Origin: Quillaja saponaria
Taxonomy: Eukaryota > Streptophyta > Magnoliopsida > Fabales > Quillajaceae
DNA length: 64,000 nucleotides
Direction: 5' to 3'
Assembly (NCBI GenBank): GCA_029379385.1
Contig: CM055618.1
Coordinates: 6,892,134-6,956,133, forward strand
Shown: piece by piece, positions 1 through 64,000 of the stretch
Position numbering within the stretch: position 1 is the stretch's first letter
Layout of the letters: every line of letters begins with the position of its first letter
The notes under the pieces: model-generated
The model's input: only the letters and a program-made list of their open reading frames with translations
What the model was told of the DNA's origin: nothing
Databases searched by the model: none
Made by a program: the position numbers and the translations under genes

Positions 1-560
1 TTGAATGTTGAATAGGTTCAATACGCATAAATGGAATACTGGGGATATACCTATTGTCAAGAGTGACAAGTTCAATTTAGATTAATATCTTGTTATAAGT
101 CTAAGAGAAAGTCCATGAGAAATATGCCTTATGCTAGTGCAATTAGAAGCTTGTATTCTTAGGTTTGTAAAGATGATCTTAAATCTAGATATATTTTCAT
201 GTTGTATCATGGAAATGTTTCAAGCAAAAGCTTATTTCACTATACAAGCTGAGTTTATTGCTTATTATAGAGCATCCAAGCATGGTATGTAGTTGAAGAA
301 CATGATAATTTATCTTTGTGTGGTTGACTTAATTTTTAAACTGCTTAAGATTTATTATAACAATAGTTTTAATGTGTTCTTCTTAAAGAACAATAAGATA
401 TCTAGTGCATCGAGAGTTGATGACTAAGGATTTTGTGGAAAAAATGAGGTATTGTGTTTGAACATATTGATACAGAAAATTGTTAGCAAATCTTCTAACT
501 AATGGACTAAGGATTGAAGTTTTTGAAAGTCATGTTGATAACATAAGTATTGTGGAGTCC
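1..560 (+). pseudogene. Copia polyprotein remnant (end of RT and RNase H)
   Basis: Degenerate Ty1/Copia pol. A stretch reading MPYASAIRSLYS near 125-163 matches the conserved end of Copia reverse transcriptase. After it comes an RNase H remnant with GNVSSKSL (about 209-232), an AEY-like site, and near 355-400 a relic of the segment before the conserved KHID motif. Stops and frameshifts occur throughout, so no protein can be made. It starts outside the window. The order RT to RNase H on the plus strand fits an element whose 3' end lies to the right. Confidence 0.75.
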
Positions 561-1181
561 TTTGATTTTTTGGTTAGCAGTAGTTTGTTTTGTTTTGTTT
601 AAACTAGTTAGCATATTATGTATACTATTTGTGACCTAATACATCCTTGTTGGATGGTGTGTTATGGTGATAATAATAATTATTTTCATTGTGATATGAT
701 TAATATTGTATGTGCATATATGGTTAGGTGACATTGTCATTACATTAAAATCTTAAGACTTGGTGTATGTTTTAAGTATGACGGTTTTTTGTCAATTTGA
801 AGGTATCTCTTAAATGATACTAATTGGATATATCGAGAGATGGTTGAGACATACAAATTTAAATTAAGTTTATGTGATTTTTAGTGCTTATTGGAAGCAT
901 CTATTTTATAATGAAATCTCCTGGAGGACCAACAATGAAAATATCATATATTGATCCCATTTGGAAGTTATTTTCTTACTACACTACCACATCTAGATCT
1001 CTTGTAGATTAGGTTTGTTGGCATTTGTAAGCATGGATTGGTCTTGTGTCATTTAATGGGTATTATGATTGCCATGATTCGATGTTGATAACTTGGTTGG
1101 GCTGGATTGTTTAAGGTGCATCTCAAAACCAAAGTTTTTCAAAAGTTTAAAACTACAATTAATGTTGTCCAAGTGAGAGAA
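561..1181 (+). other. Non-coding 3' part of the Copia remnant
   Basis: No ORF or recognisable domain is seen. By position this is the untranslated stretch between the Copia pol end and its 3' LTR. It ends with the purine-rich string AAGTGAGAGAA just before 1182, which resembles a Copia polypurine tract. Confidence 0.35.
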
Positions 1182-1660
1182 TGTTAGAAATTCTATATGT
1201 GGGTTGTCATTAATTATATGATTTTGGTTTTGATAAAAAGGGGTTTAAGGTTTGGTCCAATTGAGACAGGCTAGTAAGAGCCCATTTAATTTATGTGTCA
1301 TTTGGATAAGGCTCTAGCACACCTCTTTGTGTTAGATGTGTATGTGTAGGCTAAGTGCCTTAAGAAGTCTTTAAGCGGAGGACTCTCAGGGTTTTATCAT
1401 AAATAGGCTAGATCCCCTCACATTTATCAATCAGTGTATCTTCCCTTATTAAGAGTTGCCGTTAATAGATAGTACAGAGAGGAAGACCTAGTTGTATAAG
1501 GATTCAATCATGGCATGCTTGCTTGAGGATTCGCTACTTTGGCTCATCATGTAAGCAAGTATTTATAAATATTGTGTTCTAAATTCATGTATATGATGCT
1601 ATAATTATATTACACTATAAACCATGCTTAATGTTTTGAGTTGGATATCAACTTTGACAT
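1182..1660 (+). repeat. Putative Copia 3' LTR
   Basis: Begins TGTTAGAAATT directly after a purine-rich tract, as Copia LTRs do, and contains a TATA-like TCATAAATAGG near 1397-1407. The 3' boundary is uncertain, since no second LTR copy is in the window for comparison. It could instead be unrelated repeat sequence. Confidence 0.35.
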
Positions 1661-1849
1661 CAAAAGATAGATAATTATTCTTGGTTTCTTTTTTGTTGTT
1701 GTCCACATTACACACTTGATTCTCATAAATTAAGTACAATAATAAGCAACTATATCATCAGTCCACACACAAAATAAGATAATCAAACTCACAATGTAAT
1801 TCGGGATTACAAAGTAGTGAAGTAATGGCATCCATCATTTATTGTCCAA

Positions 1850-2093
1850 GAGATGTGAAACTATCCTAACTTGTGATAAATACTCATCATCAGTCCCAAA
1901 TGTAGAGCACATTAAAAAAGAGGTTTTTGGTACATCTTTACATCAAGCAGTATGCAGCTTCTTATTTATTTCATTCCAAGCATTATCAACTTGCTTATTT
2001 AATTTAACTCAACAATTGCCTGTTCCTTGGAGACACCATATTGCTCAATGTAGCATTCAACTATTGAACCAACGTGTCTTATCTTGTGCTTAA
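1850..2093 (-). pseudogene. Terpene synthase C-terminal fragment (pseudogene)
   Basis: Read on the minus strand from about 2090 leftwards, the translation gives VECYIEQYGVSKEQAIVEL and, after a frameshift, KQVDNAWNEINKKL. This is the signature of the last exon of plant terpene synthases (helices after the NSE/DTE metal-binding motif, in the metal-binding C-terminal domain). A further VPKTSFLM fits the next family segment (vP...l). At least one frameshift and in-frame stops are present. The DDxxD motif and all other exons are absent, so this is a dead fragment. Assignment is by motif recognition only. Confidence 0.6.
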
Positions 2094-2253
2094 ACTAAAA
2101 GTTGAAAAAATAATATAATAATAAGCAGAAAATGTTTCTTGACATTACTATACTCAAGATCAAAACTCTAAGAAAAAGTTTAATAACGAATTGATAGTAT
2201 GAAGATTTAATCATTAAACCAAGAGATACTAATTAACATAAAGTTAACAAAAA

Positions 2254-2373
2254 TTCAATTTAATTATACTTTTGGTCCCCGCAATTTGATTTCAAGTTCA
2301 ATTTAGTCTTTATGCTTCGAAATAATACAACTGGCTTATTACAATCTTAAAATTAGTTTAGTTAGGTCCCCGA
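2254..2373 (+). repeat. Partial end of a Mutator-like inverted-repeat family
   Basis: The text TTTAATTATACTTTTGGTCC followed by ATTTAGTCTTTATG resembles the first ~120 bp of the inverted-repeat element at 55885..57167 (TTAATTATACTTTTGATC). Only one end is present here, abutting the next repeat, so it is a relic. Confidence 0.4.
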
Positions 2374-2595
2374 CTGTCACACCCCTTATGGAGGTATGAC
2401 TGGCCGAAGGATTGGATAACCAAATCTCCGTAACCCTGACTTAATCACAACTAAATACATATGACTTTTGACTAACCAATATATAAAAACAATTTCCATA
2501 AAACAGAAGTTAACTATAAAAGTTTATTTATTGAAACAAATAATAATTTATTTAAAGCTTCGACGGAGGTTCTTTGTAATATGAAACATGCCTAA
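2374..2595 (+). repeat. TGTCACACC repeat family, copy 1
   Basis: Starts TGTCACACCCCTTATGGAGG and contains ATAACCAAATCTCCGTAA, then GTTAACTATAAAAGTTTATT and GAAACATGCC. The same blocks, in the same order, occur at 35780..36002 (+) and, inverted, at 41079..41299. This copy carries only about the first 220 bp of the family before Copia sequence begins. Confidence 0.75.
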
Positions 2596-2699
2596 GGAAG
2601 CATGAAAAGAAAAAAAAAAGACTTGCTTTCTAGGTTGCATCAAAGAATCTCACTTATTCTTGTGAAGAATTTGAAAGTATGAAAATGATCTTGCACTTA

Positions 2700-4918
2700 T
2701 CACTAAAAGTTTCAAAAGATTCTTGAAAAAAATGATCAGTGAAAAAGCCATTTAAAAAGAAAATTAATCAAGAAGGAGTTTAGAACAGAAAGAAAGAACC
2801 TATCATATGCTTTGAATGGAAGAAGTCAGGACACATGAAAAGTAAGTGTCCAAAGAAGAAAAAAAAATTATCCAAAGAAGAAAAGAGTCATGATTTCCAC
2901 TATGAGTGATAATGATGATAGGTTTGATAAGGACAGCTAAAAAGAAGAAGCAAATCTCTACTTGATGACAATAATTGAAATCGCAACTAATTGAATGGTT
3001 GATCCCTCTAGTGATAAGGCAAATTCATCATACACTTTTAATGAGCTACAAGATGCATTTGATGAATTAGCTGAAATATATGCTATAAAAGTTTTGAACT
3101 TAGAAAAGCAGTAAAAATATACATGCATTGACAAGTGAAAATGAGAAGCTGAAATCTAAAATGATTGCTGTGAACAAAATTGTTTTTTTGCCTTCCATAA
3201 TTACTGACTTAAATGCTTTAATTATGCTAAGCCTAAATTTCAAAAACTGAAAGATAAAATAAAAGACTTAACTATAACACTAGATCAGTTTATAAATGAA
3301 AAAGTGAATCTTGAAATGTTGCTGGGTAGTCAAAAGTGTGCATTTTTGAAAATTGAAATTGGTTGCATCCTAAAACTGTACATAAAACATACACCACTTT
3401 CTTTGTTAAGGATTCAACACTTGTGTGATAGATTGATGATTTTGTTATCATTGATTATTATTTTAAATACACACGAGTGTAACACAAACTATTAGTTATG
3501 GTGGTAGTCACTATGGTTTTGTTATCATTGATTATTACTCTAAATATACATGGGTTCTTTTTCTTGCACAAAATAGTGATGAATTTTTTGCTTTAAATAT
3601 GTTTTGTAAAAGAGTTCAAAATGAAATTTTTTTTTCTATTTTAAAAATCATAAATGAATATGGTAAATATTTGAGAATTCTTCTTTTGCCAATTTTGTAC
3701 TAAACATGACATTAAGCATAACCTCTCAGCTCTTACGACACCATAACAGATAACTGTAAAGGAGATAGCCAAAACCATGTTATGTGAGAATTTTCTATCA
3801 TATTATTTCTAAGTTGGAGATATCAACAATGTCTGTTATATACTGAACCGGATTTTGGTAAGACAAATGTTAAGAAAAACCTCATATGAGTTATGTAAAG
3901 GAAGAAAACCTAACATTCGATACTTTCATACTTTTTGTTGTAAATGTTTTATTCATAATAATAATAAAGATAATCTTGACAAATTTGATGCTAAATCTGA
4001 TGAAGAAATATTTGTTTGTTACTTTCTAACTACTAAAGCTTAAAGAGTTTTCAACAAAAGAACATTAGTTATAGAAGAATCTATTCAAGAACCAAAAAAG
4101 GAATTAGCTAATCAGAATGAACCAAAAAGAGAATCAACTGTAAAAAGAAAGTAGACAGTAAATAGTCAGAAGCTGAACAAGAAAGTAAACAAACAAAAGC
4201 TGAACATGAAGTGGATGTTGTTGCTGACACTCAAAATCTTCAAAAGAGTTGGAAACATGTCAGAAGTCACTAAATTGATTAAGTAATAGAAGATCCATCA
4301 CAATTAGTGTGGAGACTTGTCCCAAGACTTGACAATTATCCAGTCATTGGAATCAAATGCATTTATACAACCAAAATGGATGAAAATGGAGAGTAGTCAG
4401 AAGCAAAACAATGTTAGTAGCTCAAAGGTCTAATCAAGAAGAATGTATTGATTTTGACGAAACTTTTAGTCATGTTGCTAGGTTAGAAGTCGTAAGATTA
4501 TTGGTTACTTAAGCAACTTTCAAAGATTTTACATTATATCAGAAGGATATGGAAAATGATTTATTGGTTTTATAAATGAAGAAACACATGTTGAATAACC
4601 TCCTGATTTTGAAAATTTTCAAAAACTTGAGCATGTTTTTAAACTAAAAAAAAAACTTTTATGATTTAAAGCAAGCTCTAAGAGCTTGGTATGAAATATT
4701 TAGTAAGTTTTAGTTAAAAATAGGTTTAAAAAAGGTAAAATAGGTACTGCATTATTTATAAAGTATAGACTGCCTGTCATCCTACTAACTTAAATTTATG
4801 TTAATGATATTATTTTTGAAACTACAAATGAAATACTCTATCAAGAGGTTGCAAAGTGTATGCATAGTGAATTTGATATGAGTGTGATAAAAAAAACTCA
4901 ATTACTTCATTGGACTTT
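2700..4918 (+). pseudogene. Copia gag-pol pseudogene (zinc knuckle to RT)
   Basis: Domains occur in the usual Copia order. A gag zinc knuckle at about 2809-2855 reads CFEWKKSGHMKSKC, with its second Cys changed to Trp. It is followed by an acidic stretch and FNELQDAFDELAE (about 3038-3075), then an LGSQKCAF motif near 3322. An integrase core piece lies at 3510-3600 (DYYSKYTWVLFLAQNSDEFF). The integrase tail at 3855-4043 contains YELCKGRKPNIRYFHTF and AKSDEEIF, and RT begins at about 4310 (RLVPRLDNYPVIG). Stops and frameshifts occur throughout. The RT breaks off abruptly at about 4918, where an LTR-like block begins. The type resembles the Tork/Tnt1 group. Confidence 0.85.
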
Positions 4919-6124
4919 TGATAAGTCTTGAAAATAGACTTATTACATGTCATTTTACTCATTGATTATAGCTATGTTCTTGAGTTTTATTTTAATTTTG
5001 CTTAGTTTTTAGTTGAATTCCTAATTGAGTCCTTATTGTATTAGGATGTTGAATCCTAGTTGATTTATGTTAGGATTTAGGTGTTTATATGAGTTCTAAT
5101 TGATATTAACTTAGTTTGTTTTTAATGGTTGAATGCAAGAAAGAGTCCCTTTAGAAGTCAAATTGGACAAGAATTCGCGCATAAATGCAATACAACATGT
5201 TACTACCAGAAAGGCTGGTGCCGCGGCACCAAGAGACAGTAAGGCTGGTGCCATGGCGCTTGAAAAGTATGTCGCGACACCATATCCTCTAATTTTGCCC
5301 AACTAATCAATTTTTTACACCTACCTCAAGGCCACGATGCTAGCCTGATAAATAATTTGAAGTTGACTCAAATTGAGAGTTTTGAAGCCTGTTTAAATAA
5401 ATTGATTTAGGATTAAAAAGATAAAAGTTAGCTAAGTTTTTCTGGAGTATTAGAGCTTGTCAAGGGTGCAAGGAAACAAAAAGAGAAAGGATCTTTAATA
5501 TTTACTTTTGTTGAATCTATATTTATACTAAGTAGCATGAAATATTAGAGCTTATATTCCTTTAATGTTTACTTTTGTTGAATCCATAATTACATTAAGT
5601 AACATGGAGTAGTTTCCTTTTTAGTATTGTAACTAAAACTCAGCATCTAGCTTGTGTTAGTATTTTATTTATGGATTCCTTAAGATTTGGTATACGATTT
5701 ATTTAATTCATTTTGTACTTAGTGCTTCTAATTGACCGACTATCTTTTAGATTAAATTAGGAAACCTAAAGAAGCTTGGAAAAGAAATTTAGGTTCACCT
5801 TTAAATGAATTAGCACTTGATTAAACTCATACACATGTTGTTGAGTTTGATTTATATTTAGGATAGAAATATACTTATATGTCTTGTATAGCCACTTTAG
5901 GTGTAATCATAATGAGTCTTGTTTAACTTAATTCACATAAGAATATAGTAAATTGGTTAAGTGAGATATTATTATTAGAGATAGGAATATGCTTATAATT
6001 GATTAAAAACTCTATGTTAATAAATCGTTGTCATAATTAAGCAAGAAAAAGTAATAATAATTCAAGTGAAGTATTGAGGGAAGATGTAGCTCTAAGTTTA
6101 TCTCTAGTATACTCTAGGTTAATA
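4919..6124 (+). repeat. LTR-like block (probable Gypsy LTR or LTR fragment)
   Basis: Starts TGATAAGTC exactly where Copia RT similarity stops. It has no coding similarity and a composition typical of plant Gypsy LTRs, including GC-richer GGTGCCGCGGCACC text near 5217-5231. It contains a ~70-bp tandem duplication (TTTACTTTTGTTGAATC at about 5500 and 5568, each followed by AAGTAACATG-like text). It ends where the LINE fragment begins. No partner LTR is visible, so this may be a solo or truncated LTR; the family is unknown. Confidence 0.35.
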
Positions 6125-6535
6125 GCTAGAGTGCATCCCATTTAATGTTTGCCTACGATCTTATTCTTTTTGCTGAAGCAATAACTAAACAAGCTACTCT
6201 TGTTAAGGACACTCTTGAAGAATTTTGCGTTGCCTCAAGACGATGGTCAATATTGATAAAATAAGATTTTTTTTTTTTTTTTTTTGCTCTCAGAGGGTGA
6301 GAATGAGTGTTAAACATGGAATTGAAAATTTGATGGAGTTTAAACATACTTTGGACTTGGGCGAGTATCTTGGAATGCCGCTTTTACTTAAATGAGCTTC
6401 TACAAGACACTACAAGTATATTGTGGACAAGGTGTAAACTAGATTAGCAAGTTGGAAACTTAAATCGTTATCCATGGAAGGTATAAAAAATTTGGTCTAA
6501 TGGATACTACAAACAATTCCACTTTATTCGATGCA
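6125..6535 (+). pseudogene. L1-type LINE reverse transcriptase, left part
   Basis: Translation at about 6137-6180 gives SHLMFAYDLILFAEA, the plant LINE RT catalytic box (normally FADDL; one Asp is replaced by Tyr). It is followed by LDEFC-like and SWK-K-LS-like segments and ends in IPLYSMHA at 6535. The reading continues across the Gypsy insertion at 13444 (SSSIPRKIWEDMDKLHHSFLW), which is the next conserved RT segment. The 5' portion (endonuclease and early RT) is missing. Confidence 0.8.
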
Positions 6536-8112
6536 TGATGCATGTTGTTAATACGAATTAAATTCTCTATCTTGACCTGGCACTGTTGTTAGGGTAAAAA
6601 GAGGTCGATCCCAGGAAGAGTTGAGTTTACCAAAACTGTGTAAAATATAAGTTCAAATGACAGTAAAATAAAAAAGGGTTTTATGTTTTGAAATTGAATG
6701 TAAAACTAAAAGCAAATTAAATAACTAACAAGTAATTGAGAAACTTCTGATAAACAAGGAGTTATCCATCGTAAGGAAATTAACATTGATCATAAATCAA
6801 AAGTACTTAATTATTCATTTAAATATTTAGCCTAGAATATCAACAAGCTCTGATATTTAGAATCTTTCCTTAGATCATCGTAATCAAAACAAGCTCTTTA
6901 ATTAATCTCTAGTTATTAAACAACCTTAAATACACTCTTAAAATTGAATTTAACAACAGCTTTAAGAAATAAAAAGATAGATGTAGCTAAGCAACAAACA
7001 CATAGACTCGGTTCATTTAACTTAGTCTAGGTTATTCATAGCAATTAGAAATTACTATTTACTACACAAGTTAGAATCATCAAGCAATTACAGACTTAAT
7101 AATCCAAACTAGCAATAAGTAATAGTTTTCAATCAATTAATTGCACACCCTAATCAACATAACATACAATCATGACAATTATAATGAAATAACATAAGAT
7201 ACTTGAATAAAATAACTAAATTAAGATAAAGAACAAATTAGATCTCATAATACAATCCCATAGCTTCAATCTTCCTATTATCGGAAAAGAAGATTTAGCT
7301 ATTCATAAATGTAGAAATAAACTCTAAAAGTACTTATTGACTTTGGATAACTGATATATAAAACTCTCTTAAGCTATTGTATTTATAGGCTAATTAGAAG
7401 ATATAAGAACTTTGCAATTCTAATCTATCTTAAATTCCTTATTAGATTAGGGTCTTGGTAGTGAAATCATCCTTGAAGTCAAACTCCTAACTTGTCTTCA
7501 AAATAAATCCAGATACAAGATATGCTTGTTATCATCATCTTCATATGATAAGATAGTTCAGGTAAGTATGGCATGACATTGCAGAGCTAACTTCCTTGGC
7601 ACTACTGTGCAATGGGCTCTGTCTTTCAACCAAGTTGTTGTTCACTTTGGTGTCGTGGCTTCACATCTGTTGGCGTTATGGCACATTGCACACTAACTTT
7701 CAATATTTAAAGTCAAGGTCTGGGAAGCAGCAACTTCAGGTTTGCTACACTACTGCATGGTGCTCTCTGACTTTGGAGGTAAAAATCCACAGAATATGGA
7801 GTTGCAGCTTCATGTCTTGGGCAAGGTGGTGCTAAGCCCTCTAACTTGAGTTTTGGTTTTTCACATCTAAGCATTACGGCAGCTGTAAATTCATGCTACG
7901 GCTCCACTTCATTGATTTATTCTTCAATTTAGACAAGGACAACAGCTTTCTTGCTTCTTTTGTACTAATATGCTCTATTTATTCAACTAATGTTTCTTAA
8001 ACAAATTTAACACGTGAAATCATAAAATGAAATTTATTAGTTTATTAGCACAAAATCATACTCAATACAACACTACGAATCAATGAAATTAAGGCTTATT
8101 AAACTCCCACCA
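6536..8112 (-). repeat. Gypsy 3' LTR
   Basis: On + it begins TGATGCATG and ends ACTCCCACCA; in element orientation it starts TGGTGGGAGTTTAATAAG. It aligns along its length with 11796..13443 with scattered substitutions and small gaps. Differences between the two LTRs show that insertion was not recent. Confidence 0.88.
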
Positions 8113-8127
8113 AATTCCCCCACACTT
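8113..8127 (-). promoter_or_regulatory. Polypurine tract of the Gypsy element
   Basis: In element orientation the sequence reads GTGTGGGGGAATT immediately before the LTR start TGGTGGGAG. This is the usual plus-strand primer for plant Gypsy elements and fixes the LTR boundary. Confidence 0.8.
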
Positions 8128-9370
8128 AGCTTTTACTCTTCATCGAGTAACACTAGAATTGTTATTGATCTCCTCTTCTAACTTTCCATAGGTATGAAAA
8201 AATACATAAATCACAAGCAAATAACATAACTAAGCATTCCAAAAAAATATCATGAACAAACTTCCATTAAACAAACTTAGAACTCAACTCAATAAGAGAC
8301 ATAATTGAAATTCAAATATACTAAATTGATAGATTCTCACATGGCAATCTCTCAAACTCTCAAGTGTTTCAAGGTTAGGAATTTTACTCTGATTCTATTA
8401 AGTAAAAATGCATTACCATAGGCTTGCTTGTCTATCTAATCTCCACTACTTAGATCATATGCAACACAAATCAGAAGGTCTTTTACTTAGTTATAATGGG
8501 GTTAGGGACATGGTATAGAGCAAAGCGGAAAGAAAAAGGTAAACACTAAAGAGATTAGTAGAGCAATCCAAACTTTAAATTAGAGACTTGAGCACATAAG
8601 CATGCAAACCCATACCACTTTTACTCTCTGATGCTTTCAGCACTTTGCTTACTTATCTCTTTTTGTTTCATCATTTTTCTTGTGCTCTTTCTTTTCCTTT
8701 TTCTTGTTTTGTATAGAACAGACCATCATTCAACTATTGAAGAGAAACTCTCCATTCATGCTTATATTCATTCATACTTTTCCTTTTACACTTTAACAGT
8801 ACTTATCAAAGAAGTATGTAATTGCTTCACCAACCCTAAGGTAAGGTAGGGGATACAATTATTAAGGTTAAGGCTCATATAGTAGGTTAACCAACAAAAG
8901 GACAATTAAGCTTAAAAGGGATCACCATTGGCAAAATTTAGTTGGGTTGGCTGTTTAGGTTTAAAGTGTGTATTCCTTATTGCCTTCATCATTTTCATGC
9001 ATTCATATAAATCCATGTAGTCTCAACAAGATTTAAAATAAGTTCTAGAGTTACATAATCACATAATGAATATAACTCAACAATAAAGTTATAGATTGAC
9101 ATGTAAAATTCAATCTTAGCTCAAAAACTCACATGGTAAAATTTCCATCAAAATTAGCATGCTATCCTTTCAATTTCAATTACCAATGTGAATTAAGTCT
9201 AACTACAATGTAATTTAGTTCAATCAACCTATGTCTCTTTTGAAATTTAATTTAGTTATTGCTCATGTAATACATATTCTCATACCCTTCGAACGAACCT
9301 ATAAACACATATCCTAATGAAAAAAAAAAATCCTAAATCCTCCCCCCCCACTTAACCCTTACATTGTCCC
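8128..9370 (-). other. Gypsy internal non-coding region
   Basis: This stretch lies between protease and 3' LTR. No RT, RNase H or integrase motif is seen in any frame; only short AT-rich ORFs are present. In a full Gypsy element about 3 kb of pol would lie here, so pol has been lost or was never carried. Confidence 0.6.
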
Positions 9371-9539
9371 CTATGTAAAACTAATATGCAAGTAGAAGTA
9401 ATGAAAAACAAAGACATGAAAAATAAAAGAAAGGGAAAAAAAAAATGCAAATTTGATGTTGTAGCAAGTTTGCCACCCTTGGATTGCCTTCCAAGCGGTG
9501 CATTTGTTGAACGTCATTAGCCCAACCTCCTCAATCAGC

Positions 9540-11700
9540 TCATGCTGGATCATCCAACTGTATATTTTGTACTAAGGAATTAACCATATGAGTAGAACAA
9601 ATAGAATGCACATCACTAGGATCCCTAATGGAATTAAAAATATTGAAGCGAACTATTTCACCATTAAACTCCATGATGAGTGTGTCTTCACGAACATCAA
9701 TCTTAGTGTTAGAAGTGTTTAAAAATGGTCTTCCTAGAAAAAAAGGTGTTGCATTTAGAGAGTTATCATCCTCTATATCCAAAATATAAAAATTAGCAGG
9801 AAATACTAACCCATTAACTTGAATAAGAACATCTTATAAGACTCATTCGAGTTTTAATTAAAGGACCTAAGATTTAAAGATGCATAAACAGATCATGGCA
9901 TGACATTATTTGATGCTCCTAAATCTGTCATAGCTTTTTCAAATCTAGTGGTTCCTATTATGCATAGAATAGTAAACGTACTTGGATCCTTGCATTTTGG
10001 GGAAAGTTTTCTTTGCAAAATAGTGGATACATTCTCTCCCACACTTACCTTTTCATCACCCTTCAACTTGCATTTGGAAGCACATAATTCTTTGAGAATT
10101 TTGGCATAGCGAGGTACTAGCTTAATTGCATCTTAAAGTGGTATGTTGACCTCAACTTTACAAAACATCCCTAAGATCTCCTTATCTTTCTCTTCCTTCT
10201 TTTGTTTAGCAAACTTGCTACAAAAAGGAAGTAAAGGAGTATAAACTAGAATATTAGATTGAGTGATTACCTTAGGAGATGACGCTACTTCCTTGTTGGG
10301 TTTGGCTTCCTTCCTAACTTCCTTTTCTGTTTCTATCATAGGTTTTACCCTATGTGGTTCCTCTAGTTTTTTTATTACTCCAGAGTGTTATTGCACTTAC
10401 ATTTTCCCTTGGGTTTACCACTGTTTGGGAAGGCAATTTTCCTGATGCTTGTGCATCCAATTTTCCTATTATGGTAGCTAGCTAGCTAATTTGATTTTCC
10501 AATTTTGAATGCTTACCCGTGTTTCCTGTTGAAATTGCTTAGTGTTAATGGTAAGGGACATAACAATATCCTCTAAAGACATACATTGGCTTGGAGCAGC
10601 TTATTGTCTAGCTTGATGAATCCTGCTTGTTAATTAAAAGGTGCACTGCAAATTGCTAAATTTCCATCGTTAAGATTTGCATGATTTCTCTAACCTGGAT
10701 TGTAGGTATTGGAGTATAGATCATATGGGTGTTGCATCTATCCTGGAAATCCACCTATGGCACTGACTTGTTGTACAAGCTCCTCTTAAAGTGTTAGGCA
10801 CATGTCAGTTAGGTCTCCCACAACCGAACAAATTTCACAAGCCTTAGCTTATTGCAGTTTCTTGCAACCATTTGACGCATAAGAGAGGTTAGATTAGCCA
10901 TTTATTATTCTAAAAGAGATGTACTTACCTCATGAACTTTTTATGGTTGGGGCTCATATAGGGTGCTAAATTGTTGAGAATTTGCAGCCATGTTAGAAAT
11001 TAAATTTTTGGCAGCCTCTGGTGTCTTTGTTTACCAATGCTCCTCCACTTGTTGCATCAATCATGCTCTTCTTTATTGGAAGGAGTCTTTCACAAAAGTA
11101 TTGAACCAATAGCTGATCATTAATTTGGTGGTACAGGCAGCTTGCTCATAGCTTCTTTAAATGCTCCCAATACTCATACAATGATTCTTCATTGTATTGC
11201 CTGATTCCACAAATTTCTTTTATAATGTTGACAGCTTGCGAAGCGGGGAAATACTTCTCCAAAAATAACTTTTTCATCACAATCCATATGGTTATTGATC
11301 CTAATAAGAAGTGGAGCCAATCCTTGGCTGTGTCTGCCAAGGAGAATGGAAAGGCTTTAAGTTTGATTTGGTCTTTAGAAATACCAGTAAGCTTTGTGGT
11401 TGAACAAACCACATGAAACTCCTTCAGATGTTTGTGAGGATCTTCCTTTACAAGACCATAAAAAGTTAGCAAAAGATAGATTAGGCCAGATTTCAATTCA
11501 AAAGCAACATCTAAAGTAGGATATTCAATGCAAATTGGTTGTTGGGTTCAATCAGGAGCCACTAACTCCTTTAGGGTTTGGTTTGCATTGTTAGCCATGC
11601 TTTTAGATTTTAATGAATTGGGTGACAAGATCGCTTGTTGATAAGCTCCAATGACCTTTCTTATTTGTTGGAATTTAAGAGCAGAATCTTCACTTTTCAT
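9540..11700 (-). pseudogene. Gypsy gag-protease pseudogene
   Basis: It reads leftwards from an ATG at 11700. Gag: MKSEDSALKFQQIRKVIGAY, one in-frame stop, then at 11496..11146 an open 116-codon stretch. That stretch has the retrotransposon gag core (EDPHKHLKEFHVVCST, FPFSLADTAKDWL, FLEKYFPASQAVNI, EICGIRQYNEESLYEYWE). A broken zinc-finger zone follows at about 10870-10700. At 10339..10133 is the pre-protease linker (KQKKEEKDKEILGMFCKVEVNIPL). At 9782..9540 is the end of the aspartic protease (FFLGRPFLNTSNTKIDV, then EDTLIMEFNGE). The DTG catalytic loop is not recovered in an open frame. Composition and motifs are of the plant gag-pro Gypsy type; it is not a host gene. Confidence 0.85.
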
Positions 11701-11772
11701 ACAAACTTGTAAAAGAAAAGACAAAAATGAAAAGAACTTATATTATGTTAACAAATCAATTAAAAGATCAAC

Positions 11773-11790
11773 TCCCCAACAAAGGTGCCA
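11773..11790 (-). promoter_or_regulatory. Primer-binding site of the Gypsy element
   Basis: In element orientation the sequence is TGGCACCTTTGTTGGGGA, five bases inside the 5' LTR. It is a mutated form of the common plant Gypsy site TGGCGCCGTTGCCGGGGA (complementary to a tRNA 3' end). Confidence 0.8.
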
Positions 11791-11795
11791 AAATT

Positions 11796-13443
11796 TGATG
11801 CGTGTCGAAAACACTAATTAAATTCTCTATCTTAACCTAGCTTTGTAGTTAGAGTAAATAGAGGTTGATCCCACGAAGAATTGAGTTTAACCAAAGTTTG
11901 CAAAATATAAGTTCAAATGATAGTAAAATAAAAAAGGGTTTTATGTTTTGAAATTGAATGTAAAATTGAAAGCAAATTAAATAACTAACAAGTAATAGAG
12001 AAACTTCAGAAAAACAATAAGTTATTCACCGGGGAAAATTGACATTGATCATAGATCACAAGTATTTAATCATTCATTTAAATATTCAGCTTAGAATATC
12101 AACAAGCTCTGATATTCAGAATATTTCCTTAGTTCGTCATTAATCAAAACAAGCTTTTCAATTAATCTTTTATTATTAAACAACCTTAAATACACTCTTA
12201 AAATTTAATTTAACAATAGCTTTAAGAAATATAAATATAGTTAAGGCTAAGCAATAAACATACAGGCTCGGTTCATTTAACTTAGTCTATGTTATTCATA
12301 ACAATTAGAAATTACTATTTACTATACATATTAGAATCATCAAGCAATTATGGACTTGATAATCCATACTAGCAATAGGAAATTGTATTCAATCAATGAG
12401 TAGCACACCCTAATCAACAGAACATATAGCAATGACAATTATAATAGAATAACATAAGATACTTGAATAGAATAACTAAATTAAGATAAAGAACAAATCA
12501 GATCTCATAATACAATCCTGTGGCTTCAATCCTTCTCTTATCAAAAAAGAAGATTTAGCTACTCATAAATGCAGAAATAAACTCTAAAAGTATTTATTGA
12601 CTTTGGAGAACAGATATATAAAACTCTCCTAAGCTATTGTATTTATATGCTAATTAGAAGAGATAAGAACTCTGCAATTCTAATATATTTTAAAGTCCTT
12701 ATTGGATTGGGGTCTTAGTAGTGAAATCATCATTGAAGTCGAATTCCCAACTTGTCTTCAAAATAAGTCCAGATACAAGACATGCTTGTTATCATCATCC
12801 TAATCTGATAAGATAGTTCAGATAAGCATGGCATGGCACTGCGGTGCTAACTTCCTTGGTGTTGTGGCACTAACTTCCTTGGTGCTACGGCACTAACTTC
12901 CTTGGTGATGCAGCTCTAATTTCCTTGGTGTTGCGGCACAATGGTCTCTATCTTTCAACCGAGTCGTTGTTCACTTTGACGCCGCTACTTCACATCTTTT
13001 GGTGTTGCGGCGCATTGTACACTGACTTTCAACATTTAAAACTGAGGAATAGGAAACCATGGCTTCAGGTTTGCCACACCGCGGCATGGTGCTCTTTAGC
13101 TTTAAAGGTAAAAATCCAAAGAATATGGCGTCATGGCTTCATGTCTTGGGCACTACAATGCGAAGCTCTCTGACTTGAGCTTTTGTTTTTTGCATCTCAA
13201 GCTTTGTGATGGCTATAAATTCATGCTACGGTGCCACGTCATTGATTCCTTCTTCAATTTGGACAAGGACAACAACCTTCTAGCTCCTTTTATGCTAATA
13301 TGCTTTATTTATTCAACTAATGTTCCTTAATCAAATTTAACACCTGAAATCATAAAATGAACATTTATAAGTTTATTAGCACAAAATCATAGTCAAAACA
13401 ACACCAAGAATCAATGAAATTAAGACTTATTAAACTTCTATCA
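11796..13443 (-). repeat. Gypsy 5' LTR
   Basis: Partner of 6536..8112, slightly longer. On + it begins TGATGCGTGTCG and ends CTTCTATCA. Part of the extra length is a small local expansion near 12835-12945, where AACTTCCTTGGTG-type text is repeated about four times. Confidence 0.88.
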
Positions 13444-15030
13444 ATACAATCATCTTCCATTCCAAGAAAAATTTGGGAAGACATGGATAAGCTTCATCAT
13501 TCCTTTGGATTAAGAATGATGCATTCATTGTGAGATTGGGGTGGGGATTATTAACAAACACAAATATCTTATGGTCCTAAGTGTTGAGATCCAAATATTA
13601 AAAAGGGTATGATGTATTCCAGCCTCAAATTGCCAAGGCAATTAATTCCCCTTTTATGGAAGTCATTGTGTAAAGTTTAGACAAACTTACTACATGTAGT
13701 TCAATGGATGGTAGGATATGGCCGAATGGTTAACTTTTGGATTGACAATTGGGTTCTAGAGACTGGTCCTTTTTTGTCACAAACCAGTTGGAATCACAAA
13801 TCAATAAACATGTGTACTAAAGTTTTAGAATTCAGGACAAAAATGGTGATTAGAACCATGTTCATCTAGAAGTTGTGTTACTATAAAGCATTTGCTTTTG
13901 AATCCAAGGTCTTCTACAACCAACAGTAGAGGAAAACAAAGATAATGTAGCTTGAGGAATGGCTTCCAATAGTTCTTTTCCGTAAACTCAACTTATAGCT
14001 TGTTGACTAGCGAAGATGCTAAAGCTTAGAATGCTGCTTGCAAAATAGTTTGGCGAATGGACCTACTCAGATTAAATACTTCCTCTGGATGGCAATGCAT
14101 GATGGATTGGTTACTAATAGCATCATGCACATCGAATTCCTACAGTTGATCCATTATGCATGATTTGCAAGCTAAGTGCAAAAATGATACTTTATACACT
14201 CAGAGACTGGCTAAGAGCTTATTCATTATGGACTACGTTATTGGGTAGAACCAAGACTAGTTTTTCCTCAACTTCTGTGGATGATTGCTAACTCGGGAAT
14301 CTTAAGGAGTATATTGGAGTTGGTAGATGGTCGAAGATTTTTGTTGTCACTTGTTGATATCTTTGGAAGTGGAGGAATTTAAATGTGTTTCAAGATGATT
14401 TTAGGTGGCAACGTTCACCTGAAAGAATGATATTTTAATTTTTGAATAAGATGAGAGTGGCAATTTTTTAAGCTGAAAATTTGATAGCATATGGGTAAGG
14501 TAGCTTGCTCCACCTGAGAATTGGGTGAAATTAAATACTGATAATGCTTCACAAGGAAACCCAAGTCTGGCAAGTGTTACAGGTGTTATTCATAATAATC
14601 ATGGTAGGTGGGAATGGGATTCAGCAAGAAAATAGGATGGTGTTGTTCTGTAAGAGTTGAATTGTGAGCTATAAGGCTAGGGTTTTTAGCTGCTTGGAAC
14701 AAAGGATATAGAAATAATTTGGCAAAGGTAGATTCTCAATTGATTCTGCAAATGGTTACTAAGGATAGTTGCAAACTAAATGCTTATAAGTTTATGATTT
14801 GTGATATTCAAAGGCTGTGTGCAAAGGACTAGGTTGTAAGTCTGAACCATATACATCGTGAGGGTAATAGAGTAGCGAACCGGTTGACTTACTTAAGTCT
14901 TAATATCCAATAAAATGATCTTGTTTGGATGCAAATTCCACATTCTCTTTACTTGTTGGTAGACGCTAATAGTGTAGGTATAGCTTGGCAACATAGAATT
15001 TCTGGCAATGCTTTATAGTTTTGTACAACA
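13444..15030 (+). pseudogene. L1-type LINE, right part (RT end, zinc-binding region, RNase H)
   Basis: Resumes the LINE interrupted at 6535. RT tail at 13448-13515 (IPRKIWEDMDKLHHSFLW). A zf-RVT-like zone near 14040-14240 contains KYFLWMAMHDGLVTNSIMH. An RNase H domain at about 14505-14910 has NWVKLNTDNASQGNPSLASV, GVIHNNHGRWEW, AKVDSQLILQMVTKDS and LNHIHREGNRVANRL, with the DSQ and HxxREGN landmarks of plant LINE RNase H. Several stops and frameshifts make it dead. The 3' end is set near 15030, where coding similarity stops; no clear poly(A) tail remains. Confidence 0.82.
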
Positions 15031-16202
15031 AAATTTCCCCCTGAGTAAAAGAATTATACTTTTCATATTTTAACTAAGTTTTTTAAAAATAAACTTATAG
15101 CAAAATAATTTTCAATAAATTTTTCTTTTCTTTTTTAGTTATTAGAAAAAGCCTAGAATTATGACAAACCGAATAGGAAGAGACACATAATTAGCAATAA
15201 TTAAAAGAATAAGAAAAAAAGAATTACTTAAATAAGAATGAAATGCAAATAGATTCACAAAAACTGTAACTTTCAATTTTTGTAAATGCAAATAGATTCA
15301 GAAAATTTGAAAGTTTTATTTTTTGTATGCGAGAAAGGACATAGTATAATAACTATTCAAAAATAATATGTATGAAGGGAAAAAGAAAAGTCTCAATCAT
15401 TCACTTGGCCAATTTTTTCTTTTTCATGTGAGACAATTGTGAAGCAAAGTAAGGGTTTTGTTTTGCCTCTTCTTCTGAAACAACAACTAGTCTTTTTCTT
15501 GAACACTTCTAAATGACTCAGGAGACACAATTATGAGACTGGGTCTGCAAATTTTCAATGATGATAACAATATCCTCGATACAATCTTCATTCCTTGTCA
15601 ATTCAGTTTTGGAAACATTAAGTTGGGTAAGGGAGAGATTGACCATTTGATGAATGGAACAATGGTCATCAAACGGAGCGTTCGCTTTTCATCCATAAGT
15701 TATTGGGTTTGTTTAAATTTTGCTCTTTCAGCTAGAAGGCTTTCCCCTAAAACTTGCATTTTCAACCCTCATAAGTAGAATTTCCTACAAAACCTTATCA
15801 ATTTTGTTGAGAGCTTTTCAAATTCAGGCTCTATTTTAAGTTTCTTGGTACAGGAGAAGTCTAAAGTAGATGCCTTTCTTTTTTAGTGAAGACTGTATGG
15901 AAAATAAATTTTTAGAACATTTTAGAGAAAAACTTTAATGGATGGTTGAGTTAGCCAAATTAGATGAAGAGGAAGAGTGTTAATCAATGAAGTTTTGTTA
16001 AGAAACAGATAGGTTAATAAGAGAGAGAGAAAGTAACAGTTGGAATATTGTAGGAATCACCAAATAAATTTCTTGAAGGGTAATTTAGTCTATATTTAAA
16101 ATAAAAATTTATTAAGCTGTGACAATATTACTATCCAAAAATTGTGTTGCTAAGCCTATTTTATATATAGTATAGATAATATAGATATAGATTAGACAAG
16201 AA
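15031..16202. other. Intergenic, no supported gene
   Basis: AT-rich. The longest ORF (15533..15778, 81 codons) has no motif I recognise, no start context and no splice partner. Nothing else is seen. Confidence 0.5.
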
Positions 16203-16837
16203 GACATCTATCGTCCCTAAAGTATTATACTTTTGTCAATTCCTTCTTAAAAGTATTTTTCAATCAATTTCGTCCAGAACTTTCAATGCATTTGTAATGC
16301 TTTCCTCAAGTTTAACACCGTTAATATTTTAGACGTAAAATGCAAGTGTGGCTTAAAATATTTTATTGGTGTGTCACCTATATGTTAAGTTAAAAAAAAA
16401 ATTGTCCTTTACATATCATTTTTTTTTTTGGGTCAATTTTATCCTAAAAGTATAAGGCTTATTTTATTTTATTTTGTCAATTTCTTCTTAAAATTATTTT
16501 TGCCCTCTTACTATCTCTCATTCTTTTCTCACTCCTTTCTCTCTTATAAAAATTTAAAAATATCATAAAATTACTCATATTCTTAAAAATGTTCTTATAA
16601 TCACAAATTCTAATTTTAGTGATATGCTGCAAATAGGAGTGAGAGAGCATACATGAAATGAGTATAAAAACATTTTTTTACCACCTCGCACATTAGCAAT
16701 TTCTATCCAAAATGTTAACGGTGTTAAATTGGAAAAAGACATTGTAAATGTTTTAAAAGCTTTGGGATGAAATTGGCCGAAACTTACTTTTAGGACGAAA
16801 TTAACAAAAGTGTAATACTGTGAGGATAGTAGATGTC
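16203..16837. mobile_element. MITE-like inverted-repeat element
   Basis: The left end begins GACATCTATCGTCCCTAAAG and the right end, read inverted, begins GACATCTACTATCCTCACAG. The two arms stay alignable for about 170 bp, sharing TTTTGTYAATT, TCTTAAAAG and TTTAACACCGTTAA. The element is 635 bp with no ORF. No convincing target duplication was found at this boundary choice, so the superfamily is not assigned. Confidence 0.7.
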
Positions 16838-19080
16838 ATTTTGCATATAGATTATAATCATATCTGGCCATATTATAATTAAAACTAAACAACCTCAAAA
16901 TGCAAAACAAAAAAACCCTTCTTACTAGTTTGACTCAGGTTAGTTAACCATCGAAACCAACATGTATAAATTTATGAGAGTTTTATTTCTCATAACCTCC
17001 TTTAAATATATTTGAAATTTTGAACACATGGAGTCAATAGAGAATTTTTTTCTCAAAACCACTATGCTAATTCCTTGGGTGTTAATCAATGTTTTATAAA
17101 ATCAGATTGTATTGGTTGGTCGGATAGGTTGGATCGTCACCTAAATAATATGTCAGATCGGTTTGGACCATAAAACTATTTTGGTGATTGGACCGTGTAA
17201 TACTAATAAAACCAAAAAATTGAAAGAATCAAACAATCCAAGACTTGTTTTAGTGGTTATACCGTTTTTTTGGTCTAAAAACTAAAAATTAAATTGAATT
17301 GTATTTTTAATATTTTAATGGGTAATACTAATATGTATTCAAACCTAGAAGTGCTAAATACATTTTTTTTCTTAATTTATTTGGTGTTAAATGTATTTGT
17401 AAGGTAAAAAAAAAAAAAATTTCTAATTTCTTATTATTATTATTTTTCATTTTTAAAAAAAATTTATATTAAATCTATCTTATTTTTTATTTATTTATAC
17501 TATCATTTTCTTATCTAAAAAATAAATAAATAAAAAATGCGATAAGTGTATCATATAAATTAGTGATTTTTTTCCCTAATAATTTGTTGTTGATTGAGAA
17601 ATAGTGAAATAATAACTTAAAAGAAATTAAAACAAAATATAAGATATATAATAATTATATATATGGTTATATTATGTATTATAATATTAAATATTAGATA
17701 AAAAATATTTATGATATCATTCAGTTTGATTATAGATCCGACCCAAATTGAACTAGTGACTCGAAACCTAATAAATTTTTCAAGTATATTAACGGTCTGA
17801 TTTTTAAAAATTAGTGTCAATTAAGGCTGTGTTTGGTCGCATAGATAGGATAAGATAATATAACATATATTGTAAATGTTAATAAGATAAGGTTATGTGC
17901 AAATAAACACTTATCTTATCTTATATTTGGTGCATGATCGGATAAGATGCAATATATGACTGAATTATCTTTCTCAATTGTTTGGTGCAATATTAGATTA
18001 CATCAGATATGATAAACTTGAATACTAGTTTTACAAAATTATCACTGAACAGAAGAATCATATAACTCATATAAATTATAAATTTTTCTTATATTTTTGT
18101 TAATGTATTTTTATATTTTATGTTTGATTCTAATTTTTTTTATATATTTTTATTATTTGTTAAATTATTCTATTTTTATTATATATATATATATATATAT
18201 GATCATAACTATTTTCAAAAATTATTATAGTAATTATCATGATACTAATTTATTCTTAAAATAATACATTTATAATATTTTTTATTTTATATAATGTGGA
18301 TTTGAATTATTATTTTTTGTAAATAAAAAAGAATAAAAATACATTTTAGTGGTAAGTGAAATGAAGTCACATATTTTATATCCTTAAAATTAGTATAATG
18401 TTGACTTTTAAATATATATTTTGTAAGAAAAAAAAGAGTTTTAGATGATGAAAGAGAGTTGACAGAGACAAGGGATAAGATTGGGGTATTTTGAAAATTT
18501 TTCACGTTGGTTCATTGTTCTTTTATTTTGAATCTGTTTGGTTAAATTGTGTAGAAAAGTATTGTGAATAAAAATATTTTTCAAATAAAAAAATTTAAAA
18601 AGTGTTATATAAGAAGTTAAATAAGTGTTTAGATGAGTTAATATAAATGTACTATAAGATATAATTTTTTTTTTATTTTTTAAAAACAATATTGAGTATT
18701 AAAATTACTGAAAATACTATTTTGATAAATATTATAGTTATATTTGTCTAAATAAAATAAATATTAAAATATATTTAAGATTTTCTTGTTTTTTATTTGA
18801 ATAAATTTCTTTTTCTAACTTTTTAGATGTTTAAAAACCTAAAAATACTTTTTCGTAAACTTAATAAATAAAAGATTTGTTACCCAAGAGTCTTGTAAAA
18901 AATTTTAAACTCAAATTCTGTTTTAAAAATCAAACCAAAGTGCCTTATCCATTGTAATATCAGTCACCTATCTAAAACAAAATAATCTTATTTTGAGATG
19001 ATTAAAACTCAATTTTCAGATTTTTTTTTTTATTTTTTTTTTATTTTTTTTTATCTTATTCAATAACATATCGGGAAAAC
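16838..19080. other. AT-rich intergenic with repeat relics
   Basis: No gene is supported. The region includes a (TA)n microsatellite near 18180-18200. A segment beginning GGCTGTGTTTGGT at 17826 has recurrent GATAAGATAA text to about 18010 and resembles MITE ends but lacks a clear partner. T-rich runs occur at 19020-19055. Confidence 0.4.
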
Positions 19081-19175
19081 CATTGCCTTGGCTTGGATTA
19101 TGTAGTTATGGCTATTGGACCGGGTTGCATTGAATCGGTCGGATTTCCTTCTTGACTCTGACCCAAACGTAGCGC

Positions 19176-19183
19176 TAGGGTTT
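19176..19183 (-). promoter_or_regulatory. Telo-box upstream of TOM40
   Basis: TAGGGTTT on + (AAACCCTA on -), 130 bp before the TOM40 ATG. Telo-boxes are common in promoters and leaders of plant genes for translation and mitochondrial biogenesis. No obvious TATA box is seen at a fitting distance, as is frequent for such housekeeping genes. Confidence 0.55.
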
Positions 19184-19312
19184 TAGAAATTAGCTTCGTA
19201 CTCTGGGGTTTAGATGCATTGCTGTCTGTTCTTTCTCTCGGTCTCAGAGATTTGAGACTCGGATTATCTCCTGTCATAGTAAAATCATTCTCTTTTTGTA
19301 CTTGTACTAACA

Positions 19313-22300
19313 ATGGCGAGCATCGTTCCTCCTAGTCCTTCTACAGTTATTAACAATACTACCCAGAAGAAGATAGATGAGAAAGTTGATTACTTGGACC
19401 TTCCATGTCCTATTCCATACGAAGAGATCCACCGAGAAGCTTTCAGTCAGTCTCTCTGATTACTCCTGATCTCCAATTTTTCTGCTTTCTCGTTTTTATT
19501 CTCATTTTCTGTTTAAATTTGTTACTTTTCTTGAGAAAGAATGAGAAAAAAGGGGGAAAGATGAAGAGAATGAGACTTTGCTTAAGCAATTGATCGACAA
19601 TTACATGATGATTATGGTGTATTAGTTGTAGTAAATCACTAACTAATTTTTTAACCACCCTAAGGAATTAAACGGTATCTAACGAATTTTTATGGGCATT
19701 CTCGAGTATGCCAAGAACATTGTGATTTGTTATTTTCATGTCATTTTAGAGTATGCACATAACACTTAAAATACATCTATATGCACAGTGTCCCTAAAAC
19801 CGGAGCTTTTCGAGGGATTGCGGTTTGATTTTACCAAGGGTCTCAATCAGAAATTCTCACTCAGTCATAGGTAGCTTCTGCTTTCTTTCTGTTTTGACTT
19901 TTAACTTTGCATACCCACTTCCTATTTTATTTATTTATGTCTCTAATCAGTGTCATGATGGGACCAACTGAGATTCCTTCTCAATCTCCGGAGATTATTA
20001 AAATCCCTACATCTCAATATGAGTTTGGTGCCAATTTCATCGATCCTAAGGTAACTTACTTTTTAGCACAATTGCCATTTGAGTTATAGTTGGACTGCAG
20101 ATTAATTGGTGTGTATGCAGTTGATGCTTATTGGGAGAGTGATGACTGATGGAAGGCTAAATGCAAGAGTCAAGTGTGATTTAACAGAAAATCTTACTTT
20201 GAAGGCTAATGCCCAGGTGTGCTTGTTTATTTACATTATGTGATTTCCTATGGTATCAAATGCTTTATATGGTAGCAAACCCTGCATTATTTGTACGCTG
20301 GCCTCTTTTATTTGCTGTATATAATTTAGGATGTTTCAATTTCAAGGTGGTCATACCAATTCTGTGGTTATTGTTACAAGTTTGAGAGATCTGGTTACAG
20401 GACATCCTGTAACCAAAAAATGATTGCTGCACAATAGTATTATCCTTTTATTATTATAGTGGGGTGTCCAGGGTCTTCTTTCCCCACCATTGTCTAATGC
20501 TTTTTCATGTCTAAGCTAGTTGGTGTAAGTTACTCATTTTTACTCTTGTACAGCTGACAAACGAGCCCCACATGTCTCACGGCATGGTCAACTTTGATTA
20601 CAAGGTGAACTGCAATTACTTAGACAATGTTCTTGTCTTTTGATTTCTAGTGTCTTTCAGTATACACTACTATATTTTTTTTCATGCCATATCGTTTATG
20701 TCTTTGCAACTTCTCTTATTCTGCTTTGTTGTATAGAGGGAGCTCTCAGAATTTTAATCTGAACAACATGAGTACCTTTCAGTGTGTTTTAAAATCTAAA
20801 TTACTTATTCAGGGTAAAGACTACAGAACACAATTTCAACTAGGAAATGGAGCATTATTAGGAGCAAGTTATATTCAGGTACGATTTCTCAAACTGTGTC
20901 ATACTTACCTTCTTCCATTCTTTCTGTTTCTTTTCTTGTTTTATGTTGGTGGCAATAACAGTGCTATGACAATGGGCTTTTGTCTCTGATGTATCTCCTT
21001 GATCTTAGAGAACAAGGATGGAACAATAGGCTCAAAAATCTAATACTGTCTATTCTAAGTAAGATAGTCCATGACCATTCTGCTTGTATTGTGGAGATTC
21101 TAGCCCAGTATTATTGTAAGAATTATTATAAGAAATGATTCATAGATATCATTTTCATTTTTTGTCACTCATTCTGTGTTTAAACCAGTAACATTACAGT
21201 TAACTACTTGTTTACTTATTTGGAAAGACCATACTTCCACTTTATTGTTTATTATTTTAAATTTTACAGAAGAACCATAATGATTATAAACCTATCTGAA
21301 TCTTCCTTGTCAGGTCACTTATAACTGTGAAAAAATAACAGAATTGTAAAGGAAATCCGATAGCATTTTTACATATCCCCCGTGCTTGTAATTCCCACTG
21401 GTTGCAGAAAAGATATCCCAGTTTTGTGTCACTGATGCATAAAAATCCTTGAAGTTGGAGTATACTTTTGGTTTCCATTTTCTGTTGGAAGCACTTGGTA
21501 GTTGCAATCAATGGATATGATGCTTTAAAAACACGCACAGGCTTGGATTCCTCTGGAACTTGCATTGCTTGAAATTTTGTTTAGACATTATTTTGTAACG
21601 GGACAATTGTGACTTTTGCTTTTCAAGCTTTTCTTGCATTGCTACTTCATTGGCATTCTAATCAAACATAGAACAGAAATCGCACATCACTGCTTTTGTC
21701 TTGTAAGTAGTGCTTAGTCTCCTGAAAGACTTCAGTTCACTTTGTCTTATAATAAATCTTCGGTCATAGCTACTTTTTATTTTCCATCACTTCTGAAAAT
21801 ATAAAAGCTTTTACTTTAATAGTGACACATGATAACAATTAATCTCTCTTCCTATGGTGTATCGATTTTCCTTACATGAATCAAGTTGTGAATATTTCTG
21901 AACTACAGTTTTCTTTAAAGTTGACACTTACGTGTGCTTTGGGTTTTTTAAGATAGACCTGCTATTCCTGAGCTTGTTAGTGCTAAAAGTGCTACATAAC
22001 CTGGGCTTTGACACAATACAAGAATGTTTTATATAATTTATATCTGCAATTACCTGAGCTCCTAGGAGTTTGAAGTTAAAAAGGGCTGTAACAGTTTTCT
22101 TATAATTTGTTAATTCTGAACCATGACAACTTTTAATGGTTTTCTAATTCAAAATGAAGACTTAGCTGCTTTTCTCTGTTCTTTAACTTCTCGGTTGACT
22201 ACCTAATCTAGTTATGAGGCCCCGACATTTGTTAATTTAGTGGAGATATTTCTGATGTTTCCTTCCTCACTGTAGTAATTGATAATTGAATGTGACAGTG

Positions 22301-25300
22301 TCTCGACAAGATTTCTCCTCTTCTAGACGCCAATATGTCAAGGTGGTTGTGAAAATAGTTTAAACATTTGACATGAAAGAGGACTTATAAACTTATTCCT
22401 GTCTTTTATATCTTTGTAGGTGATCTTTATGCATTTTACCTTTTATTCCCTTGTATACTGCTAATTTTGATCTTTTGGGGTTTTAATTGAATTGAAAAGT
22501 TATAGAATCTTGTTACAATACAAATTTATGCTACAATCTGTGATTGGGATGGGAAGACGAAGCTGAAGATTTTTTAATAAAAATTATCAACTTGGTTTCT
22601 GGTTGGTTGCTTTCACAGATTAGATTAACCACCACCAACAAACCCTTAAATGTGGAGAAATTTATTGTTTTCCTGGTCTTCTTGAGATCCATTTGTTGAT
22701 CTTGCCAAAATTTTTTTTGCTGCAATTCTTCTTTTATGATTAAGCGGTGGAGTTATTACATCAATGTAAGCTAACGCCATTTTTGTAGTTTATCTTCTGC
22801 ATTAGGAGAGATTTAGAAATATGGTGTTAAGTTGTGTAAGTGCGGTAGACTAATGTTAGTTGAATCTAGATGTTAGTTTTAGGATGTTGCAAAGGACGGG
22901 ATGTTGGGGGTCATAGGTGAAGGAGGGAAAGAAAATGTATGTTCTAGAGTTATAGAGTGTTTTATTTGAAATATGATTGAGCTGCCACTATTAGGCAAAA
23001 GCTTACTTCATTCGCAGTCTGTTACAAGTTACAACAAATGTGATTGTCTGAGAAATTAGGGGTCAGAAAAAGTTATATGCAAGTCTTGATCAGAATTTAT
23101 TCTAGAGGAAGGAGGTACAATTGTGTACTTCAGAATCTAGATAATTTTCAAATGCAGAGGTTTTATATCGCCACATTTCTAGGTAAAGAAGGTGCTAGGT
23201 GGTTTTGCGATTGATGATTGATGCAATGTAATGTGTAAGCTACCTTCCCAGGAGAGTGTTGAGTTCTTTGTCAATAAATGTCAGTTACTGGATGAGGCCT
23301 AGATGTAATGCACAAGGTGATAAAATTACCTAGATGTTAAATATAAGCCTAATTTACAATCATTAAGAACACTAACAAAACCTTCACAAGAAAAACTGCG
23401 ACTAGGCTTTTTGTTGACTCTAAGGAAGAGGAATCGGTTAGTTATTAATTTGTATGGAGTTAATAAGGAAAAATTTCGTCTCTTTTTAGTTACCATGTTT
23501 GTCACACTACTTCATGTCTCTTGCAATTTGAAACTCTATAAAACAAATTTTCCATTTTTCCAGATAAGATGATGGAAGTAGGCTTGTGGTTTCTATTTTG
23601 TTGTTTGATTATTTCTGTACCTCTTGAAGCACAAAACTGAATGCCTTCACTTGCACAGGTTCTGGGAAATTCCTGGACAGAAGTTTAGTATTCACCTGGA
23701 ATGTACTTTTGGTGCAGTAAATATCGTATTTGTGGGGCCTTCAATTTTAATCAACATAAACTGATTGTGACTGGTGAACATGTCTTGCACTTTGCAACTT
23801 TCTCTAAAAATAACTTGTTCATTTTTCCGGATAAGAAGCTGGAACTGGAAGTAGGCTCAGGTTCATTACCTCTTGAAGCATAAAACCAGAAACATTCACT
23901 TTGCATAGGTTACTGCAAAATTCTTGTCAGAGAGGTTTAGTATTCACCTGAAATGTAGTTCTGTGTAGTAAACATCATCATATTTGTGATGCCTCAAATT
24001 TTAGTCAACATGATCTGATTGTGACTGGTGAAAACATTTGTTTAACTAGCTATATGTTTCATCACTATTTAGGTAGCTTTATATTTGTTAAATGTTCAAT
24101 TTATCAATTGTTTCTTTTTATTTATATCTTCCTAGTTTTTGTATTATGTACATTTAATTGGTGCGTAAGTGTGGCACGGTATTCTTACTGACACATGTGC
24201 TTTATAATTCGTACTTTGCAGCTTCAGTTATATCTCTCTCTCTCTCTTTCTCTCTACTTCAAAATAAGAAATTCCTCACCCCTTCTTCCCTGGCCCTGCT
24301 GCTGCATGAGATAGTAATTTGTTATTTATGCCAGTTCGCTTTTAATTAACTGAAGGCAGTTATGATTTTCAGAGTGTGACACCCCACTTCTCTTTGGGTG
24401 GTGAAGTGTTTTGGGCTGGTCAGCATCGGAAGTCTGGTGTTGGTTATGCTGCTCGATACAACACAGATAAAATGGTATGATGGCTTAAGGATGTGCTGTT
24501 CTTGTATTCCTTATTCCCATTTCCACTGGTTGTTTCTGTTATATTTTGTACTCTTGCTCTAACCAGTTATTTCATTCTGCTGTTCTTTGTTACTTCTGTT
24601 CTATACTATCTTTGTGCTGCTTCTGCACATGTCAAGACCATTTCCTCTCTTATATATCCTTAATTTGAAAAAAGAAAGAATGCCTAGAATTCTTAAGACA
24701 GATGCACTTTGCTAGCCTTATACAGTATCTGTTCTCAATTATTTCCATGAATTATTTAAATGAAAATGAAAATGGTATGATTCAATTTTGTCATGGGACC
24801 TTAGAATTTGTTTAAGTCTAAATTATCTAGGTATTGGGTGGGAATTGGGGAGTGGTAGTGGGGAACTGGGCGTAGTATATTTTCATTACATAGTTTCTTC
24901 TGAATGGAAATATCAGTGAGTAAACAATGACATTCAATAAATGAAGGGGTGTAAAATTTCTTCAATTCTTTCTTGGATGTGGCAATCAAATGCATACAGT
25001 TAATTCAGAATTTTTTTGGTAAAATCTCATGTGATTTGTTTGATTGAATTTATGTGTTATATTCCTTTCTTATTCTTTTCTATTTTCTAATAATTCATTT
25101 TCATTTATTATATAAACAACAAGAAATGACTTAAGCTATAGTTTCCAGTTATTTTCTCTATGTTCTTTTATCATAAATGATTGGTTTCAGATAATTTATT
25201 TTAATTTATTGAACCTTATAAAAAGAAGCTCAAATTCCAATTTGCATACAGGTTGCTACAGGGCAGGTTGCTAGCACTGGAATGGTTGCTCTGAGTTATG

Positions 25301-27584
25301 TTCAGAAGGTATCTGAGAAGGTGAGTGAAGTTAAATAAGGGACAAATAATGTTAATTATGAGGTATTATTTCTTATACTAATCTTTACCATTTCAGGTTT
25401 CTCTGGGTTCAGACTTCATGTATAACTACTTGACAAGAGATGTCACAGCTAGCTTTGGTTATGATTACATTCTTCGACAGGTAGCTTTTGCTATTGTGAA
25501 TGAAGACATACCTGTTTACACTCTAATAATATGCTTGTTCATATGTGTATCACTTGTTTATTTCCTGTTTAATTTACTGTTTTAGCTATTACTCACATAC
25601 ATGTAAATACGTAAATACGTAAATACATGCATCCATAACCAAAAAAATAAAATAATAATAATACATACACATTATAGATAATCTATAGATTAATTTCTGT
25701 AAATGGTGGCATTCCTTACACCCTAGGATTTTTACATGATCAATTATTCAATTATATCCATAAAAGAGTACCCACTCACTAGAAAAACGGGGGTTGTCCA
25801 ATATCCATCCAACCTCCCCCCCTCCCCCCGAAATTTCATTTATTGAAGAGGCATTCTTGACATGATCTCCCAATCTCTTGTAACTGGGTTTAGAGCATAG
25901 TTTATGGGATTAATGGGACCATGTTGCCAATTTGGACTGTACTGAACATTGTTAATTTTATGTAATAAATCTGCTATGTGCTAGTTGACCCATAGGTTTA
26001 ACCTCTAGAGTTGGAATGCTTGAAAGTAAATCAAGTCACTTTTTCCAACCTATCATGTCTTCAGAATTATTCCTCTGTTTTATTTTTTTTATTTTTTATT
26101 TTTTTCTCCTGAACTATTAGCATTCTTATCTTATCCCTGGAAGAACTTTTGGTTCGGTGATAATGAACTATGTCCGAAGGTGTTAAAATAGAAGTGAGAA
26201 TAAGATGAAATCTAGAACTGAAAAATGAAAACCAGCAATAAGAAAGAACACAAGATGCATCGAGGTTCATCTCAATATAGCCTGCGTCCTCACTGAAGAT
26301 ATCGAAATTCACTATTCTGTCATGGAAAAAATGCAAGTGTCTACTCAAAAAACTCTTGAAAAAACATATCAAACCCTAAAGCTAACTGCCTTTTATATAT
26401 ATAAGCTAACTGCCCCAGAACCCTTAGTTTTGTTCTCTTTCTACGGGATGGGCATGTCAGCCCATTCCTCAGCTTCATGAACTAAAACTTATTTTTTGGG
26501 TCGTAATTATCCAACTAATCGAATTGTGAAACTTTGGCCCAATCAGATACAAGACAAACACAACAAATCTCCATCTTGGCTTGTATCTCAAACCATCCTG
26601 AACATGATGAAGTCTATCTCCCTTCTCCCACGCCCTCAAGGGCTACCTCAAGCACTATGAACACCAAGCAATGCCAGAACTTGCTGTGACTGGCTTGGCC
26701 ATCATATCATCTAGATTATCAATAGTACTCATTTTCTTCACTCTGATGGCTCCTTCAGAGATAACCTCTCTCAGAAAATGATATATGATATCAATATGTT
26801 TGGTTCTTTCATGGTAATCTGATTTTTGGTAATAAGATGTATAGCTCTCTAGCTATCACAAAACACAACTGAAGTCTCCCGCTGCAACCCTAGATCACTT
26901 TACCAAACCCCTCAGCCATATAGCCTCCTTCACTGCCTGCCTCAGCAATAGACAATCAAGCAGTGTCATTAATTTGTAGTTCTTGATTTTTATTATGTTT
27001 ATTTGTGTATAATGGATCAGGCTTGATCTCTTGGTTTAAATTTAACAATAATAGGGATATTAGGTGTGAAGAACCAATTTGAAACTCTTTTAATTTGTAA
27101 CTTTTTATCCAAATTAGTAACGTAAACTAATATTCTTTCTGCTTGTATTCTTCTGGTTGTTACAGTGCCGACTTCGAGGGAAGATTGATTCCAATGGCAC
27201 CGTGGCGGCTCTTTTAGAGGAGCGGTTAAATATGGGTCTAAATTTTATTCTTTCAGCAGAGGTGAGGTTGAGGGTCTTTTGAGTGTGTTGATTCACGTTT
27301 TGTTTGTTTGGTTAATTGGCTAATATTGTTTGATGGGAATCATCCAATCACTTTTCTCTATTCAAATTATGTTATGTCTTAGTTTGTCAAGCTGTATTGA
27401 TCAAGTTTCTTGTCATGAAGTGTCCTACTTGGGGAAGTATAATCCATTTTGTTAATTATGTACGATTTTTTATTTAACTTCACATTCTTTATACCCTTGA
27501 CAAGTTTTTCAAATTTATGCATTGTAGATTGATCACATGAAGAACGACTACAAATTTGGGTTTGGATTGACAGTTGGAGAATAG
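19313..27584 (+). CDS. TOM40: Mitochondrial import receptor subunit TOM40 (11 exons)
   Basis: The beta-barrel channel of the TOM complex, through which nearly all nuclear-encoded proteins enter the mitochondrion. Exons by GT-AG sites and homology: 19313-19445, 19789-19870, 19951-20050, 20121-20216, 20554-20604, 20813-20878, 24373-24474, 25252-25320, 25397-25480, 27166-27261, 27528-27584. Together they are 936 nt, frame-consistent, giving 311 residues (Arabidopsis TOM40 is about 309). Landmarks: [20 protein letters not shown] at the N-terminus, [88 protein letters not shown]. The C-terminus [10 protein letters not shown] fits the beta-signal used for SAM-complex insertion. The start is the first in-frame ATG and matches family length. 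No stop or frameshift, so it is likely functional. Introns 6 (3.5 kb) and 9 (1.7 kb) are long and contain repeats. Confidence 0.95.
20879..24372 (+). other. TOM40 intron 6
   Basis: A 3494-bp intron with donor GTACGA and acceptor TTTTCAG. It contains a CT microsatellite at about 24234-24255 and the tandem duplication noted separately. No independent gene is seen; the ORFs are short and unrecognised. Confidence 0.85.
23530..24040 (+). repeat. Tandem duplication within TOM40 intron 6
   Basis: Two adjacent copies about 250-280 bp long. Shared blocks in order: TTTTTCC(A/G)GATAAGA, GGAAGTAGGCT, TACCTCTTGAAGCA, GTTTAGTATTCACCTG, ATTTGTG, CTGATTGTGACTGGTGAA. The first copy runs about 23530-23790, the second about 23820-24040. 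It is non-coding. Confidence 0.75.
26181..26565 (-). repeat. Copia LTR in TOM40 intron 9
   Basis: 385 bp. In element orientation it starts TGTTGTGTTTGTCTTG directly after the purine tract and ends CTATTTTAACA, giving the TG...CA ends typical of LTRs. It includes TTTATATATATAAGC near 26391-26405, a possible TATA box. Confidence 0.75.
26181..26965 (-). mobile_element. Copia 3' fragment (RNase H plus LTR) in TOM40 intron 9
   Basis: On the minus strand, from 26965 leftwards: an RNase H remnant ([19 protein letters not shown]) and the conserved tail with [12 protein letters not shown] and MIWWPSQSQQ, corresponding to the KHIDVRYHFIR and ADMLTK segments. A purine tract (AAGATGGAGATT) follows, then an LTR at 26565..26181. 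Antisense to TOM40 and wholly intronic. The 5' part of the element is missing. Confidence 0.82.
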
Positions 27585-27915
27585 ATTAGCAAGAGCAGAG
27601 GCTGTGTTATCCTCATTACTGCTGCAGAGTTGGGAAACTTTCTTCTATCACTTTCCTTATTAGAGATTAAAAATTATCAGTTTTTTGTATCTTAATTTCA
27701 GGCAAACATTATTTGTGATCAGCAACTGTTGCTGCCAAAGGTTCAATTATCATATTGATTTATCTGGAGTTGTAACCTTGTTTTCCCTTTAAGGGGATGT
27801 AGAGTAAATTATCAGAATAATGCATATCCTGCCATTTTGCAGTCCTTGTTATGATAAATTATCCCTTTTGGGAAAATTATTAGAGTCCTGGAACCGAGAA
27901 AATGGACTGTTAAAC

Positions 27916-27921
27916 AATAAA
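27916..27921 (+). terminator. Candidate TOM40 polyadenylation signal
   Basis: AATAAA 332 bp after the stop codon, followed by AT-rich sequence. This is the best canonical hexamer in the expected 3' UTR range; plant signals are loose, so the real site may differ. Confidence 0.35.
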
Positions 27922-27929
27922 GGATTTGG

Positions 27930-29157
27930 AAATTATCAGACATTGAGATTATAATTAGATTATAATCTTTTACTCAAATTAGATTAATTTATAGAAAATC
28001 ATCAGTTTTAAAGGACGGTAACAGTTGATTCATCTAGTAATTTTTTTTTGGTATTGTCCCTGCATTACTTGCTTTGCCTTCGGTTACTCTATTTATTTAA
28101 TGCTCGGAGTCCTTTTCTATTACCACATTCTATAAGAATACCAAACAAAAATAATTTTGGTATTGTCCTTGTCATACCTGTAACTATTTATGTTTTCCCT
28201 GATTTCATAAATAGTCTCATATTTTCTAATCTCACATTTGACATGTAAAAAATTCCTTCATTTCTAATGGTATATTATAATTTCATTTGTATTCCTGTCA
28301 TCTTCTTAATAATTATTTTCGCAATGTTGTGTGAATAACACTCATGTTAATTTAATAACATGAACAAAATTACATAATTAATATATATTATAACAATAAA
28401 TAATAGTTTTTTTTTTTTTTAATATTATTACATACTAACAAGCAGATTAGACTAATTTAAATAATTTAATGAATGAAAATTACAATTATTATAAGACGAT
28501 AATTTTAAAACCCATGATTGAAATAAGTCTTGCATCAAAAATATAAAATTGAATACCAAAAGTAAGAGCCAAGAAAAAAAGGAAAAAAGAAAAAATTAAA
28601 CAATTATCGTCATTTCACCATTTTCTTTAAAAACTAAAAAAATTTTAATCATCAAATAAAAGCAAGGTAAGATATTAATTCTATTCCAAAACTTGCCATG
28701 TTGATTTCTTGTATGACCAAAATTGATACCATAAATATAATTTTTTTAAACAATAGGATAACAAATATATTTGATTTTTAAAATGTGAATTATATGTATC
28801 CGAAAGTGTGGCACATAAAAATTTGTGTGAGAGAAATAAATAATCTTAAAAGATTAAATGATAGTAAAATTATTGATAAATAATCTTCAACTAATTATTC
28901 ATAAATATTTTGGAAACATTACTCGTTTATCGTGATACTTCAAATTTTCATGAAATTTGAATTAAAAAGTGTGGCACATAAAGATCTACATGAGAGATAA
29001 ATAAATTGTTTTTTTACCATCTGTCAAAGTGTTTTTAATTTATGCTTCTTACTTCACATAAAAATATTATGTATAGAGTAGAGGATCTGCATCCGAAAGT
29101 GTGAAAGTTTAAGAACAATTTTTACATTATCTCCTGTAATACTAGACGATTTAAGTG
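27930..29157. other. AT-rich intergenic with short direct repeats
   Basis: No gene seen. GTGTGGCACATAAA followed by TGAGAG(A)AATAAAT occurs at about 28806 and 28971, and CCGAAAGTGTG occurs at 28800 and 29093. This suggests an old local duplication next to the larger tandem array. Confidence 0.45.
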
Positions 29158-29730
29158 AAGGATCAAAGAATAATGTATTCTTTATTTTCAATATGTATTT
29201 TATTCAAAAAAAAAAAAAAAACAGAAAAAATAAACAAAAACAAAAACAAAAATTATTTCTAAATCTTTCACAAAAATGATGTTCAAAAATGATGTTCTCT
29301 GCAGATAAAAGAATTTAAAACCATTTAATTTCGACTTACCTTGAATTCGATTTATGTCAAGGATAAAAGAATAATGTATTCTCTATCTTCAAAATGTATT
29401 TTATCCAAAAAAAAAAAAAAAAAAAAAACAAAACAAAACAAAAAAACAAAAACAAAAACAAAAATTGTTTCTAAATGTTTCACAAAAATGACGTTCCAAA
29501 ATGATGTTATGTGCAGATGAAAGAATTTAAAACCATTTAACTTGGACCTTGAATTCAATTTATGTGAAGGATAAAAGAATAGTGTATTCTCTATCTTCCA
29601 AAAGTATTTTATCCAAAAAAAAAAAAACATAAAAAAAAACAAAAACAAAAATTATTTGTAAATCTTTTACAAAAATGATGTTATGTGCAGATAAAAGAAT
29701 TTAAAACCACTTTGACTTACCATGAATTCT
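29158..29730. repeat. Three-copy tandem repeat, ~205-bp period
   Basis: Copies start at 29158, 29359 and 29567, each beginning AAGGATMAAAGAATA. Each contains TGTATTCT, TATTTTATYCA, a long A/CAAAAA tract, TTTCACAAAAATGA and GCAGATRAAAGAATTTAAA. The A-rich tract length varies between copies. It is non-coding; the ORFs over it come from the A/T runs. Confidence 0.85.
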
Positions 29731-30883
29731 AAAATTTTAGCAACAAGTTCTGATAACCAGTAGGTACATATGCAATGAAAAACTATGTAGATAAAGATAA
29801 TATAGTTGGTGAGGGAGAAGCACTAGGGAAAAGGTAAGTGATAGCGACAAATGGCGCGAGGCTATCGTACTATAGATATGGGAACGAGGGTTTTGCAGTA
29901 AAAGGTAACTATTGGTTATGTAATCACACATTTGCTGTAATAAATTTTTTTTTTCTTTTTTAACCCAATCATATATTTTTTTTTATCCATGGCATTATCC
30001 TTTGTGAATGGAAAAAAATATTATAGGATGATATAATGGTATTATAGTATGAAAACAAATTTTTTGTTTATTAAAATTATAATACAATAAATTAAATTAC
30101 AGAACAAATATTTAATTAATATTTCATATTGAGCCTATAATAATTGAAATCACTGACAATTAAAAATTATATGGTTGTAGTTGAATATTTATTAGATATA
30201 CAGTTGTCAAGTATTTGTGTAATAATTTATTTAAAGTTCACGTCAGAAGAGATGAAAAGCAAAGAAGATAAAATAAATATGAAAATAGTAATAATACAAA
30301 CAAAATAAAAGTAAAAGACAAACAAAATAAGAAGAGGAATATTGCAATATGGCGAGAACCTACTGTTATTTTTACAGTACACATATCAAAATACAAATAA
30401 ATCTAATTGTAGATATTATTACTATGATCATTTTAAATTCTTTTGTTGTATTTATTATACTGGTCATTTTTTTCATTTTGTTTTTCTATTGTTACTAGTA
30501 TTTTTATTTTTATATTTTAAACCTTTTAATAAATATATTGTCTAAAATTTAAATACATTAAATGAATAATAAATAAAAATATTATATGATATAATGAAAA
30601 ACAACAATTACTTAATTCAAATACAAACATTACAATAAATAGAAGATAAAGTAAAATAACATGAACAAATACAAATAGTAATAAGAACAAACATTGTATT
30701 TCATATTGATATGCATGATTAATCCTCACATTCCTTCTGAAAACCCATCAAAATCCTCATAAATAATTTTTCTAAAATCTCAAAGAGTTATCAATACGCT
30801 TTGTTATATTACCACCAACTCTAGTTTCACATATGATAATCATATTAGGCATGTAGTGGTTGATGTACTCTAAGAAAACTTAA
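29731..30883. other. AT-rich intergenic
   Basis: No supported gene. Overlapping 60-70 codon ORFs on both strands at 30342-30729 are low-complexity (F, Y, I, L rich) and lack motifs. Confidence 0.45.
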
Positions 30884-31216
30884 TGCAGGGCGGGAACGTG
30901 GTTGATAATAGGATTGTTCATGACAAATTCTACACATCCTTGATCACAAGGAAAATAAAGAATTTGATGCACCAGAACTATGAAATCAAGCAAAGTGTTT
31001 ATTGATAATTTCAAAGATGCCTTCATGCTACATAAATGGCTTTTAAATAAACTGCAATAGACTTAATCAACAAGTAAAATATATTCTAGAACTTTCATAA
31101 AATTAATTTTTCCCTAAATTACTCTAATTATCCTAAAGTCAAGCTATTTAAATATCCTTAAATAATGCTTAGTAAAATTACAATAAATGGGTTGATCGTT
31201 GCTTTATTGTCTTGCA
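30884..31216 (-). repeat. 3' LTR of the host short LTR element
   Basis: In element orientation it starts TGCAAGACAATAAAGC and is preceded by the purine tract GTGGAGGGGACCGA (on + at 31217-31230). It aligns with 35208..35494; this copy has an extra ~45-bp stretch near 30945-30985. Confidence 0.78.
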
Positions 31217-32085
31217 TCGGTCCCCTCCACTTGGAAAAAATCGTCCTCGAGTTTAGGAGAAGAAATTGGAATCTTCCACTCCATAATAAGAGATACTTGG
31301 AGTAACTGAAAGATTTTGAATCTTTTCCACATGAGGTTTTCATGAATTTAGAATTCAAAAACTCCATTGCAATTTTCAATTTGATTAAGAGATTTACCGA
31401 TTTGGCAAATACCTCAATTACAAGAAAATCTAAAGTTCTAATTTTGGATATTGATCGAGATTTTGGACTTGACTAGAAACACTTTTAGAAACTTATTGGA
31501 ATCTTCCTCTGCAAGAATATCATCACTAACATTTTTTTCGTCTTCTCGTAAAGCATTGTTTTTTTTAATAACTTCTATTTCAAAAGATTTTTCGACAATT
31601 AAATCTTACATGATTTCTTCATGTGAATCTTCTTCATAGATTGGTGGACTATGTTGTTGGAATGACTCACTTGGAGTTTGATCCCAGATGTATCTACAAT
31701 TGTCAAAGAAAACTTCATTTTTATTTTTCAAATCATCATAGGGGTCTTGCCTATGATGATTTGTAGGACCGCGTCAATTAATGGATTGGCTGAGAGTATA
31801 ATCTCCAGCACAGTTATTACCACCATCTTCACGAACTTCAAAATCATCATAAGGTTATTGTTTATGACAATTTTCAGGACCATGTCGGTTGATGGATTGA
31901 CCATGAGCATCATATCCTGCACAATTATTCCTACCATCTCCATGAACGCTATTGGCATTAGACCAAGTTAGTGAGCAGGTCACAAATCTCATGGAGTTTC
32001 CTGGTCATTCTTGTTCCATATGCATCTAATGCCACCCTTTGTGCATCCAATGTAGCCTTGTCCGCATCCAATACTGCCTAAAGAG
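31217..32085 (-). other. Internal region of the host short LTR element (part)
   Basis: The minus-strand reading is rich in N, D, H and Q and is broken by stops; no domain is recognised. It contains a two-unit ~111-bp duplication at 31730..31950. Near 32015-32080 short GCATCYAATG-type words recur four times. Confidence 0.5.
31730..31950 (-). repeat. Two-unit coding-like minisatellite, 111 bp
   Basis: Both units start AAATCATCATA on + and share GACC...GTC...TGATGGATTG, a GAGYATAAT-like block and CCTRCAC-type text. A period of 111 bp (37 codons) preserves frame. The minus-strand units translate to GDGRNNCAGYDAHGQSIN and EDGGNNCAGDYTLSQSIN, suggesting a repeated protein segment in the ancestral element. 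Confidence 0.7.
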
Positions 32086-32176
32086 CGTCACATCCTGCTG
32101 ACTTGTTGCCTACATGGCGCCACTTGGACAACGATTAAGAGGTTTGTGTGACACACTCATACAAGTTTGTGAAGCA

Positions 32177-32326
32177 TTCTAGAAGAATCCAGGATATTCC
32201 GGAAGGTTCCAGAAGATTCAAGAAGGTTCTGGAAGGGTCCAGAAAGATGTATAAGACTTTTGAACACTTTAGAAAGTTCTACAAGGTTGTAAAACATCCT
32301 AGAAGATCCTGGAAGGTGCAAGAATG
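32177..32326 (+). promoter_or_regulatory. Heat-shock-element array in 5' LTR
   Basis: 150 bp of unbroken 5-bp register: 30 pentamers that alternate TTCnn and GAAnn. Units 5-12 (32197..32236) are perfect: four TTC and four GAA in strict alternation (TTCCGGAAGGTTCCAGAAGA and onward). Overall, 10 of 15 even units are exactly GAA and 6 of 15 odd units exactly TTC; most others differ by one base. The plant heat shock element is nTTCnnGAAnnTTCn, bound by HSF trimers. Binding and heat response are inferred, not shown. Confidence 0.8.
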
Positions 32327-32480
32327 TGTTAAATGCTCTAGAACAATATACTTAGTTCTAATGGGTCTAGATATTTCTTGAAATATGTAAAATATCTAAG
32401 ATATTTTGTAAGAGAATTCTAAATGGGCAATATGAGACGTTAGATGAAATCAATCTCCACCGTTGGTTGAGGAGGTAGAG

Positions 32481-32491
32481 TATTATAAATA
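32481..32491 (+). promoter_or_regulatory. TATA box of the TR-GAG 5' LTR
   Basis: TATTATAAATA, 154 bp downstream of the heat-shock-like array and repeated in the 3' LTR at 34867..34877. Transcription would start about 30 bp further on, consistent with a U3-R boundary near 32520. Confidence 0.65.
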
Positions 32492-32700
32492 GGAGTAGGG
32501 AGTCATTTGAAAGCAATCAAGCAATCTAAACATTGTAAGCAAGAATGCATTGTAAGAGTATTCGAGTATTCAATAAGAAGTTCCTTTCTTAAAGATTCTC
32601 TTGAGTTTGAGTAAAGGTTAGGCTGACTTAGCATTCTAGTACGGGGCTTGAGTGTCTAAGTGCCGCACAGGAGCATTGGATTTTTCTAAGACTATGACAG

Positions 32701-32714
32701 TTGGTATCAGAGCC
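32701..32714 (+). promoter_or_regulatory. Primer-binding site of the TR-GAG element
   Basis: TTGGTATCAGAGCC, one base after the LTR end. It is the standard site complementary to initiator tRNA-Met in plant LTR retrotransposons. Confidence 0.85.
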
Positions 32715-32741
32715 AAAGGTTACGAAAGGAACATAACTACA

Positions 32742-34441
32742 ATGGCATCCGAGATTACTAATGTGATGGAGCATGTTGGTAGGCAAAAGGAGAAGGATCC
32801 TAATGGTGGAAAGGGAAGGAAAGGCAAGTTTAGTTCTAGGGATGTCCTGACTTCTTTTGAGTCTAGGATTGCTAAGGTGGAGCTTGTTGTTGCTGATAGA
32901 AGGGACATATTTGAAGAGATTGACCAACGCATTGAAAACCTTGCAAATTCCGATGAGGAAGTGCAAGGTGAGATGCAAGATGCTCTCAATTCTGTGTTCA
33001 ACTCTTGGAGGATAACGTTGGATGCTCTTAAAGAGATAGTGTTGGCCAAATTTGTTACCATGAAGGAAGAAATCAAAGAGATCAAGGTGGATTGGTCTCT
33101 TTATAAGTTGGTTGTGATACAAGGGATTGGCACAACTCAAGCCACTCCTAAGGTGGATGTTCTGAGACCTAAGAGTTATAATGGGTGATGGAATGCAAAG
33201 GAGTTGGAGAATTTTCTGTGGAGCATGGAGTAATACTTTGAGGCTAGTGGCATTAGGGAGGATACCACCAAGATCCAAACTACTCCCCTCTACCTTGTTG
33301 ACACTGCGATGCTATGGTGAAGGAGGAGGCATGGTGATATTAAGAAGGGTACTTGTGTCATCAACACTTGGGAGGATTTCAAGGCCGATATCAAGAAACA
33401 ATTCTATCTCAAGAATGTTGAGCAAGAAGCTCGTGGAAGGTTGTGACATCCACACACAAGGGGAGTATGTGAGACTATGTGAAGGAGTTCACTGAGATAC
33501 TCTTGGAGATTCCTAATCTACTTGACAAGGAAGCTTTGTTCGCCTATACGGATGGCCTCCAACCATGGGCCAAGTTGGAGCTACAAAGGCGTGGCGTATA
33601 AGACTTGGCTTCCGCCATGACCGCTGCTAAATCATTGATCTAGTTTAGGAAGCCCAAGTCAACCAAGCCAATGGAGAGAGAGAAGGAGCATAATGGCAAT
33701 GGTGAGGGAGACAATGGTGGTCACTATAAAGGAGAAAATTCTAAATCACCTACTCATTCCAAAGGTAAGTTGAACCAATGGAGTAAGAATGAGGATGATA
33801 AACCAAAGATAGCTTGCTTTCTTTGTGAAGGACCTCATCGAGCCATAGAATGTCCACAAAGGGTAAAACTTTCAGCATTGTTGGAAGAAGATGAAAAGCC
33901 ACAGGTACCACCCAAGGAAACAAAGGTAGGTTTGTTACAACTCTTGAATGCAATCAAGGGAAAAGTCGAGGTGCTGAAGACCGAGAAGGGACGCATGTTC
34001 ATCATGGCAGAGGTAAGTGGTACTATGACTAAAGCTCTTTTGGATACCGGTGTTTCCCATAATTTCCTTGAAGTGAACGAAGCTAGAAAACTTGGGGTGA
34101 AGTTCAAAAAGGAACAAAGGTAGATCAAGGTCGTAAACTCTGAGGCTAGGCCTATTTATGGGGTAGCAAGTGTGAAGCTATGCCTTGGTGAATGGAGTGG
34201 GACGGTAAACATGTCCGTTGTGCCAGTGGACGACTATCTAATAGTGCTTGGCATGGAGTTCATTGATAGTGACAATGCACCCATTATGCCGTATGCAAAC
34301 TCCATATGTATCATGAGGGAGGAGAACGCATGCATGATGCCGATGGCTAGAGAAGTTGCCATTAAGACAAAAATCTTATTCGGCATGAAACTCTTGATAA
34401 CATCCAAGGTAAGACTGCCAAGTTTGAAGAGGAGCTTGTGA
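32742..34441 (+). pseudogene. TR-GAG gag-protease pseudogene
   Basis: Starts ATGGCATCC at 32742, 28 bp after the primer site. Order: an N-terminal helical, charged segment (LTSFESRIAKVELVVADRRD); a gag core at about 33190-33600 (ELENFLWSME, WEDFKADIKKQFYLKNVEQE, YVKEFTEILLEIP); a CCHC knuckle at 33817-33858 reading CFLCEGPHRAIECP. Then comes a protease with the loop ALLDTGVSHNFL at about 34033-34068 (DTG catalytic) and the flap-to-end segment VLGMEFIDSDNAPIMPYANS. In-frame stops at 33186, 33231, 33318 and others, mostly explicable as CGA or CAA or TGG changed by one transition, plus one frameshift near 33470, inactivate it. No pol follows. Confidence 0.88.
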
Positions 34442-34460
34442 TGAGGGTGTCGCTTGGTTA

Positions 34461-34472
34461 GGTGGAGGAGAA
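34461..34472 (+). promoter_or_regulatory. Polypurine tract of the TR-GAG element
   Basis: GGTGGAGGAGAA immediately before the 3' LTR start TGTCATGTC. It lies only about 20 bp after the end of the protease reading frame, which shows that no pol is missing as a visible remnant. Confidence 0.8.
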
Positions 34473-35079
34473 TGTCATGTCTTGCTAACTTGTTGCCTAC
34501 ATGGCACCACTTGGGCAACGATTAGGAGGTTTGTGTGGCACACTCATACAAGTTTGTGAGGCATCCTAGAAGAATCCAGGATATTCCGGAAGGTTCCAGA
34601 AGATTCAAGAAGGTTCTGGAAGGGTCCAGAAAGATGTATAAGACTCTTGAACACTTTAGAAGGTTCTACAAGGTTGTAGAACACCCTAGAAGATCCTGGA
34701 AGGTGCAAGAATGTGTGGAATGCTCTAGAACAATATACATAGTTCTAGTAGGTCTAGATATTTCTTGAAATATGTAAAATATCTAAGATATTTTGTAAGA
34801 GAATTCTAAATGGGCAATATGAGACGTTAGATGAAATCAATCTCCACCGCTGGTTGAGGAGGTGAAGTATTATAAATCGGAGTAAGGAGTCATTTGAAAG
34901 CAATCAAGCAATCTAAGCATTGTAAGAGTATTCAATAAGGAGTTCATTTCTTAAAGATTCTCTTGTGTACTTTCCTTCTCTTGAGTTTGAGTGAAGGTTA
35001 GGCTAACTTAGCATTCTAGCACGGGGCTTGAGTGTCTAAGCGTCGCACGGGAGTGTTGGATTTTTCCAAGACCGTGACA
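34473..35079 (+). repeat. 3' LTR of the TR-GAG element
   Basis: 607 bp, TG...CA ends intact. Differences from the 5' LTR are scattered and mostly transitions; a ~20-bp stretch (GCAAGAATGCATTGTAAGAG region) of the 5' copy is absent here, and CTTGTGTACTTTCC-type text is present only here. Confidence 0.87.
34564..34713 (+). promoter_or_regulatory. Heat-shock-element array in 3' LTR
   Basis: The same 30-pentamer register as at 32177..32326, with only a few changes (unit 1 TCCTA, unit 17 CTCTT, unit 20 GAAGG, unit 24 GAACA, unit 25 CCCTA). The perfect eight-unit core is conserved, and unit 24 is a better GAA match than in the 5' copy. Confidence 0.8.
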
Positions 35080-35189
35080 CAATATTGCTTAAAGAGCTTG
35101 TACCCTACGATCACTGCCAATAGGATGGTTACTACCACCCCTGCCATTGTTGTCATTGCCATCAACGTTCTTCATTTGGATCTCCATCT

Positions 35190-35207
35190 TGGCTCTGATA
35201 CCATTAA
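35190..35207 (-). promoter_or_regulatory. Primer-binding site of the host short LTR element
   Basis: On the minus strand TGGTATCAGAGCC follows the LTR end TTTTGCA after a short TTAA spacer. It is complementary to initiator tRNA-Met and fixes the element's orientation and inner boundary. Confidence 0.8.
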
Positions 35208-35494
35208 TGCAAAACGAGAGCATGGTTAATAACATAATTGTTCACGACAAACCCTACACATCCTTGATTATAAGGAAATCAAGCGAAATATTTATTCATA
35301 ATTTCAAAGATTCCTTCATACTACATAAATGGTCTTTAAATAGACTATAAAAGACTTAATCAACAAGTAAAGAATATTCTAGACCTTTCCTAAAATTACT
35401 ATAATTATCCTAAAATAGAGCTATTTAAATCACCTTAAATAGTGCTTGTTTAAATTACAATAAATACAGTTGATCGTTGCTTTATTGTCCTACA
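35208..35494 (-). repeat. 5' LTR of the host short LTR element
   Basis: 287 bp, TG...CA ends on + (TGCAAAACG ... CCTACA). Pairs with 30884..31216. Flanking 5-mers (CTTAA left, TCAAA right) do not match well, so the target duplication is decayed or an end is slightly off. Confidence 0.78.
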
Positions 35495-35779
35495 TCAAAA
35501 TTGTACTAAACTGTATACTTTCGGCACCTTATACATTCCAAAATTTTGTGAAGGATTGAATATGCTGTCAACTTTAGATGATAATAATTATGATCTTGTA
35601 GACATTTAGCTAACACTTCCTAATTTTCTTTGATGTATTTTGAGAAAATTGTGAACTTGAACTATTTTTCCTCTGTTTAAAGTAGTTAATATCTTTATAT
35701 AGATGTCTATTCCCCCCTCCCCCCAAACTATATGACTTCCTTCCATAAGAAATATCATATTTTTTGTCGACCTCTAATA
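35495..35779. other. Intergenic spacer
   Basis: AT-rich with no gene; a CCCCCCTCCCCCC run is at 35711-35724. Confidence 0.4.
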
Positions 35780-37120
35780 TGTCACATCCTATACAGAGAT
35801 ATGACTGGCCAGAGAAATGGATAACCAAATCTTCATAATCCTGACTCCAAATCAAGAAATACATATGACTATTGATCAAAATTAGAAGTTAAAAAGAAAT
35901 TTTTATAAAAACAAAAACATATATAAAGACTCATGTACTAATATGCACATTAATTTAACTAAAAATTTAGTCAAAGGTTCCTCAAAAATTAGAACATGCC
36001 CAATAATACAAATATATTATACCATGGTTATATTCAACTAGTCAACTATAATAGTAATAAAAGCAAGGAGGTCTGCTCCATTTATACCATAAACAATAAA
36101 AATTAAACTATTGCATAATCAAAATCTAGTACTCAAGGTCCTAATATGATTGCAAGACTTCATCATTTGGCTTCAAATAAGTGATCTTGAATATGTACCT
36201 TGCCGCAATATAATCGTCAAGTCAAGTATCCATCAGTGACGTCAAATGAGATCGTAGTACTTAAAAAAAAACATAAAAAAGTGAGGGATGAGTCAAAAAG
36301 ACTCAGTGAGGAAAAAACATATCCTAAGGGTAATAGCATCAATCAATATATAAATAAAACACATGGATCAAATAATTTCAGGATAACATGAATTTCAAAA
36401 CAATTCAATTTCACATGTAAGTAAATATAGAAAGCATAAATGCCAACAAATACAATTCAAGTAATCTAATATATACGCAAATCAATCAAAATATCAAAAA
36501 GGACCAATATGAATAATTCATCACCAGTGCACCAAATGCACATCTTCCTCGGGGCATTTTCACTTGCGCACACCAAGAATAAATATAACTCCTCACATAT
36601 CCACCCCAGGGATGAGTTACTCAAATATATATATATATATATTAATCAAATAACAAATAATCAAATTAGGTTATCTTAAGTGCACCCTAATTCTATTTCA
36701 TTTAAAAATCAGTTTCACTAGCCTTTATCAAACACAAACAAAGTCACACATCAAACACATTTCACTTAATATGAGAAGGTCAACAATATAGCATTTAACC
36801 AATTAACTCAATTATAGCATTAAACATTCATATTTGCAAACTATATTAACATATTCATAAAAGTATGCCGAAACAATTAATCACAATAATCTAGCAACCA
36901 AAGAGTAACATTTTCCACTCACAAGGCTTAAGGATTTGGTTCGTCATTTCTTCTAAGATTCAAAGGTGGTGATGGCTAAACAACGCGTTCCAAAGCTAAA
37001 AATCATAATTTCATGTGTTACTTAATGTATAAATTTCATAGTTATAATCTCCTATTTATTCATTTAATTACTAAATCTTATTTAGATCAACTCCTATACA
37101 TTTACTAAAAGCAAATTTCT
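35780..37120 (+). repeat. Left arm of a ~5.5-kb inverted repeat (TGTCACA family)
   Basis: The arm starts TGTCACATCCTATACAGAG. Blocks shared with the inverted right arm, in order from the tip: ATAACCAAATCTYC, GAAGTTAAMW, GGATACTAGCATCA-like (here GGGTAATAGCATCA at 36328), CACTTGCGCACA with ATCCACCCCAGGG-GAG (36568-36619), TTATCTTAAGTGCACC (36671-36686), ACTAGCCTTTATCAAACAC (36718-36736), AATAATCTAGCAACCAAAGAGTAAC (36886-36910), TTTAATTACTAAATCT (37063-37078). No ORF of note. Either a long terminal inverted repeat or an LTR-like copy; superfamily unassigned. Confidence 0.75.
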
Positions 37121-37539
37121 CCTAGACATTTCATCAAATACCTTGATGGCATAATTCTTTCCATTTCATGTATGTATGTTATATATATACATATATACAT
37201 ACCAAGAAATTAATGTAAATTCATAATTTCAACATTTATCACATTCTAGTCTCAAATTCAAATTTAAATTAGTTATTCTAAATCATTCAAAACCTTAAAT
37301 CCCATGTTTCATCTTTTTCCTTAACCATTTAACCAGTACTCTTTCCATCACTGTCAGGTTCAATTCACCCTTCTAAGTTCTCTGTATCCTAACTCTCAAT
37401 CAAATATATTGTCATAACCCTTATAACTTGATATTGTAAAGTCGAGTTTTAAGCGTAATGTGTAAATTTTAGTAGGTTCTAAAAAAATAATAATAATACA
37501 ATTGAACTTATTACAACCTGATACCTTAGTATAGGTTCT

Positions 37540-37540
37540 A

Positions 37541-37589
<49 letters not shown>

Positions 37590-37600
37590 GTATGTAAATG
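37540..37600. repeat. (TA)n and (TGTA)n microsatellite
   Basis: About 12-15 TA units followed by TGTA units. Such tracts are frequently length-variable. Confidence 0.85.
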
Positions 37601-37893
37601 TATGTATAAAATTAAGATTCATTCTACACCACTTAATTAGAGAATTAACTTTACTCTCACTTTTTCATTTTGTCTTTTTCTAGCCTTAACCTTCCAGATT
37701 TTTTTTTTAATCCATCGCCTCTTGTGTTCATTTATTCCTTTTTGTTTACGTCTTGAAGTGCCCTGTTTTTCTTACTCTTCATCTTGCCATGAGAAATTCT
37801 TAGTAGCCGAGTGAACCTTGGTTCTTTGTAAGCTGAATTCTCCTTCTTCCATCCTTACCCTCATACTAGTTTCATTCAGTTTTAGGGTCTTAG

Positions 37894-38033
37894 TTGGTGG
37901 AAGGTTCTCTATTCCTTGTTGTGTTACTGATAAAGTTTTCCCTCCACTATATTTCTCACAGCAACCATCAGCTGAAGAACTAATTGCAAGGGATCTCCAT
38001 GATGTTGAGTGGAAGTTTAGGCATATTTTTAAG
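37894..38033 (+). pseudogene. Auxin response factor B3-domain exon fragment
   Basis: Translates to [20 protein letters not shown] then [20 protein letters not shown] and KFRHIFK. This is the start of the DNA-binding B3 domain of plant ARFs (family text [20 protein letters not shown], then WKFRHIFRGQPKRHLL), closest by eye to the ARF6/ARF8 type. The match is bounded by an acceptor-like TCTTAG and a donor-like GTATAT, so it is one exon with bits of intron. The key RR of SVPRRAAE is lost (PCC) and neighbouring ARF exons are absent, so it cannot act as a transcription factor. Confidence 0.85.
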
Positions 38034-38320
38034 GTATATTTTGGAATATCTTTTTATTGGTTTTGTTCTAATAATCACTTGATCTTATAGCATGTATTTT
38101 CTGATATACTACATCACAATTTTCTGTGACTTAGGATCCTATTAAATGCTATGTATTAAAATAATATTTTAGTTAGAGTGGAAGAGGTAGGTTTGATCAC
38201 ACCAAATGAAGAATGTTAGACAGTTAATACAATTCACTCTTATCATATATTCTTTTAATTGAAAGTGACGAAGCAACATTTTAATTTATCACTAACTTTT
38301 AGCATATGTACTTTTGAAGG

Positions 38321-38402
38321 TGTCTCCGAACAAGCTATATGGGCAGTTTGAGACTCTTGCGAATAATCTAGTGATTTCTCTTGAAGTTGGAGATACTAAG
38401 TA
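38321..38402 (+). other. Possible second captured exon, unidentified
   Basis: Open stretch [20 protein letters not shown] followed by LEVGDTK, less AT-rich than its surroundings, between AAG and an AAGTAAG donor-like site. It does not match the next ARF exon (expected QPKRHLLTTGW), so if captured it is from another gene. Weak evidence. Confidence 0.25.
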
Positions 38403-39640
38403 AGCAGCAGACAAATTACTTTTGCAAGACATTAATAGCAAGTGATACAAGCACCCATGGTGGGTGTGTAAAAGGAAGGACTTGTATTGATTTTTGAGGC
38501 ATATATACATATATACACATACACACTTATGGGAGGAAATTATGCTTCTAAGATGTTTGATGAAATGTCTATAAGAAATTAATGGTAGCTTAATAAGTGA
38601 AACTTGGTTGGATTGGTATTGGAAAATGACAACTTAAGCTCTTGATTGATTCTAAATCACTAGTACAACTTTGAATTTAATTAGATTAGGAGTAGTGTTA
38701 GTGAATTAGTGTTGAAGAGAGGAGTATGAGTTGAAGCTTGAATGTGTTGGAAAATGAGAGTTAAGTGGGTTTTGAAAGGGGTGCAGGGCCAGATTCGTAG
38801 ATGAAAGAAATCTTGTGTTTTGGGTGCTTTTGGAGCTGAATTAAATTAAGATTTCAAGAAAGAAAGTGTAGCTTAGGGTCTTGAGGTGATGCCTGCAAAA
38901 TTTGTAATCTGATTCCAAGTATATTGATCGTTAGAGCTACTGGACTGAGGCTAGGTCCGTGCAAAATTTTTAGAAAACTTTAGTCAGTTCGGGAGACTTC
39001 ATCGGGTTTGTGGTTAGAATTAGTGCAGGACCTCCAAATAAAAATTGTTCCTAGCATACTAAAGAGAAAATCTAGGAGTTGTGTAGGTTTTAATTCCTTG
39101 TTATGAATATTTTGGAGGTGGTGGAAGTCAGGGTTATGATTTTCGAGTATTAATTAAACCTGTTTTAGTGTAACTGACTTTAGAAGGTCTTAAAGGATGA
39201 ATAATGAGAAGAGTGCTAAAAATGAAATATTTCTAACATCTTGAAATACTATACTAGAAAGTTTCGTAATTTATTTCTTAAGTATGAGAATTCTACAAGT
39301 ATTAAAATCTATGTCAAGTAATTAGAATTGTACTAGTGCCCTGTTTTTGGTTCATGTGAGGAACTAAGTGAGTTCAAGGTTGATTTTAAGAGAAGTTTTT
39401 AAATAAGAAATATAGTTAACTTCCTAAAGTTAATTTCTCAACTTGGTTTTATTAAATTTGATTAAGTATGTAAATAAAAATAAACATGTATGCAAAGAGA
39501 TCGTGAAATAGCTAAAAAGAGTAAAATTAAATAATTGACCGTACTAACATATACATCCAAATAATACATGTGATACCTATCCAAAAAAATATACTTGTCT
39601 ATTAATAAATCCAAGTAACAGAATTAGAATTTTTTTTTTT
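38403..39640. other. Interior of the inverted-repeat structure, right side
   Basis: No ORF. The text reads like continuing non-coding repeat on the minus strand, with CT-rich and AAACCCACTTAACTCTC-type words. I could not match it to the left arm, so it may be unique interior sequence. Confidence 0.35.
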
Positions 39641-41299
39641 TTAGAGAAAGTTATGTTCAAATAACTAAGGTAAGGTCAAAGTTGCCAAAATCTCGCATTT
39701 TGTAGAATTTGATGCAACTTCAAAGAATAAACTGTATTGATATATAAATATAAAAGTTTCAAATGATATACCATTATAAAGCTACATGTGTCTAGTATTT
39801 AACAAATTTTACGAAATTGGATTTGAAATTTCCTAGAGGAAGATATGACTATTAAAGTAAACACAAGTCCAAATCCTAAGTTTGGACAGTTTCAACATCT
39901 CTAACTCACTAATGCTTTTTTTATCTTTTCTAATTGTTTCCTTCTACCTTATGCATTGTTAAGACATCTAAAATGTCTCTTCATTATCAACCGTACTACA
40001 TGAAGTACAATTCATACTACTTGACATGTAATGGCGTAATAGAAAATTTTCATAAAGAAACCTATATAAGTTGATATATAGATTTAGTAATTAAAAGATT
40101 ATAATAATAACGTTTATTAACTAAGTATTATTTGAAACTATAAATTTCAGTTCTGGATGACACACGTGAGTACAAGAGAAAGTGACAAATAAGATTTGTA
40201 AACCAGTGAGTGGTTAACTGTTACATTTTGGGGGCTAGATTATTATGTGTATTTGAATAGATGTGATATATAAAAAATAAGCAAGTACAGTATTTCAGTG
40301 ATTTATTTGAATTATGTTTGTTTGATATTACTTGTGGTTGATAAGGGCTAGCAAAGTAAGTTTTTTTGAAAATTAATTTATTTTATTTTATTTTAGAAAG
40401 TGAAATCCAAGTGCACCTAGGATATTATGATTTGCAATCCTGAGATATTCTTATTCTGATAAATGTTTTAAAATTTTGAGCGCTCAGCCCTAGTGGGATG
40501 GATTATATATGGAGATTAATCTGTTGTGCGGGCGTGTAAGTGCCTGGTGGCAGAAGATACTGTTGTGCGGGCTGAGTTACTCGTTAGCCTTTTGCTTGCT
40601 TTGTATGTTATGATTGATTTGTTATCATATAAATCATGAGAGTTATGAATTTATGACGATTACAAATGCGTGTGCATATTTGGAATTGATACATGAATAT
40701 TGTTACATGATATTAATTGACTATATATGTTATATACTTATGTTGAGTGATGCTAGTATCCTTTGGGTACGTTTTTCCATTCACGAAGTCTGTAGGACTT
40801 ACTCCTTTTTTTTGTGGTTTATTTTAGTAACAGGATCTCAAGGGATCGAAAATACGAATACTGGGCATTGCCAAGTGTTTAGTGACAAGGTATATTCGAA
40901 ATCTCATACTTGAAGTCAAGGATGAAAGTTTGCAGTCACACTAGAACTGTGGGGTGTTTAATTTGGTATGATGTCAAAGTCTAGTTAATTGTCTTATTTA
41001 TGATATGGACAGAGGGGAGCTCCTTGTTGTTTTTGTCTTGTTGTTGTGTAAAAACATGAGTACATGTGGCTGTATTTTGAGGCATGTTCTATATCTTAGG
41101 AAATCTCTACCAAAATTTTTAATAAATTATTATTTATATAAGTAAATGAGCTTTTACAGTTAATTCCTATTTTATAAAAGTTGTCTTTATGTGTTGGCTT
41201 AGTCAAGAGTTATATATATTCAGTTGTAAAAAAGTCAAAGTTACGGAGATTTGGTTATCCGATTATCTGGCTAGTCATGCCTCCGTGAGGGGTGTGACA
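39641..41299 (-). repeat. Right arm of the inverted repeat (TGTCACA family)
   Basis: Read inverted from 41299 it starts TGTCACACCCCTCACGGAGG. It carries the same ordered blocks as the left arm: ATAACCAAATCTCCGTAA, GAACATGCC-like, GGATACTAGCATCA, GGCACTTACACGCC-GCACA, ATATCCTAGGTGCAC, GCTAGCCCTTATCAACCAC, AATAATCTAGC, AATTACTAAATCT. The part beyond about 40080 has no clear partner on the left. Confidence 0.72.
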
Positions 41300-43284
41300 T
41301 ATAATATGGAAAGGCTTCTAATTCAAGGATGAACAACTATCTTAATTGGAAAAGAAACATGAAAACATCAACAAGGGAAGGTGGCAGCTGCACCTTTTGT
41401 TGCTGCCGTGAAGGAGGTGTGCTGCTGAGGGCGAAATGGCTTGCTGCAGACTTCTTGACCTTGCTGCACAAATATCCCACTAAACAGACAGATAAAGAAG
41501 AAGAGGAAGACAAATTAATTACTAAGGGGACTGTTACATTGCAAGACAAGAACGAAAAGATAGCTACTTTGTGTCTTCTTTAACTCACACACCTACACGG
41601 TATACACAAGGAAAAACAGACTCAACAGGCAACAAATAAGGTTGAACTTTCTGGGCTGAACAAGAGAACCTCACGGCCAAAACAAGGGAAAAACATACAT
41701 CCAAAATAATCCAGGCCAATCCGTAGTCAAGGCTCCTCAACTAAAGCTGGCAGAGTGAAAGTTGAGCTACAAACCAAAGGAAGAGCAAGCAAGGCAGATG
41801 GTGGATCCTTTGGCCAACAAGAAGCAACCAAGGTTCAAGAAGGCAAGAGAAAACAAGGGAAAAATAGGAGGCTAAGTCGGTTACAAGAGAAAAAAGAGAT
41901 AAGGAAGTAAAAACAAAAAGGAGGGAAAAAGAAAATAGAAAAATTCTTAAGTCAAAAGTCAAATTTTTTTTTTCTAATTTTAATGTGGTGGAACTTAATT
42001 CTTGATTTACTTATTTACAAGTTTTCATTTACTTTAATTTTTCTTTGTTTATAATTTTATTTATCTAATCACAACAAGTTACATAAAAATATTCTAAAAT
42101 ATACATTAAAATATCAGGTTATAACATAATATTTCTATAATATTCATACTTTGTATTTTCATATAATGAAAATTTATAATTGAATTTATTAGAGGATTCA
42201 ACACTTCTGCTAATGGAATACTGTTACATGTTGTATCCTTAGTCAATGAAGAAATTATTTTGTCGCTCTTGGAGGGAGTTATCCAAGAAAATGCACATGT
42301 CATGTAGTTCTCAATCATCATGATGAATCGTTTTCAGGTTTCAGCCAGTTGACAACGAAACGAGCTTTTATTGCATTGACGATTATTGTGCTCTATATTC
42401 ATACTTTATCTTACATGATAAATTAAGAGGAGAAGTTTTTAGTCATTTTAAAAAAAAAAAAAAATACTAGAATTGAAATATATCACAAAATATAAATAAT
42501 TATGCTACCAATAAAATCAACATTCAACTTATTAAATTTTGAAGTAGAACATTAATTGTTCTCTTGCATAATAGTTTGAAAGGAAAAGCTAATTGAAACG
42601 ATCCAAGATAACAAAAAGAAAACAAAAATTCAACAAGAATTCAATTTATAGATAAATAACACAAAATATATTGAAAAACAATATTAACAATATACATATT
42701 AATATTCATAAATTTTATTAAATTAATATACCATAAGAAACATGCAATAGAAGTAAATATATTATTGTTACAACTTGCTAAAGAAAGAAATATTATATAT
42801 ATATTCAACTGTAATTCAATTTAGAGATAAATATTAAGAAAACCACAATAAGTTTAATCACAATTTTATTTTCCATTGAAAAGCACTATGTATACAACTC
42901 AAGCCAAAACCCAAGCTGATTTATAAAGTGATTTTTCACTATAAGTACTAAAATATACCTGAAAGATGAAAAGTCATGACATAGAAAGAAAGTGTTAAAA
43001 AAACAAATTACATATGCATGCACAGCAAGAAAAAATAATATTATAGTCAAGATGTAGGAAGATCCTTCCAAAACATAATTTAAAATTCAAATCACGTCAT
43101 ACCAAAGCAAAATATGTATGGATAGAGACCTACATCGAAAAAAATTACATTTTTACTGTGGAGAAGTTAAGAAACAAATTCTCACTTGTCTTTAAGAACA
43201 TGTAGAATAAATATATTAAAAAAAGAAAAGAAAAGAAAGAACAATCAAGTGGAGAAGGAGAGATATCAAAAGGCAAAAGACTAG
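41300..43284. other. Intergenic, no supported gene
   Basis: A purine-rich stretch at 41330-41960 gives an 84-codon ORF (41329..41583) with no recognised motif and low-complexity E/K runs. The rest is AT-rich. Confidence 0.4.
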
Positions 43285-43512
43285 TTTGGTATATCGTATA
43301 AAAATAACATGATAAGCATAAAACTATTTAGTTAGTTCTCATACAACATTTGGTAGTAACAGGATAATATAAACCTATAATGTTGATCATCTCTTATACT
43401 ATGCCTGATAATATAAAGTTATATAATGGGGAGGAGAATGATAAGATAAAAATATAACAACAGAATAATTATACATCCTAATACATTGTATATTTCTATA
43501 TGACATGCCAAA
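43285..43512. mobile_element. Small MITE-like inverted repeat
   Basis: The left end TTTGGTATATCGTATAAAAA and the inverted right end TTTGGCATGTCATATAGAAA match at about 15 of 20 positions. Length 228 bp, AT-rich, non-coding. No target duplication was recognised. Confidence 0.5.
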
Positions 43513-45203
43513 CAAACCAAGAATTGAGAAGTACTTATAACATTTACAACATGAAATGAAATAAATAGAAATACAGGTTAATATGACCTATTGGAGTCTA
43601 TGTGGTTTGATGGATGAATGATCCAAATGAAATAAAGGGGATGTTACTTTTAATAATGGATTACCAGATGATGAACATAGGTGTCCCTCTTATCAAATGT
43701 AGTTAATTTGGTCTCCTATCTGCTGCCAAATCACATGTCATTTTACTTGCTATGTTTTCAAAGAGTGTGGCTATCAAATTGCTATAATTTTCTTCAACGT
43801 CCTTTTATTACATCCGGCTTGTTTGGAAAATCTTAGACCAATTTCAAGCCTCCCATATTCTTACGATTAGGCCGTGGCTCGGATCCCTTATCTCCAACCT
43901 GTAGTTTGACATCTAAGAAACTGATAATTTCGTGTTTGGGTACACACAATCTATGGCTTCAGTCGTCCAGACTCATACTGCATTCGCTATTGTCACATTA
44001 TGACTGTATGAATGTATTTATTTCGTTTGAGCCCTTTCCTTTTGTCTTTGATGAACTATAACTACTTTCCCTTCAGAAAAACTAAAAAAAAAAAAAATTA
44101 ACTATTTGCACTTATGATTAATGCATGGATTCGTTTATAGGTGAAACAAAACTTGATTATGTTGTTTGCTGCTAGCCTTTCCCTTAGCAGTTAGCAGCAT
44201 GACAATGACATTTTTAGAATTGTTGCTTTAGAAATAAAAGCAAACTATCGAAATTCTGTTAGTTTTTTTTTTTTTTTTTTTTTATGAAAATGATTTGAAT
44301 AGTTTTGCTTGAGAATAGTATAACTGAGATATCAATTTGTGTTTTCAAGTCGAGAATTCAAAGTCTCGAAGACAAAAATTTCAATGTTGCCACGTAATTG
44401 GGCCGTCCTGTGGGCTTGTTGCCATGATTACATGTAATACAATTGAGTTTGTGTATTTAAAACACAAAATAAGTAAATTTGTACTTTTGAACACAGGAAC
44501 TCGAAGGGAAGAAGATGAAACTTTGTGCGTTCAGCCCACAAATTCATATTTTTGAACCCGCAAATTCAACATTCTTTCAACCCACGACTTCACATGGTAA
44601 TATGGTTATAACAAAGTATGAATCCACTAACATGACGCAAATCCTTAATTTATCAACCTAAAATTGAAGGAAGGGTAGTGAAGGAAAAAAAAAAAAAAAC
44701 TTGAATCACCTTCCCTTCATCACCTACAATATTGGAGTTGTTCACCCCTACCACTCATCAATACTACTAATGCTTATATGGTTGGGATGATGGAAAAGAT
44801 GGACGAGATTATGGAAGAGATAAATCTAGAGGCTGGCTAGGGGAGATCAAGTAACATAGTGAATGAAAGCCCCACACGTAGAGAAAAGAGAAGGCTTTTG
44901 TAAATTAGGAATTTAGTGATTCCATATATTAAGGAGACATATTCACTTAAACTACAGGGCATCCAACGTGGCACTTAGTTTTCCATTCGTGTATGCAAGA
45001 CAAAAATTGAGGTCCCAATGATATTTTACAAGTTTTCTGTCACGCGAGACTATTAAACTTTTTTTTTTTTAAATCAATGGTTTTTTTAATGGTTAGTTCT
45101 AGAAATCAGGATTATGTTAAAGGAAATTAGAAGAGTCAAGAGTAGATAATTTACAACCACATTATGAGAAAGCGTTATATACTTATATTACTGATGGCCA
45201 GAC
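43513..45203. other. Intergenic, no supported gene
   Basis: AT-rich, with a 20-base T run near 44264-44283 and an A run near 44687-44699. Short ORFs are unrecognised. Confidence 0.4.
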
Positions 45204-48200
45204 ATTTTTTATTTTTTTATCATAAGAGGGAAACGAAAAGAAACAACAAAACAGAAAGGAGACAACCATAGAACTAGGTTTTGCTCACACAAAATGCATG
45301 ACGCGGAGCTAAACCCATTCTATCCTCTTCCAGCAATTAATGAATAACCAACGGGGCATCCTCAAGAAAGACAAAGTGTAGGGAGCTCATCAACCACATG
45401 AGCATGAAGGTCTACACTTCATTTGCATTCTCGATAGACATGGTAAACAATACTTCCCTAATCTTGATCCAATAACTTCCTATAGTCCTCTACCATAGTT
45501 TTGATGAAACTTAGGTCCACTTCATCTCTCTGAACAACGTGAACCACTGTAGCATCATCAATTTTGCAGACCATCTTTCACCAACCCTTATCCCAAACAA
45601 TCAACAACCTGGTACACATACCCTTGAGTCCCGCTACTAAGCTTGAGCAACTTTGCAGATTGGTGTATAATGACCACACAACCACTTCCCTTGATCATCA
45701 CAAAAAAGTCCCCCATAACCTCCCTGATTCTCACTGTCAGCAAAATCATCTGTATTCAATTTTACCCATCCCATGTTAGGACGAGTCCATGTGATCATTT
45801 GAATTACTCTCAATGAGGCATGAGGCCTTAATGTAGTGCAGACTCGGTCCACCAAGCTAGCTGTTTGCACTACCACTCTATCTAAGTTTGGCGGGAGGCC
45901 AGAATTTGTTTCAAAATTAAGTTTTCGTCTCCATGTCCATAGGTGCCACAATACATATACAAATAGTAGATTCCAAGCAACAACTTCCTAGTCTTTTGGC
46001 TCTGTTTTATTCAAATTGCATACCACTTATCAAAGCTAATGTCAGACTATTGCTGTGTGAAAGTTGTAGAGTATAAACCACACCACACCACACCACAATG
46101 CCTTAGCTAACCCACAATAACTAAAAAATATTATCCCTATCCTCCCAAGCCGCACCACAGTGGCTACATGAAGCCTCATTGGTCATGTGTCTCTCAACTT
46201 AAGTGGAATTCACCAATAACCTGTTTTGGCATAAAATCCACAAACGTTTTCCATTTAGCAAGGCATTTCAGTTTACAAATGCTATTGAAATTCCTGTAAA
46301 AGGCAGATTCATTCACACATAGGCTATAGCAATATGTGACTGTAAAGATACCATCCATATGAGCATGTTCGGGTAGTTACTACATCTAAGAAGAGGATAC
46401 CGACAAATTCTCTTCCCTATCTCAGAAGGAATAGTGAAATCAGGTATAGTATTGTCCCATCTCCCCTTATTATCAATAAAGTCTAAGACCAATACATCCA
46501 AATTGTACACAAAATGATCAAACTGAAGTTCCTCAATCAAAGGCTTCATGGAAATAGCCATTTGTCCAACCATAAATTAATATTACTTCCATCATCGACC
46601 CGCTATTATAGACCTACCTTGACTATGTCCCTTACTAAAAGGATGCTGCTCTAAGTATTCAAATCGTCTGGCTTCGCATCCACACAAAGAATGTCTTTCC
46701 ATTGGAAATATTATCTCATAATTATCACCCATAAGCTGTCAAGCAATGCCAAAGGCTTCGGCTAAAAAGGTTGAATTAAAGTGTTGCGTAAGTCCCCCAA
46801 ACTGTCGTCCAATGCAAATGCCACCCCAATTGACCAGATGAGATCACTTCTTGTTCCCAACAGTTTCACCCCAAAGGAAGCTCCTATACAGTTTAGCAAT
46901 CTCCTTACAAACTCCCGTTGGAAACCAGATAGTATGCATATTATATAGCTGCAACAAAGTTGCTTGACAAGCAAGTCAACCATCCTAACATTTTTTAACT
47001 ATTTCAATAATATCATGATGGCTAGCCTTCATTGCTCGTCCAAATACTTTCCAATATTAGTGGTCATTCCCATTTGAAGTGTATAGCCAATCACCCTCTG
47101 CGTGCTCTTGTTTGTATTCATAGAGAAGAACACTTTTGATTTTGCTAAACTGACATTTAGACCTGAAAGCATACTGAATTTTTCTAGATGAGCCCACATG
47201 GGCAGCTTGATTTTGAGATGCTTCTGTAAAGAGAAACAAGTCGTTAGCAAAAAAACATATGCGTTAAATGGAGAGCTCTCCCCATGGTTTCCATATGCCA
47301 CAATGAACCTCTTCATTCATAAATTGATCCAGACTTTCCATGCTGAGAACAAAGAGATACGGGGGAGAACATGTCCCCTTTTCTGATACCCAGTTTGGAT
47401 GAAATCATGTCATTTTCTCTCCATTCCATAAAATAATAGCGCGAACCAAAGAAATAAAATAATGACCAAATTCACCCAACTCACCAAAAACCATTGCGAA
47501 GTAGGTTTCCTGTAAGAAACCCCAATTGATCCTGCCATAGGCCTCTCGAGATCCACTTTCAATATCTGAGAAGCTTGCTTGCCCTTTTGTTTCCTCATGG
47601 AGTGGATCACTTCCTGAACAATAAAAAAAATTATTGCTAGCTTGTCTCCCCAAGATAAAGCTGCATTGAGTTCGTTCACCTTGTCTTCTACGAAAGGACA
47701 TACCTGGTTAACCAGAATCTTGAAAATGATTTTATAGACTACAGAACTGATTGGTCTAAATTGACTTTTAGTAACCAGTTCATAACCTTTGGGATAAAAA
47801 CCATCAGTGCCTCATTTTAGCTTTTCCTGGTAAGTATCGGTTAACAAAGCCTTACTAACAAGGAGCCTCGTTTTGTGATGTAGGACAAGAATGGAGATTA
47901 AATTATGTTAATTTTTTGTATTTTGATAATTATGATATAATTTTTTAATTAATACTTTTAGGTTTATTTTATATTTTTTTTAGTGTCGCATAAGAAATAG
48001 AAATAAGAGTTAGTGATTAGAAATATTAGAAACATAATATTTTTGTCTTTAATTTCACCTCTGAGTTGGTTAGTATATGAAACTTTTGCAAATGAAGCTT
48101 TCAAGTTATACAATCATCCAATTTCAAAACCAGAGTTTATTTCTTTTATATTATTCTAGTGCACTGCATTATTTTGCTCTTGAAAGCCATCTTGACCGGG

Positions 48201-48735
48201 TGCTTTGTGGAGCTTCATGAAAAATAGAGCTATTTTAACCTCCAAAATAGTAACTGTCATATCACAAGCCCAAGCCTATGCTAAAGGCTTAACCGGACCA
48301 AAATCACTCCCCCCGTAGACATGATGTTCACAATCATAAATTGTCGCAAAGAGACGAACTATGAAATGAAAAAAAAAAAAAGAGGTGTTGTGATCCCCCT
48401 CGTAGAGCCCATTTTTCCCGAGACTTCAAAAATCATAAAACTTATTCCGAGGCCAAGAGATCCTCATATTCCTGTTGTAACTCATTTTCCAGCTGAGAGA
48501 GCTAATAACAATATCTTACAGCCTAATCTTGTTGGACCATTGCTAATCTGGCCAGAACTCAATTTTTGCTAATTTTTGAACACTCGAAGATTGCACAAGG
48601 ATTGGACAGTGATTTGATGCTACCCTTGGAAAATTTCGAATAGCAGCTTTAGGGAAATTCAACAGTCTAGCAACATAGAACATTACAACATATGTCAAAA
48701 TTCCAAAATTGAATGAACCGATATTGGTATTCAAA
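45204..48735 (-). pseudogene. L1-type LINE pseudogene with RNase H
   Basis: Domains run leftwards. The endonuclease end at 48735-48600 has FPRVASNHCPILVQ (family LPR..SDHxPIL). A linker at about 48430-48360 has FLKSREKWALRG. RT start at 48270-48170 has KIALFFMKLHKAPGQDGF. After an interruption (47885-48150) comes FRPISSVVYKIIFKILVNQV (47765-47705), then IVQEVIHSMRKQKGKQAS (47620-47565), the catalytic box FANDLFLFTEA at 47218-47250 (one Asp lost), and LSGLNVSLAKSKVFFSMNT (47165-47110). RT tail and zf-RVT zone 46990-46100. RNase H at 45790-45690 (WVKLNTDDFADSENQGGYGG). The 3' end is set at a T-rich run near 45205 (poly-A on the minus strand). Many stops and frameshifts. Confidence 0.85.
47885..48150. 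other. Small AT-rich insertion in the minus-strand LINE
   Basis: Interrupts LINE coding similarity between the KAPGQDGF segment and the FRPIS segment. It is much more AT-rich than its flanks and has no coding similarity. Ends are not defined well enough to name an element. Confidence 0.45.
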
Positions 48736-49240
48736 AAATATTAATATTTAAATATTTAAATTTTTACTATATTGATATTTTACTAATCTTAATCTTATTT
48801 TTATAATTTTATATTTCTCAGAAATTTGAAAAAATGTACAACTTAACTAAAACTCTAAAATACTAAGATTTAAAGTATTTAAACTATCCTCATTAATTTG
48901 ATAATGACATGACATTATTTGCATTATAATAATACAAATTTTTTTTTAAAACATTGTTTAGATTTGACAAGAAAAAATTCATATTCTTTATAAAAAAAAG
49001 AAGCTTTTTTAAAAAAAAGTTTTATCATAATTTTAATAATGATTAATAATTAATTTTAATTTATATATTTTAATTTTAATAATTGTCATAAAATTAAAAA
49101 TAATTTTTAATTTCATAATATTAAATCATTACTAACTTAATTTAATAATACTAAAAATCATATCTATCTCTTACATAAAAAATATTTAGGTATTTTAATT
49201 TCATTTCTGTTAGTTCTTTCAAAATAAAGGGGTTTACAGA
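48736..49240. other. AT-rich intergenic upstream of the bL20 gene
   Basis: No gene. Long A/T runs. It probably contains the promoter of the transcription unit beginning near 49250, but no confident element was seen. Confidence 0.4.
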
Positions 49241-49249
49241 CTTGCATGG

Positions 49250-51890
49250 GTTTCATTGACGGCGATTGGCGACTGTAGACGAAGAGGGAAGCTGTTGCCC
49301 TTCGAACTACTGCTGAGATTTCTCTCCAACAAGTATTTCATCACTCTCTGCCCTCTCTCAGGTCTCTCTCCTCTCTTTCTTGTTCTCTCTGTATCTCCTG
49401 CTCACTATCTCTCTCTATCTTTTCTATGTCTCTCTTTCGACAGTTTTAGTGTGAAGGGACTGTTTTGGTTTTAGTTTTTTACTATGACGTTATAAGTTGA
49501 TGATGATGAAGGCAATGATAAAATTAACACTGTTATTGTTTGATCGTGTAGTACAAATTTTGTTTTTGTTTGGAACTTTGTGATTTTAAGTCTATGTAAA
49601 TTGTAGCTTTATTAATTATTGTTATTATGTTTGTGGATTGAATTGATATGATGTATGCTTTGTTTTGTTGGCATTTGAAACTTCTTAAGACCAATGTTTT
49701 GAGATTTGATTATGGAATGAATATTCTTGTTATGTCAGACTCATTGAAGGCATGTTTGTGAGAGTGTCATAGCTCAATTTGTGTTTTGTTTATTACGAAT
49801 TGATATACGTATGTATAACATTATTCAATTTCATTTACTCCAGCAAACCCCGTATCTTAGATTTTTCAAAAATTGGCATATAGCTTGTCTGGTACCGTGC
49901 CTGTATTTCCTTTCCAGCATCGATTAGATCAACCATGAGTATTTCTTTTGATTTTTTTTCTTTGAATGTTGATTTTTCCATTCCGGATCACAAACTTACC
50001 ATAATGAGGTATTATTGTTTCAGTTAGAAAATGGCAGGGGTAGAGAATTCTGGTAATCCTTGGTTGGATGTGGGTGCTGATATTTGAAATTTTATATACT
50101 TTGTGCAATACTGATCAGATCTTTAAATTTCTTGCTCGGGGAGAGTATCTAATTACTAGGTGTTCTGACTAGTTTCCTCTGATTAGTTTTGTTATTAAAT
50201 GATTACCTCGTGTAATCAATGGTTGTTGGTCAAAATTTCAGCAGGTGCAAAGCTATGTTGTCTCACTCAAATATTAAGTTAGTGTCCATTCAGAAGTTTA
50301 CATTGGCATGTCTGTATATAACTGATTTTTTTTTTTTTTTTTTAATTTCGGAAAACAATGTGATTTGTTGGAAAAAGTATCCAACCATGGTTTTTATCCC
50401 GGCTAAGTTCATGTTCTAACTTTTTGACATGTTGGTGAGTGAAGATGGCAAACTTGATGTCTCTGATATCCAAAAAGATTAAAACTAAGTAATTAGTAGG
50501 GACCTCTTTTTTAATTTATAATGTGGATTTAAAGATGCCAATGATTGCATTTATTGGCAGTCTCAAGTTTCAAAGTTAAAGCTGAATGAACCAATCACGT
50601 TAGTTTTATGGGTAAATTGCACACCGTTGCCTTGTGGTTTTTGTAATCGGCACTCTCACCCATAATTTGTGGTAAAAGCATTCAACTCCCTGAGCCACGG
50701 TTTGGCTCATAGAATCACTAACAGATTAGGATGGAGTATGCTCTCAACAATTCATTTACCATGGTCATACCTGCTTTTTTTTTTTTTTTTAATTGTTGCC
50801 ATCTTCTTCCTCACATATGGAGAGGTTGTGCACCAGACCTCCATGATTAGCAACGCAAACTTGAAGCATGTTTCTTCCATAAGTACTTGTCACTTAGAAA
50901 AGAGAAAATCGACCAATTATTTCAATAATCCAAAAGTATTTGTTCTCTTTAACATATAACCCAAAAGTGATCAAAGTGGGGATACGATTGAACACCACAA
51001 TCCAAAAGCTGAATGCGAATGAAATTTGAAGACCAACCGTCCCATCAATGAGCCCCATGCCCCTCCAAAGCTATGTTCTCCTTTATGGCAATGGTGATTG
51101 TCTCTCTCTGAAACAAAAATTATCCTTCACTTAATCCTTTGTTCAAATAGATTTTGAAATTGGGTGAGATGGGATAATAACCATGAATCATACAAAAAAG
51201 AACTTTGCATTTGTTGGATCTGTTGAGGATGTTGCATAATCGTTGTAATTGGACTATCAGGGAGGTGTGGCCATGGTCAATTGCTGAAGTTTGCACAACT
51301 TCCATGATTGTCTCTCTTCGAATTCTTTTTCCACACGGGTGGCAGCATAGAGATGTTGACGGTGGTCAGGATAGACAAACGAAGCTGGAGAGAGATGGGC
51401 GTTGCCAATTTTTTCCTTCTCTTTCCTATAAGGTCTATTAAGTCAGTTGCTACCATGGTTAGGATAGTAGTCAGTTAGGATTTACTTAAACTAACGGAAG
51501 CAGGGAGGGGTGTGTCATTCCTCTCAAATTTTGGACTGAGGGTTGCTTTTTTCCCAAGTTCTGGGTGCAAGTGTTGGCCCGAAAAACAAAAAGGGAGGGG
51601 AGTGCAATTTAACCTAATTTTATTTATGTTAGTAAACAAGAACGACACGCACCAAATTTGGAGGGAACAAATGTTGCTGTTCTATTCATGAGTTTTTGTA
51701 TTGCTTAGCAATGGATTGGAGGAGATCCATTCACTGAAATCAGTTGAATAATTCTTGTTTTTCTGAAGTATACAATTACAGTATATGTTTAATTCAGATA
51801 GAATTATATAAATGATAAATTATTTTTAGTTGTGGGAGATATAAATATAAAGGATACAAATTTATTGATTGTAATTCTTGGTTGATACAG
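49250..51890 (+). other. Probable 5' UTR exon and leader intron of the bL20 gene
   Basis: From about 49250 the composition shifts to GC-richer, CT-rich leader-like text (many TCTCTC units to 49440). A donor-like AACAAGTATTT lies at 49328-49338. A strong acceptor TTGATACAG ends at 51890, 53 bp before the bL20 ATG. This suggests a 5' UTR intron of about 2.5 kb; transcript evidence would be needed. It contains the Mutator-like element 50610..51614. Confidence 0.4.
50610..51614. mobile_element. Mutator-like inverted-repeat element
   Basis: Tips GGGTAAATTGCAC (left) and, inverted, GGTTAAATTGCAC (right). The arms share GCACCCA-AA-TTG and AAAAGCA and are recognisable for about 100-150 bp. Flanked by 9-bp near-duplicates TAGTTTTAT (50601..50609) and TAATTTTAT (51615..51623), the length typical of Mutator-like elements. 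1005 bp; the interior has no transposase. A GC-richer interior (51240-51400) might be captured host DNA but is not recognised. Confidence 0.72.
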
Positions 51891-51943
51891 CCCTGAAACT
51901 ATTGATTAGCAGCAGAGCAAGAGAGACGCATAGTAAGAGAAAA

Positions 51944-54180
51944 ATGAATAAGAATAAGATCTTCAAACTCTCAAAGGGGTTCCGGGGGAGGGCCAAAAAT
52001 TGCATAAGGATATCTAGGGAGAGGGTGGAAAAAGCCTTGCAGTATTCCTACAGAGACCGCCGTAACAAGAAGCGGGACATGCGCTCCCTCTGGATCCAAC
52101 GTATTAACGCTGGCACTCGCCTCCATGGAGTATGTTTTCTTTTCTTTTGTATTCTCTTATGATGTGCATATAATGATGGTGAGAAAAATGAATCTTCTAA
52201 TCACTAATTACTAACGTTATGAGTAATAAACGAATGTACTATAACTTTCAGTGAATCTGAATGAACATCGCTTATATTTCCATCTTATTTTTTATTTCTT
52301 ATAGCATGCCATAATCAAGTTCGGTTGAACCTAAATATTTCTTTGATAATTGCTAGTTTAAACAAATTGATATACAATTGTACATGATCATTATCGTGCA
52401 TATATATATGTGCATGATAACTTTAGACACAACAACGACAACAGTCTGACTTGAACAGTTTAACTGCATAGCTTCTTCCATATATAATAGGGAACATGTT
52501 TGAAGTCGTAACATAATGGCTCCAAGGGACTGTTTCTGGTTATTATTTATTATTTCTTCTAAATGAAAGTAAAATTTTAATAAGAAAGAAGGGAAAAGAG
52601 TATAAATAGGAGGATAAGGATTCATCCTGGAGAAAAATTAGAAATTAAAGGAGAAGAGTAAAATAAATTATCTAATACAGAAGGGGTTTCTATCCCCCTG
52701 AATGTCAGATAAAGAAAGCCTTTGAATTAACCCAAAGCAAATAGACCAAATCCTACAAGCATGGAGCTTCTCCAAAGTAGTTTTAAGTGTTTCTTGCTTC
52801 AGCAACCCCTCAAATCACATCTATAGAAAGCCGCACAATTCATGTGGTCAGACCCAATGTGGATTCCAGACACTCCATGCAACAGATTAATGAGGGAAGG
52901 AGTGGACCTTGGTACTATCGATCTTGTTAACCGCTGCAGCAGGGAAAAAAATAGTTGTCTTTATAGGGAAGTTCAGCTTCCAGGTTACTATTTCATCCAG
53001 TTGTTACCTCTCAGGTGCTGTTTTTGCACTAGCTGAGAGAACAAGCTAATTGGACTTTTTCTTCTCATCAATAATGTGAACCACAAGCTACAATAGCTTC
53101 AGTGGTGTATGTGTTAACTTATAGGAAAGAAGAATAATCCTGTTGTTATATCCCTAGTTGATGCATTAGAATGAGTATCAAAGAATGTTAAGAAATTTAG
53201 AGTCTTCTTTTACCAAAATAAGATTTCGTCATAATTTCCTTCAAGAGTGGAAAGGTCAGGATTAGGAAACGAGCATCTCAATGCAAAAAGAAATGGTTGG
53301 GTTTAAGGAAGAATGAAGACAGCAGCTTTGTTGGATGCTGATTGATTTTCCATGCTAAGACAAAAGTGAATTTAATGTCTGGATATTTTACATTCATCTC
53401 AAGGTACATTTACATACTTGCATCATATTTATGTTCACCGTTTGGTCATCCATCATTTGGGTTAAATGCATTGTTCAGCTGATTTCAAATTGTATATCCA
53501 AGCTTAAGCTAGACAATTTGCAATTTTACCTCCTTTGATTCTTTGATTTGTTTCTCTTTGTTTCTTTTGAACTCTTCTATTAACTCATACAGATTTCCAA
53601 ATTTAGATGACATTATGAATCCAATAAGCAAATGGGGAGAATTTACATTTAATTTAAGTAAGTTGAAAGGCAACATCTAGACTTTATGGTTGAGTAGAGA
53701 TGTTGGTGACTGTTGAGTTTCAATGAAAAGACATAAATTTCTTAAGAGAGAATTGTGAACTATGTATGTTATTAGATGAGAGTAATGTAAGTGCTATTAT
53801 GCTATACTTCCAAAGAGGTTTTGAATTTTGATCTATTCGTATCTATCAAGCAACCAGATGTGTGAAGTGAGGGGAACAGTTGACGCTGCCTAGTAGTATA
53901 GTTTGTCTAGATTTTTCATTACAGAGAAGTATGCCCTCTCTCTCTCACTCTCAGGTTGGCTGCTTGGAAACTTCCTTTTATTTTGCCTCTAATAATTTTT
54001 TTCTTCATTTATCAGGTTAATTATGGGAACTTTATGTATGGGTTGATGAAGGAGAATATCCAACTTAACAGAAAGGTTTTGTCAGAGATTTCCATACATG
54101 AATCTAACATATTTGTAATATTTTGGCATGAGACTTTGCATCTTCAACCCGCATTCATGAATCAGAAAGCTATATATTAG
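51944..54180 (+). CDS. RPL20: Mitochondrial ribosomal protein bL20 (nuclear gene, two coding exons)
   Basis: An early-assembly 23S-rRNA-binding protein of the large ribosomal subunit, here the nuclear-encoded plant mitochondrial form. Exon 1 51944-52129 encodes 62 residues ([40 protein letters not shown], then [10 protein letters not shown]). Exon 2 54016-54180 encodes [20 protein letters not shown] and VLSEISIHE, joined in phase by GTATGT...TTTATCAG. Up to SIHE it follows the family closely. From there the family continues with a P-F-x-A-L-V segment (bacterial DPxAFxxLV), but here [10 protein letters not shown] and about 14 more residues replace it before a stop, giving 116 residues against about 126 in Arabidopsis. 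No exon with the missing tail was seen up to 57.7 kb. No presequence beyond the conserved start. The gene may be a duplicate with altered C-terminus or a decaying copy. Confidence 0.85.
52130..54015 (+). other. bL20 intron between coding exons
   Basis: 1886 bp, GTATGT to TTATCAG, with a CT run at 53936-53953. ORF 52842..53036 inside has no recognised motif. Confidence 0.8.
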
Positions 54181-55884
54181 CCTTTTTATGTCATAATTTT
54201 TGTAGAAGAAATTAGCTATAATTATACAGATTCCTTGATTTACTATTTCTTGTAATTATGAGTATGTACGCAGGTGTTTTTTTTCTTCTTTCCCTTGTGT
54301 GTCCGCACTTCTTGAATGAAGGTAATTTATGTTTGTCAATCATCCAGACACATACCACACCACCAATTAAGGGTCTCGGCCTAAATCTCAAGCTTTTGCT
54401 GCTGCTTGTCTTCTCCTTATACTCTTCTTTTGTGGTTTACTGAGACAATACTCACATTCAAAAATTTAAAGAAAATGACACTTTATTTCTTCAATATTCA
54501 AATAAAAAATTAATGATGTTAATAAATTTTTGATTAAAAAGTGATAATCTTAAAGTACAAAAAAGTCATGACATATTCTTCATATGATAATTAAGTCATA
54601 CTTTTTCATTTTATTTTTTGATTATTAAATGCATAATAATTTTTATAATTTCCTCTACTTTTTATATTCTCAATATGCTCACTCCATTTTTTTAATTTTG
54701 ATATATTTTTACAATAAAGTTTTAAAAAATGTTTTTACTAAGTAAAACGAAATATTAAATCAAATAATTTTAAAAAAAAACTTTTGTCATGATATGAACT
54801 CTAAAATACAAATATATGAGAATTTAAATTCAAAAACTTGTGGAATTATGACATGACTTATTGATATTGTAAAATTATTACATGACTTATTGCTTCTTAA
54901 TGGTTGTAAGTTTTTATTTTTAGTACAATAAAATATAAACAAGAAAATTACAAAACAAAACTTACTCAAATCTCATCCACTAAAAAAAGAGTACATCAAA
55001 AAGGAATGGAGGAACATCCCACAAAATAACCCTCAACTCTCTACATAGCGTCCAAGATTAGTAAGGTGATATGCACAAGACTAACAAATCATATTTACAC
55101 GTGTGAGTTTAACTTTAAATTGAAACATTGTATATTACTCTCACCTTTATTTTAATTTTTTTTGGGTTTACAATATTAATTAAAAATACTAATTTAAAAG
55201 AAAATAGATAACATGAATTGACATAATTATTAATTAGTGGATAATACCTATAATAAATATTAAGATATTCTCGTGTTCTTCTTTCATATTTTGTTCTTAA
55301 AAAATTATTTTTCTATTTTATTAGAAAGAGTATCTTCAAATTTTAGAAAATTAAAGTTCACATATTGTATTCCTATTAACAAAATATAAAAAAAATTAAA
55401 TATTTAAGACTAGTTTAAAAATAAAAAAATATGACTTATCACAAGATATTTTAATAATTTGGAGATATAATTGAATTTTTTAAATAATTTAAAAAAAATA
55501 TTTTTAACATCGTTACTTTTCCATCCAATTATTATTATTTTTTTTAAATTTAGACTTGAGTATCATTTTAGTAAACTTCTTTTGCCTTTAAGATCCAATT
55601 TGGACACTCAACGTACATTTTTCAACTGCGGGTATTATTAGTAGATATGATTTTTTATTTATTTATTTTTTTCACAAGAAATCAGTGACAATCATTCATA
55701 TTCATTAATTTATTCTTTCATGTTATACCATTTTTTGTTAATAAATATGTTCAGCTATTTTTGTAATACTTTAAATATTATTATTGTAATATTTATAGCA
55801 CATAAACAAGTATCTGAAGGAATAAATTTACAAACTTTCTTTTTCTCATTGGCTTTTCATTAATAAGTATTGACAGTATTTTAA
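54181..55884. other. AT-rich intergenic, no gene
   Basis: Long A/T runs. No coding similarity; nothing structural was recognised apart from a possible AATAAA polyadenylation hexamer near 54500. Confidence 0.45.
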
Positions 55885-57167
55885 GACTTAATTATACTTT
55901 TGATCTTTATAGTTTACTTAAAAATTTAATTTAATCCCTGTAATTTTGATTTTCACAATTACATCTTTGTAGTTTTCCAAATCAACTAGTTTAGTTCTTA
56001 TATTTTCAAAATCTGAACAATTTGGCCCTTACAGTGAGTTGCTGCCGAGTAAAAAGAGTTTATGAGATTGATTGTGTGGGACAATGAGCCAATAAATGAT
56101 TGACACATGGTATTTTAAAAAATAGAATAAAATAAAAAATTCTAAACTTTTTTTTTAAACAAAAAAAAAAAAAGTAAATAAAAAAGGTCCCTTCTCTCTC
56201 TTCCTCACCACCACCGCCTCCATCCATACCCAGTACCCTGTTGTTTAACCTGCATGACTGTCAATCCTATATCTTCTTGTCATTATGTTTCCCTCGCGTT
56301 TTGTGTTTGTGTGATTTTTTGGTTTAATGGGTTGATTTGTGGTTTGATTGATTTGGGATTAGTGAGGCAAAATATAAAACAAAGGATCAATGGTTGGAAC
56401 TCCAATGAAGATGGGTTTGAATTCGACCCAATATTACTAATTGAGATCATAGACGAATCAATAGTGAAACAGGTTCGATTTGGTGGGGAAACTATTATTC
56501 AAAACCAAGGAGGTGAGTCAAGCCAATCAACAGTTTGAATTTGCAAGAAACACATAGGAATTTGGTGTTTCTCGCATTGAAAATGTACAAAATTGGAGAC
56601 CAATTAAGTTCACCAAACAAAATTTGGGCAGAGACCCAAGTGGGTGTTCAAGACGAGGAAAAACCTGCATTGAGTGGTAAGAATTGGTAGGGTTGAGATT
56701 GGTGGAAGTGATTGATGAACTGGGGAAGAAGTTGGTGATTGAGAGGTAGAGAAACTTTGAGATGAGATGGAGCAAGAATACAGATCTCTAACGCATATAG
56801 ATAGTGGTAGAAGAATATGTTGGGTATGGATGGAGGTAGAGGTGGTGGTGGTGGTGGTGGTGAGGAAGAGAGAGAATTGATTTTTTTTTTTTCTTTGTTA
56901 ATTTACTAGATGTTATTTTCATTTTACAAATATCATTGAGTCAATCATATATTGGTTCATTGTCCCACATAATCAATCACATAGAATATGTTTGTTCATG
57001 TTTGGATGTCAGCTCACGGTAAAGATCACATTGTTCATATTTTGAAACTGCAAAGATTAAATGAGTTGTCTTGAAATAATTACAAGGATTCAATTGTAAA
57101 AATCAAAACTATAGAGACTAAATTAAATTCCTAAGTATACTATAAGGATCAAAAATGTAATTAAGCC
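55885..57167. mobile_element. Mutator-like element with ~350-bp terminal inverted repeats
   Basis: Left tip GACTTAATTATACTTTTGATC; inverted right tip GGCTTAATTACATTTTTGATC. The arms stay alignable inward through ATTTAATTTARTC, ATAGTTTTGATTTTTACAA-like text, AACAATKTG, and a shared TTCTCTCTCTTCCTCACCACC with CCTCCATCCATACCCA. Flanking 9-mers GTATTTTAA (55876..55884) and CTATTTCAA (57168..57176) agree at 7 of 9. 1283 bp. The interior ORF at 56254..56538 is unrecognised; no transposase. Confidence 0.75.
56838..56862. repeat. GGT microsatellite within the inverted repeat
   Basis: About seven GGT units, matched in the opposite arm by a shorter CACCACCACC tract at 56206-56216. The repeat lies inside the terminal inverted repeats. 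Confidence 0.75.
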
Positions 57168-57249
57168 CTATTTCAATTAATTTAGTAATTAATATATTGT
57201 AAGATTTCTCATTAATTTTATACATTTATAAAATATTTTTTTCTTTTAA

Positions 57250-57595
57250 AGAATGTCCTAAGAACACTTGTTAAGACTTTATAAATATAAAGTTTGTAAC
57301 ATTTATTATTATAATAAATGTTTATACTGCAATAAATATAACTTTTGAAAATTAAAACTTTATAAATTAATAATTTATGTATTAAATAACATTAATATCA
57401 TGTAATTTCAGTAATAAATACTACAAAATTTTATTTTGTAGAACCTTAAACTGTAGTAGATATGATTTTTGAAAATTAAAACTTTCTAAAAAGTAGAAAT
57501 TTAATTATGTATTAAATAACACTAAAATTATAATTAATTACAGTAATAAATGTTACAAACTTATAGAATCTTAACAAGTTGTTAGCTAAACAATC
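57250..57595. repeat. MITE-related repeat left of the inhibitor gene
   Basis: Starts ATGTCCTAAGAACACTTGTTAAGA and ends AATCTTAACAAGTTGTTAGC; inside are two related halves (AATATAACTTTTGAAAATTAAAACTTT and GATATGATTTTTGAAAATTAAAACTTT, each followed by TTATGTATTAAATAACA). It resembles 58707..58874. Confidence 0.55.
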
Positions 57596-57672
57596 CCTTG
57601 AAATGATGTGAATTCTGAAGAATTAATTATAATTTCATTGATTAGTTTTACTATATAGATAATTGGAAAAGA

Positions 57673-57686
57673 ATATATATATATAG
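57673..57686 (+). promoter_or_regulatory. TATA box of the inhibitor-like gene
   Basis: AATATATATATATA about 80 bp before the ATG, with a CTCTTTTCCTCAGTAACC stretch after it that would form the leader. Confidence 0.55.
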
Positions 57687-57765
57687 CTCTTTTCCTCAGT
57701 AACCTCCTCCCATTATAACTCATTCTTCTCTTCTTTGACAGCCACTTACAGTTCCATCAGCAGGT

Positions 57766-58215
57766 ATGAAATATTTAATATTGTCATGCTTGATTTTTCT
57801 TTTACAAAATCATGTTTTTGTCAATGGAGATCAAGGCTTAATCAACGCTGTGTGTTCAAAAACACAAGAACTGGAAGCATGTCATCTTTGTTTCGATTCG
57901 AATCCTCAAAGCAAACAAGAAGATCTCCAAGGACTTGCTGGAATAGCAATCCATTGTACTACAGATGAATATCAAATTGTGAATGGATTGTTTGAGGATT
58001 GTGCAGCCCATAATCCAAATGAGAAGATTAAAGAAGCATGTGGAAAATGTGTTACAATATATATTAGTGTAAATTTTTTTTTATCAGAAGCACTTGTTAG
58101 CTGGCAAAAAAAACTATATGGAGAATCTGAATATCAAGTAGATTCTGCACATCGAGTTCATGACTTGTGTTTATTAAAATTACATGGTCCACAAACTTCC
58201 TCCAGATTTTACTGA
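57766..58215 (+). CDS. Invertase/pectin methylesterase inhibitor-like secreted protein
   Basis: 149 residues, single exon. Residues 1-21 form a signal peptide (hydrophobic YLILSCLIFLLQ, small residues before the cut). The mature part has the family start LINAVCSKTQELEAC with the C-x8-C pair (Cys30, Cys39), then NPQSKQEDLQGLAGIAIHC, an ACGKCVTIY segment (Cys95, matching the family's C-x-x-x-Y) and Cys135, giving the four cysteines that form two disulfides in PMEI/invertase inhibitors. Extra Cys residues (42, 64, 79, 92) are unusual. Family members continue about 30-40 residues after the fourth Cys with a last helix; this one ends after 14, so its C-terminus is short. Would act in the apoplast or vacuole; target enzyme not predictable. 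Intact ORF with a TATA box, so plausibly expressed. Confidence 0.8.
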   Translation: MKYLILSCLIFLLQNHVFVNGDQGLINAVCSKTQELEACHLCFDSNPQSKQEDLQGLAGIAIHCTTDEYQIVNGLFEDCAAHNPNEKIKEACGKCVTIYISVNFFLSEALVSWQKKLYGESEYQVDSAHRVHDLCLLKLHGPQTSSRFY

Positions 58216-58706
58216 TGTAATAATTAAGTTTGGAAAGTATACCATTTTTACAGAAGAGGTACTCCAACAATTGGTGTGAAGTCACCTACTAGCTCATGTA
58301 CTTTATTTGGATGTTGGAAATTTGAATAATGAATTCTCAATTTGAATATGAATATGAATATCTTATGTTTTTCTTTCTTTTTTCTTTTTTTCTTTTTAAA
58401 CAAAAATTACTTCGAGTTTTATTAAGTGTTCTTAGAACATTTATTATGATGTTACCTTTAATTAAAAAAATTTATCATTTAATACAGTATATGGTCATGC
58501 TTTTATTGACATGCAATAATTAATTGATTATTTTTAGAATATTTTAAATGAAAACTACTCCATATTTTTATATTTATTTTAGTAATTAATAACAATAACT
58601 TTTTACACTGTTATGTTTTCAGTTATTTTGAGGTGTAAATGGTCATTGTCTTTAGTAGTTACAACCATTATTGTTGTTTTTAGAGGTTTTTAAGAGTTTT
58701 TTTAAC
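58216..58706. other. 3' flank of the inhibitor-like gene
   Basis: AT-rich, no gene. Contains GTGTTCTTAGAACATTTATTATGATG at about 58425, a third relative of the MITE-like ends found on both sides of the gene. Confidence 0.45.
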
Positions 58707-58874
58707 GGGTGTCCTAAGAGCATTTATTAAACTATAATAAATATGATTTTTGAAACTTGAAAATTTTCAGAATAGTAATTTATGTATTAAATATCACTGA
58801 AATTATGATTAACTACTATAATAAATGATACAAACTTTCTATTTATATAATCTTAACAAATGCCCTTAGGGCAC
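58707..58874. mobile_element. MITE right of the inhibitor gene
   Basis: Left end GTGTCCTAAGAGCATTTATTAA split over 58709-58730; inverted right end GTGCCCTAAGGGCATTTGTTAA. These 22-bp ends agree at about 18 positions. About 168 bp, AT-rich, non-coding. Confidence 0.65.
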
Positions 58875-59251
58875 TAGATAAAATCTTTCTTTTTTTTTAG
58901 TAAGAGTTTGGAGATCACTAGTTAAGGTGATAGATATAAAAATGTGTATAATTTATTGTAGTGGTTGACATTAATTTCAATATTGTGTAATAAATTATTT
59001 ATTATTTTTTAAATATTTTAAAATTTGAAAATTATAATTATTGCAACTTATCATGTGTAATTAGAACATTGCATTACAAAAATTCCTATGTTTATTCTCA
59101 TTCAATAAATAAGTTAACATGCAATAAATATGTTTTTAATCATTATTTTCTTTTATTAATTAGTATTGATATTTAGGTAATCAAATAATGAGGCTTCCAT
59201 AATATAGAATATATATACATACCAAATGGAGTAAAGTTTTACATTTTAGAA
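58875..59251. other. AT-rich spacer
   Basis: No feature recognised. Confidence 0.45.
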
Positions 59252-59641
59252 TGTAACAGCTGTGTTGTTTTGATAGTGAGTTTGTCCCACATCGCTAGAA
59301 AGAAGAAAAAAATAAAATGTTTTACAATTTATTTTTATTTTGGAAGAGTTATAATTTGAAAATAAATAAATTATTTTATATTTTATTTAATTTTTGAATA
59401 AAAAAGAATTTCAGTTTAACTTGAAGAGATACACTTGTTTCAAAAGATGCAACTCTTCAGATGTTATAAATTAATGAGTCTATGGACACACAAAGACATT
59501 TGAAATATTCTTTTTTTCTTCTTTTCAGTGTTCTTTTCAAATACATAGTTCATACAGACGAGTTATGAAGAGAAATTTTGGTAGTTTTATTGTACCCTAG
59601 AAGTAATTGGCTGACAATCCCACCAGCAAACTGATTCAACA
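59252..59641 (+). repeat. Putative Copia 5' LTR
   Basis: Starts TGTAACAGCTGTG and ends GATTCAACA, with TTTGTCCCACATCGC near 59280-59294, a word common in plant Copia LTRs. It precedes gag at the expected distance. No 3' LTR is present because the element is cut at about 62318. The primer site after it is not clear. Confidence 0.5.
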
Positions 59642-59789
59642 ATGGGGGCAAATATCATTTTTAGGACAATGATTCTCTTGCCTTAAAACAAGATTTCATT
59701 ATCCATAGTCATAATTTCCCAACAATCTTAAAGTGATATATTTGATAAATTTGGGAAGTGAGTACACTTTCAAACTACTGAACTAGGAT

Positions 59790-62318
59790 TGTGCAAAGTT
59801 AGATAAGTTTGATGGGATGAATTTCTCTTGCTGGAAATGACAAAATAATGTTCCTTCTAACTGCTTTAAAGATCTCCTTCATCCTTGATCCATAATTGCT
59901 AGATCTTCCTTAGGCAACACCAGAAGACAATGCAGAGACAAAGGCATAATGCAAGAAACGTGAAGAAAACGAGTTGCTTTGCAGAGAACACGTTATGAAT
60001 TCTCTGGTCGATCGATTGAATGATTTGTTTACTTCAATGAAATCTCCAAAGAAAATCTGGAAGACTCTAGAGTATAGATACAACATAGAGAAACAAGACA
60101 CAAATAAGTTTATAACTATGAAATATTTCAAATTTTCTATGCATGATAATATTTATGTGTTAAATTAAGTGCATAAGTTACAAATTTTGGTTTCTAAACT
60201 TAAAGACTGAAAGATAGATGTTCTTGAACCATTACAAGTGGGAACAATTATTGCTAAACTCCCTCCCAGTTAGAATGGTTACATGAAGAAACTCTTCCAC
60301 ACCACTGAGGAAATTAACTTAGAACAAATCCAAAAAAACATTTGAGAATTGAGGAAGAAACCTGAAATCATGAAAAAGCACTCATTGCTCAATTTGGATG
60401 TTCTAAAGTGAATTATATGGAAGAAAATAAGTTTCAAAACCATCAAGGAGGGAATAACAAGAGGAAACATCCAATACTTACAACACAGACAATCATAGCA
60501 ACTTCAAGAAACAAAAGACAGAAACCAGGAAGTGTCATCACTGTAAAAAGACTGGACATATCAAGAAAAATGTAGATTCGAGGAGAAATTAAAGAAGGCA
60601 GGAGAAAACAACAAGGTTAACATGATTGAAAGGGATAAGTCCACTGATCTTGTTGTAAGGATTTCTTATTTACATATTAGAATGATCTCAGAACTGTATA
60701 TGATAGGGATTACCAAGTTTAATGACTGGTGGTATGATTCTGGTACAACAGTGCATATTTGTCATAACAAAGATCAGTTTAAGGACTAAGAAGATGCTGC
60801 ACATGGGCAAGATGTGTTTATGGGTAATCATAATACTGCTAAAGTATTTGGTAAAGGTAGTGTGGAACTTCAGTTTACATCCTAAAAGAAACTTCAACTT
60901 GTTAATGTTCTCCATGTTCCTGATATTAGAAAAAAATCTAGTGTATGCAACTCTATTATGTAAGAAAGGTTTCAAGTGAGTCTGATAAGTTGATACTGTC
61001 CAAGAATGGACTGTTTGTTGGGAAGAGGTACTCATGTGATGGAATGTTCAAATTAAGTATTAACTAAACACATAATGTTGCTTATGTTACTGAGTGTTCT
61101 TCTTTTTTCTTTATGGCATAATTGTTTAGCACATGTTAATTATAAGTCATTAAAATTTATAGCTAAGCAAGGATTAATTTCTTATATTCATGATGAAAAA
61201 GAAAATTGTGAAATTTGCTTTCAAACTAAGATGACCAAGAAACCTTTGCCTAAAGTAAAGAGAAACACAGATTTGTTAGAACTTGTTCATTATGATATTT
61301 ATGAATTAAATGACATTCTAACTAGAGGTGAAAATCGATACTTCATTACTTTCATTGATGATTCATCTAGATTAACTTATGTGTATTTAGTGAAAAATAA
61401 AGACAAAAATTTCAATATGTTTAAGTGTTATAAAACCTCTGTAGAGTATAAAAAAGAAAAGAAAATTAAGATATTGCATAGCAATAAAGGTGGGGAGTCT
61501 TTTCTTATTGAATTCTCTTCTTTTTGTGTAGAAAATGGTATTATTCATCAAATTAGTGCTCCACATACTCTATAGCAAAATGGCTTGGAAAAAGGAAAAA
61601 TAGGACTCTAGTTGATATGATTAATTCCATAATCTTGAAAGAAAAATTATCATTAAATTTATGGGGTAAAGCTTAGTGCATGTCATGTTCATAATAGAAT
61701 ACCTTCAAGGAAAACTAAAACATCTCCATTTGAATTATGGAAAGGCAAGAAACCCAATCTAAGTTATCTCAGAGTAAGAGGCTGTTTGGCTTTTTATAAA
61801 GTAATTGATCCAAAAAGAACAAAAAGTAGGACCAAGGGCTGTTAAAAGTGTTTTTGTAGGTTATGCAGAAAATTCTAAAACTTATAGGTTGTTAGACTTG
61901 GAATGTGATGTTATTGTAGAATCAAAAGATGTTGAATTTCTCGAAAATAAATTTCGGGATGATAATACCAATGCTTTAGAATCTACCAAAACACAAGTAA
62001 CAAACTCTAATCCTATTTCTCCTACTAGTACTAAAAGAAAGACAATTGAACTTTCTTCTAAAGTTAGAAGAAGTCAAGGCCAAGGAAGGAGACGAGTTTA
62101 AATCCTAATTTTATATTTTCTCAATCCATTGTCTTTCTAGTAGAAGGTGATAGGATCATTGTACTTAATAAAATATCTATTGTACTAAATATTAAAGATG
62201 GTCCAAAGACATTCAATGAAAATATGGCTTCAAGATATTCAACTTTTTGGAAAGAAGCAATAAATGATGAGATAGACTCTTTATTTTCAAAAAATACATA
62301 GGTATTTTTGAAAACTCT
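59790..62318 (+). pseudogene. Copia gag-pol pseudogene
   Basis: Order: gag (KLDKFDGMNFSCW at 59800; VDRLNDLFTSMKSPKKIWKT at about 60009; EYRYNIEKQDTNKFITMKYF); zinc knuckle CHHCKKTGHIKK at 60536-60570 with its last Cys lost by a frameshift; protease DSGTTVHICHN at 60735-60767; LHVPDIRKNLVYATLL (60911-60958). An open 166-codon integrase stretch at 61075..61575 has the zinc-binding HNCLAHVNYKSL, CEICFQTKMTKKPLPKV, LVHYDIYEL, FIDDSSRL and HSNKGGES. Integrase tail at 61805-62000 reads KVGPRAVKSVFVGYAENSKT, YRLLDLE and VEFLENKF. Then SLFSKNT, where RT should begin, is cut by an RTE LINE. Frameshifts and stops are numerous and some catalytic residues have changed (HSN for RSD). Confidence 0.88.
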
Positions 62319-64000
62319 GCCAGAGGTTGCTCTGCCGGTCCCAAGCCCGGATAAAGGATGAGGGTTGCGATAGGTTGACAGCCAACGTAAAACTAGTCAA
62401 ACCCTATGACGATGAATCCTACCAAATATTCGTTGGAGCGTAACCTTCTTAGCGACGCGCTGCATCGGATCTTGAGTGTAGTGAGAAATGAGCAAGGTTT
62501 GGGTCGTCACATCCTTAGTGGCGCGCCACATCGACACTCGGGTGTGGTGCAAAATAAGCAAGGGTTTTCTCATCGAGGGTGGGTGCGGGTAAAAAAGCTA
62601 GTCTAAGATAAGATTCGAATAACTACTTGGAATATAGGGACTCTTACTGGTAAATTGAGATATCTTGTAGATACTATGAGTAGACGGAGGATTAATATTG
62701 CTTGTTTGCAAGAAACTAAGTGGGTAGGAGAAAAGGCTAGAGAGATAGAGAGAATAGGATTCAAGATGTGGTATATCGGTAAGACTAGAAATAAGAATGG
62801 AGTGGCGATTATTATAGATGGAAATTTAAAGGACGAGGTTGTTGAAATCAAGAGGAAAAGTGATAGAATAATTTTAGTGAAATTGATGATAGACGAGGAG
62901 GCCTTTAATATCATTAGCGCCTATGCTCTACAAATAGGATTTGAAGAATCTACTAAAAAGGCTTTTTGGGATAATTTAGAGGAGATAGTCCAAGGAGTAC
63001 CGTTAGGTGAGAAACTGTTTATTGGTGCTGATTTGAACGGTCATGTAAGAAATACTAACGAGGGTTTTGAGAGCCTAAATGGAGGATTTGGTTATAGAGT
63101 TAGGAATAAGGGTGGAGAGTCTATTTTAGATTTTGTAGTTGAGTATGACTTGATTTTAGCTAACACGTTTTTTAAGAAATGAGAGTCGCACTTAGTCACC
63201 TTTAGTAGCGAGTCGAGTAAGAGCCAAATAGATTTTGTTTTGACTAGGAAGGTTGATAGAGAGATTTGTAAGGATTGTAAAGTTATACCCGATGAGTGTT
63301 TATTGTCTTAGCACAAACTTATGGTTGTGGATGTTGGTGTTAAGCGGCAGAAGTAAAAGCACATAAGTAATAAGTATATTAAGACTAGATGGTGGAATTT
63401 GAATGGAGAGAAGATGGCTCTTTTTAAACATAAAATGTTATAGGGTGATCCTTGGAGGGTGGAATGTGAGCCTAACATGATTTGGGATGAGATGACGAGT
63501 CGTATCAGGAATACGGCTAGTGAGGTGTTAGGAGAAAGCAGAGGACGTGGACCTCTAACTAATGAGACATGGTGGTGGAATGAATAAGTTCAACAAGCTA
63601 TTAAAGTTAAAAAAGAGTGTTATAAAATATTACACAAGTGTAGAAATGAAGATAATTATAAATGTTTTAAACAAGCTAGAAAAGATGCTAAGAAAGCGGT
63701 TAGGGAAGCCAGATGCAAGACTTGTGAAGGACTTTACCAAAAGTTAGAGACAAAGGATGGAGAGAATGATATTTATAAGATTGCCAAGCAAAGGGAAAGA
63801 CGAACTAAAGACTTAAATCGTATTAAGTGCATTAAAGATGAGGCTGATAGGATTTTAGTTAAGGAAGATGAGATTAATGAGAGATGGTGAACTTATTTCG
63901 ATACTTTATTTACTGGGGAGTCAAGGGGTGATTTTGGAGACCTTGATGACACCTTTGATGATACGAACTGCCGATTTGTTCGTCGGATTAGAGCACAGGA
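62319..64000 (+). mobile_element. RTE-type LINE, 5' part, runs off the window
   Basis: A GC-richer leader (62319-62600: GTTGCTCTGCCGGTCCCAAG, CCCGGATAAAGGATGAGGG) precedes an ORF open from 62605 to 63182. It encodes an APE-type endonuclease: TTWNIGTLTGKLRYLVDTM, CLQETKW (about 62702), NKNGVAIIIDGNLKDEVVEI, FIGADLNGHV (about 63017), GGESILDFVVEYDLILANTF. After a stop at 63180-63182 the frame continues with ESHLVTFSS, SKSQIDFVLTRK, a CKVIPDECL segment and a linker (TWWWNE, KCIKDEADRILVKEDEI) before RT, which lies beyond the window. Stops near 63310, 63354, 63441 and 63586 show inactivation. It matches plant RTE (BovB-like) LINEs rather than the L1 type of the other two LINEs here. Confidence 0.88.

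Follow-up and report, generated by a model that had tools for sequence, protein, structure and literature searches.

In the excerpts of the literature on which we draw, the heat-responsive LTRs described as carrying HREs belong to Ty1/Copia retrotransposons, whose clusters number roughly 3 to 6 pentamers (PMC5059998, PMC10881000). Among the Brassicaceae COPIA elements, 4P HREs, with at least four adjacent nGAAn pentamers, form the strongest class and are accompanied by heat induction of up to a thousand-fold (PMC5059998, in part). The HRE of ONSEN has been reconstructed as a duplicated proto-HRE, nTTCnnGAAn (excerpts of PMC5059998 and PMC3907296), and its LTR is bound by HSFA2 (PMC3907296, same excerpt). 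More generally, the heat response is stronger with more consecutive subunits of the heat-shock element (HSE), according to the accessible part of PMC2871787. HSEs in LTRs, tandem HSE-like motifs in Helitrons, Drosophila HSEs of up to 11 subunits and heat-responsive Ty3/Gypsy elements are already known from these partial sources. Among the literature matches listed, taken by their titles and the beginnings of abstracts and with most subscription papers outside the scope, none reports HSEs arrayed in tandem in the LTR of a Gypsy or TR-GAG element, and none listed for the transposable elements of Quillaja is on that subject by its title.

Here we describe such a candidate array in both LTRs of a retrotransposon of Quillaja saponaria. 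It lies in a stretch of 64,000 nucleotides of contig CM055618.1 that was analysed as a whole and that we call the window.

Layout of the array in the two LTRs

The array occupies positions 32177–32326 of the + strand, with a consensus unit of TTCTAGAAGR, and its copy in the 3′ LTR occupies 34564–34713 (+). An earlier note on this DNA had read it as fifteen consecutive TTCnnGAAnn decamers. The 10-bp register does hold over all 15 units, matching 74 of the 90 HSE positions, but only 5 of the 15 units in the 5′ LTR and 4 of the 15 in the 3′ LTR are perfect, the remainder matching at 3–5 of the 6 positions. The register score has a mean of 25.2 (SD 4.5) over all window positions, the two top-scoring of which are the two LTR arrays, and a maximum of 42 in 300 first-order Markov simulations of the LTR. 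Self-matching of 32167–32336 yields 0.61, 0.55, 0.60 and 0.56 at lags of 10, 20, 30 and 40, respectively, vs 0.11–0.33 at all remaining lags between 3 and 39.

Within the register, eight adjacent perfect pentamers (four TTCnnGAA) span 32197–32234 (+) and recur identically at 34584–34621 in the 3′ LTR. This is the flawless eight-pentamer core that the earlier note had placed at 32197–32236, an end that includes two trailing spacer bases. Counted as in 4P-type HREs (at least four adjacent nGAAn), each LTR thus has eight perfect pentamers. Elsewhere in the window, perfect alternating pentamers reach at least three in a row only once, in a run of three at 31084; in 20 simulations of the window, runs of at least three averaged 1.15 (at most 3).

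Under a tolerant rule of our own, in which the critical G or C is intact and at least two of the three core bases match, 14 adjacent alternating TTC/GAA pentamer slots extend over 32177–32244 (+), with 14 in both LTRs vs 4 at most beyond them. The HSF-critical G/C bases in this rule were taken from excerpts of PMC2871787 and PMC7010933. When each run is instead limited to two substitutions, it comprises 12 slots (32177–32234) in the 5′ LTR and 11 (34569–34621) in the 3′ LTR. Each LTR offers 30 pentamer slots, 17 of which are perfect, and the critical base is intact in 23 of them on the 5′ side and in 25 on the 3′ side. The unit at 32177 is perfect but reads TCC in the 3′ LTR, so that a C-to-T change may have occurred afterwards. 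The last eight units (32247–32326) form a degenerate tail, with exact GAA in 5 units of the 5′ LTR and 6 of the 3′ LTR and exact TTC in one unit of each; this tail would be a weak step-type HSE at best.

Judged from the base sequence, the HSE reading of the array is well supported. Its eight adjacent alternating pentamers exceed the 4P minimum given in the available part of PMC5059998, and 14 slots carry the bases on which HSF binding would depend. A putative TATA box, TATTATAAATA (32481–32491, +), recognized as a sequence motif, starts 155 bp past the array end, the spacing that the earlier note had reported, and 247 bp past the end of the perfect core. The array is located in U3, and TTC and GAA alternate at a uniform 5 bp throughout its core.

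The retrotransposon, its coding part and its age

The element that carries the array is 2,994 bp long and lies on the + strand; it is a non-autonomous LTR retrotransposon of the gag-protease kind, in which both LTRs, the primer binding site (PBS) and the polypurine tract (PPT) are present. The 5′ LTR (32086–32699, +, 614 bp) starts with CGTCA vs TGTCA in the 3′ LTR (34473–35079, +, 607 bp), and both end in TGACA. Located by sequence, the PBS TGGTATCAGAGCCA (32702–32715, +) begins 2 bp past the 5′ LTR and is presumably of the initiator-Met tRNA type; the PPT GGTGGAGGAGAA (34461–34472, +), also placed by sequence, adjoins the 3′ LTR.

Gag- and protease-like pieces, interrupted by stops and one frame change, occupy the internal part. 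The first open stretch of gag (32712–33185, +) runs for 158 codons before a stop and has 83% identity, over 34% of its length, to a hypothetical protein of Quillaja saponaria, P0002. Its Pfam match to ATG17_like (19.9 bits, cut-off 43) was rejected as a probable chance, coiled-coil-like similarity, and two other Pfam models also matched, both far below cut-off. Further on, a capsid-like piece of gag (33321–33443, +) gives a sub-threshold match to Retrotrans_gag (14.2 bits vs a cut-off of 24.1). The piece at 33644–34120 (+) combines a zinc-knuckle-like motif, CFLCEGPHRAIEC, recognized by eye, with an aspartyl-protease-like segment (LLDTG) that scores below threshold for Asp_protease_2 (20.7 bits vs 24.3); gag-asp_proteas in the element's own pieces is likewise sub-threshold (18.9 vs 28.2). 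Positions 33671–34120 match a second Quillaja saponaria protein, P0001, with 86% identity over 24% of the query, and P0001 itself lies above the Pfam cut-offs for Retrotrans_gag (43.8/24.1), Asp_protease_2 (31.4/24.3) and gag-asp_proteas (30.9/28.2). P0001 and P0002, both located on large Quillaja saponaria contigs, are the sole proteins found at E 0.001 for the two gag-protease pieces. The pieces at 33473–33598 and 34124–34438 matched no Pfam family, and no reverse transcriptase or integrase was found in the internal part, where the Pfam scan covered 5 of the 16 open stretches of at least 25 codons. In the viral_contigs collection, the gag-protease piece gave 6 pattern stretches with zero relatives among them, and an exact piece of the LTR gave 0 stretches.

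The TR-GAG class is described in the available parts of PMC6022998 and PMC9784723 as two LTRs enclosing gag, or gag and protease, only. Our element fits a TR-GAG-like non-autonomous element: the interval 32700–34472 between the LTRs contains gag- and protease-like pieces, themselves sub-threshold in Pfam, and a PBS, a PPT and TG..CA ends are present, with CGTCA as the start of the 5′ LTR. The earlier note had called it a non-autonomous, gag-only Gypsy derivative. Its non-autonomous, gag-type character stands, but the aspartyl-protease-like piece means that it is not gag-only, and gag and protease similarity, as the sole basis of the Gypsy (Ty3) assignment, would place it there tentatively.

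Aligned with each other, the LTRs differ by 38 substitutions over 589 sites, 34 of them transitions (K2P 0.069), which corresponds to 2.6 or 4.9 million years at assumed rates of 1.3e-8 or 7e-9 per site per year. The 5′ LTR has T or A at 23 of the 34 transitions (P 0.058), and decay of methylated cytosines would make the LTRs appear older than they are. The window copy is an older, disrupted insertion that has probably lost its mobility. It would require the enzymes of a partner, and mobility today is unlikely; its LTRs may nevertheless still be heat-responsive promoters.

Outside both LTRs lies a 17-bp direct repeat (32069–32085 and 35080–35096), 15 of whose 17 positions are identical, with 2 mismatches. 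The 5-mers adjoining the LTRs, AAGAG and CAATA, differ from each other, unlike this repeat. The usual target duplication of an LTR retrotransposon is 4–6 bp, and the longer repeat here possibly reflects a repair-type insertion or a repeat at the target site. The element is nested in another LTR element, likewise small but on the − strand, of which LTR pieces are seen at 30880–31218 and 35204–35496. Without the insert, the internal part of this outer element measures about 1 kb; its PBS type matches that of the inner element by eye, and it contains a 111-bp unit in two tandem copies (31730–31947, 74% matches).

Three further features were seen in the window. An ORF at 57766–58215 has a sub-threshold match to the plant invertase/pectin methylesterase inhibitor (PMEI) family (23.8 bits vs 29), and none of 6 candidates proved to be a relative at E 0.001. 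A fragment at 61075–61575, which we take to be of Copia type, has a GAG-pre-integrase domain and an integrase core domain, each exceeding its Pfam cut-off. A 175-codon ORF at 62655–63182 looks by eye like a LINE-type endonuclease and matches no Pfam family at E 0.001.

Heat-shock elements, minisatellite drift or another factor

The question weighed is whether the array is an HSE or merely a MINISATELLITE. In its simplest neutral form, the latter explanation holds that a 10-bp U3 minisatellite happened to contain TTCnnGAA in its unit, that the register arose incidentally through duplication and that nothing binds; we consider it rather unlikely. The earlier note had named equal drift at TTC/GAA and spacer positions as the pattern that would speak for a random minisatellite, and this pattern is absent. 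The TTC/GAA positions mismatch the HSE at 16 of 90 sites in the 5′ LTR vs 23 of 60 mismatches of the spacers to their own majority, and the 3′ LTR gives nearly the same counts (core 16/90, spacer 22/60). When mismatches were shuffled within units, the low core total had P values of 0.0045 (5′) and 0.0083 (3′) and the run of four perfect units P values of 0.0036 (5′) and 0.0032 (3′), in tests that share the same 15 related units and in two LTRs that are copies of one array. Long, old arrays are also likelier to catch a reader's attention, a caveat that attaches to the choice of this one.

The permutations depart from the equal drift of a simple neutral minisatellite; the entropy rank is weak, however, with the HSE columns placed 17th (5′) and 19th (3′) among 210 six-column choices. 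A perfect run of equal length is obtained for 7 of the 210 column sets. The two halves of the motif also decay unequally, mismatches affecting 12 of 45 TTC positions vs 4 of 45 GAA positions in the 5′ LTR (P 0.05) and 13 of 45 vs 3 of 45 in the 3′ LTR (P 0.011). Since HSF should need both halves, the faster decay of TTC counts against selection by HSF, as do the weak column ranks and the broken state of this copy. The decay and the ranks also lend the neutral explanation some weight, and the drift evidence against it is modest. The steadiest position of the unit is the last A of GAA (15/15), the critical G being retained in only 12 and 13 of the 15 units. Among random 10-bp units with this composition, about 0.3% would include TTCnnGAA in one rotation or another, a chance that is small for one array, though not negligible over many.

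Arrays from organisms without HSF bear on the same explanation. Prokaryotes and viruses are not known to have HSF, and the four-decamer TTCnnGAAnn pattern occurred in 17 prokaryotic stretches of the genome_contigs collection (L002–L018) and in one viral contig (L001), so that it can arise without HSF. These loci served solely as HSF-free controls, each measured at the block of four units where its spacers varied most. Within the perfect block, the spacer difference is 0.61 in the window; 10 of the 18 controls have a value of 0 and none exceeds 0.5, which makes the window spacers the most varied of the 19 loci. Such varied spacers around a perfect core argue against simple neutral duplication, as do the slower drift of the core, the improbable perfect run and the placement of the array upstream of a TATA box within an LTR. 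The control closest to the window is the viral (IMG/VR) contig, where four decamers at L001:4009–4046 have a spacer difference of 0.5. Longer arrays, counted by a 4-of-6 rule, were seen in Neolewinella lacunae (L007:2421–2498, 9 units), Methanosarcina spelaei (L009:4410–4487, 10 units) and Cedecea sulfonylureivorans (L012, from 6152, 9 units). A stricter array pattern returned 0 stretches from viral_contigs.

Comparison of the two LTRs was rejected as a sign of function, because no selection is expected after insertion and the conserved stretch falls short of significance. They differ at 5 positions within the array, 4 of them at TTC/GAA positions, and these changes say little since an inserted copy is expected to be free of selection. 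The rate of 5/150 is below that of the rest of the LTR, though not significantly (P 0.083). The difference-free run of 80 bp over the core (32179–32258) is not significant either, runs of at least 80 bp appearing in 13% of simulations, and a longer one of 99 bp lies elsewhere in the LTR. Perfection of an HSE is itself an unsure mark of function, given that mismatched HSEs of wheat responded as strongly as canonical ones in the accessible part of PMC7010933.

The unequal decay of TTC and GAA also suits a different kind of enhancer, in which the U3 repeat would be recognized every 10 bp on its purine-rich AGAAGR side by a factor other than HSF, its likeness to an HSE being incidental. Tandem U3 repeats do occur in other LTR elements, and here the GAA side outlasts TTC, with exact GAA in 11 of 15 units of the 5′ LTR and 12 of 15 of the 3′ LTR. 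Nonetheless, a motif read in one orientation needs neither eight perfect alternating pentamers nor 14 slots with the HSF-critical bases, as HSF does; no candidate factor was found, and GAA at a 10-bp pitch would equally suit a weaker step-type HSE, whose spacing it fits. The step-type class is named in the excerpt of PMC5059998. Arabidopsis Gypsy and Copia elements that are activated by heat have been reported to carry DREB/CBF and REF6 sites (PMC11656987, in part), which makes a heat response possible without HSF and so favours this other-factor explanation, but on balance we regard it as improbable.

A proposed enlarged heat-responsive enhancer among known systems

The explanation that we favour, as somewhat likelier to be right than wrong, is that the array is an HSF-responsive U3 enhancer of a TR-GAG-like element, grown by 10-bp duplication and representing an enlarged ONSEN-type arrangement. 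A proto-HSE, TTCnnGAA, would have been duplicated repeatedly in 10-bp steps to yield the array. In an active ancestor, the run of some 14 alternating pentamers would then have been occupied by several heat-activated HSF trimers, binding cooperatively and on the same face of the DNA, and the HSF-bound array would have driven transcription at the TATA box, 155 bp beyond its downstream end. Such binding and the resulting induction by heat are proposed by analogy with ONSEN and with the 4P HREs, and selection for them is likewise a proposal. We advance more tentatively, as a possibility that falls somewhat short of probable, the broader proposal that a non-autonomous gag-protease Ty3-type family independently evolved an HSF enhancer of about 14 pentamers by minisatellite growth.

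Were this broader proposal true, it would point to a separate, non-Copia origin of HSF-coupled retrotransposition, with an HSE run longer than in the plant LTRs compared, as these are described in the partial sources. Heat would activate a parasite still dependent on the reverse transcriptase of a partner, and a much longer Ty3-type array would show independent capture of HSF via minisatellite growth. The perfect core, the decayed tail and the two LTR versions would form a natural series for relating HSE length to heat output, and such LTRs could place HSEs beside host genes. The 5′ LTR contains 17 CG cytosines over both strands, 2 of them in the core, and 23 CHG cytosines, 6 of them in the core; stable methylation is therefore possible and silencing expected, which weighs against the enhancer reading.

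Long or tandem HSEs are known from other settings. In Caenorhabditis, HSE-like motifs bound by HSF-1 and consistent with overlapping tandem HSEs are carried by Helitrons (PMC6927752, in part), which are nematode DNA transposons, whereas the window array is part of an LTR promoter. The HSE of Drosophila Hsp68 comprises up to eleven subunits when two substitutions are allowed (excerpt of PMC2871787), and by a similar limit the window array has 12 (5′) or 11 (3′); unlike the LTR array, however, the Drosophila HSE lies in the promoter of a host heat-shock gene. Human satellite III consists of tandem GGAAT repeats with perfect HSEs inside and recruits HSF1, but it is a pericentric satellite whose repeats run head to tail with the HSEs interspersed, unlike the window array (PMC7889540, in the part available).

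Among retrotransposons, the TR-GAG elements share the gag/protease-only layout, and the excerpts of PMC6022998 and PMC9784723 make no mention of an HSE array in them. Ty3/Gypsy elements of Cryptomeria, Scots pine and moso bamboo (PHRE1/2) show heat-altered expression or activity (PMC9780303, PMC8656106, both in part). In the same excerpts an HSE array is undescribed for these heat-induced elements, and the factors given for PHRE1/2 are TCP20, DOF2 and GATA. In the Ty1/Copia superfamily, two Brassicaceae elements come nearer. TERESTRA is heat-responsive and has as many as five or six nGAAn clustered in its LTR, and Alesia.FAM.7 has an LTR cluster of four (PMC5059998, PMC10881000, in part). Both clusters are shorter than the window array and belong to another superfamily, and a 10-bp minisatellite is undescribed for them in the available text.

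The closest counterpart is ONSEN/COPIA78 of Arabidopsis, a Ty1/Copia element in which an adjacent nGAAn run is likewise borne by the LTR and has been reconstructed as a duplication of nTTCnnGAAn (PMC5059998, PMC3907296, as excerpted). ONSEN is a Copia element, whereas the window element is a non-autonomous gag-protease element. CG and CHG sites, both present in the window LTR, are absent from LTRs 1 and 2 of ONSEN according to the excerpt of PMC3907296. As far as the sources extend, ONSEN combines a 4P cluster of four nGAAn with a weaker gap HRE, vs eight perfect pentamers and 14 tolerant slots in the window. By analogy, the window array looks like the duplication that produced the ONSEN HRE, repeated many times.
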